Positions 1 through 41,236 of a DNA stretch of 41,236 nucleotides are shown here, piece after piece (the first letter of the stretch is position 1; each line of letters begins with the position of its first letter). This stretch comes from Phycisphaerae bacterium (lineage in GTDB: Bacteria > Planctomycetota > Phycisphaerae > JAAYCJ01): assembly GCA_012729815.1 (NCBI GenBank), contig JAAYCJ010000176.1, positions 1 through 41,236 of the forward strand. The letters run 5' to 3'. A model generated the notes under the pieces. That model was not told where the DNA came from. It searched no databases and was given only the letters and a program-made list of their open reading frames with translations. A program made the position numbers and the translations under genes.

Positions 1-1239
1 ACGACGCTGACCGCCCTCCACGCGGTGGACAAGGGTTTTCGGGAAGCGATCAAAGCCGAAGCTGAGATCGAAGAAGCCCAGCAGAAGGGCACGGACATCT
101 TCACAAGCCAGACCCTGGCCGTCCTCAAGCAGACTCAGGAGAAGCTTGCGGCCCTGCGGGAGCACTTCGCCGAGCAGAGCAAGCAGGCCGAAGAGGCTCT
201 CAACGCCACCGCCGACATCTCGCAGTGGACGGTGACCCTGGTCTCGATTGTCGCGGTCGTGGCCGGCCTGGCCATCAGCATCTTTCTGGTCCGCTCGATC
301 TCGCTGCCGATCAACCGGGTGATCGCCGGTCTGCGGAGCGGGGCCGAGCAGGTGGCGGCGGCGTCGGGGCAGGTGTCCCAGTCGAGCCAGCAGATGGCTG
401 AAGGCGCCAGCGAGCAGGCATCGAGCCTCGAGGAAACCAGCTCCTCGCTTGAGGAGATGGCCTCGATGACCAAAAAGAACGCCGAGAACGCCAAGCAGGC
501 CAGCGGCATGACCAACGAGGTCGGCTCGGCCGCCGAGAAGGGCGGCGAGGCCATCCGCCGCATGAGCGACGCCATCGCCAGGATCAAGACCTCATCCGAC
601 CAGACGGCCAAAATCCTCAAGACGATCGACGAGATCGCGTTCCAGACCAACCTGCTGGCCCTCAACGCCGCGGTCGAAGCCGCGCGGGCCGGCGAGGCGG
701 GCAAGGGCTTTGCCGTGGTCGCTGAGGAGGTGCGAAATCTGGCCCAGCGGTCGGCCGAGGCGGCCAAGAACACCGCCACGCTGATCGAGGAGGCCCAAGG
801 CAACGCCGAACACGGCGTGAGCGTCTCGAGCGAAGTCGAGAACGTGCTTAAGGAGATCATCGAAGGCGTCCATCAGGTCACCACGCTGGTCAATGACGTC
901 TCCTCGGCCTCGGATCAGCAGGCCCAGGGCATCGACCAGATCAACACGGCGGTGGCCCAGATGGACAAAGTCACCCAGTCCAACGCAGCCAACGCCGAGG
1001 AGTCGGCCAGCGCCTCCGAGGAACTCTCGGCCCAGGCGGTCGAACTGACCGAACTGGTCGGCGCCCTGGTCCGGCTCGTCGAAGGCGCCGGCGCCGGGTC
1101 CGCGCAATCCGGCGACCAAGCCGCCAGGGCCCAGCCGAAGGGCAAGACGCTCGCGGCCACGATGGACAAAAGCAAAACTCCCAAGGCGGCCGCCTGCGGG
1201 AAGTCCGTTGACGGTCATGGCGATCTGACGGAGTTCTAG
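1..1239 (+). CDS. Methyl-accepting chemotaxis protein, 3' part (5' end outside window)
   Basis: The reading frame is open from base 1, so the N-terminal sensor part lies outside the window; 412 codons remain. A helical segment is followed by a transmembrane helix (about bases 226-291), a very short HAMP-like linker ([10 protein letters not shown]) and a long helical signalling domain. The conserved hairpin tip, with [18 protein letters not shown] and [15 protein letters not shown], lies at bases 628-753 and is the part known to contact CheA and CheW in this family. The protein would sit in the inner membrane and pass ligand or redox signals to the CheA kinase. It is followed by a strong terminator and then cheW; no cheA, cheR or cheB is visible. 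The C-terminal tail ends DLTEF, which only weakly resembles the CheR-docking pentapeptide. Family assignment is firm; the ligand is unknown. Confidence 0.94.
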
Positions 1240-1269
1240 TCTACACTACCCCAGTGTTTACCCCGGAGC

Positions 1270-1313
1270 AGGGGCGAAGGCGCTACTCCTCCTTCGCCCC
1301 TACCCCTTTTTTT
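1270..1313 (+). terminator. Rho-independent terminator after the chemoreceptor gene
   Basis: An 11-bp perfect stem (AGGGGCGAAGG at 1270-1280 with CCTTCGCCCCT at 1291-1301), a 10-nt loop and, after ACCCC, a run of seven T. It lies 31 bases past the chemoreceptor stop codon and separates that transcript from cheW. Confidence 0.85.
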
Positions 1314-1342
1314 ACACGTTTACGCGTCCACCGGCCGGTAGT

Positions 1343-1422
1343 CGGCGGATGCCTCGTTTCGAAAGTTATCGGGCGTTTGAGCATCCCAGCCGATCCGCCG
1401 GATGGAAAAACGCCATGCGAGG
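1343..1422 (+). ncRNA. Candidate structured RNA or 5' leader between the terminator and cheW
   Basis: Three nested helices can be drawn: CCTCG 1352-1356 with CGAGG 1418-1422; GGCGTTT 1372-1378 with AAACGCC 1408-1414; CATCC 1382-1386 with GGATG 1400-1404, with a purine-rich internal loop (GAG opposite GAA). In addition CGGCGGAT at 1343-1350 is the exact reverse complement of ATCCGCCG at 1393-1400, so the apical region can pair with upstream sequence as a pseudoknot or as an alternative fold. It starts about 30 bases after a terminator and about 110 bases before cheW. I could not match it to a known riboswitch class. Whether it is transcribed with cheW is inference. Confidence 0.3.
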
Positions 1423-1533
1423 ACTCTTACCTAAAGTGGTCGCCTGTTTTACCGACTATACCAATAGCTCGACACACGTTGGGGCACCCAGCGGCCGTTT
1501 GAGCCGCACTTGTCGTGAAAACGAAAGGGCTGA

Positions 1534-2091
1534 ATGATGACCACCGCAGTGAAAGGTCAGGAAAGCCGTTCGATGGACTCTCACACCGTCGCTGCAACGA
1601 CCCCGGTCCGGGCTGAGGCGGGCAAGTACCTGACCTTCAACCTGGCCAGTGAGGTCTATGGTCTGGAGATCCTCAAAGTCCAGGAAATCATCGGCATCAT
1701 GCAGGTCACCCGCGTGCCCTGCATGCCCGACTTCGTCCGCGGGGTGATCAATCTGCGCGGCAAGGTCATTCCGGTGGTGGACCTGAGACTCAAGTTCCGC
1801 ATGTCCGAGCAGCAGGACACCGAAAAGACCTGCATCATCGTTGTCCAGGTCGCCCGGAGCACCGGCCAGATCACCATGGGCATCATCGTGGATGAGGTCT
1901 CTGAGGTGATGGACATCACCGGCGACCAGATCGAGCCGGCCCCCTCCTTCGGCACGAACGTCGATACCGAGTTCATCCTCGGCATGGGAAAGGTGGGTCA
2001 GCGGGTGGTCATCCTGCTCGACATCGAGAAGGTGCTCTCGAGCACCGAAATCGAACTGGTGGATACGGTGGCCGAGGAGGCTGGGGCCTGA
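1534..2091 (+). CDS. cheW: Chemotaxis coupling protein CheW
   Basis: A single CheW (SH3-like) domain of about 150 residues follows a polar N-terminal tail of about 30 residues. Recognisable landmarks are YLTFNLASEVYGLEI, VQEIIG, the hallmark FVRGVINLRGKVIPVVDLR and a C-terminal VVILLDIEKVL strand-helix. CheW is a cytoplasmic adaptor that bridges chemoreceptor tips and the CheA P5 domain, which fits the chemoreceptor gene just upstream. The start is ambiguous: tandem ATGs at 1534 and 1537 follow GAAAGGG at 1523-1529 (spacing 4 or 7), and an ATG at 1573 also has a purine-rich sequence before it. The product is 185 residues from 1534, slightly longer than usual because of the tail. It is separated from the chemoreceptor by a terminator, so it is probably transcribed from its own promoter, which I could not pinpoint. 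Confidence 0.94.
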   Translation: MMTTAVKGQESRSMDSHTVAATTPVRAEAGKYLTFNLASEVYGLEILKVQEIIGIMQVTRVPCMPDFVRGVINLRGKVIPVVDLRLKFRMSEQQDTEKTCIIVVQVARSTGQITMGIIVDEVSEVMDITGDQIEPAPSFGTNVDTEFILGMGKVGQRVVILLDIEKVLSSTEIELVDTVAEEAGA

Positions 2092-2150
2092 GCGTCCCGC
2101 AGCCGAGGCTCAACCACTTCCAGATAGTTTCGAGCTTGCGATTTGTCATA

Positions 2151-2194
2151 AACAGGCGGCCGGCCTGGGGGGTACGGCCGCCTGTTCCCGTTTT
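2151..2194 (+). terminator. Hairpin terminator after cheW
   Basis: Perfect 12-bp stem (AACAGGCGGCCG at 2151-2162 with CGGCCGCCTGTT at 2175-2186), 12-nt loop, followed by CCCGTTTTA. The T-run is short, so termination may be moderate. Confidence 0.65.
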
Positions 2195-2220
2195 ACCCGC
2201 CTGGCCGCCACCCCTTGCGG

Positions 2221-2249
2221 TTGTAAACCCACCCGGCCGGGACTACAAT
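2221..2249 (+). promoter_or_regulatory. Sigma70-type promoter of queD
   Basis: TTGTAA at 2221-2226, 17-bp spacer, TACAAT at 2244-2249. Transcription would start near 2256, leaving a leader of only about 13-19 bases before the queD start codon. Confidence 0.65.
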
Positions 2250-2274
2250 TGTCCGTCACATTCCGGAGATGATC

Positions 2275-2733
2275 GTGTACCGCGTGTGCAAACATTTCGA
2301 GTTCCAAGCCGCCCATGTGCTCGGCAAGCACCCGGGCCGATGCCGCTATCCGCACGGCCATGGCTACCGCGTCGAGGTCGTCCTGGCCGCCGAGCGGTTG
2401 GATGACAATGACATGGTCTGCGACTTCGGAGCCATTAAGGCCATCGTCGAGGAGTGCCTGGACGGCTGGGACCATGCCATGATGATCAACTCCGCCGATA
2501 CGCGCACCGTTGAAACGCAGGCCGAAAACCCCCGAAAGGTCGTTTTCCAGGATCGCGACCCCAGCAGCGAGGTCCTGGCCCGTGAGCTCTTCGAGCACAT
2601 CGTCCGCCGTCTGGCCCAGCCGACGGTGGAGAACCGGCATGGCGTCCGCTATAAGCTCAATCCTTACGCCCATTTGGAGAAAGTGCGGGTCTGGGAAACC
2701 TCCGGCGCCTGGGCGGAATACGAGGCGGACTGA
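2275..2733 (+). CDS. queD: 6-carboxytetrahydropterin synthase / 6-pyruvoyl-tetrahydropterin synthase family (QueD-like)
   Basis: A 152-residue T-fold enzyme. The zinc ligands typical of the family are visible: His14 (FQAAH) and His27/His29 in YPHGHGY, with the catalytic cysteine Cys23 four residues before the HGH, and DHAMM in the second half. QueD converts dihydroneopterin triphosphate to 6-carboxytetrahydropterin for queuosine synthesis; PTPS homologues make 6-pyruvoyl-tetrahydropterin, and the sequence alone does not fully separate the two. I chose GTG 2275 because GGAG (2265-2268) is six bases before it and the product then begins MYRV; ATG 2269 directly abuts that GGAG and would add two residues. 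An insert of about 20 residues (TRTVETQAENPRKVVFQDRD) lies after DHAMM. No queC or queE is in the window. It converges with comF, with 16 bases between stops. Confidence 0.86.
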   Translation: MYRVCKHFEFQAAHVLGKHPGRCRYPHGHGYRVEVVLAAERLDDNDMVCDFGAIKAIVEECLDGWDHAMMINSADTRTVETQAENPRKVVFQDRDPSSEVLARELFEHIVRRLAQPTVENRHGVRYKLNPYAHLEKVRVWETSGAWAEYEAD

Positions 2734-2749
2734 CCGGTGAGCACGGCCC

Positions 2750-3559
2750 TCAGATCCTCGGCACCGCCGCCCGGGCGATTACAGCCCCGTACACCCGGCG
2801 CGCCCCGCCGCCTCGCAGGGCACGGGCGGCCTCCCGGATGGTCGCCCCGGTGGTCATCACGTCGTCAACCAGGCACACCACGGCTCCATCCAGCGGCATA
2901 TGAGATTTAGTTCTAAAAGCTCCACTGATGTTCTCGGCTCGGGACGTCGCACTCAAGTTCACCTGCGGCGCCGTTGCCCGCGTCCGCTCCAACACTCTCA
3001 GAACCGGGATGCCCGTTCGCCTGGCCAGATGCTCAACCAGCAGGCGGGTGTGGTCGAAGCCCCTTCGCCAGATCCGGCTCCAGTGGCTGGCCACCGGCAC
3101 CAGGACATCCACCTCCTCGATCCACAGCCGGTCCGCCAAGTGTCCCGCCAACAGCTCCGCCAGAACCTGGCCGGCATGCAAGTGCTTGTTGTATTTGTAG
3201 TTGCGGATGGCCTCGGACAGCAGAGGCTCGTACGTGCCCACCAGGCAGAGCCCGGCCAGCACCCAGGGCTCGTTCTCGCAGCCGGCGCAGCGTTTCTTGC
3301 GGGTAATCCTCTGGTGAGGGCCCAACGGACGGCCGCAGGTCGGGCAGTAGGGCCGCTGGCGGGTAATGACCAACTCATTCCAGCAGGGGGGGCACCAGTT
3401 GGCCTGCGGGCCGAGCAGCCTCTGGCAGGCCACACAGTGCCGGGGAAATGCCAGAGCGGCCAGATGCTCGCCCAGTCCGGCCAGTCTTTCCCGCAGAACT
3501 GCCATCGGCCCACCGCCATCCGGGTTGGTCCCGCCTGGACCTTCAAACCATGGTTGCAT
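2750..3559 (-). CDS. comF: ComF family phosphoribosyltransferase-like protein
   Basis: A 269-residue protein with the standard ComF layout. N-terminal cysteine pairs form zinc ribbons (CVACQ, WCPPCW, YCPTCG, RCAGCE), followed by a type I phosphoribosyltransferase domain ending in the PRPP-binding loop VDDVMTTGAT. ComF proteins take part in natural DNA uptake in some bacteria, but many homologues sit in organisms without competence and their substrate is unknown. The gene is alone on the minus strand, divergent from lptF. ATG at 3559 is used; an internal ATG 18 codons in (MAVLRERL) is an alternative, since the first 18 residues are Gly/Pro-rich and not family-like. A promoter-like sequence lies just upstream of 3559, which favours the longer form. 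Confidence 0.86.
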   Translation of the reverse strand: MQPWFEGPGGTNPDGGGPMAVLRERLAGLGEHLAALAFPRHCVACQRLLGPQANWCPPCWNELVITRQRPYCPTCGRPLGPHQRITRKKRCAGCENEPWVLAGLCLVGTYEPLLSEAIRNYKYNKHLHAGQVLAELLAGHLADRLWIEEVDVLVPVASHWSRIWRRGFDHTRLLVEHLARRTGIPVLRVLERTRATAPQVNLSATSRAENISGAFRTKSHMPLDGAVVCLVDDVMTTGATIREAARALRGGGARRVYGAVIARAAVPRI

Positions 3560-3577
3560 AAGCCTACTGCCGCTGGT

Positions 3578-3605
3578 ATTTTACGCACTAATGTATGGAC
3601 CGCAA
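3578..3605 (-). promoter_or_regulatory. Promoter of comF
   Basis: On the minus strand TTGCGG (3600-3605), a 16-bp spacer and TAAAAT (3578-3583). Transcription would start near 3571, about 12 bases before the comF ATG. Confidence 0.5.
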
Positions 3606-3707
3606 TGGGAGACCTGAGAAACCACCGGTACCGGCGTGCTCGGAGAGCGTCAGCCGCCGGGCATGCGATGCGGCGCGGACCGGACAGAGAGTGAAACGAA
3701 ACAAACC

Positions 3708-5345
3708 ATGATTGTTATTCTGCAACGGTACATTTTTCGCGAGTTGTTCCGGGCGTTCCTGCTGACCGTGGTCGCCCTGACCGCGATGCTGGGCTTCGGC
3801 GGAGGGGTCAAGGACCTGCTGATGAGCCAGGGAATCACAGCCGACCAGATGGTCAAGCTGCTGATCTACCTGCTGCCGGTCGTGCTGACCTACGCCCTGC
3901 CGGTGGCGGCCCTGTTCAGCACGACGATCACCTACGGGCGATTCTCTTCGGACAATGAGATCAACGCCTGCCGGGCCAGCGGCATCAACATCCACAAGCT
4001 GCTGATCCCAGCGTTCGTCCTGAGCATCATCGTGACCGTCCTGACCTTCGGGCTCGAGAACTTCGTCATTCCCGATCTGGCCGAGCGGACCGGCCGGCTG
4101 GTCAAGGGCAACCTTCAGAGCATGGCTGAGTTCCAGCTCCGTCGGCGCGGGTATCTCGCCCACATGGGTCGCGCCTTGCACGCCGATCGGGTCGACGGAT
4201 CGGTGCTGCCGAAGCGTCAGCCGGACGGCACCATGTCGCGCGGCCACATTCAGCTTTCCCAGGTGACCTTCCTCGAGCAGCAGGACGACGTGCCTGTCCG
4301 TTACGGGACGGCCAGGTCAGCTTTGATCTTCTTCGACTATGACCCGGACGGCCTGCGGATCGACTTCTGCTTCAATAAAGTGCGCATGTTCGACGAAGAG
4401 CAGGGGCAAATGGTCCAGTTCGACTTTTACACCCCGGACAAGAGCCTGAGGCCGCCGGACGGTCTGATGGATCAACGGCGGGTCAAGTTCCTCCCGCTGC
4501 CGATGCTGCTGGACATCGCCCGCGATCCGATGACCTTCAAGCCGATGACCGAAAGCGTAGCCGCCCTTCGCGGGCAACTGCGTGAGGCGGTGGCGTCCGC
4601 GATGCAGATGGACGAATTCCGGCGCGAGGGCGAGATCCGGCTGTTGGACGCCGACCACCGCTACGCAGTGACCGCTGACGAACTGACGCTCCGCCCGGAC
4701 GGCCAGCTTCTGCTCCAGGGCAACGTGAAGGTAGTGCGGAACGGTCCATCCGGCGTTCAGAGCTTGCTGGCCCGCTCCGGATCAATCCTGGCGGTCGATC
4801 GTGGGCCCGGTTCGCCTCCCGCGGCTCAGGTCCGCCTTCGCGACGTGCGAATTCAGGACACCGCCTCAGCCGACCCGAACATGGTGGTGGAGCGGCCGGA
4901 CATCGAACTGGAGAACCTTCAGACCGCTCCGGAGGCGCTCTCCGAAGCTGAGGAGTATACCGACGATCAGCTTCTCGACCCGGATTTCCCCCTGGACTTC
5001 GGCGACATGTACCTGGCCAACGTCCGCGATCAGGCGATCGAAAATCGGGCCCGGTTCTTCAACCAGTCGATGGCTGAGATCAACACCCGCCTGGCCTACA
5101 GCTCCAGCGCCCTGGTGCTGCTGATCCTGGGAGCGGGGCTGGGCATCATCTTCCGCGGCGGGCACTTCGTCAGCGCCTTCGGCCTGAGCTTCATTCCCAT
5201 GCTCGCGGTCGTGGTGATGATCGTGACGGGCAAGCAGATCAGCCGGGCCGGCGACCCGGTGATCGGCTCGATCGCCATCTGGTCGGGCCTGGCTCTGGTG
5301 ATCGTGGCCGACGTCGTCATTCTGGGCAAGTTTTTGAAGCGTTAG
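3708..5345 (+). CDS. lptF: LptF/LptG family permease (first of pair), with enlarged periplasmic domain
   Basis: YjgP/YjgQ-family permease of 545 residues. Residues 1-125 carry the N-terminal membrane helices with the typical RYIFRELFRAF start; the last ~90 residues hold three more helices (SSSALVLLILGAGLGI, IPMLAVVVMIVTG, GLALVIVADVVI). LptF and LptG form the inner-membrane core that, with the LptB ATPase, extracts lipopolysaccharide; lptB, lptC and lptA are not here. The periplasmic part is about 320 residues, far more than in the usual ~360-residue family member. It includes a stretch at residues 318-375 (ADELTLRPDGQLLLQGNVKVV) that reads like an OstA/LptA/LptC beta-jellyroll strand pattern. 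ATG 3708 is chosen because it gives the family N-terminus; the frame stays open upstream to 3636 without family similarity. It lies nine bases from lptG. Confidence 0.86.
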   Translation: MIVILQRYIFRELFRAFLLTVVALTAMLGFGGGVKDLLMSQGITADQMVKLLIYLLPVVLTYALPVAALFSTTITYGRFSSDNEINACRASGINIHKLLIPAFVLSIIVTVLTFGLENFVIPDLAERTGRLVKGNLQSMAEFQLRRRGYLAHMGRALHADRVDGSVLPKRQPDGTMSRGHIQLSQVTFLEQQDDVPVRYGTARSALIFFDYDPDGLRIDFCFNKVRMFDEEQGQMVQFDFYTPDKSLRPPDGLMDQRRVKFLPLPMLLDIARDPMTFKPMTESVAALRGQLREAVASAMQMDEFRREGEIRLLDADHRYAVTADELTLRPDGQLLLQGNVKVVRNGPSGVQSLLARSGSILAVDRGPGSPPAAQVRLRDVRIQDTASADPNMVVERPDIELENLQTAPEALSEAEEYTDDQLLDPDFPLDFGDMYLANVRDQAIENRARFFNQSMAEINTRLAYSSSALVLLILGAGLGIIFRGGHFVSAFGLSFIPMLAVVVMIVTGKQISRAGDPVIGSIAIWSGLALVIVADVVILGKFLKR

Positions 5346-5354
5346 GACCGCATC

Positions 5355-6458
5355 ATGCGATATCCGATCAAGACCATAGACCGCTACCTGATCCGCAGCT
5401 TCACCTACAGCTACCTGATCAGCGTGCTGATCATGATGAGCCTCTACGTGCTGCTGGACATGTTCGCCAACATCGACGAATTCGCCGACCCGGACAAGCC
5501 GATGCGGCGGATGATCCGGGAGATCCTCAGCTACTACGGCTACCACAGCTTCCTCTACTTCGCCCAGGTGGCGGGCATGATCACGCTGGTGGCCGCCGCC
5601 TTTACCCTCGCCCGGCTCTACCGCAGCAACGAGCTGACCGCCATGCTGGCCGGCGGGATCTCGCTCTACCGGGTGGCCCTGCCGATCATCCTGATGGGCC
5701 TGGTCTTCAACGCCCTGTGGGTGGTCGATCAGGAGTGTATCATTCCGCGGATCGCGGACAAGCTGGTGCTCGCCCACAGCGAGGCCGGCGGCAAGCGGGC
5801 CTTTTCGCTGGGTTTCCTGCGCGACTCCCGCAACGCCCTGCTGACCGCGTCGCGCTACGTGCCGGCGGAAAAGAAGATGGAAGAGATGCTGGTCCTCGAG
5901 CGGGACGCCGAGGGCCAACTGGTGGCCAAGATCTCGGCTGAGAGCGCCACCTGGGACGCCGATCGCGGCTGCTGGGCCCTCACGCGGGGCATGGTTCAGG
6001 CGCCCTCCAACGTCGAGGAATTCGTGGTCCGCGGCGAAGTCAAGCGCCGGCCGATGGAGTACTACAAGAGCGAGTGGCAGCCGGACGACCTTCTGCTTCG
6101 CCAGGCCGCCGGATGGACCTGGTTGATGGGCCTCGGCGAGCTCAACGCCCTGTTGCGCAAGCCTCACCTGGTGCCGGATATCCGCGAGATCGTGGCCGCC
6201 CGGCACGTGCGATTCACCCAGCCGGTGGTCAACATTCTGATCCTGCTGCTGGGAATCCCGTTCTTCCTGAATCGCGAGCCGCACAACGTGCTGTTGTCGG
6301 TGGGATGGTGCCTGGCCCTGGCGATCCTGTGCTTCATGCTGGCCTTCGTCAGCCAGAACGTGGCGTCGACCTCGGCCTATCCGGCCCTGGCCGCGTGGAT
6401 GCCGATCCTCGTGTTCGGGCCGGTGGCCACGTACCTGATCACGAGCATCAAGACCTGA
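5355..6458 (+). CDS. lptG: LptF/LptG family permease (second of pair)
   Basis: A 367-residue YjgP/YjgQ permease of normal family length. The N-terminus (IDRYLIRSFTYSYLISVLIMMSLYVLLDMFANIDEF) and the following helices match the LptG pattern; a periplasmic beta-rich domain of about 110 residues follows, then C-terminal helices (TQPVVNILILLLGIPFF). It starts nine bases after the first permease, with an AGGA Shine-Dalgarno overlapping that gene's TAG stop, so the two are translated from one message and should form the LptFG heterodimer of the lipopolysaccharide export machine. Which of the two is strictly F or G is assigned by order only. Confidence 0.87.
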   Translation: MRYPIKTIDRYLIRSFTYSYLISVLIMMSLYVLLDMFANIDEFADPDKPMRRMIREILSYYGYHSFLYFAQVAGMITLVAAAFTLARLYRSNELTAMLAGGISLYRVALPIILMGLVFNALWVVDQECIIPRIADKLVLAHSEAGGKRAFSLGFLRDSRNALLTASRYVPAEKKMEEMLVLERDAEGQLVAKISAESATWDADRGCWALTRGMVQAPSNVEEFVVRGEVKRRPMEYYKSEWQPDDLLLRQAAGWTWLMGLGELNALLRKPHLVPDIREIVAARHVRFTQPVVNILILLLGIPFFLNREPHNVLLSVGWCLALAILCFMLAFVSQNVASTSAYPALAAWMPILVFGPVATYLITSIKT

Positions 6459-6517
6459 CGCCGGATCGACGGGACCGACGTCGGAAAATCAGTGGGGTAC
6501 AAACCGGGAACGGACCG

Positions 6518-8215
6518 ATGTCGATTTTCACCGTGCCCATGACCATCCGCTACACCCAGCGCCTGGGACAGATCGTCTCGGCCATGGCCCGCCACGGATT
6601 CGGCACGTGGGTTTCCCAGTTGCGCCTTCGCCGGCATGTCCCCTGGTCCGGCCGATGGCTCGGGCGCCGTGAGGTCCCGGATGAACAGGTCGCCAAGGCC
6701 AGCGTGGGCAAGCGGCTTGTCGCCTTCTGCGAGGAACTCGGTCCGACCTTCGTGAAACTCGGACAACTGCTCAGTTCGCGGCCGGACCTGATCCCGTCCG
6801 ACTGGATGGACGACCTGCGCACGCTTCAGGACCGCGTCATCGCCTTTCCCACGCCTCAGGCCCACCGCATCATCGAAGCCGACCTGGGCAACCCGGTCGC
6901 CAAGCTTTTCGCCGAGTTCGACCCGGTCCCGCTGGCCAGCGGGTCGATCGCCCAGACCTACCGGGCCAGAACCTTCGACGGCTGCGACGTCGTGGTCAAG
7001 GTCCGCCGTCCCGGAATCGACCAACTCGTCCGGCTTGACATGCACATTCTGACCCGCCTCGCCGAGAGCATGGAGAAGTACATTCCGGAAGTGCGGCTTT
7101 ATCAGCCGACCTCCGTGATCGACGAGTTCTCGCAGACCATCGCCCGCGAAATGGACCTGCTCAACGAGGCGACCGTCACCGAACGAATCCACCGTTTCTT
7201 CGCCAATCACTCCAACGTAGTCACGCCCGCTGTCCGATGGGACTTGACCTCCAACCGCGTGCTGACCATGACGTACCTCAAGGGCCGAAGCTTCAACGAG
7301 GCCCTCTCCGACCCGGACCTGCCCATTCAGCGCCGGGCACTCGCCCGCACCCTGGTCGACGCGTTCATGCAGCAGTACCTTGAACTGAACGTCTTCAACG
7401 CCGACCCGCATCCGGGCAATCTGATCGTGATTCCCCCAGCCACCATCGGCATCATTGACTTCGGCATGGCCGGCCAGCTCGACTCCAAACGCTGCGCCTA
7501 TTTCATCGTCCTGATGACCGCTGCGACCTACCGACAAATGGACCTGGTGATGGACCTGCTGGCCACCATGAACGCCCTGACGACGGCGACGGACGTCGAA
7601 CTGCTCAAACGCGATCTGGGCGCCCTGCTCGATAAGTACCAGGCCCTGCCGTTGCGCTACATGAACTTTCAGATCGTCTTTAACGAGATGAGCGCCCTGG
7701 CCCGCAAACACCACGTGAGCCTGCCGCGGGACTTCGTGATGATGGGCAAGAGCCTGGTCAACGTCGGCGGCGCGGCGCTGCAGCTCGATCGCGACATGAA
7801 CCCCAACGAGGTGATCCGCCCGCGCGTTCGCCAGGCCCTGCTCAAACTCTTCGGCCGCGACAACCTCGGCCGCGAAGCCCTGCTGGGAGTCTGGCACGGG
7901 GCCATGCTGGTCAAGGATTTGCCCGGCATGGTCCGCGAACTCTCGCGCAAACTCCTGCGGGGCGAACTCAAGGTGGTCATGGGCCACGAAGGGCTCTACG
8001 AGCTGACCCGCGAACTGGACCGTTCGAGCAACCGGATCTCCTTCGCCATGGTCGTCGCGGGCATCATCGTCGGCTCCAGCCTGATCGTCCATGCCCGAGT
8101 CGGACCCACCTGGTTCGGCGGCATGCCCATCCTCGGCCTGACCGGCTACCTGGTCGCCGCGGTCATGGGCCTCTACCTGCTGATCGCGATCATCCGCAGC
8201 GGCAAGCTCTCGTAA
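6518..8215 (+). CDS. ubiB: AarF/UbiB family atypical protein kinase-like membrane protein
   Basis: A 565-residue ABC1/ADCK/UbiB protein. The family hallmarks are intact: the KLGQ motif at 80-83 (KLGQLLSSRPDLIPS), the alanine-rich-loop equivalent ASGSIAQTY (140-148), Lys161 in VVVKVRRPG, DPHPGN at 296-301 and DFG at 314-316. Two hydrophobic helices end the protein (about 515-560). Members bind ATP and support quinone (ubiquinone or plastoquinone) metabolism at the membrane. This window has no other quinone gene, so the exact role is open. ATG 6518 is chosen because the protein there begins in the family region; the same frame extends upstream inside lptG but that part is only a shadow. It follows lptG by 59 bases and may be co-transcribed. 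Confidence 0.9.
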   Translation: MSIFTVPMTIRYTQRLGQIVSAMARHGFGTWVSQLRLRRHVPWSGRWLGRREVPDEQVAKASVGKRLVAFCEELGPTFVKLGQLLSSRPDLIPSDWMDDLRTLQDRVIAFPTPQAHRIIEADLGNPVAKLFAEFDPVPLASGSIAQTYRARTFDGCDVVVKVRRPGIDQLVRLDMHILTRLAESMEKYIPEVRLYQPTSVIDEFSQTIAREMDLLNEATVTERIHRFFANHSNVVTPAVRWDLTSNRVLTMTYLKGRSFNEALSDPDLPIQRRALARTLVDAFMQQYLELNVFNADPHPGNLIVIPPATIGIIDFGMAGQLDSKRCAYFIVLMTAATYRQMDLVMDLLATMNALTTATDVELLKRDLGALLDKYQALPLRYMNFQIVFNEMSALARKHHVSLPRDFVMMGKSLVNVGGAALQLDRDMNPNEVIRPRVRQALLKLFGRDNLGREALLGVWHGAMLVKDLPGMVRELSRKLLRGELKVVMGHEGLYELTRELDRSSNRISFAMVVAGIIVGSSLIVHARVGPTWFGGMPILGLTGYLVAAVMGLYLLIAIIRSGKLS

Positions 8216-8276
8216 TCCAACCGTCGTTACGCTACAATAACCCGGCGGCCGTACCGCCGTCGCGTGGAGCAATGCG

Positions 8277-8849
<573 letters not shown>

Positions 8850-8875
8850 TTGATTTCAATCAAGTATTGAAAGAG

Positions 8876-8917
8876 GGTTTCCTTTACTCCCGTATCGCGA
8901 TACGATTTCAGGAAACC
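8876..8917 (+). promoter_or_regulatory. nfu promoter overlapped by a palindromic operator-like site
   Basis: A perfect 14-bp palindrome CGTATCGCGATACG (8891-8904) is flanked by a second inverted pair, GGTTTCC 8876-8882 and GGAAACC 8911-8917. A plausible promoter runs through it: TTTCCT 8878-8883, 17-bp spacer, TACGAT 8901-8906. The palindrome would cover the spacer and the start of the -10 box, the usual place for a repressor. TTGATTTCAATCAA, another dyad, lies at 8850-8863. The regulator is unknown; an iron-sulfur or iron sensor is a guess from the gene downstream. Confidence 0.5.
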
Positions 8918-8933
8918 TTAAAAGGAGCGAACG

Positions 8934-9173
8934 ATGGGAAATAAGGAATTGAAAGACAAGGTTCAGGAAGTGATCGACGGCGTTCGCCCCGCGCTGCAGG
9001 CGGATGGGGGCGATGTGGAATTGGTGAACGTGGAAGACGACGGTACGGTCAATGTCCGCCTTCAGGGGGCGTGCGGATGCTGCCCGATGGCCCAGATGAC
9101 CCTGAAAATGGGGATCGAGCGGCGGCTGAAGGAAAAGGTGCCGCAGGTCAAGGAAGTCGTCGCGGTTCAATAG
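8934..9173 (+). CDS. nfu: Nfu-type iron-sulfur cluster carrier (NifU C-terminal domain)
   Basis: A 79-residue stand-alone NifU C-terminal domain. The CxxC that holds a bridging [4Fe-4S] cluster is Cys47-Cys50 ([12 protein letters not shown]), preceded by the typical [14 protein letters not shown]. Such proteins pass assembled clusters to apo-proteins in the cytoplasm. The Shine-Dalgarno AAAGGAG is eight bases before the ATG. It has its own promoter region with a striking palindrome. No nifS/iscS or sufBCD gene is in the window; the several Fe-S enzymes further on (ferredoxin, radical SAM protein, MiaB) are possible clients, but that link is only inferred. Confidence 0.93.
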
Positions 9174-9250
9174 TGATATGCGTGGATGGGCGGCAGGCCG
9201 GTTGGTTTGCCGCTCCGTCGCCTATCATCATCTGCTTAGAGCCCAAAGAC

Positions 9251-9280
9251 ACGGTCCGGCGGAATGACCCGCCGGACCGT
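9251..9280. terminator. Bidirectional hairpin between nfu and the minus-strand lipoprotein gene
   Basis: Perfect 12-bp stem ACGGTCCGGCGG (9251-9262) / CCGCCGGACCGT (9269-9280) with a 6-nt loop, between two convergent genes. T-runs are poor on both sides (ATTCCTATCT on the plus side, GTCTTTGG on the minus side), so it may need help from other factors. Confidence 0.55.
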
Positions 9281-9303
9281 ATTCCTATCTGGGCATGCCC
9301 CAA

Positions 9304-9729
9304 TTATGGGGCGGCCTCGGCCGTTGTTGTGGCCGCGTCCTGGGCTGCGGATGAGTCCCCGTCATCGTTGTAGCTGAGCAGCAGCAGGATGCTTCCTTTG
9401 GCCGAGGTCCGCCCGTTGTGCTCGCTGCGCCAGGCGTCAAAGAGCGGGAAGATGTAGTTGTGGTCGTCAAATTCGACCATCGCGCCGTCCCCGTCGTACC
9501 GTCGGTGATGGTCCCAGCCGATCAGCAGGAGTACGTTCCCCCTCTCGTTGACCCAGCCGCTTCCGTCCGGCTCGGGCTGTCCGGACTTCTGAGCCACAAG
9601 CAACGGCCAGATGCCCACATACTGTTCCATCTGCTGAACCGAGGAAACACGTGTTTCCCCGCAGCCCGCCGCTGCAACGCCGATGCCCGCGACGACCAGA
9701 CAGGACAACACTCTTCCGCCGCTCTTCAT
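9304..9729 (-). CDS. Small lipoprotein of unknown function
   Basis: A 141-residue protein with a clear lipoprotein signal: MKSGGR, a hydrophobic stretch and a lipobox VAAAGC, so the mature chain starts at the Cys of CGETRVSS and would be membrane-anchored outside the cytoplasm. The start at 9729 is supported by GAGGAG seven bases upstream; the frame continues to 9816 but without a ribosome site. The mature part contains paired short motifs (GNVLLLIGWDHH..YDGDG and GSILLLLSYNDDGD), which look like two related beta-strand hairpins ending in acidic loops, and an Ala/Thr-rich tail. I recognise no family. It converges with nfu and is divergent from the ATP synthase genes. Confidence 0.7.
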   Translation of the reverse strand: MKSGGRVLSCLVVAGIGVAAAGCGETRVSSVQQMEQYVGIWPLLVAQKSGQPEPDGSGWVNERGNVLLLIGWDHHRRYDGDGAMVEFDDHNYIFPLFDAWRSEHNGRTSAKGSILLLLSYNDDGDSSAAQDAATTTAEAAP

Positions 9730-9898
9730 AATTTTTCTCCTCGTAACGCCACTTGACGCCTTCTGTATGAGAAACCGGAATGGGAGTAGTCTCCATTCAG
9801 TTTTTTCTGCGTCCATTTCGCATCGGCTGGCTTCCGTACCGGACAGTTGCTCCTGGCACGGGACACTTATCGTGCCCTGGTTCCAATCGCCGTAAAGC

Positions 9899-9904
9899 TA
9901 TAAT
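9899..9904 (+). promoter_or_regulatory. TATAAT -10 box upstream of atpZ
   Basis: A perfect TATAAT 30 bases before the atpZ ATG; no convincing -35 at the right distance. Just upstream GGCACG 9855-9860 and CGTGCC 9871-9876 form a short dyad that could be an activator or repressor site. The rest of 9730-9898 shows nothing further. Confidence 0.4.
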
Positions 9905-9934
9905 CCATCAGGGGCCGATAATTGAGAAAATGTC

Positions 9935-10210
9935 ATGGCCAAAGATAGGCAGGACGACAACCTCGACGTGGAACTCGGCCACGGGGACCGGATCGGCGGG
10001 AAGTACCTCAAGCACTCCGGCGTGGGCTTCGAGTTTGCCGGGGCGGTGGCCTTTTTCACCGTGATCGGCTACTTTCTGGGCCGCCACTGGGGCAATGTCG
10101 CCGTCGGGGTGCTCGTCGGGGCGTTGGTCGGGATTGCCGTCGGGATGTATCTAATTGTAAAAGCGGCACTTATAATGAACAGGGAAGAGGGCGAGAGTCG
10201 CCGGAAGTAG
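9935..10210 (+). CDS. atpZ: AtpZ/AtpI-like small membrane protein (F0F1 ATPase-associated)
   Basis: A 91-residue protein with a charged N-terminus, then two hydrophobic helices (about FEFAGAVAFFTVIGYFLGRHWG and AVGVLVGALVGIAVGMYLIVKAAL) and a charged tail ending ESRRK. The GxxFLGRxxG turn between the helices is typical of the AtpZ / ATPase gene 1 family that precedes atp operons. Members are thought to help Mg2+ or Ca2+ supply or assembly of the ATP synthase rotor. It lies before atpI, but a strong promoter separates the two, so it may be transcribed both alone and through the operon. Confidence 0.72.
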   Translation: MAKDRQDDNLDVELGHGDRIGGKYLKHSGVGFEFAGAVAFFTVIGYFLGRHWGNVAVGVLVGALVGIAVGMYLIVKAALIMNREEGESRRK

Positions 10211-10241
10211 CCATTCGTTTTCCGGGGTGGGGCGGAAATAG

Positions 10242-10269
10242 TTGACATTGTCCGGCATATGTTTAACAT
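10242..10269 (+). promoter_or_regulatory. Main promoter of the atp operon
   Basis: TTGACA at 10242-10247 (perfect -35), 16-bp spacer, TAACAT at 10264-10269. Transcription would start near 10276, about 48 bases before atpI. Confidence 0.7.
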
Positions 10270-10323
10270 CTATCTCTTTTGACCGGGCGCGCGGAGCCCC
10301 GGGCCGTTGGACAAGGATGTCAC

Positions 10324-10761
10324 ATGCCACAGGCCGGTGAACAAGGTGAACGAGGCGGGCTACAGGCAGCCGCCATCGATCGCCGCAGTGCGGTGGCGCT
10401 GGTAGCCGTGCCGTTGGTGGCGATCCTGGTGGCGGCAGGGGCGGCCATGGTTATCGGACGTAGCGCCTCGTGGTTCGGGCCGCTGATCGCAGCCCTTCTG
10501 GTGGGCATGGGTGGTTCAGCGGCCGGTTCGCTGATCGTGGTTTTGACGGGGACCTACCGGCCGGACTACCTGCCGCAGGGGTGGCTGGGCGGCATGGCGG
10601 CACGATTGTTCGCCACCCTCATCGGCGTCCTGGCGGTCGGCATCGCCCTCGACGGCAGCGCCGTGTTCCTGATTTCCGCCGTGGCCTTCTACCTGATCGG
10701 TCTGGCCGCGGAGACGATTTTGGCGGTTCGAACGGTTCGGCAGTGCAGTTTTTCAGGATAG
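10324..10761 (+). CDS. atpI: ATP synthase subunit I-like membrane protein
   Basis: A 145-residue protein with four predicted membrane helices (AVALVAVPLVAILVAAGAAMVIG, FGPLIAALLVGMGGSAAGSLIVVL, LFATLIGVLAVGIAL, AVFLISAVAFYLIGLAAETIL). There is little sequence conservation in this family; the call rests on size, topology and position directly before atpB. Subunit I homologues assist assembly of the c ring. ATG 10324 is preferred to the upstream in-frame start at 10279 because AAGGA is six bases before it. The stop codon is four bases from atpB, so the two are translationally linked. Confidence 0.6.
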   Translation: MPQAGEQGERGGLQAAAIDRRSAVALVAVPLVAILVAAGAAMVIGRSASWFGPLIAALLVGMGGSAAGSLIVVLTGTYRPDYLPQGWLGGMAARLFATLIGVLAVGIALDGSAVFLISAVAFYLIGLAAETILAVRTVRQCSFSG

Positions 10762-10765
10762 TCTG

Positions 10766-11626
10766 ATGTTGGGTCTACTCGTCGCAGCCAGTCCGCTGGA
10801 GCACGTGGTCAGCCACGACCTTTTCCACGTCGGCCCGATCGTGGTCAACAACCACATGCTCATGTCGGCGGTGGCCGCGCTGCTGATGCTGATCGTGTTC
10901 GTGCCGATGACCCGCTACCGGTCGCTGGTGCCGTCGGGCGTGCGGAATTTCTTCGAGTCGATCTGCGTCTACTTCCGCGACGAGGTCGCCCGCCCGATTC
11001 TCCACGACGAGACCGACCGGTTCATCGGCGTCATCTGGACCACGTTCTTCTTCATTCTCTTCGCCAATCTGCTGGGCATCATCCCCATCGCGGCGATTGT
11101 CTATCTGGTCAGCAGGGGCGAACTGCACGAGTGGGGCGGGACGGCCACCGGCAACATTTATGTCACCGGGGCGTTGGCCGGCTTCATGTTCGTCTTCATC
11201 CATCTTTCGGGCATTGCCCAGAACGTTCGGCATCAGCGTCATGCGGGCCGCTCGCCGATTACGGCCGGCCTTTTCGGCGTGGCGGTCTACCTGTACAAGA
11301 TGGTTCCTCATATCGAGGGCGCGCTGGGCATTATCCTATTCCTGCCGCTTCTGGGACTGGAGTTTCTGGGAGCGGTGGTCAAGAGCGTGGCCCTGGCTAT
11401 TCGGTTGTTCGCCAACATGATCGCCGGGCACATCCTGCTGGCCGTCCTGTTGTTCTTCATCACCTTCGCCCAGGGCTACCTGAGCGGGTTTGCCCTGGCG
11501 AGCGTGAGCGTTGTGGGCAGCGTGGCGATCACGCTGCTGGAGTTGTTCGTGGCGTTTCTCCAGGCGTACATCTTTACGTTCCTGGCGACGATCTTCATTG
11601 GCATGGCCGTGCATCAGGATCACTAG
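10766..11626 (+). CDS. atpB: ATP synthase F0 subunit a
   Basis: A 286-residue, multi-helix membrane protein. The penultimate helix holds the essential arginine, Arg213 in VALAIRLFANMIAGHI, which faces the ring glutamate during proton transfer. LLGIIPIA and the C-terminal LFVAFLQAYIFTFLATIFIGMAVH are also family hallmarks. Subunit a forms the stationary proton half-channels of F0. There is a loop of about 40 residues around EWGGTATGNIY and another with AQNVRHQRHAGRSPI. It is the second gene of a standard-order operon. Confidence 0.96.
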   Translation: MLGLLVAASPLEHVVSHDLFHVGPIVVNNHMLMSAVAALLMLIVFVPMTRYRSLVPSGVRNFFESICVYFRDEVARPILHDETDRFIGVIWTTFFFILFANLLGIIPIAAIVYLVSRGELHEWGGTATGNIYVTGALAGFMFVFIHLSGIAQNVRHQRHAGRSPITAGLFGVAVYLYKMVPHIEGALGIILFLPLLGLEFLGAVVKSVALAIRLFANMIAGHILLAVLLFFITFAQGYLSGFALASVSVVGSVAITLLELFVAFLQAYIFTFLATIFIGMAVHQDH

Positions 11627-11686
11627 TGCCGGCCGCGGAACGGAGTCCGACTTTCGGTTGTGCTCAACTTTTTTGGAGGTTTCTCG

Positions 11687-12043
11687 ATGTCGAGCAGGTT
11701 TCTCTCGATGGTGGCGTTGACGATGATCGTGCTGGGAATGACCTCGATGGCCATGGCCCAGACGGAGCACCAGGCGGCGGAAAAGGCGGTCGTCGCGGGT
11801 CCCGAGTCTCTGTTGTTCGACAGCGCCGGGGCCGCCCACTTCGCCGGACCCATCGGGGCCGGACTGGTTCTGATCGGCGGCGGCTTGGGCATCGGGCGGA
11901 TCGCCGCTTCGGCGTGCGAGAGCATCGCCCGTCAGCCGGAGGCCGGCGGCCGGATCTTCACCTCCATGATCATCACCGCGGCGATGATCGAAGGCGCCAC
12001 CCTGTTCGGCGTCGTCGTCTGCCTGCTGGCGATCTTCGTCTAG
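11687..12043 (+). CDS. atpE: ATP synthase F0 subunit c with an N-terminal signal peptide
   Basis: 118 residues, about 40 longer than the usual c subunit. Residues 1-24 look like a cleavable signal peptide (SRFLSMVALTMIVLGMTSMAMA, cleavage before QTEH), followed by a short linker and then the helical hairpin: helix 1 GAGLVLIGGGLGIGRIAASA, polar loop ARQPE (81-85), helix 2 with the ion-binding Glu102 in MIEGATLFG. Helix 1 lacks the Gln, and helix 2 lacks the Ser/Thr after the Glu, that mark sodium-binding c rings, so the ring is probably proton-coupled. GGAGG is seven bases before ATG 11687. An upstream in-frame start at 11660 has no ribosome site. Confidence 0.93.
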   Translation: MSSRFLSMVALTMIVLGMTSMAMAQTEHQAAEKAVVAGPESLLFDSAGAAHFAGPIGAGLVLIGGGLGIGRIAASACESIARQPEAGGRIFTSMIITAAMIEGATLFGVVVCLLAIFV

Positions 12044-12097
12044 CGCGTGGCAACCGCCGTCCGGACGGATAGAATGGTAGATTTGAGGAGTTCGGCA

Positions 12098-12688
12098 ATG
12101 GGCCGAAGCACGTGGATGCGCATTGGAACGGCCTGCCTGATCCAGGCGGGGGCTGCGCTGGCCGCCGAGACCGAGGGCGAAACGCCCTCGCTGTTCTCGG
12201 GCGGGTACGGCACCGCCATCTGGCAGTTGGTGGTCTTCGTGGTCCTGATCGTCGTGCTGGGCAAGTTCGCCTGGCCCAACCTGCTCGACGCCCTGCGCAA
12301 GCGGGAGGATCGGATTCGCGGCGAACTCGACGAGGCCAGCCGCCAGCGGAAGGAGGCCCAGGACCTGCTCTCGCAGTACGAGAGCAAGCTGGCCGCCGCC
12401 CAGGTCGAAGCCGAGAAGATTCTCAAATCCACCTCGGGCGAGGCTGAGCGGATCAAGACCGAGATGCTCCACGAGGCCCAGAAGCAGGCCCAGGAGACCC
12501 TGATGAAGGTCACCGGGCAGGTCGAACTGGCCAAGCGCGAAGCCCTGCGGGAGATCTACGGCAAGAGCGCGGACCTGGCGGCGGATCTGGCCGCCCGCAT
12601 CCTCGGTCGCGAGGTCAACGCCGAGGACCATCGCGTTTTGATCCATGAGTCGCTGGAGACGCTGGACGAACTGGAGCCCAAGTCGTAG
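12098..12688 (+). CDS. atpF: ATP synthase F0 subunit b with signal-like N-terminus
   Basis: 196 residues. After a signal-like stretch (MGRSTWMRIGTACLIQAGAALAAE) comes one membrane helix (IWQLVVFVVLIVVLGKFAW, 41-59), the conserved PNLLDALRKRED junction, and a long charged coiled coil with alternating Ala, Glu, Lys and Arg. Subunit b forms the peripheral stalk that ties F0 to F1 through delta. ATG 12098 is chosen because GAGGAG is seven bases upstream; in-frame starts at 12047 and 12074 are weaker. With the signal cleaved, the N-terminus would be outside and the coiled coil in the cytoplasm, the correct topology. Confidence 0.93.
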   Translation: MGRSTWMRIGTACLIQAGAALAAETEGETPSLFSGGYGTAIWQLVVFVVLIVVLGKFAWPNLLDALRKREDRIRGELDEASRQRKEAQDLLSQYESKLAAAQVEAEKILKSTSGEAERIKTEMLHEAQKQAQETLMKVTGQVELAKREALREIYGKSADLAADLAARILGREVNAEDHRVLIHESLETLDELEPKS

Positions 12689-12697
12689 CAGGAAACC

Positions 12698-13294
12698 ATG
12701 GCCGCTGAAGACCGTTACGAACGTCGTCGGATCGCTGCGAGTTACGCCTCGGCCCTTTTCGAGCTGGCCCAGGCGGGCGACGCGGTCGATCGCATCGCCG
12801 AGCAGCTTGCCGGTTTGCGCAGCGTGCTCGAGGCGCACCCGGAACTGGTGACGCTCTTTGAGTCCCCGGTGGTCGGTTTCGAGGATCGCCGTCGGCTGGT
12901 CGAGCGGATCGGGTCCGGCTGCGATGAGATGCTGGCCGGCACGTTGGCGGTGATGAACCGTCGGGGCCGGCTGGGCATGCTGCCCGAGATGATCGCGGCG
13001 TTCCGGGACCAGTTGGACCGCCTCCGCGGTCGGGTTCGGACGCGGCTGACCACGGCGACGGACGTCGACGAGACCACGATGGCGGATATCCGCAAAGCCC
13101 TCGGCAAGTACCTGAAGCGCGAGCCGGTGATCACGCACCGGGTCGATCCGGCGATCATGGGCGGTTTCGTGGCCCGGGCGGGCGACACCCTGATCGACGC
13201 GTCGGTGCGGACGCAACTGGCCATGATGAAAGAACGTTTAACCCAACGAGGCGAAGATGAAGTTCAAAGCGGACGAGATCACGTCGGTCATTAA
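12698..13294 (+). CDS. atpH: ATP synthase F1 subunit delta
   Basis: 198 residues, nine bases after atpF. The N-terminal helical domain begins [15 protein letters not shown], typical of delta/OSCP, and the C-terminal domain has the family's [25 protein letters not shown]. Delta caps the F1 head and binds subunit b. The last 12 codons or so ([13 protein letters not shown]) overlap the start of atpA by 38 bases and are not family-like, so the tail seems to be a read-through extension into atpA coding sequence. Confidence 0.94.
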
Positions 13295-14918
13295 GCGGGA
13301 AATCGAGAACTTCCGGACCGAGCTGGATCTGGCCAATGTCGGGCAGGTGCTGGAGGTCAGTGACGGGATCGCCCGGGTCTACGGCCTGACCTCGGCCATG
13401 GCCGGCGAGATGGTCCAGTTCGAAAGCGGCGTCTACGGCCAGGTATTCAACCTCGAGGAAGGCAGCGTGGGCATCGTCGTGCTCGGCGACTACCTGACCA
13501 TCGAGGAGGGCCACAGCGTCCGATGCACCGGGCAGTTGCTTTCGGTGCCGGTCGGACCGGAGCTGATCGGCCGCGTGGTCAACCCGCTCGGCCAGCCGAT
13601 GGACGACGGCGGGCCCATCGTCACCACCCGCCGCCGTCCGGTCGAGACGCCGGCGCCCGGCATTGCCGAACGCCAGCCGGTCACCGAACCGCTCCAGACG
13701 GGCCTCAAGGCCATTGACTCGATGACCCCCATCGGCCGCGGCCAGCGCGAGTTGATCATCGGCGACCGCAAGACCGGCAAGACCGCCATCGCCCTCGACA
13801 CGATTATCAACCAGAAGGGCCAGGGCGTGATCTGCGTCTACGTCGCGGTCGGCCAGAAGGAGTCGACGATCGCGAGCGTGGTCGATACGCTCAAGCGGGC
13901 CGGCGCGATGGACTACACCATCGTCGTGGCCGCTTCGGCCGCCGATCCGGCCCCGCTCCAGTACGTCGCCCCGTACGCCGGCTGCGCCATGGCTGAACAC
14001 TTCATGTACGAGGAAGGCCAGGCCACGCTGTGCATCTACGACGACCTCTCGAAGCAGGCCCAGGCCTACCGCCAGTTGAGCCTCCTGCTTCGCCGGCCTC
14101 CCGGCCGCGAGGCCTATCCGGGCGACATCTTCTATCTGCACAGCCGCCTGCTCGAACGCTCGGCCAAACTCGCCGAACGCCGCGTCATCGTCGAGATGAC
14201 CTCGCCGCCGGACACCCGCGAGGGCGTCAACGGCAAGGTCTACGTCGGCGTGCCCGGCATCCACGAGGCCAAGACCGACCTGGGGCGGATGGACAACCGC
14301 GACCGCCTTGAGGTGCGGGTCGTGCCCGGCAGCGGCGGCTCGCTGACCGCGCTGCCGATCATCGAAACCCTCGAGGGCGAGGTCTCGGCCTACGTGCCCA
14401 CCAATGTCATCAGTATCACCGACGGGCAGATATACCTGGTCTCCGACCTGTTCTTCGCGGGCGTCCGGCCGGCGGTCGAGGTGGGCATCAGCGTCTCCCG
14501 CGTCGGCGGCAAGGCCCAGAACAAGGCCATGAAAAAGGTCGCTGGTTCGCTGCGGCTCGACCTGGCCGCCTATCGCGAGCTCGAGGCGTTCGCCCAGTTG
14601 GGCACCGAACTTGACGCCGCCACCCAGGCCCAGCTCGACCGCGGGGCCCGCATGGTCGAGATCCTCAAGCAGCCGCAGTACGTGCCCATGTCCGTCACCG
14701 ACCAGGTGTTGATCATCTACGCCGGGGTCAAGGGCTTCCTGGACGACGTCCCGATTCCGCGGGTCCACGAGTTCGAAAGCAGGTTCCTCAAGTTCATGCG
14801 GGACCAGACGACCGACATCTATAACGAACTGCAGTCCAGGGGCGAGCTGACCGACGACCTGGAGGAGGGCATCCGCCAGGCGATCAAGACGTTCAAGGAG
14901 ACCTTCAAGCGGTCGTAG
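13257..14918 (+). CDS. atpA: ATP synthase F1 subunit alpha
   Basis: 553 residues. The beta-barrel N-terminal domain is followed by the nucleotide-binding domain with P-loop GDRKTGKT (169-176; the usual motif is GDRQTGKT), the non-catalytic-site segment [29 protein letters not shown] split over bases ~14470-14550, and the helical C-terminal domain. The length is some 40 residues more than E. coli alpha, mostly in the C-terminal part. Alpha and beta alternate in the F1 hexamer. The start overlaps atpH by 38 bases, and GAGGCGAAG precedes the ATG. Confidence 0.97.
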
Positions 14919-14960
14919 CCCCGCTGCGGCGGGCGCGGCGAATCCGCGGCGAGCACACCG

Positions 14961-15833
14961 ATGGCCAAGACGCGAGCGATACTTCGGCGACGACGGGCGG
15001 TGCAGAACATCCGCAAGATCACGCGGACCATGCAACTGATCGCGACCGCCCGCTTCCAGCGGTCCTTCAGCCGGGCCACGCGGTTTCGCCCGTACAGCGA
15101 GCAGATCGCCCGGATGGTGGCCAACGTCTCAGCCTACGCCCAGGTCGATCACCCGCTGCTCCGCAAGGTCGAACAGCCCCAGCGGATCGCCCTGCTGATC
15201 ATCAGCGCCAACCGCGGCCTGTGCGGCGGATACAACAGCCAGGTCATCAACACCTCGCTCGGCTTCTACCACGAGCGGCGGCATCTGGGGCTCGACGTCG
15301 ACCTGTCGGTGGTCGGCAAGAAGGGCAACGCCTACATGCGCTACACCGGCGTCCAGGTCGTCCATCGCCATCTGCTCGGCGACAACCCCACCTACGCCCA
15401 GGTCGAACAGATTGCCGACGGCTACCGCCGCGACTTTGTCAGCGGCAAGGTGGACGCGGTCTATGTCGGCTACATGCGGTTCCACTCGGCGTCCCGGCAG
15501 AACCCGGAAGTGATCCAACTGCTGCCCGCGACGCCCGCCGCCCCGGCCGCCAACCAGACCTCCCAGGTCGTCTGGCAACACGAGTACGAATTCACGCCGC
15601 CCGCCGAACAGCTTCTGGCCGAACTGCTGCCGGAGGCGGTCAGCGTGCGGCTCTACCAGTGCTTCATGGACGCGGTGGTCTCCGAGCACGTGGCCCGGAT
15701 GATTTCGATGAAGGCGGCCACCGACAACGCGACCGAGATGATCAAGAGCCTCACCCGCGACGCCAACCGGGCCCGGCAGTCGCAGATCACCGGCGAACTG
15801 ACCGAACTGATGGGCGGGGCCGAGGCGATGTAG
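14961..15833 (+). CDS. atpG: ATP synthase F1 subunit gamma
   Basis: 290 residues. The N-terminal helix (AILRRRRAVQNIRKITRTMQLIATARF) and C-terminal helix (MKAATDNATEMIKSLTRDANRARQSQITGELTEL) that form the rotating coiled-coil shaft are both conserved, with the Rossmann-like middle beginning LLIISANRGLCGGYN. Gamma couples c-ring rotation to the catalytic sites. It lies between alpha and beta as expected, with 42 bases to atpA and 57 to atpD. Confidence 0.96.
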   Translation: MAKTRAILRRRRAVQNIRKITRTMQLIATARFQRSFSRATRFRPYSEQIARMVANVSAYAQVDHPLLRKVEQPQRIALLIISANRGLCGGYNSQVINTSLGFYHERRHLGLDVDLSVVGKKGNAYMRYTGVQVVHRHLLGDNPTYAQVEQIADGYRRDFVSGKVDAVYVGYMRFHSASRQNPEVIQLLPATPAAPAANQTSQVVWQHEYEFTPPAEQLLAELLPEAVSVRLYQCFMDAVVSEHVARMISMKAATDNATEMIKSLTRDANRARQSQITGELTELMGGAEAM

Positions 15834-15875
15834 CGGCCGCCGTCCGCGGTCGGGCCGCTCGGAAAAGTGGCATAG

Positions 15876-17327
<1,452 letters not shown>

Positions 17328-17329
17328 TC

Positions 17330-17755
17330 ATGCCGGACGGCGTCGTCGGACAGCTCCGCTGCACGGTCGTTACTCCGGAGGGCAAATTGGCCGACCATGA
17401 GGCCGATTTCGTCGTCCTGACCGCCCACGACGGGCAGTTCGGCATTCTGCCCGAGCGGGCTCCGCTGCTGTGCAAACTCGGGCCGGGGCTCCTGCGGATC
17501 GATCGCAAGGGCGCCAGCCACCACTACTATGTCCGCGGCGGGTTCGCCGAGGTCTTCGACAATGACGTGACGGTGGTGACCACCACCGCCGTCGCCGCCG
17601 AAAGCATCAATCCTCGGGACCTCCATCAGGAGATCGGCGAGGCCCAGGCCATGCCCGTCGAGACTTCCGATCAGCGTGAGGCCCGCGAAGCCGCCCTGGC
17701 CGCCGCCCACGCCAAGGAATCGGTCTACCACCTGCACCTCCGCAAGCACGCCTGA
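17330..17755 (+). CDS. atpC: ATP synthase F1 subunit epsilon
   Basis: 141 residues; starts two bases after the atpD stop. The N-terminal beta-sandwich is clear: LRCTVVTPEGKLADHEADFVVLTAHDGQFGILPERAPLL is split around bases 17350-17470 and includes the family's GxxGILPxRAP turn. A short C-terminal helical region rich in Glu and Ala follows (REAREAALAAAHAKESV). Epsilon links gamma to the c ring and can inhibit ATP hydrolysis; the helical part here is short, so inhibition may be weak. This is the last gene of the operon. Confidence 0.93.
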   Translation: MPDGVVGQLRCTVVTPEGKLADHEADFVVLTAHDGQFGILPERAPLLCKLGPGLLRIDRKGASHHYYVRGGFAEVFDNDVTVVTTTAVAAESINPRDLHQEIGEAQAMPVETSDQREAREAALAAAHAKESVYHLHLRKHA

Positions 17756-17777
17756 CCGGCGAGAACCGCCGCCGGTC
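17754..17777 (+). terminator. Hairpin at the end of the atp operon
   Basis: Perfect 8-bp stem GACCGGCG (17754-17761) / CGCCGGTC (17770-17777) that overlaps the atpC stop codon. No T-run follows, so it may be an mRNA 3'-end protecting structure rather than an intrinsic terminator. Confidence 0.35.
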
Positions 17778-17796
17778 GAAAGTCTCAATCGGCTAT

Positions 17797-17824
17797 TTGA
17801 TCTTGGCCGCCGAGGCTGTACTAT
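17797..17824 (+). promoter_or_regulatory. Promoter of proS
   Basis: TTGATC at 17797-17802, 16-bp spacer, TACTAT at 17819-17824; start of transcription near 17831, leader about 42 bases. Confidence 0.55.
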
Positions 17825-17872
17825 TATCCGGTATTCCATAGTGACAGTTCGTAAACGCAATTGAGGTTGTCG

Positions 17873-19396
17873 ATGAGCGCACAAGAGCAGACCGCCATTA
17901 CCCCGACCCGGACCGAGGATTACCCCGAATGGTACCAGCAGGTGATCCGTGCCGCCGACCTGGCCGAACCGTCGCCGGTCCGCGGCTGCATGGTCATCAA
18001 GCCGTGGGGCTACGGTATCTGGGAGAACATCCAGCAGACGCTGGACGCCATGTTCAAGGCCACCGGCCACCAGAACGCCTATTTTCCCCTGTTCATCCCG
18101 ATCAGCTTCCTCCAGAAGGAGGCTCAGCACGTCGAGGGCTTCGCCAAGGAGTGCGCGGTGGTCACGCACCATCGCCTGGCCGCCAACGACGAGGGCAAGC
18201 TCGTGCCCGTCGGCGAGCTGGAAGAGCCGCTGATCGTCCGGCCGACCTCCGAGACCATCATCGGAGCCATGTTCGCCAAGTGGGTCCAGTCGTACCGCGA
18301 CCTGCCGCTTCTGATTAACCAGTGGGCCAACGTCGTCCGCTGGGAGATGCGCACCCGCATGTTCCTGCGGACCACCGAATTCCTCTGGCAGGAGGGCCAC
18401 ACCGCCCACGCCACCCGGCAGGAGGCAACCGAGGAGACCCGGCGTATGCTCGAAGTCTACGCCGACTTCGCCCGCAACGCCATGGCCATGCCCGTGATCC
18501 AGGGCGAGAAGACCGAGGGCGAGCGCTTTCCCGGGGCCGTCTCGACCTACTCGATCGAGGCGATGATGCAGGATCGCAAGGCCCTGCAGGCTGGCACCTC
18601 GCACTTCCTCGGCCAGAATTTCTCGCACGCCTCGGAGATCAAGTTCCTCGACGACCAGGGCCAGGAGGTCTACGCCTGGACCACCTCGTGGGGCGTTTCG
18701 ACCCGGCTGGTGGGGGGGCTGATTATGACGCACAGCGACGACGACGGCCTCGTTCTGCCGCCGCGCCTCGCCCCCGCCCACGTGGTGATCCTGCCGGTGA
18801 TCCACAAGGAGGAGACGCGAAGCCAGGTGATGGAATACTGCGACCGACTCGCCCGCGAGCTTCGCGACCTGAGCTACCACGGCCGGCCCGTGCGGGTCGA
18901 ACTTGACGCCCGCGACAAGCGCGGCGGCGAGAAGAGCTGGGAGTGGGTCAAGAAGGGCGTGCCGATCCGTCTCGAAGTCGGGCCGCGCGACATCGCCTCC
19001 GACTCGGTTTTCGTCGGCCGCCGCGACCTGCCCATCAAGCAGCGAACCGGCCAGCCGCGCGCCGAGTTCGTCGGCTCACTGGTCAAGGTCCTCGACGAGA
19101 TGCAGGAGACGCTCTATCAGCGGGCCAAGACCTTCCGCGACGAGAACACGGTCAAGATCGACGACCGCGATGAGTTCTACAGGTTCTTCACGCCCGCCAA
19201 CGCCGAAAAGCCCGAGATTCACGGCGGCTTCGCTCTCGCCCATTGGTGCGGCGATCCAGCCGTCGAGGACCAGGTGGCCCGCGACCTTCAGGTCACGATC
19301 CGCTGCATTCCGCTCGACGGCCAGGACGAACCGGGCACGTGCATCTTCACCGGCCGGCCCAGCGCCCGCCGCGTGGTCTTTGCCAAGGCGTATTGA
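17873..19396 (+). CDS. proS: Prolyl-tRNA synthetase, archaeal/eukaryal type (ProS type 3)
   Basis: 507 residues, the short form without the bacterial editing insert. Class II motifs are visible: the proline-site region RPTSETIIGAMF (123-134), motif 2 RWEMRTRMFLRTTEFLWQEGH split over 157-176, and motif 3 GLVLPPRLAP. The anticodon-binding domain and a C-terminal domain follow, ending in the family's invariant terminal tyrosine (VVFAKAY). The C-terminal zinc site is degenerate: the pattern WCG..CE has Val in place of the second Cys (WCGDPAVED), and the last Cys pair is reduced to one (TCIFTG). GAGG is six bases before ATG 17873; an in-frame TTG at 17861 is less likely. Confidence 0.95.
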   Translation: MSAQEQTAITPTRTEDYPEWYQQVIRAADLAEPSPVRGCMVIKPWGYGIWENIQQTLDAMFKATGHQNAYFPLFIPISFLQKEAQHVEGFAKECAVVTHHRLAANDEGKLVPVGELEEPLIVRPTSETIIGAMFAKWVQSYRDLPLLINQWANVVRWEMRTRMFLRTTEFLWQEGHTAHATRQEATEETRRMLEVYADFARNAMAMPVIQGEKTEGERFPGAVSTYSIEAMMQDRKALQAGTSHFLGQNFSHASEIKFLDDQGQEVYAWTTSWGVSTRLVGGLIMTHSDDDGLVLPPRLAPAHVVILPVIHKEETRSQVMEYCDRLARELRDLSYHGRPVRVELDARDKRGGEKSWEWVKKGVPIRLEVGPRDIASDSVFVGRRDLPIKQRTGQPRAEFVGSLVKVLDEMQETLYQRAKTFRDENTVKIDDRDEFYRFFTPANAEKPEIHGGFALAHWCGDPAVEDQVARDLQVTIRCIPLDGQDEPGTCIFTGRPSARRVVFAKAY

Positions 19397-19430
19397 GGTT
19401 CGCCGCTGCCACTTGCGGGGCTGGCGGTCT

Positions 19431-20384
19431 TTACAGCGCCGCTTCCGCCTTCGCGCGAATCTTCTCGCTCAGTTCCATCGTCTTCTGGGCGCTGTGGATG
19501 TCGGTGATGCACGCCTCCGGCTTGGTGAGGCAGTTGAGGAAATGCTCCGCCTGGCGTTCGAAGCGGCTGGGGAATGCTCCGAGTTCAACGTCTTCCCACA
19601 CGTCGTGGCGGAACCACCGCATCCGGTCGCCGGCGGCGTAGTCGTAGATGGCCGACTGCCGATGGCCGCAGACCTCGACCGTCGCCCGTCCGCCGGCGTG
19701 GCGGCTGCCCGCCTCCAGATACGCCATCGCCTCGTTCGGACCCGACAGCAGCATGGTCACGTCGATGACCTTATCAAGGTTCATGGCTTTCTTCGGCCGG
19801 AACTGGGCGCCGACCACCTTCCACGGATCGCCCAGCAGATACCGCATCAGGTCCACCGAGTGCGAGCCGTTGTCCATCAGGTTGCCGCCTCGCCCATAGG
19901 CGTTGCCCGCGCTGCTGCAGAAGACGTTGCGAAATGTGGTGACCGGCCCGAAGCGCCCGCGGTCGATCTCCCGTTTGATCCGCACGATCGGCTCGTGGAA
20001 CCGGTGGCAGAACGCGACCATGAACAACGTTCCCGCCTTTCCAGCCGCCCGCACCATCCTGCGTCCCTCGGCTGCGGTCATGGCCAGCGGTTTTTCGCAC
20101 AGCACCGCGCAGCGGCTTGCCAGCACGTCCAGGGCAATCGCGGCGTGCGAGTCCGGCGGCGTGCAGATGATCACCGCGTCGGGCTTCCCTTTTTCCAGCA
20201 TCTCGACGTGGTCGCCGTAGGCCTTCAGGTGGTACTGCTCCGCCTTCTGTTTGGCCGCCTCGGCGCCGATGTCGCAGATCGCCGTCACCTCGCACCGCCT
20301 GGAGAACTTGCGGAACGCGTTGATATGCACCGGGGCGATCCCGCCCGCGCCGATGATCCCGATCGTTACCCGCCTCTTCGCCAT
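19431..20384 (-). CDS. Gfo/Idh/MocA family NAD(P)-dependent oxidoreductase
   Basis: 317 residues. The N-terminal Rossmann fold shows GIIGAGGIAP (9-18), and the family's catalytic-lysine motif is CEKPLA (Glu97-Lys98-Pro99), with NLMDNGSHSVDLMRYLLGDP in the C-terminal domain. Members oxidise or reduce sugar or inositol-type substrates with NAD(P). ATG 20384 has AAGGAG seven bases upstream; an upstream in-frame start at 20468 gives a non-family Gly/Arg-rich tail. It is divergent from the GH116 gene with a shared 192-bp promoter region, which suggests a common carbohydrate pathway. It converges with proS, 34 bases between stops. The substrate cannot be named. Confidence 0.88.
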   Translation of the reverse strand: MAKRRVTIGIIGAGGIAPVHINAFRKFSRRCEVTAICDIGAEAAKQKAEQYHLKAYGDHVEMLEKGKPDAVIICTPPDSHAAIALDVLASRCAVLCEKPLAMTAAEGRRMVRAAGKAGTLFMVAFCHRFHEPIVRIKREIDRGRFGPVTTFRNVFCSSAGNAYGRGGNLMDNGSHSVDLMRYLLGDPWKVVGAQFRPKKAMNLDKVIDVTMLLSGPNEAMAYLEAGSRHAGGRATVEVCGHRQSAIYDYAAGDRMRWFRHDVWEDVELGAFPSRFERQAEHFLNCLTKPEACITDIHSAQKTMELSEKIRAKAEAAL

Positions 20385-20427
20385 GATCCGCTCCTTACCG
20401 CAGCCGACGTTGCAGCCGCAGGCCGCC

Positions 20428-20455
20428 ATTCTACCCCGCCCGCCCCGTGAGTCAA
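20428..20455 (-). promoter_or_regulatory. Promoter of the Gfo/Idh/MocA gene
   Basis: Minus strand TTGACT (20450-20455), 16-bp spacer, TAGAAT (20428-20433). Start of transcription near 20421, leader about 37 bases. Confidence 0.65.
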
Positions 20456-20475
20456 CGCCGCCCGCCACGATTCCC

Positions 20476-20503
20476 TTGCATCCCTCGATCGGGGTTATAG
20501 AAT
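20476..20503 (+). promoter_or_regulatory. Promoter of the GH116 gene with a dyad in its spacer
   Basis: TTGCAT at 20476-20481, 16-bp spacer, TAGAAT at 20498-20503. The spacer contains CCTCGATCGGG, a near-palindrome centred on CGATCG, in a position where a repressor would block RNA polymerase. The -35 boxes of this promoter and its divergent partner are 20 bp apart. Confidence 0.5.
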
Positions 20504-20576
20504 GCCGCTAATGGTCCAAATGCAAACCAACCACCGGACGGCCGCTTTGCCGGTCGTCTGATGCAGGAGGCAACCC

Positions 20577-23174
20577 ATGCGGTATCGCGGTGAAAAGACC
20601 CGGGAAATCTCATTTCCCCTCGGCGGGATCGGCAGCGGGTCGATTGGGCTGGCCGGCAACGGGGCCCTCGTCGATTGGGAGATCTTCAACAAGCCCAACA
20701 AGGGCAGCCATCTCGGCTTTTCGCACTTTGCGGTTAAGGCTGAGGCCGGCGGAAAACTGCTCGACGCCCGCGCCCTGGTCGGCGACGCCCATCCGCCCTA
20801 CACCGGCTCGGCGACCTCCGGCGGCACCAGTTGGCAGAGCTTCGGCTTCGGCATCCGGCGCACCAGCCTCCAGGGCCTGCCGCACTTCCGCTCCACCGAG
20901 TTTGTCGGCGAGTTTCCCTTCGCCACCGTCGAGTTCAATGACCGCCAGTTTCCCGGCCGCGTCCGCCTCCATGCGTTCAATCCCTTTATTCCCCTCAACG
21001 ACCGCGATTCCAGCATTCCCGCCGCCTGCTTCGTCGTCGAGATCGAAAACCCGACGGCCAGGAAGATTCGCTACACGATCGCCGGCACGCTGTTGAACCC
21101 TCACGCGGAGCAGGCCGTCAACCGCTTCGCCAAGAAGGCTGGCGCCAAACTGATCCGCCTCTCGTCGCCCAAGTGGAAACCCGACGACCTGGAATTCGGC
21201 GACATGACCATCGCCACCGACGCCTCGCAGACCAGCCATCAGGAAACCTGGTTTGTCGGCCACTGGTTCGACAACCTTGAAGTCTACTGGCGCGACTTCG
21301 CCCGCATCGGTCCGCTGCCTGCCCGACGCTGCGCCAAACCGGTCGAAGGCGGCAACGAGGCCAAAGCCGGTCACACCACGCTGGCCGCCCGGATCGAGGT
21401 CGGCCCGCGCCAGACCAAACAGGTCCGTTTCGTGATTGCCTGGCACTTCCCCAACGTCAGCAACTATTGGCAGCCGCCAACCTGCGACGAAAAGAAATGC
21501 CCGACCAACCGGTGGAAGAATTACTACGCCTCGCTCTTCAAAGACTCCACCGACGCCGCCGGCTATGTGCTTAAGCACTGGGACCGCCTGCACAGCCGGA
21601 CCCAAAGCTTCAAGAACGCCCTCTTCGGCTCGACGCTGCCGGACTACGTGCTCGACGCGGTTTCCGCCAACATCTCCATCCTCAAAAGCCCGACCGTCCT
21701 TCGCCTCGAGGACGGATCACTCTACGGCTTTGAGGGCTGTTGCCCGACCTGCGGCTGTTGCGAAGGCTCCTGTCAACACGTCTGGAACTACGCCTACGCC
21801 CTTCCGTTCCTATTTCCCAACCTCGAACGTTCGATGCGAGAACTGGAGTACACCCACAGCATGCGCGACGACGGCAAGCTCGGTTTCCGCCTTCGCCTGC
21901 CCCTGGGCCGGGCCCGCCAGGACTTCGCCTGCGCCGACGGCCAGTTCGGCACCATCATCAAGTGCTACCGCGAGTGGAAGATGTCCGGCGACGACGCATG
22001 GCTGCGGAAGTGGTGGCCCTCGATCCGCAAATCCCTCGAATTCGCCTGGGCCACGACCAACGAGCACCTCTGGGACGCCGACCGCGACGGCGTGCTCGAA
22101 GGCCGCCAGCACCACACCCTCGACGTCGAGCTCTTCGGCCCCAACTCGTGGCTCACCGGTTTCTACCTGGCCGCCCTCAAAGCCGCCGCCGAGATGGCTG
22201 AGCATCTCGGCGAGCCAGGCAAGGCAAAGGAATACCGCGAACTCTTCGCCCAGGGCAAAACGTGGGTCGATAAGAATCTCTTCAACGGCGAATTCTACCA
22301 CCAGAAGGTCGATCTGGCCGATCGATCCATCCTCAAGCCGTTTACGAAGTTCGAGTCGGCCGAGCAGCGACGAAGCCCGCAATCCGTGCAGAACTACTAC
22401 TGGGACGCCGAGCACCGCCAGCTCAAGTACCAGGTTGCCGACGGCTGCCAGTGCGATCAGGTACTCGCCCAGTGGCACGCCAACCTGGTCGGTCTCGGCG
22501 AAATCTTCAATCCGCGCCAGGTCAAAAAGGCCCTGCGGGCCATCTACCGGCACAATTTCAAGAAGTCCATGCGCGACGAGTTCAACCCCTGCCGCCTCTA
22601 TGCCCTCAATGACGAGCCGGCCCTGGTGATCTGCGACTGGCCGCGCGGCGGCAAGCCCGCGGTGCCCATCCCGTACGCCGAGGAGGCCATGAACGGCTTC
22701 GAATACCAAGCCGGCATTCACATGATCCAGGAAGGCCTGGTCGACGAGGGCCTGCAGGTCATCCGCGCCGTCCGCCTCCGCTACGACGGCGAGAACCGCA
22801 ACCCGTGGAACGAGTTCGAGTGCGGCAGCAACTACTCCCGCTCGATGGCCAGCTACGCGCTGCTGCCCGCGCTGTCGGGCTTCAGCTTCGACATGGTCAA
22901 CAAGCACATCGGCTTTGCTCCCGTGATCAACCAGAAGAACTTCTCCTGCTTCTGGTGTATCGACGGGGCGTGGGGCGTATATCAGCGGAAGGGCGGTCGG
23001 GTGCTCCTGACCGTCGAAGAGGGGTCGCTGACGCTGAACTCCTTCTCCGATAGTCTGTTTTCCGACGGCAAGAGGGTCAAAGTCGGCAAGGTATCGACGA
23101 TTTCTGAAAAGGGCATGCTTCGCCTGTCCAAGCCGGTCACCATCGCTTCCGGCCGGACTCTCATCATCGGCTAG
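20577..23174 (+). CDS. Glycoside hydrolase family 116-like protein (GBA2-type)
   Basis: 865 residues in two parts: a GBA2-type N-terminal beta domain beginning EISFPLGGIGSGSIGLAG and a C-terminal (alpha/alpha)6 barrel with WDADRDGVLEGRQHH and GPNSWLTGFYLAAL. By analogy with GBA2 (HxxYDGW..TGPSAY), Asp516 in HTLDVELFGPNSW is a likely acid/base; Glu386 (GFEG) or Glu396 (CCEGSC) is in the nucleophile region. GH116 enzymes hydrolyse beta-glucosides, beta-xylosides or glucosylceramide. A Cys-rich loop GCCPTCGCCEGSC at the active-site region is notable. No signal peptide is seen, so it should act in the cytoplasm. AGGAGG lies six bases before the ATG. It is followed, 47 bases on, by the DUF4838 gene, probably in one transcript. 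Confidence 0.88.
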   Translation: MRYRGEKTREISFPLGGIGSGSIGLAGNGALVDWEIFNKPNKGSHLGFSHFAVKAEAGGKLLDARALVGDAHPPYTGSATSGGTSWQSFGFGIRRTSLQGLPHFRSTEFVGEFPFATVEFNDRQFPGRVRLHAFNPFIPLNDRDSSIPAACFVVEIENPTARKIRYTIAGTLLNPHAEQAVNRFAKKAGAKLIRLSSPKWKPDDLEFGDMTIATDASQTSHQETWFVGHWFDNLEVYWRDFARIGPLPARRCAKPVEGGNEAKAGHTTLAARIEVGPRQTKQVRFVIAWHFPNVSNYWQPPTCDEKKCPTNRWKNYYASLFKDSTDAAGYVLKHWDRLHSRTQSFKNALFGSTLPDYVLDAVSANISILKSPTVLRLEDGSLYGFEGCCPTCGCCEGSCQHVWNYAYALPFLFPNLERSMRELEYTHSMRDDGKLGFRLRLPLGRARQDFACADGQFGTIIKCYREWKMSGDDAWLRKWWPSIRKSLEFAWATTNEHLWDADRDGVLEGRQHHTLDVELFGPNSWLTGFYLAALKAAAEMAEHLGEPGKAKEYRELFAQGKTWVDKNLFNGEFYHQKVDLADRSILKPFTKFESAEQRRSPQSVQNYYWDAEHRQLKYQVADGCQCDQVLAQWHANLVGLGEIFNPRQVKKALRAIYRHNFKKSMRDEFNPCRLYALNDEPALVICDWPRGGKPAVPIPYAEEAMNGFEYQAGIHMIQEGLVDEGLQVIRAVRLRYDGENRNPWNEFECGSNYSRSMASYALLPALSGFSFDMVNKHIGFAPVINQKNFSCFWCIDGAWGVYQRKGGRVLLTVEEGSLTLNSFSDSLFSDGKRVKVGKVSTISEKGMLRLSKPVTIASGRTLIIG

Positions 23175-23221
23175 GTTCATCCCTCAGGACCACGATACAA
23201 AAGAAAGGATGATATCAGACC

Positions 23222-25243
23222 ATGCCCGAATGCCTGCTCGTCCGCGACCGCCGGCCCAACGCCCGGATCGTCCTTCAGGAGCCCAGCCGCCGGGCCGCCC
23301 AGGAGGCGGCGATGGAACTGGTTCACGGCGTGGCCCTGGCCACCGGCGCCCGGCTGTTCATCGACGGCTCGGACGTCTTCGAAGACCCGCTTGAACCGCG
23401 GCGACAGACGCCGGTCCGGATCCGCTTCAACCTTCTGCCACGTTCAATGAACTGCCTGACCAAGGATACCTTCCGCGTTCGCGTCACTTCCGATTCCCTG
23501 GACATCAGCGCCGAAACGCCCGCGGGCTTTCTCAACGCCGTCTACGGCCTTCTCGAACAGTACTGCGGCTTCGTCTGGCTCTGGCCCGGCCCGGACGGCG
23601 AGGCCTGCAAGTCGCTCGATTCGCTCGCCATCCCGGTCGGTGAATGGTCCGACGGTCCGGATTACCTCTGGCGGCACCTGCTCTTCGCGGACATCGATCC
23701 CGCCCACGAGAGCAAGTGGACGATCAAGGAGTTCCACCTGCACCCGGATGCCGCCGCCATGGCCGACTTCCACCGCTGGCAGCAACGAAACCGCCTGGGG
23801 GGCCTCAAGGTCTACATGGGCCACACGTGGGGCGAACTGGTCAGCCCGCTGGTCTACGGCCGAACCCATCCCGAGTTTTTCGCTGAAATCAACGGCTCGC
23901 GCGAGGCCGGCCTGGCCAACTTCACCGGCAAGCACGGCGGCCAGCTCTGCACCACCAATCCGCAGCTTCTCGACCTGTTCGTCGAGAAGGTCCGGGCGTT
24001 CTTCAACGCGCACCCGGACTACGATGTAATGAGCATCTCGCCCAACGACGGCACCGGCTTCTGCGAATGCGACCGCTGCATCGCCCTCGACGTCGCCTGC
24101 GGCAATCCGCCGCCTCAGGCGGTCCGGACCGCCGGCGGCGCACTGGAGGCGGCCTTCAAGGATGACGCCGACAAGACCGGGCCCGCCATGCGAATCACCG
24201 GCCCGATCACCGACCGCATCTTCACCTTCGCCAACCACGTCGCCGCCCGTATCGCTGAGTCGCACCCGGACAAGCTGCTCCTGCTGCTGGTCTACAGCGT
24301 CTATCGCGACCCGCCCAGAAAGGTCAAACTCGCCCCGAACGTGATCGCCTGGTTCTGTGTCCAGTGTCATCAGCATTGGGACGACGGCTTTCGCCAGGCC
24401 GATTTCGACAACGTCGCCACACTGGCCAAGAACGCTGACGAACTGGGCATCTACGAGTACTACGATCAGGGTGCCTGGCCCGGCGTGGTCCGCAGCTTTC
24501 CCGACCTGATCGCCGGCTCCGTCCGCGAATTTCACCGCCGAGGCGCCGCCCACTACTCGACCCAGGCGAGCACCGGCTTTGCCACCAACGCCTTTAACCT
24601 CTGGTTCCTCTCACGCGTCCTGTGGAATACCGCGTCCGACGTGGACGCCGAGCTGGACCGGTTCTGCGCCAGCGCCTTCGGCGCCGCCGCCGCGGCTATG
24701 ACCGACTACTTCAACCTCTGGCGAACCCGCTGGAAAGAGACCAAGGGTATGGCCGGCACCGGCGACTCGATGGGCGAAAAGACCGACCAATCCAAGCGCC
24801 TCACCCCGTTCGACCAGGTCCGCCGCCTCTACCCAGCCGACTTCCTGACCACCTGCCGCCAGACCCTCGACCGCGCCCGCTCGCAAGTCGACCCGCTATC
24901 CGCCCAGCGCCGACGGATCGATTTCGTCGAACAGGGCCTGCGAACGACCGAACTGGCCGTCCAAGCCGCCGGTGCCTCTCACGCCCTGGCTGAAAAGGGA
25001 TGGCCCATGACCCACGGTGACGTGACGCCGGAAGCGGTTCAGAGACTCGGCGATCCCGCCGCCGTTCGCCGAATTGCCCTGGCCGCCCTGGAGCACTGGG
25101 ACCGCTGGGAAGCCTGGCTCGAGACGCACCGCAACGGCTTCGTCCTCTCCCACTTCTGGGCTCGCTACTGCCTCGACTCCCGCAAGGGCCTGCATCCGCA
25201 CCAGGCCCTCCGCCGCATCCTCGAACTCCTGCCGGCTGGATGA
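23222..25243 (+). CDS. DUF4838 domain protein, probable carbohydrate-active enzyme
   Basis: 673 residues. The N-terminal third resembles the alpha-glucuronidase/hexosaminidase-type N-terminal domain (SAETPAGFLNAVYGLLEQYCGFVWLWPG), and the middle has the DUF4838 core: FLHPEFFAEINGSR-like TYGRTHPEFFAEINGS, LDLFVEKVRAFF, and SPNDGTGFCECDRC. The CxCxxC cluster is a constant feature of this group and could bind metal. DUF4838 proteins are frequent in glycan-degrading loci of Planctomycetota, Lentisphaerota and Bacteroidota, but the reaction is not established. No signal peptide. The ribosome site AAAGGA is 12 bases from ATG 23222, rather far; no better in-frame start was found. It converges with the ABC gene, 18 bases between stops. 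Confidence 0.75.
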   Translation: MPECLLVRDRRPNARIVLQEPSRRAAQEAAMELVHGVALATGARLFIDGSDVFEDPLEPRRQTPVRIRFNLLPRSMNCLTKDTFRVRVTSDSLDISAETPAGFLNAVYGLLEQYCGFVWLWPGPDGEACKSLDSLAIPVGEWSDGPDYLWRHLLFADIDPAHESKWTIKEFHLHPDAAAMADFHRWQQRNRLGGLKVYMGHTWGELVSPLVYGRTHPEFFAEINGSREAGLANFTGKHGGQLCTTNPQLLDLFVEKVRAFFNAHPDYDVMSISPNDGTGFCECDRCIALDVACGNPPPQAVRTAGGALEAAFKDDADKTGPAMRITGPITDRIFTFANHVAARIAESHPDKLLLLLVYSVYRDPPRKVKLAPNVIAWFCVQCHQHWDDGFRQADFDNVATLAKNADELGIYEYYDQGAWPGVVRSFPDLIAGSVREFHRRGAAHYSTQASTGFATNAFNLWFLSRVLWNTASDVDAELDRFCASAFGAAAAAMTDYFNLWRTRWKETKGMAGTGDSMGEKTDQSKRLTPFDQVRRLYPADFLTTCRQTLDRARSQVDPLSAQRRRIDFVEQGLRTTELAVQAAGASHALAEKGWPMTHGDVTPEAVQRLGDPAAVRRIALAALEHWDRWEAWLETHRNGFVLSHFWARYCLDSRKGLHPHQALRRILELLPAG

Positions 25244-25261
25244 CCGCCGGTGGCAGGGGGG

Positions 25262-27259
25262 TTACGCCGCTGAGGCCGCCACCTGCTTGTGGGCGATAGC
25301 CACCGCCGACTGCTCCTCGATCTGGTCGCGAACCAGGTTCCAGTAGGTCCCCTGGGCCTCGACCAGCTCATCGTGCGTGCCCGTCTCGACGATCCGCCCG
25401 TTGTCGAGCACCACGATCTTGTCGGACTTGGAGGCCACCGACGCCCGGTGCGAAATGATCAGCACCGTCTTGCCCGCCAAAGCGGTCTTGATCGTCTTCT
25501 GGATCTTGGCCTCCGTTTCGGCGTCCAGGGCGCTGGTGCAGTCGTCCAGGATCAGCACGTCCGGGTCGGTTACCAGGGCTCGGGCTAGGCTGATCCGCTG
25601 CTTCTGACCGCCGCTGAGGCGCAGGCCGTTCTCGCCGATTACCGTCCCGTACCCGTCCGGCAGCGACTCGATGAACTCGTGGATCTCCGCCGCCTTGGCC
25701 GCCGCGATCATCTCCTCGTGCGTCGCCCGGCTGTTGCCGTAGAGGATGTTGCTCGCCAGCGTCCCGGAGAAGAGGACCGGCTCCTGCGGCACGTACGAAA
25801 TCCGCCGACGCAGCGACGACGTTCGAACCTTGCGGAGGTCCTGACCGTCGATGCTGATCCGGCCCTCGCCCGGATCGTACAGCCGCAGCAGCAGCATGCC
25901 CAGCGTGCTCTTGCCCGCCCCGGACCGTCCCATGAGGCACACCTGCGAGCCCTTGACCACCTCCAGGTCGATCCCGCTGACCGCCGCCCGCTCGGACCCG
26001 TCGAAGCTGAATGTGATGTTCTCGAAGCGGACCCCCTGGCTCAGCCGCTCCAGCGGCCGGGCCTTCGGATGGTCCACGATCGTCATGGGCTCATTGAGCA
26101 CCTCCAGCACCCGCTCGCACGAGACCCGCAGCCACTGCACCGTCGCGGTCAACTGCGTCAACGCCGCGACCGGCCAGAACAGCCCGTGGCAGACCGTGTG
26201 GAAGAATAACAGGTAGCCCAGCGTCAGCTCGCCGCGCCGCAGCAGGATCACCCCGTACCCCAGCGTCACCCCGGTGACCGACGCCGAGATCATCGTACAG
26301 ACCATCGACAGCAGGTTGTTCTTCAGCACGATCCGGCGATTCCGGCGGAACAGGTCAGTCGCCCGCACGAAAAACTCCCGCAGCTCGCGCTTCTCCTGAC
26401 CGAACCCCTTGACCACCCGCGGATTCGCCAGCCGGTCACGCACCAGCCCGTACAGCGACGAGTGGTTCCTCCGCTGCGTGATGCTCATCTCCCGGATCTG
26501 TCCGGCGAACTTGTAGTACGCCCAGCCGTAGAACGGCATCGCCAGCAGCGCCAGCCACGTCAGCTTCGGGCTGATGTAGAACATCAGCGACACGTTGATC
26601 ACGATCAGGCCCGAAAACCGCACGAGCTGCGTCATCACGCCCGTGAACTGTCCCTCGATCACCTGTACGTCGTCGATCGCCCGACTCAGCAGCCGCCCGG
26701 TCTGGTGCTGATCGTGAAAGCTCATCTGAAGGCGCAGCAGCTTCTCGTGGATGTGCCGCCGCATCGAGAACACCACCTGCTCGGTGATCTTGGCGATCTT
26801 CACGCTCGACCACGCCGACGCCGCCACCGTTGCCAGGTGCGTGCCGACCAGCAATGCCGCGATCAGGGCCAGCAGGCGGAGCTTCTCGGCGTTCGGACGG
26901 CCCGTCCGCCCGTCGATCCGATCCTGCAACGCCCCGTCCGCCGCCAGCTCGCCGACCAGCACCGGGTCGGCTGCGTTCTCGCCCGGCAGCATCCCGTCGG
27001 TGATCGGCCGGTGATCGACCGCCTGTTCGCCCGGCCACTGCGAAATCGGCTCCTCGATCGTCACGAACCCTTTGGGCTGGCCGTGCAGAATCGGCTCGGC
27101 CACCAGTTCCACCTGGAGCACCTCGTCCACCAGGTACCGGCTCATCGCGGCCATGATCGACCCCTCAGCCGCGAAGCCCAGGTAGCACACGCCGATCAGC
27201 AGCAGGCCGAATATGTGGAATCGGAAATAACGTCGATAGATTTCCAGCAGAGAACGCAT
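25262..27259 (-). CDS. ABC exporter half-transporter, degenerate-site partner with extracytoplasmic insertion
   Basis: 665 residues: an exporter-type membrane domain with six helices (to about 390) and a nucleotide-binding domain. Walker A is GRSGAGKS (444-451), signature LSGGQ (548-552), Walker B VLILDD (568-573), H-loop His604. The catalytic glutamate after Walker B is replaced by Asp573. An insertion of about 75 residues, acidic and polar, lies between the first two helices (about 50-125), which places it outside the cytoplasm. It starts 48 bases after the gene at 27308 on the same strand, and the two should form a heterodimer in the inner membrane. Substrate unknown; multidrug or lipid-type export is typical of the family. 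The Asp substitution is discussed in the findings. Confidence 0.92.
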   Translation of the reverse strand: MRSLLEIYRRYFRFHIFGLLLIGVCYLGFAAEGSIMAAMSRYLVDEVLQVELVAEPILHGQPKGFVTIEEPISQWPGEQAVDHRPITDGMLPGENAADPVLVGELAADGALQDRIDGRTGRPNAEKLRLLALIAALLVGTHLATVAASAWSSVKIAKITEQVVFSMRRHIHEKLLRLQMSFHDQHQTGRLLSRAIDDVQVIEGQFTGVMTQLVRFSGLIVINVSLMFYISPKLTWLALLAMPFYGWAYYKFAGQIREMSITQRRNHSSLYGLVRDRLANPRVVKGFGQEKRELREFFVRATDLFRRNRRIVLKNNLLSMVCTMISASVTGVTLGYGVILLRRGELTLGYLLFFHTVCHGLFWPVAALTQLTATVQWLRVSCERVLEVLNEPMTIVDHPKARPLERLSQGVRFENITFSFDGSERAAVSGIDLEVVKGSQVCLMGRSGAGKSTLGMLLLRLYDPGEGRISIDGQDLRKVRTSSLRRRISYVPQEPVLFSGTLASNILYGNSRATHEEMIAAAKAAEIHEFIESLPDGYGTVIGENGLRLSGGQKQRISLARALVTDPDVLILDDCTSALDAETEAKIQKTIKTALAGKTVLIISHRASVASKSDKIVVLDNGRIVETGTHDELVEAQGTYWNLVRDQIEEQSAVAIAHKQVAASAA

Positions 27260-27307
27260 TGGAAAAACTCCCTCGGTTTGTGGCGGGTCCCGCCCGGTTG
27301 CTCCGTC

Positions 27308-29059
27308 TCAGGCCACTTTGGCAAACTGCGTAAAGTACAGATGCCGGTAGTGTCCTCCCTCGCGGGCGAGCAGTTCGTGGTGGCTGCCCGCCTCGACGAT
27401 TCTCCCCTTGTCCAGAACAACGATTATGTCCGCGCCGACAATCGTGCTCAGCCGGTGTGCGATCACGAACGACGTCCGGTTGCGCATGATCTTCACCAGG
27501 GCACGTTGCAGCAGACGTTCGGATTCGGTGTCCAGGGCGCTGGTCGCCTCATCGAGAATCAACAGCGCCGGATCGGTCAGAATCGCGCGGGCGATGATCA
27601 GCCGCTGCTTCTGACCAACCGAAAGCTTCGAGCCCTCCTCGCCCAACAGGGTGTCATAACCCTGCGGAAGGGCCGTGACCGCCTTGTGGATCTCCGCCGC
27701 CTTGGCCGCCGCGATCACCTGATCGATCGTGGCGTCGCGACGCCCGTAGGCGATGTTGTCCCGCACCGTCCCCTCGAACAGGATCGGATCCTGCGGCACC
27801 ACCGCGATGTTCCGCCGGATGGTGGCCTGCGAATAGCGGTTGATGTCGATCCCGTCGATCAGGATCCGCCCGCCGCTCGCCCGATAGAACCGCATCAGCA
27901 GCGAAATGATCGTCGTCTTGCCGCACCCGGTGTGCCCGACCAGGGCCACCGTCTTGCCAGCCTCCACCTGCAGATCGATGCCCCGCAGCACCGGGTTGTC
28001 CGGCTCGTAGTGGAAGCACAGATCCTCGAAGCTGACCTGCCCGGCCAGGCGATGGCGGAACACCGCCTCCGGCGGGTCGGCCGGCTCGCGATCCTCGCCC
28101 AGCAACTCGAACACCCGTCGGACCGAGACCATCGCCCGCTCGACCTGATCACTCATCGTGCTGAACCGCAGCGCCGGCTGAAGCAGGTACACGCAGTACC
28201 CGGTAAAGGCGATCACCGCCCCCAGCGACATGTCCGAGACGATCACCAGGTAGCACCCGAGCAGGTAGATTCCCGTCTGGCCCGTCCAGTAGATCAGGCT
28301 CGACGAGGTTCCGAACACGACCGAATACATGTGGGCCCGAACTCCCAGATTGCGGGCCTCGTTGGCGTCCGAGAGGAAGTGCCGCGTCTCGGTCCGCTCC
28401 TGCCCGAACGCTTTGACCGCCGCCGCGCCCGCCAATCGCTCCTGCAGCGACGAGGTGATGTCCTCCATCTTCTCGCGCACCGCCTTGTGCCACTTACGAA
28501 TGCGGGTGACAAAGAAACGATAGTTGATGATGTACAGCGGAATCAGCAGAATCAGCAGGCACGTCAGCCGCCAGTTCAGCGTCATCATGACCGCCATCGC
28601 GATGCTGCACGCCACCAGGTCCGTCACCAGCGTGATCGTCTGGCCCGAAACCATCTGGTTGACCTGTGAAACGTCGCCCATCAGCCGTTCCATGACCCCG
28701 CCCGTCGAACTCTTGTCGTAGAACCGCATCGGCAGGAACTGCAGGTGCTCATAGAGCCGCCGCCGCAGGTCCAGCACCAGCTTGTCACCGATCAGGCTGA
28801 TCACGTAGTTGTTCAGGAACCCGACCCCGGTGGCGATCAGCGGGGTCAGAATGAACAGGGCCAGCACCAGCCCAAACAGCTCCTGACGCTGATTGCCGAT
28901 CACCTGGTCGACCAGGGTCTTCATCAACAGGGGCGGCGCCAGCGAGATGGCTGTGCTCGTCGTGGTCAGCAGCAACCCGCGGTAAAACCACTTCTTATAG
29001 GGCCGGATGAACTGCCAGAGGACCCTGAAGTTGTTGGTGGATTGCGGTTCGCAGTGCAT
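27308..29059 (-). CDS. ABC exporter half-transporter, consensus Walker B partner
   Basis: 583 residues: membrane domain with six helices (about 25-300) and an ATPase domain. Walker A GHTGCGKT (375-382), Q-loop Gln423, signature LSVGQ (479-483, with Val for the usual Gly), Walker B LLILDE (499-504) with catalytic Glu504, H-loop His535. The partner gene has the opposite pattern, so the two fit a heterodimeric exporter with one catalytic and one degenerate ATP site. GGAGG is seven bases before the ATG. It is the first gene of the two-gene operon, preceded by a leader of about 260 bases. It follows the GH20-like gene on the same strand, but a 343-base gap with its own promoter suggests independent expression. 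Confidence 0.93.
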   Translation of the reverse strand: MHCEPQSTNNFRVLWQFIRPYKKWFYRGLLLTTTSTAISLAPPLLMKTLVDQVIGNQRQELFGLVLALFILTPLIATGVGFLNNYVISLIGDKLVLDLRRRLYEHLQFLPMRFYDKSSTGGVMERLMGDVSQVNQMVSGQTITLVTDLVACSIAMAVMMTLNWRLTCLLILLIPLYIINYRFFVTRIRKWHKAVREKMEDITSSLQERLAGAAAVKAFGQERTETRHFLSDANEARNLGVRAHMYSVVFGTSSSLIYWTGQTGIYLLGCYLVIVSDMSLGAVIAFTGYCVYLLQPALRFSTMSDQVERAMVSVRRVFELLGEDREPADPPEAVFRHRLAGQVSFEDLCFHYEPDNPVLRGIDLQVEAGKTVALVGHTGCGKTTIISLLMRFYRASGGRILIDGIDINRYSQATIRRNIAVVPQDPILFEGTVRDNIAYGRRDATIDQVIAAAKAAEIHKAVTALPQGYDTLLGEEGSKLSVGQKQRLIIARAILTDPALLILDEATSALDTESERLLQRALVKIMRNRTSFVIAHRLSTIVGADIIVVLDKGRIVEAGSHHELLAREGGHYRHLYFTQFAKVA

Positions 29060-29151
29060 GTGGAATCCTCCCCACGTACAAAGTCCCTGCTCGGGTAAAA
29101 AATGAAAAAGTGGGGAAAGTGGACTTGGATTTTGCCGGACTTACCGGTCCG

Positions 29152-29196
29152 TCAGGTGAGCTTGTTGGGCGTTAGTTCTCCTGCCTCCGGGATCAT
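29152..29196 (-). CDS. Possible 14-residue leader peptide of the ABC exporter operon
   Basis: Minus strand ATG at 29196 to TGA at 29152 encodes MIPEAGELTPNKLT. GGGG lies three bases upstream as a weak ribosome site. Directly after the stop CGGAC and GTCCG (29136-29140, 29147-29151) can pair, and further up GAGGCT-ACC-AGCCTC forms another hairpin. The 343-base region 29060-29402 otherwise contains only the promoter noted below. Exporter genes in other bacteria can be controlled by translated leaders, which makes this worth noting, but so short a frame can occur by chance. Confidence 0.22.
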   Translation of the reverse strand: MIPEAGELTPNKLT

Positions 29197-29325
29197 GAAC
29201 CCCAAAAGCACTTTCGGCTGGCCGCCCGGACCAGCGTCCGAGGCTACCAGCCTCTATTTCGGCCTCTCATTCGCGCCGTTCCCTTCTGGTTGTAATAGTT
29301 CGGTTCAGTACCGACCTTTAATTTA

Positions 29326-29353
29326 AAAATACCAACGAAACCTCATTTGGCAA
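29326..29353 (-). promoter_or_regulatory. Promoter of the ABC exporter operon
   Basis: Minus strand TTGCCA (29348-29353), 16-bp spacer, TATTTT (29326-29331), in a locally A+T-rich patch. Start of transcription near 29319, giving a leader of about 260 bases. Confidence 0.5.
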
Positions 29354-29402
29354 GGTTTTTCGCGAATTTTTCGCAGGAAGCCTCCGACCCCCGACCCGAG
29401 TC

Positions 29403-31253
29403 CTACGTGATGATCGAGCCGCTGCTGAGCCACCGGCAGCCCGGCTTGAGGGCGGTCGCCGTCTCCGGAAGGGGGGTATCCAACTCCGGGATCGACCCCG
29501 CCCGCCCGGACAGGTAGTCCTCAATCCGGCGATCCAGTTCCCGGTGCCGCCGGACCAGCCCCGCGAACCGCAGTTGCATCGCCTCCAGCCCGAAAACCTT
29601 GTTTCGCCGCAGCCATTGGTCGCAAAAGGACTTATCGAACGCCTCAATCATCCCGATCAGCTTCTCGATGTCGCGCCGCAGGCTCTTGAGAGTGGCCGTA
29701 TCGTCCTTGGCGTACGCCCGGTGCAACTCGCTGCGCACCGCGAGCTTGACCGCCAGCAGCTGGGCCAGCAGCAGGGCGTGCGAGAGGTTCCCAGCCCCGC
29801 GGTCGTCCTTAAAGGCGGCCAGCTTTTGGGCCAGTTGGCCAAACGCCTCAGCCTGGTGGTCCCACCTCCTGGGATCCTCAATCAGCGTATTGCGGTGGAA
29901 GATGCCCAACAGCGGGTCGTCCCATAAGTAGCTGGCCGTCTCTTTCGGTACGCCTAACTCGCCCGCCAGCGTGTTGGCCGCGTAGCTGCCGAAGCACGTG
30001 GCCGCGAACCGCTTCTCCAGGACCTTCGGATCCGCCTGACCGGTCCAGGCCAGCTCGGCGGCGTACTGAAGACCCGCCAGCGCCGAGTCGAACTCACAGT
30101 AGCCCCCGTCATCGCCCCACAGCGTGAAAAACAGCTCCTTGACCCCTGAATCGCGGCACGCCCGGACACACGCCCCGGCAGCCGATTCAGTGATCTTTCG
30201 GCCGTACCACGGCATGCCCCACGTCCAGACCCCCGAACCGACCACCGGTTCGCTGCCCAGATCCCGATGGCGGGCAATGAAATCCAGGTAAAACTCCTCA
30301 TCCTCGTGGTAGTAGTCCCAGTAGACCAGTTGCACCCCTTCCGGTATCGCCGCCTTGACGTCCGGCGGGATCACGCACGCCGTGTCGTAGTACTGACCCG
30401 TCTTGCTGCCCATCCGGAAGTACATATCGGACCAGATCATCGGCGAGAGGCCATGCTTCCGGCAGATCTCCACCACCCGGCCCAGGTGCCGGTTGAAGAT
30501 GTCGTACCCGCGCTCGTACCCGAACCGGTCCATGAACTTGCCGCGACCGAGGCTGTGCGCCTCGTCCATGCCGATGTGGACCCGGCGCGAGGTGTACACC
30601 GCTGCGAACTGCGCGATCATCTTCTCGATCAGCTCGTAAGTCCTGGGCTCATCGACCAGCAGAATGTCGGCGGTGTCCTTGACCTCATTGAAGGCCGACC
30701 AGCGGAGCTGGCCCAGATGCCCGAGCGTCTGGATGCAGCCGATCATCTCGATCCCCAATCCGGCCGCGTACGCGTCGATCTCCCGCAGCTCATCCGCTGT
30801 GTACCGCCCGCGAAGGTACCCGAAGTAGGGCTCGTCGGGCAATTCATACGTGTCCTCGGTGTACAGCATCGCCATGTTGTAGCCCATCAACGCCAGCCGA
30901 CGGAGCCACTTGCGGAAGTGCTCAGCCGTCATCACCGCGTTGCGCGAGCAGTCCAGCATGATCCCCAGCGTGGTAAAATCGGTCGATTCTGCGTACGTTT
31001 CCTCCGGCCCGGCCAACTCGGCCAAAAGCGTACCGACCGCCCGCAAGGCGTCGCAAGTTCTGGCATAGCTGACAGTTACACCGCCACCGGCCCGCTCGAT
31101 GGTAAACCCCGAAGACCGTTCCGGCGGCCGAAATGAAACGGCCACACCGTCCGGCCCGCCTTCGCGAATCGGGTATTCCTCAGCGAGCAGGCCCAGCGCC
31201 CGGGCCACTGGTTCCGGTGTGTCTAGAGGGTTCCAGGAAAGGTTGGCGGCCAT
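29403..31253 (-). CDS. Glycoside hydrolase family 20-like beta-N-acetylhexosaminidase
   Basis: 616 residues. The (beta/alpha)8 domain holds the GH20 Asp-Glu pair Asp230-Glu231 in RVHIGMDEAHSLGRG: in this family Asp orients the substrate acetamido group and Glu is the acid/base. LDCSRNAVMT (101-110), LALMGYNMAMLYTEDTYE and IGCIQTLGHLGQLRW are also typical. A helical C-terminal region of about 180 residues follows. Family members release terminal GlcNAc or GalNAc. No signal peptide, so it should act on imported oligosaccharides. GGGAGG six bases before ATG 31253 fixes the start; an in-frame ATG at 31307 has none. It stands near the GH116 and DUF4838 genes. Confidence 0.85.
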   Translation of the reverse strand: MAANLSWNPLDTPEPVARALGLLAEEYPIREGGPDGVAVSFRPPERSSGFTIERAGGGVTVSYARTCDALRAVGTLLAELAGPEETYAESTDFTTLGIMLDCSRNAVMTAEHFRKWLRRLALMGYNMAMLYTEDTYELPDEPYFGYLRGRYTADELREIDAYAAGLGIEMIGCIQTLGHLGQLRWSAFNEVKDTADILLVDEPRTYELIEKMIAQFAAVYTSRRVHIGMDEAHSLGRGKFMDRFGYERGYDIFNRHLGRVVEICRKHGLSPMIWSDMYFRMGSKTGQYYDTACVIPPDVKAAIPEGVQLVYWDYYHEDEEFYLDFIARHRDLGSEPVVGSGVWTWGMPWYGRKITESAAGACVRACRDSGVKELFFTLWGDDGGYCEFDSALAGLQYAAELAWTGQADPKVLEKRFAATCFGSYAANTLAGELGVPKETASYLWDDPLLGIFHRNTLIEDPRRWDHQAEAFGQLAQKLAAFKDDRGAGNLSHALLLAQLLAVKLAVRSELHRAYAKDDTATLKSLRRDIEKLIGMIEAFDKSFCDQWLRRNKVFGLEAMQLRFAGLVRRHRELDRRIEDYLSGRAGSIPELDTPLPETATALKPGCRWLSSGSIIT

Positions 31254-31302
31254 GGTGGACCTCCCAAAGCGGATCGGTTGCCATCGCGTACGCAAGGCCC
31301 AT

Positions 31303-31332
31303 AGCATGCCCGCCGAACCGAGCTCGCGTCAA
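31303..31332 (-). promoter_or_regulatory. Possible promoter of the GH20-like gene
   Basis: Minus strand TTGACG (31327-31332), 18-bp spacer, CATGCT (31303-31308). The -35 is good, the -10 poor. The intergenic stretch 31254-31522 otherwise shows an A+T-rich patch at 31439-31450 and nothing else I can name. Confidence 0.3.
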
Positions 31333-31522
31333 CCCCAAACTCGCTTGCCACTGGGCCATTCGCCTGCGCCGTACCGCTCCAAATCGTTTCACTAGGCCAA
31401 AACGGGCAAAAACCACTGGACAAAACCGCCCTGGAAGCCAATAATTTATGTTCTCTACCGGCTCGCTCAGACGACCCGAGAGGGATCGAGTTTAATCACT
31501 GGCGTTTGGAGGAATTTGCGTC

Positions 31523-31699
31523 ATGGCAGCAGTTGTTGACAAGGAAAAGTGCACCGGTTGCGAAGCATGCGTCGGAGCCTGCCCCGCTGAAGCGATCTCG
31601 ATGGACAGTGACGGCAAGGCGGTGGTGGACGCTGGGGCCTGCAGCGAGTGCGGCGTCTGCGTCGACGAGTGCCCGGTCGAGGCCATCTCGATGGCCTGA
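31523..31699 (+). CDS. 2[4Fe-4S] ferredoxin, small bacterial type
   Basis: A 58-residue protein with two classical cluster motifs: CTGCEACVGACP (Cys10, 13, 16, 20) and CSECGVCVDECP (Cys40, 43, 46, 50). Each has the CxxCxxCxxxCP pattern and each is followed by an AIS(M) segment, showing the internal duplication of this family. It carries electrons at low potential in the cytoplasm. GGAGG is ten bases before the ATG. The gene is a single-gene unit with a strong terminator 40 bases after its stop, so it is transcribed apart from the radical SAM gene downstream, although it could supply that enzyme with electrons. Confidence 0.96.
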   Translation: MAAVVDKEKCTGCEACVGACPAEAISMDSDGKAVVDAGACSECGVCVDECPVEAISMA

Positions 31700-31738
31700 T
31701 CGTCCGCATCGTCAAGCCGCTTAAGCGGTTATGAACTC

Positions 31739-31779
31739 AAAGGGTCCTGTTCCCGGCTGGGGAGCAGGGCCCTTTTTTT
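31739..31779 (+). terminator. Strong Rho-independent terminator of the ferredoxin gene
   Basis: A 16-bp stem with two G-T pairs (31739-31754 with 31760-31775), a 5-nt loop, and T-run from 31773 to 31779. A 12-bp palindrome CCGCTTAAGCGG (31717-31728) lies between the stop codon and this terminator. Confidence 0.92.
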
Positions 31780-31798
31780 GAAAGGAGGCGGATTGCTC

Positions 31799-31827
31799 TT
31801 GACTGCGACGGTAGGCTAAGGTAAATT
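31799..31827 (+). promoter_or_regulatory. Promoter of the radical SAM gene
   Basis: TTGACT at 31799-31804, 17-bp spacer, TAAATT at 31822-31827; start of transcription near 31834, leader about 50 bases. Confidence 0.65.
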
Positions 31828-31884
31828 CCAGAACGGCTGGGGCGGGGGAGCGGGTCTTCACCGGGCAACAACATGGGAGGCAAC

Positions 31885-33429
31885 ATGAAGATCGCACTGG
31901 TTGGCGTCTATGCATCGCCGGAGGCGACGGGGCTGCGTCTGGTCAGTTCGTTCCTCAAGTCGCGCGGCCATCAGGTCCGCATGATCCTGATGACCGCCAA
32001 GCGTTCGCACAAGTCCCAGCGGACTTACAAGCCGGAACTCATCGAGCAGTTCGTTGAAAAGGTGCGCGACTGCGATTTGGTGGGCATGGGCCTGATGACC
32101 AACTGCTACTACCAGGCCCGTGAACTGACCGAGGCGATCCGCCGCGTCGACCTCAAGTCGCCGGTCGTCTGGGGCGGTGTGCATCCGACGGTCGCGCCCG
32201 AAAGCTGCATCGACTTCGCCGATATCGTCTGCGTCGGCGAGGGCGAATGGCCCATGCTCGAACTGGCTGACGCTATGGAAGCCGGCAAGGACTACTCGCG
32301 TATCCCAAGCCTCTGGGTGCGGCAAAACGGCCACGTCGTCAAAAACGAGGTCCGACCGCTCCACGAAAACCTCGACGAGATGCCCTTTGCCGATTACGAG
32401 ATCGACAATGACCACTACGTGGTGCACAAAGGCGACATCGTTCCAGCCGAACCGGACAAGATGCGCCACAGCCTGGTCCGCTACCGCCTGCTGACCACCC
32501 GCGGCTGCCCCTACGCCTGCGCGTTCTGCTGCAACAGCACGTGGCTGCGCACCTATCGTGGCAAGGGCCCGTGGGTCCGCAAACGCTCGATCGCCCACGT
32601 GCTTGACGAACTGGAGGCGATCAAACGACGCTTTCCGACCGTCAACTCGGTGAACGTCGCCGACGATACCTTCTTTGTTCGGGACGAGTCGGAGTTCGAG
32701 GAATTCGCCGAAGGCTACCGTTCGCGGATCGGCTGGCCGTTCGAGATCAACACGCACCCAGCCACCATCAGTGACCGCAAAGTACAACTGCTGCAAAGCT
32801 GCGGCTGTTGGCTGATCAAAATGGGTATCCAGAGCGGTTGCCAGGCCACCAACTACGAGATCTACAATCGCCGCGTCTCCAACGAACGCATCATCGAGGC
32901 CATCCGGACCCTCGAACGATTCCCCGCGCTTCGCAAGGAGTACCACTTCATCGTCAGTAACCCTTTCGAGAACGATGAGAGCATGATCGAGACGCTGCAC
33001 TTTGCCGCCGAGCACCAGGGTTCCGCATCACGCGCCCTGATTTTCCCGCTGGCCTTCTTTCCCGGTTCGCAACTCTACCTCCGCGCCAAGGAGCAGGGCC
33101 TCCTCAAGGACGAGCAGGCGGAAATCTACGAGCGGATCTACACCGGAGCCGCCAAACGTCAGTTCGTCCGACTCGGCTACCTGACCATGCTCCTGCAGAT
33201 CGCGGTCAACGTCCGCCGCTGGGGAATCCCTCGGCCGATCGTCCACCGCTTCATCGACCTGATGACCTGCGGCCCCGTCCGGGCCTGCCTCGACCGTTCC
33301 TGGTTCAAGTGGACCGCCATCGGAGCCTACCTGGGTGGACGCAAGGTCAGCCGGATTCTCGGCCAGGCCGTCCGCCCCTTCCGCAAACGCCAACCCGCCT
33401 GGGCCGCCGCCGCCGAACCGGAAGGATAG
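31885..33429 (+). CDS. B12-binding-domain-type radical SAM protein
   Basis: 514 residues. The N-terminal 130 residues have the cobalamin-domain Rossmann pattern seen in this class (WGGVHPTVAPE, ADIVCVGEGEWPMLEL), though the DxHxxG motif that ligates cobalamin directly is not visible. The radical SAM core follows with Cys208, Cys212 and Cys215 (CPYACAFC) for the [4Fe-4S] cluster, VADDTFFV, and IKMGIQSGCQATNYEIYNRR split over 318-337. The C-terminal 110 residues are helical and basic. Members carry out methylations and rearrangements in lipid, hopanoid or natural-product pathways; the substrate cannot be read here. ATG 31885 has GGGAGG four bases upstream; ATG 31873 would add four residues. Confidence 0.88.
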   Translation: MKIALVGVYASPEATGLRLVSSFLKSRGHQVRMILMTAKRSHKSQRTYKPELIEQFVEKVRDCDLVGMGLMTNCYYQARELTEAIRRVDLKSPVVWGGVHPTVAPESCIDFADIVCVGEGEWPMLELADAMEAGKDYSRIPSLWVRQNGHVVKNEVRPLHENLDEMPFADYEIDNDHYVVHKGDIVPAEPDKMRHSLVRYRLLTTRGCPYACAFCCNSTWLRTYRGKGPWVRKRSIAHVLDELEAIKRRFPTVNSVNVADDTFFVRDESEFEEFAEGYRSRIGWPFEINTHPATISDRKVQLLQSCGCWLIKMGIQSGCQATNYEIYNRRVSNERIIEAIRTLERFPALRKEYHFIVSNPFENDESMIETLHFAAEHQGSASRALIFPLAFFPGSQLYLRAKEQGLLKDEQAEIYERIYTGAAKRQFVRLGYLTMLLQIAVNVRRWGIPRPIVHRFIDLMTCGPVRACLDRSWFKWTAIGAYLGGRKVSRILGQAVRPFRKRQPAWAAAAEPEG

Positions 33430-33488
33430 CATACCCGGTGCCTGTGCCAATGCGGGATCGGCGATCGGCGCCGGTGCGGCCGGATTTC

Positions 33489-33517
33489 TTCCCTTTCTTC
33501 CCGCCGCAGGGTATGAT
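33489..33517 (+). promoter_or_regulatory. Possible promoter of the caspase-like lipoprotein gene
   Basis: TTCCCT at 33489-33494, 17-bp spacer, TATGAT at 33512-33517. The -35 is poor. Confidence 0.35.
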
Positions 33518-33556
33518 AGCGGCCAGCCTTGGACCTTCCGATTGGAGGTTGCGGAT

Positions 33557-35743
33557 ATGCATAAGGGCAGGCGTTTGAGGTGGTCTGTCGTTCCGGCCCT
33601 GTTCAGTGCAATCCTGGTTTCCTGCCTGCTCGTCGGCTGTGACGGCGGCCAGACCGATCCCAACCAGATCGCCGACCCCAACGATTCCACGACCGATCCC
33701 AACGACCCCAATGCCCTGCCCGACGCCTCCAGCCCCGAAGCCGGACCCAACCCGTCCAACGACCAGGCTTGGACCAAGGTCTCCGACGCGGTCGATCAGA
33801 TCCTCGACGACGGAGGCGCCGTGGACCTGGCCCGCATCACCTTTCTTTCGCTGATCCTCCAGGAGCCGGCGGTCGCCACCGGCGGGGTCGACCCCGAACA
33901 CAGCGGGATCGCCTGGGCCCGCTTCACCGACGGTGAGGTCCGGTTCCTGATGATCGTCGACGAGGACGCTGACAGCCAGGACTGGGACACCGGTCTGCCC
34001 GAACCGCCGGACACAGCCAAGGCGGCCTCGCCGCTCAACGTCAAAGCGGGCGAGTCCTCGCCGCCGCCCGCCTTCGCTCCCGCCGCCGCTAACGACGTCC
34101 CTCCGCACTACCTGCCCGCCAGCAACAAGGCCCTCCTGGTCAACGGCTGGGCGCCTTTTCACAAGCAATGGTCGATCAACGACTCAACGCCCCACGTCAA
34201 GAAGATGCTCGAATCCCGCGGCTACAAGGCGACCACTGGCCGACTGAGCGTGGGGCATTTCTCCGGCCTGAGCCACTTTGGCCTCGTCCTGATCGAGGGC
34301 CACGGATCGTGGTTCGACGTAGACCCCAACATCGTGGACGACCCCGACATTCCGGACGATCCCCGCCCCAGCGGCTACGGGATATTCACCACCGACGCCT
34401 TCACTCCCGAGAATCGCGAGGCGATCTGGGGCGCCGACGCCAAGGGCCGCGACAATTGGCTCGAAGACGTCCAGCGAGAATACGTCGGCCAGTTCGAGGT
34501 CAAGACCTATCAGGGCAGGAGGGTCGTCGATCGCCGTTACTACTACTGGGTCTCGCCCACCTTCATCACCAAGTATGACAAGGGCACGTTCCCCGACCAC
34601 GCCGTCGTCGTCCTGAGCTGCTGCCGCGGTTTCCAGAACGGCAATCCTTTCGCCGAGACGGTCTTCAGCAAGTCCGACCGGGGGGCGGTGGTTTTCGGCT
34701 GGACCAATCGCATCCATTCCGTCCGAGCCATCCACGCGATCCTCTGGCTCTTCCAACTCGCCACCGCCTCCAACGAGAGGGTTACGGCCGAGGGCGTCTA
34801 CGGCGAAAAAGACGTGCTCGAATCCGCGACTCCGCCCCGCGGCAGTCATCAGGTCCAGCTCTCCGCGGTCCACGAGGCCCTCGTGCAGGCGGGAAAGGAC
34901 GTCGATCCCAACAGCGGGGCCCGCTTGGTCTACGACCTTCAGGATGACGAACCTTACGAAACCCTCCTCATGCCGCATCCGCTGATGCTCGTTCCGGCCT
35001 CGTGGGAGTTGATCCAGGATTGCTGCCTCTGGATGCACGCCCAGGATGCTCCAACCCTCAAGATCGGCGACGCCGGCGTCTCTCTCACCAAGCAGAGCTC
35101 AGCCGAGTGGACCGCCCACCTTCCTGTTGGCGCCTACGGCAGCATCGTGGCCGCCGAAGGTGGCCGCAACAGTATCGCCCGGCCGCTGCACCGCTGGCAA
35201 CCGAAGGTCAAGATGAGCCGCCCGGGCGACCAAGGGCTCTGCTTCGAGATCAACCTGGCCCTTCAGTTCCGCTCGACCGCTTTGGGCTTCCGCAATAACG
35301 TCTGGCAGGACGCCCCGCCGCCCAACTTCGCCGCCGGGGCCGAACTGGCTGGCTCGACCGTGACCTGGCGCATCTGGGGCGAGGAAACCGATGGCGCCAC
35401 CCGGACCAACTACAGCGGCTCGGGGGCCAAGGTTCTGGCGCTCGGCGATGCGGCTGGGATGCTGCGGTCTCTCGACGGTGCCACCGCTGAGATGAGCTTC
35501 GAGATTAACATCCCGCTCACCTTCACCGTGACCGACCTGGAGAACGGGACCAGCCAGTCGTTCAACCTGGATGCCGCCATGTTCAGGTTTGTCCGCAGCG
35601 GCCTGGCCCTCTCCGAATCCTGGGCCGTCCCCGCCGCCTCCTTCGATCAGAGTGCCGCCGCCCCGTGGGGCTATCCCGCCCGCGTCGAGTGGAACGCCTT
35701 CGCCGCCGACCCGCCGTTCGACAACACCACCATTCCCCGCTGA
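33557..35743 (+). CDS. Large lipoprotein with caspase/CHAT-like His and Cys motifs
   Basis: 728 residues. A lipoprotein signal ends in LLVGC (Cys28), followed by an Asp-Pro-Asn-rich linker ([18 protein letters not shown], about 33-55). Residues 190-410 resemble a clan CD cysteine peptidase: a strand then [13 protein letters not shown] (His249), later [13 protein letters not shown] (Cys355/Cys356), then [26 protein letters not shown], which follows the order seen in CHAT and gingipain-type domains (strand-HG, strand-LSxC, helix, strand-W). The C-terminal 300 residues look beta-rich, perhaps adhesin- or propeptide-like. It would be anchored outside the cytoplasm. GGAGG is eight bases before ATG 33557; the frame stays open further upstream inside the radical SAM gene as a shadow. 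Peptidase activity is inference. Confidence 0.72.
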
Positions 35744-35799
35744 GCCGGCAGGCCGCTGTCTGCTCCTCCTTGACCCTGCTCAAGCGATTCTCTTTCCTG

Positions 35800-35828
35800 T
35801 TGCCGTCAACTCCCGTGCCTCATACACT
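35800..35828 (+). promoter_or_regulatory. Promoter of the serine acetyltransferase-miaB unit
   Basis: TTGCCG at 35800-35805, 17-bp spacer, TACACT at 35823-35828; start of transcription near 35835. Confidence 0.55.
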
Positions 35829-35830
35829 GG

Positions 35831-35853
35831 TGATCGTCGCACAGCGACCATCA
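35831..35853 (+). promoter_or_regulatory. Inverted repeat at the transcription start of the serine acetyltransferase gene
   Basis: TGATCGTCGC (35831-35840) and GCGACCATCA (35844-35853) pair over ten positions with one mismatch around ACA. It begins three bases after the -10 box, so it could be an operator or a 5' hairpin in the message. Confidence 0.4.
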
Positions 35854-35870
35854 ATCCAAGGAGACGCCAC

Positions 35871-36851
35871 ATGGACGGTTTTCGCGAACTCGACGCCGGG
35901 CTTGCCGGCCTCGTCGAGCGCATCTACGCCAGCTACGAATCGCAGGAAGGCATCCACCACCTCGGTCGGCGATTCCTGCCCAGCCGGGCCGAGGGCATCG
36001 AGGTCATCCGCCTGATGCTCCCGATCCTCTACCCCGGCTACCACGGCCGACAGGACCTGACCTTCGACAACGTCCGCTACCGCCTCGGCGAACTCCTGCT
36101 CCAACTCGGCCGTACCCTCCACGCCCAGATACGCCAGTGCCTTGCCTACGGATGCGAACTGAACGCCGCCGACGGCTCAGCCGATCCCGATCATCCCTCC
36201 GTCGCCGCCGAGGCCGCCGAAAAGACCCTCGCCTTCCTCAACGAAATCCCCGAACTCCGCCGCATGCTCGCCGGCGACGCCCAGGCCGCCTACGACGGCG
36301 ATCCCGCCGCCGTCAACACCGACGAGATACTCCTGGCCTATCCGGGGTATCTCGCCATCACCATCTACCGCGTCGCTCACGCCCTGTATCGGCTCGGCGT
36401 GCCCCTCTTTCCGCGAATCCTCACCGAGTACGGCCACTCCATCACCGGCATCGACATCCATCCCGGCGCCGCCATCGGCCGAAACTTCTTCATCGACCAC
36501 GGCACCGGCGTGGTCATCGGCGAAACCACCGTCATCGGCGACAACGTCAAGATCTACCAGGGCGTCACCCTCGGCGCCCTGAGCTTCCCCAAGGACGAAC
36601 GCGGCAAGCTCATCCGCGGCCATAAACGTCACCCGACCATCGAAAGCAACGTCACCATCTACGCCAACGCCACCATCCTCGGCGGCGAAACCGTCATCGG
36701 CGAAGGCGCGGTCATCGGCGGAAACGTCTTTGTCACCTCCTCCGTGCCCGCCGGCTGCCGCGTCTCGCTCAAACCGCCCGAACTTCGCTACAAGACCCGC
36801 CGGCCGAACTCGAGCGACTCCGAAGCCGAAAAAACCGACCGGCGGGAATAG
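35871..36851 (+). CDS. cysE: Serine O-acetyltransferase
   Basis: 326 residues. An N-terminal helical region of about 155 residues is followed by [19 protein letters not shown] and a left-handed beta-helix of hexapeptide repeats ([19 protein letters not shown], split). The residues important for catalysis in CysE are present: His189 ([14 protein letters not shown]) and His210 with Asp209 ([12 protein letters not shown]). It makes O-acetylserine from serine and acetyl-CoA, the first step of cysteine synthesis. The long N-terminus places it with the SatA/EpsC-like group rather than with short Bacillus forms. AAGGAG is seven bases before ATG 35871. miaB starts seven bases after its stop. Confidence 0.93.
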
Positions 36852-36858
36852 AATTGCC

Positions 36859-38250
36859 ATGGCTCCGGAAGCGCACGCGGCAACCTTTTTTATCGAGACC
36901 CTCGGCTGTCAGATGAACAAGCTCGACAGCGAGCTCGTTGCCGCTGCGCTCCAGGCCGAGGGCCTGACCGCCGTGCCATCCGCCGACAAGGCCGATTTGG
37001 CCGTCCTGAACACCTGCAGCGTCCGCGAACACGCCGAGGCCAAGGCCCTCAGCCGCCTGGGCCACTGGAACCATCTCCGCCGCAAGTCCGGCCGGCCCGC
37101 CGCCATCGCTATCATCGGCTGCTTCGCCCAGCGCGACCCGCGGCACATCCTCGCCAAGGCCCCGTTCGTCGATATCGTCTGCGGCCCCGGCCGCATCCAT
37201 GAACTGCCCGAACTCCACCGCCGCCTGGCTCGCGAAAAGCACCTGGTCGCGACGGATGACTTCCAGGCCCTCCGCGCCGGCCGCGCCGAAGCCTGCCCCG
37301 ATCTCGAATCGCTTGACGTCTCCCGGCCGACCCAGGTCAACGAGTTCCAAGCCTTCGTCCGCGTTCAGCGCGGCTGTGACAAGTTCTGCACCTACTGCAT
37401 TGTGCCCTACGTCCGCGGCCCCGAGTGTTCGCGGCCGGTGCCCAACATCCTCGACGAGGTCAAACGCCTCGACGCCGCCGGCGTCAAGGAGGTCACGCTG
37501 CTGGGCCAGGCGATCAGCTCCTATCGCGCCGAGCTCGATGGTCGAACCGTCGGACTCGCCGAGCTGTTGCGAATGGTCCACGAGCGGACCGCGATCCCGC
37601 GCATCCGCTTTATCACCTCGTATCCCGGCGACTTCCACACCGACGTCCTCTCGGCGATGGCCGAACTGCCGCGAGTCTGCCCCTACCTCCATCTGCCTGC
37701 CCAGCACGGCTCCAACGCCATGCTTCGCCTGATGAACCGCAAGTACACCGTCGAGCAGTACCTTGAAATCATCCAAGCCGGAAAAACGCTCGTGCCGGAC
37801 CTCTCGATTGCCGGCGACTTCATCGTTGGATTTCCCGGCGAGACCGACGACGACCACCAGCGCTCGCTCGATCTCCTGCGTCGCGTCCGCTACAAGAACT
37901 GCTTCGTCTTCAAGTACTCGCCGCGTCCCGGCACCGTCGCCGCCCGCCGCCACCACGACAGCGTTTCCGATGACCTCAAAACCGCCCGTCTCCGCCAGCT
38001 TCTGGACGTCCAGGATGCCATCGCCGCCGAAGACAACCGCCAACTCATCAGCCGGACGCTGTCCGTCCTCGTCGAAGGCCGATCCAAAAAGAGCCGCACC
38101 ACCGGCCGACCGCAACTCGTCGCCCGCACCGTCGACGACAAAATCGTCGTCCTCGACGGCCCCGAATCCCTGGTCGGCCAGATCACCTCCGTCCAAATCA
38201 CCAACGCCACTGCCCTGACCCTCTTCGCCGAGTTGACCGCCACGCCCTGA
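36859..38250 (+). CDS. miaB: tRNA-2-methylthio-N6-dimethylallyladenosine synthase MiaB
   Basis: 463 residues with the three-domain methylthiotransferase layout. The N-terminal domain has the cluster ligands Cys17 (GCQMNKLDSE), Cys53 (NTCSVREHAEAK) and Cys88 (GCFAQR); the radical SAM core has Cys173, Cys177 and Cys180 (CDKFCTYC), and DFIVGFPGETDDDH; a C-terminal TRAM domain ends the protein. GCQMN and NTCSVRE separate it from RimO and MtaB. It adds a methylthio group to i6A37 of tRNAs. It lies seven bases after cysE, which supplies cysteine, the sulfur source for Fe-S clusters; the pairing may be only operonic convenience. The ribosome site is weak (GGCGGGAAT), so translation may be coupled to cysE. 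Confidence 0.95.
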   Translation: MAPEAHAATFFIETLGCQMNKLDSELVAAALQAEGLTAVPSADKADLAVLNTCSVREHAEAKALSRLGHWNHLRRKSGRPAAIAIIGCFAQRDPRHILAKAPFVDIVCGPGRIHELPELHRRLAREKHLVATDDFQALRAGRAEACPDLESLDVSRPTQVNEFQAFVRVQRGCDKFCTYCIVPYVRGPECSRPVPNILDEVKRLDAAGVKEVTLLGQAISSYRAELDGRTVGLAELLRMVHERTAIPRIRFITSYPGDFHTDVLSAMAELPRVCPYLHLPAQHGSNAMLRLMNRKYTVEQYLEIIQAGKTLVPDLSIAGDFIVGFPGETDDDHQRSLDLLRRVRYKNCFVFKYSPRPGTVAARRHHDSVSDDLKTARLRQLLDVQDAIAAEDNRQLISRTLSVLVEGRSKKSRTTGRPQLVARTVDDKIVVLDGPESLVGQITSVQITNATALTLFAELTATP

Positions 38251-38268
38251 TGCGAGGCGGCGCCACGG

Positions 38269-38311
38269 TAGGGCGGGAGGTTCTGCGGCAAAACCGCAGG
38301 TTCACCCGCCA
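38269..38311. repeat. Palindromic intergenic repeat, copy 1
   Basis: 43 bases, 18 bases after the miaB stop. GGCGGG and CCCGCC form the outer arms, CTGCGG / CCGCAG the inner stem around CAAAA, with AGGTT and GTTCA as internal loop. It differs from copy 2 at one position (A at 38293 where copy 2 has G). The rest of 38251-38488 shows no gene; CGAGA-GATAA-TCTCG at 38389-38403 is a small dyad, and the last ~20 bases carry the ribosome site of the next gene. Confidence 0.8.
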
Positions 38312-38488
38312 GGCTCTTCTTCGGCGTTCGGTCCTTTGCCAGATGTGTCCGTGCCTGCGGCTGGAATTTGATGGCATGCGATGGCGATCGAGAGATAATC
38401 TCGGGGCGTGTCAAACTATGGCCGCATGTGGAGACCGACAGTATCTCCGAAGGAAGGAAGCCGCCAAGACCCAAAGGAGCCGCTGACC

Positions 38489-39598
38489 ATGAATACCCCC
38501 AACCCTCCCTTCGCCACCAGCGACTACATCCTCGCCGTATCCGCCGACCCGCCCGCCCACGACGGCACGGGCGACATGTGGCCCGTGACCTGGGCCGCCG
38601 ATGACGCGATCTACGCCGCCGCCGGCGACAACGACCCCGGACAAGGCGAAGGCACCGGCTTTCGAGGCAAGCCGCACTGGTCGCCCATGAACGTCTGGCG
38701 TGTCCGCGACTGCCCGAGCCCGCACGTCACGCCGGAGCTCGTCCACAACCTTCCGGTCGATCCCAAAAAGTACTGCCAGCGTCCGCTGACCGATCTCGAC
38801 AACGGTGTCAAACCCGCGGGATTGCTCAGCATCGCCGGAACCTTGTACCTGGCCGTGGCCAACATCAGCGACGTCAACCGCCCCGGAAATCCCTCCTTCA
38901 ACCGCCAGCGCAACGTCAACGCCTGGATCATCACCTCGCGCGACTACGGCAAGACCTGGGACGTGGACGTCACGCCGCAGGAGTTCTTCACCGGCCGCCT
39001 GTCCTCACCGCACTTCGTTCAGTTCGGCCGCGACTACGCCGGTGCGCCCGATGAATACATCTACGCCCTCTTTCCCGCCGCAAACGACGGCTGCAGCTAT
39101 TGGGACAACGGGGACTATATGCTCCTGGGTCGCGTCCGCATTGCGGACATCCTTCGCCGCGACCGCTGGGAGTTCTGGACCGGAATCGACCAAGCCGGAA
39201 AGCCCAAGTGGAGCAATAACGATTCCTCTGCCGCGCCGGTGTTCAGCTTCCCAGGCTTCACCGCCGAAAACCACGTGGCCTACAACCCCGGACTCGGGCG
39301 CTTCATCATGGGCAACGGCGGCTTCTACGGCAAGGACGGCCAACCGCTTCCCTATCACAACGGACCCCGCGGACAGTACCGCTCTCAGTTGACGGTCTAC
39401 GAGGCAACCAATCTCTGGGGCCCGTGGCGACTCTTCTACCGCGTCGACGACTGGGGCAAGGGCAACTACCAGCCGAGTTTCCCGACCAAGTGGATGAGCA
39501 AGGACGGCCGAGAAATGGTCATGGTCTCCTCCGGCATGGGCGAGAACTACACCTTCACCACCCAAAAGCTCCACCTGACCGTCGCCTCCGACACCTGA
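38489..39598 (+). CDS. DUF4185-like beta-propeller protein, probable glycan-active
   Basis: 369 residues, no signal peptide. Repeated strand motifs typical of five-bladed propellers are seen: MWPVTWAADDAIYAAAGDN, GTLYLAVANIS, AWIITSRDYGKTWD, VAYNPGLGRFIMGNGG and LTVYEATNLWGPWRLF. The Trp-Gly-Pro-Trp and Asp-rich first-blade turns resemble DUF4185 and sialidase/arabinanase-like propellers. Some DUF4185 proteins have been shown to be endo-D-arabinanases (GH183), so a role in glycan breakdown is possible but unproven here. AAGGAG lies about ten bases before ATG 38489; the open frame extends upstream to 38408 without a ribosome site. It is flanked on both sides by the 43-nt repeat. Confidence 0.62.
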   Translation: MNTPNPPFATSDYILAVSADPPAHDGTGDMWPVTWAADDAIYAAAGDNDPGQGEGTGFRGKPHWSPMNVWRVRDCPSPHVTPELVHNLPVDPKKYCQRPLTDLDNGVKPAGLLSIAGTLYLAVANISDVNRPGNPSFNRQRNVNAWIITSRDYGKTWDVDVTPQEFFTGRLSSPHFVQFGRDYAGAPDEYIYALFPAANDGCSYWDNGDYMLLGRVRIADILRRDRWEFWTGIDQAGKPKWSNNDSSAAPVFSFPGFTAENHVAYNPGLGRFIMGNGGFYGKDGQPLPYHNGPRGQYRSQLTVYEATNLWGPWRLFYRVDDWGKGNYQPSFPTKWMSKDGREMVMVSSGMGENYTFTTQKLHLTVASDT

Positions 39599-39628
39599 AG
39601 CGTCTACAGGGAATCGGTCTGTAATCTG

Positions 39629-39671
39629 TAGGGCGGGAGGTTCTGCGGCAAAGCCGCAGGTTCACCCGCCA
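39629..39671. repeat. Palindromic intergenic repeat, copy 2
   Basis: 43 bases, 30 bases after the stop of the propeller gene, in the same orientation as copy 1 and with 42 of 43 bases identical. Here the inner stem extends by one pair to CTGCGGC-AAA-GCCGCAG, so this copy has a perfect 7-bp stem. Confidence 0.8.
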
Positions 39672-39741
39672 CTCGACCGCCAACCATTGAGCTTGGTTGC
39701 AGCGCCGCCGCCCATCCCTTCCCGTCGATACTCTCATCCGC

Positions 39742-39747
39742 TATAAT
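39742..39747 (+). promoter_or_regulatory. TATAAT -10 box immediately before the DUF4159 gene
   Basis: A perfect TATAAT ends only seven bases before the ATG. The expected start of transcription is at or next to the start codon, so the mRNA may have almost no leader. No good -35 is seen; TTCCCG at 39719-39724 is the best candidate. Confidence 0.55.
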
Positions 39748-39754
39748 TGCACAT

Positions 39755-41236
39755 ATGAGGATCGCCATTGCCTGCAGCCTGCTCGCCCTGGTCCTTGCCG
39801 CTGATGCGGCGGCCCAGCCGAAGCTCAATCTGCCCGGCCACAACAACCCGCCGCCCGCCCGGCCGCAACGGCATTCCGGCGGCGAAGGCGTTCCGCCTCT
39901 GCCCCTGCCCGCTACCCCCATCCGCCGCAGCGAAAAAAAACGCGAGCCCGCCCCGCCCGTTCTCGTGGCCAAGATAGAATACGCCAGGAACTTCTACAAC
40001 GTGACCAACGACGCCCGTAATCTCCTGGGCTTCGCCGGCCGGGCCATCAACGATATCGCCTATCGCCCAGCCGACTTCCAGTGGCGGAACTTCAGCTACG
40101 ACCCCACCGAAGTGCCCATCATCTACCTCAGCGGCCACGACCCCGTCGCCGTTCTTCCACCCGAAGACATGCGCCGCCTCCGCAACTACCTGGTCCTCGG
40201 CGGCACCCTCGTCGCCAACGCCTGCTGCGGCTCACCCGAATTTGCCGACAGCTTCCGCACGTTCGTGGCGGAACTCTTCCCCGAACGCCCGCTCCAGCGC
40301 CTGCCCGTCGAACACCCGGTCTTCTTCGCCGCCGAACGGCTCGAACAGGTCCGCTTCAAACGCGGCAACGGCGAGACCTTCACCGCTACGCCGCTGCTCG
40401 AAGGCGTCGATCTGGGCTGTCGCACCCTCATCTACTTCGCCTCCGCCGACCTGGCCAACGGCTGGTACGGCCAGGACCCGCCCGCCGACTACCCGCCGGG
40501 CTTCTGGGTCCTCAAGGACGACGCCCGCAAACTCGGCGTCAACCTGGTCACCACCATCCTCGCCCAACTCCAATACGCCCGCTCGTTTCCCATCGCACAG
40601 ATCGACTACCAAGCCGACGAAGTCATCGGCGAACCGCTTGCCATCGGCCAGCTCATCCACGGCGGCGACTGGGACCCCAACCCCTCCGCCCTCGCCCGTC
40701 TCCAGAAGTACATCGCCGACCACTCCACCATCCCCGTCGCCTTCGACCGCGCCGCCGTCGATCCCGCCGACGCCTCCATCTTCGGCTATCCCGTCCTCTA
40801 TCTCGTCGGCCACAAAAACTTCACCTTCACCGACGACCAGGCCGCCAACCTCCGCCGATACCTCAACCAGGGCGGCGTCCTGCTCGCTGAGTCCTGCTGC
40901 GGCCGAAAGGAGTTTGACCTCGCCTTCCGACGCGAAATCGCCCGCGTCCTGACCGATCAGCCGCTGGAGGCCCTGCCCCCCGACCACGGCCTCTACGATA
41001 TCAACTTCCGCATCACCGACGTGACCGTCACCGACCTGGCCCGCACGTACTACGGCGACCTCGCCCGTCCGCACCTCGAAGCCGTCGAACTGAACAGCCG
41101 ACTCGCCGTCCTCTACTCGCCGCTGGCCCTCGGCAACGGCTGGGAAGGAATTCCCCACCCCTTCTCCGCCGGATACCACGACTCCGACGCCCTCCGCCTC
41201 GGCGTCAACACCTTCACCTACATCCTGAGCCACTGA
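39755..41236 (+). CDS. Secreted protein with two tandem DUF4159 domains
   Basis: 493 residues; the TGA is the last three bases of the window, so the gene is complete. A signal peptide (1-20, cleaved before QPKLN) is followed by a Pro/Arg-rich linker to about 70 and then two copies of the DUF4159 fold, about 72-275 and 281-493. Parallel pairs show the duplication: GGTLVANACCGSPEF / GGVLLAESCCGRKEF, RPLQRLPVEHPVF / QPLEALPPDHGLY, KLGVNLVTTIL / RLGVNTFTYIL. DUF4159 occurs in secreted or membrane proteins next to MoxR/VWA genes, and its biochemical role is unknown. The paired CC in each copy could bind metal or form disulfides. There is no Shine-Dalgarno sequence, in line with the very close TATAAT. 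Confidence 0.86.
   Translation: MRIAIACSLLALVLAADAAAQPKLNLPGHNNPPPARPQRHSGGEGVPPLPLPATPIRRSEKKREPAPPVLVAKIEYARNFYNVTNDARNLLGFAGRAINDIAYRPADFQWRNFSYDPTEVPIIYLSGHDPVAVLPPEDMRRLRNYLVLGGTLVANACCGSPEFADSFRTFVAELFPERPLQRLPVEHPVFFAAERLEQVRFKRGNGETFTATPLLEGVDLGCRTLIYFASADLANGWYGQDPPADYPPGFWVLKDDARKLGVNLVTTILAQLQYARSFPIAQIDYQADEVIGEPLAIGQLIHGGDWDPNPSALARLQKYIADHSTIPVAFDRAAVDPADASIFGYPVLYLVGHKNFTFTDDQAANLRRYLNQGGVLLAESCCGRKEFDLAFRREIARVLTDQPLEALPPDHGLYDINFRITDVTVTDLARTYYGDLARPHLEAVELNSRLAVLYSPLALGNGWEGIPHPFSAGYHDSDALRLGVNTFTYILSH

Follow-up and report, generated by a model that had tools for sequence, protein, structure and literature searches.

A planctomycete lipoprotein family with a conserved His-Cys pair, probably a new family of clan CD cysteine peptidases

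P0001, a gene in the 41,236-nucleotide stretch of Phycisphaerae bacterium DNA analysed here (the window), encodes a protein of a family that is not described by the Pfam and NCBIfam models tried. The family is new and is probably an active, lipid-anchored family of clan CD, a function that we infer from sequence. We consider it likely that P0001 is a lipid-anchored clan CD cysteine endopeptidase of the cell surface or periplasm, with the dyad His249/Cys356, acting on exported proteins. P0001 has relatives in which the dyad is conserved and which are homologous to clan CD, it carries a lipobox, and its own genome encodes a paralogue lacking the His. From sequence features we infer its fold, catalysis, location, substrate and cleavage preference.

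Translation of P0001 starts at ATG 33557 and ends at the stop codon 35741-35743. A longer reading frame from GTG 33335 was rejected; it overlapped the upstream gene and lacked the start context of ATG 33557. Inspection of the N-terminus revealed a K-G-R-R n-region, a hydrophobic stretch and the sequence LVGC28, the lipobox that the earlier note on this DNA had placed at Cys28. By this type II signal P0001 is classed as a bacterial lipoprotein whose lipidation is predicted. The Asp-Pro-Asn-rich linker pointed out in the same note is real (residues 34-53); as a feature specific to P0001 it was rejected, because such tracts are frequent elsewhere in the genome. DPN..DPN tracts numbered 61 in the own genome vs 0 in a reversed-pattern control (e.g. 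own-genome contigs C62:21307-21420, C226:23734-23847 and C321:8012-8125). They often directly follow a lipobox Cys, and some precede C-terminal hydrophobic segments; the linker thus represents an organism-wide style. The remaining motifs lie where they had been reported: His249 ends the strand LVLIEGHG, Cys355 and Cys356 lie within VVVLSCCRG, and AVVFGW (residues 377-382) follows the Cys pair. Single motifs of this kind could arise by chance; the family-wide conservation of His249 and Cys356 argues otherwise.

Table 1. Positions of P0001 and its features in the window
Feature	Position	Strand	Basis
P0001 gene, 728-aa lipoprotein of a clan CD-like family	33557..35743	+	translation; profile without own subgroup, E = 5.7e-21
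Shine-Dalgarno-like GGAGGT, 7 nt 5' of ATG 33557	33544..33549	+	read from sequence
Type II signal peptide, lipobox L25-V-G-C28 (Cys28 = 33638-33640)	33557..33640	+	sequence; most relatives likewise
Asp-Pro-Asn-rich linker, residues 29-68 (DPN-rich stretch 34-53)	33641..33760	+	sequence; like linkers after other lipoboxes in the genome
Conserved N-terminal domain, ~residues 69-140	33761..33976	+	common to the family; AlphaFold2 block pLDDT 67-79
Predicted caspase-haemoglobinase-like catalytic domain, ~residues 187-482	34115..35002	+	family alignment; profile-profile match to C25/C14/CHAT
His249 (EGHG), candidate catalytic histidine	34301..34303	+	16/17 aligned loci, column rank 2/214
Cys356 (CCRG), candidate nucleophile	34622..34624	+	16/17 aligned loci, column rank 1/214
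C-terminal region, residues 485-728	35009..35740	+	alignments; shared only with P0002 and L022

P0001 had zero Pfam matches up to E = 10 and no PDB sequence match, and its one match in NCBIfam was weak, local and confined to the signal/linker region. Single-sequence searches of Pfam, PDB, relatives' genomes and contigs gave nothing informative except paralogues in the own genome, which spans 5.47 Mb in 367 contigs. One of these paralogues, P0002, is full-length (681 aa) and 28% identical to P0001 in a MAFFT alignment. A profile of P0001 and P0002 detected one locus, L010, among 392 genomes of the phylum (E 9.7e-6 for its genome). A search with the L010 core added five loci, and a joint profile added more in the same class. 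Among the latter is L022, the closest relative outside the own genome (31-33% identical, with an alignment that stays colinear up to the final residues). A profile lacking P0001, P0002 and L022 recovered P0001 at the E value in Table 1 (Z = 100,000), and membership of P0001 in the family is therefore secure.

The family was present in at least 9 of 248 genomes of the class and at least 6 of 334 genomes of the phylum, the own genome included in both counts. Named records exist for three of these loci, and their phylum was taken from the record titles: Candidatus Brocadia sp. WS118, a MAG of unclassified Planctomycetota, and a MAG submitted under the label Proteobacteria. The last record (L019, JAFMMO010000248.1) is titled Proteobacteria bacterium; the genome set holds the same locus (L012, G227) within the phylum of P0001, and the label is thus probably wrong. 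These findings indicate that the family is sparse and rare, and mainly found in Planctomycetota. No match to the L010 core was found in the plasmid and viral collections searched, and a profile search of PDB with the family core gave no significant match. A pattern search based on six distant members failed because the alignment was too variable; one based on three members returned known loci only. A literature search of open-licence papers revealed no description of such a family.

The family alignment comprised 17 loci, with 214 columns scored. The column of Cys356 was the most conserved and that of His249 the second, each with its residue in 16 loci, and the Gly250 column was within the top five. 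The earlier note had proposed a survey of homologues for His249 and either Cys; His249 and Cys356 withstood it, and Cys355, whose column was not conserved, was rejected as nucleophile, since only Cys356 sits in a conserved column. Clan CD peptidases have a dyad in which a His precedes a Cys and both residues are strongly conserved (PMC4357240), and the family has this order at column ranks 2 and 1.

The 17 loci have one order in common: a signal peptide, in most cases containing a lipobox, comes first, then the N-terminal domain, made up of two helices and three strands, and then a catalytic-type core; predicted lipid anchoring recurs in most members. The core starts with an S-N/K-K-A strand, a helix and a strand, followed by 'tv..f..L..yGvv.i.sHG'. 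The His and Cys motifs are 67-113 residues apart, separated by a variable stretch with 'TP.F...Y...fP.s'; the Cys motif, '.V...sC.s', is followed by 'af...GA.a..Gwt..v'. The spacing in P0001, 107 residues from His249 to Cys356, is long, and we count it against the peptidase reading. C-terminal regions differ among members; L033 carries Big_1 parts, and P0001, P0002 and L022 have one region in common, for which a PDB profile search with the P0001 region gave no significant match among solved structures. The protease-like core is combined with different putative surface modules across relatives. A choice-of-anchor-L-like domain (NF038133) forms the end of L010, L012, L013 and L014, with L012 alone above the curated cut-off, and the C-terminus of L028 is leucine-rich-repeat-like by eye.

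The paralogues in the own genome differ at the candidate site. In P0002 (L002, L078; contig C14:41579-43618), TTPNG replaces EGHG, and the Cys and the C-terminal region are kept. The divergent paralogue L033 (contig C101) keeps both His and Cys and has an insertion after the His. In the fourth paralogue (L003/L034, L080; contig C267:2100-3700), the Cys column holds Ala, and the N-terminal part is set apart from the rest by a frame change and an in-frame TAA, which suggests a pseudogene or an error of assembly. P0001, P0002 and L022 grouped together in the tree with support of 92/89, below the strict threshold. Because L022 keeps both His and Cys, the loss of the His in P0002 looks derived.

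To compare the family with clan CD, planctomycete C25, CHAT and C14 domains were gathered from related genomes with the Pfam models and made into profiles. In hhalign, the family matched C14 at P 5.6e-6, C25 at P 4.7e-5 and CHAT at P 1e-3; the reversed family gave P 0.44, 0.36 and 0.75, respectively. With 43 unrelated ORFs as a control, the lowest P was 0.1; these were single-sequence targets, whereas the tests used profiles, and single clan CD sequences gave P 0.00027-0.69, so that this control is informative and imperfectly matched. In the same test, known clan CD families gave P 6.9e-5 (C25-CHAT), 1.9e-4 (C14-CHAT) and 0.22 (C14-C25); they match one another no better than the family of P0001 matches them. 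The family profile was also split into a His half and a Cys half, each aligned separately; in 6 of 6 comparisons (P 1.3e-5 to 0.049) the family residue, His or Cys, coincided with its catalytic counterpart. The full-length C14 alignment matched the His only; the C14 Cys was reached only when the Cys half was aligned separately. By itself, the P0001 subgroup lacked a clan CD signal (hhalign probability no higher than 1.5%), and the clan CD assignment of P0001 therefore runs through the wider family. These comparisons, which place the conserved His and Cys356 on the catalytic residues of C25, C14 and CHAT, show homology with clan CD and support the clan CD reading of the earlier note.

AlphaFold2 was run on P0001 residues 63-490 with three homologues (four-row alignment) and on the catalytic domain of L018 with two homologues (three-row alignment). 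Confidence was low (mean pLDDT 46.9 and 38.4, respectively; pTM 0.38). The best part of the P0001 model was the N-terminal domain, predicted as helix-helix-strand-strand-strand. At very low confidence, the model has strands 191-196 and 224-228 with a helix between them, strand 243-247 before His249, strand 351-355 before Cys356, and then a helix, strand 375-380 and a helix. At this confidence (pLDDT 46.9), the order of elements equals that of clan CD and that given in the earlier note. A Foldseek search with the P0001 model (pLDDT 46.9) gave no match at E <= 0.001. The caspase-like fold of P0001 is thus predicted from homology.

P0001 lies downstream of a gene for a B12-binding radical SAM protein and upstream of genes for a serine-acetyltransferase-like hexapeptide protein and a methylthiotransferase with UPF0004, radical SAM and TRAM domains, which we take to be of the MiaB type. 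ORF inspection revealed no recurring partner gene beside P0001, P0002, L033, L003 or L022, whose neighbours look different; the earlier remark that no dedicated substrate gene lies beside P0001 is in line with this. A DUF4185 protein is encoded nearby (window 38408-39598), with no evidence seen of a relation to P0001. Two ATP synthase alpha/beta-family subunits are encoded at window 13257-14918 and 15891-17327, the latter with a V/A-type C-terminal domain. LptF and LptG are also encoded in the window, which suggests that an outer membrane is present; P0001 could therefore sit in either membrane. Under E. coli rules, Asp at +2 favours the inner membrane; these rules may not apply in the host of P0001.

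In the proposed mechanism, P0001 would be exported, acylated on Cys28 and held at the membrane surface by its flexible linker. The N-terminal alpha/beta domain, the clan CD-type catalytic domain and the lineage-specific C-terminal region would then all lie outside the cytoplasm, with a probable role of the last in binding substrate or surface material. As is usual in clan CD, Cys356 would attack the peptide bond with the assistance of His249. Such a protein would most likely carry out limited proteolysis, with exported proteins of the cell surface or periplasm as its substrates.

The main rival reading keeps the clan CD fold but takes P0001 to be no protease; it would act as a scaffold or binding protein at the surface, with His and Cys in a structural or non-hydrolytic role. 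The own genome keeps the full-length P0002 without EGHG, dyad-less pseudo-variants have been described among orthocaspases and caspase homologues (PMC6426788), and ORF inspection found no substrate or partner gene linked to P0001. The paralogues without the site show that the scaffold is at times retained without catalysis, and this is counted against the peptidase reading. However, His and Cys are the top two columns across very divergent members, beyond glycines and core hydrophobic residues, as expected for catalysis, and retention of both residues in L022 makes the loss in P0002 look derived. A non-catalytic scaffold fits P0002 better than P0001, for which we regard it as unlikely. Both kinds of protein might act in one envelope, with lipid-anchored active proteases accompanied by site-less paralogues that serve as substrate receptors or regulators, the whole forming a separate, unnamed clan CD family; this extension is speculative and, in our estimate, doubtful.

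Some clan CD relatives catalyse reactions other than hydrolysis, as in legumain-type ligation, GPI transamidase and PorU-type surface attachment. The P0001 domain might likewise be a transpeptidase, ligase or protein-attachment enzyme, a role that a location at the membrane surface would suit and for which other exported proteins with Asp-Pro-Asn tracts are encoded in the genome. We think this very improbable: no conserved sorting signal is tied to P0001, no neighbour is conserved, and the rarity of the family in the phylum argues against a general attachment system. It is just as improbable that the likeness to clan CD is due to chance and that P0001 is a Rossmann-like or other alpha/beta lipoprotein. 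The P0001 model had weak Rossmann/flavodoxin-like matches in Foldseek, and Pfam gave no clan CD match; the Foldseek matches were disregarded because the model is too poor for them to carry meaning. The profile controls at P 0.1 or worse and the placement of both half-profiles on catalytic residues in every comparison also speak against chance.

Clan CD contains caspases, separases, legumains, gingipains and CHAT proteases, and the P0001 family, lipid-anchored and too far diverged for the Pfam and NCBIfam models, would be a new branch of it. A genome that carries intact copies beside site-less ones would offer a case for studying the origin of extracytoplasmic pseudo-proteases, and otherwise unannotated Planctomycetota proteins would gain a testable function.

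Among known systems, gingipain-type C25 peptidases (PF01364) resemble the family in having a strand-His-Gly, a strand-Cys-x-G/S and then a GA-rich strand in the same order, and the Cys half of the family matches them at P 1.3e-5, Cys on Cys. In contrast to C25, the family is predicted to be lipid-anchored, has its own N-terminal domain and a His-Cys spacing of 67-113 residues, and gave no Pfam C25 match for P0001 (E <= 10) or the 13 other members scanned (E <= 1). The own genome carries a separate true C25 gene (L049). In metacaspases and orthocaspases (C14; PF00656), it is the GHG strand that the His half matches (P 4.2e-5, His on His), and pseudo-variants occur in both families; the Cys half, however, aligns weakly (P 0.026), and Pfam gave no C14 match in P0001 or the 13 other members scanned. 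No C14 domain match was found in the own genome. The Cys half also matches CHAT (PF12770; P 4.2e-4), aligning SC with AC and covering the GA-strand that follows. CHAT differs in that P0001 is an exported lipoprotein with no recurring partner genes, and no Pfam CHAT match was found in P0001 or the 13 other members scanned; the CHAT gene of the own genome (L038) is a different one. Clostripain and fragipain (C11) have no Pfam sequence match in P0001, but they belong to clan CD, and fragipain acts in the maturation of other proteins that its own cell exports (PMC8406203), the role that we propose for P0001.
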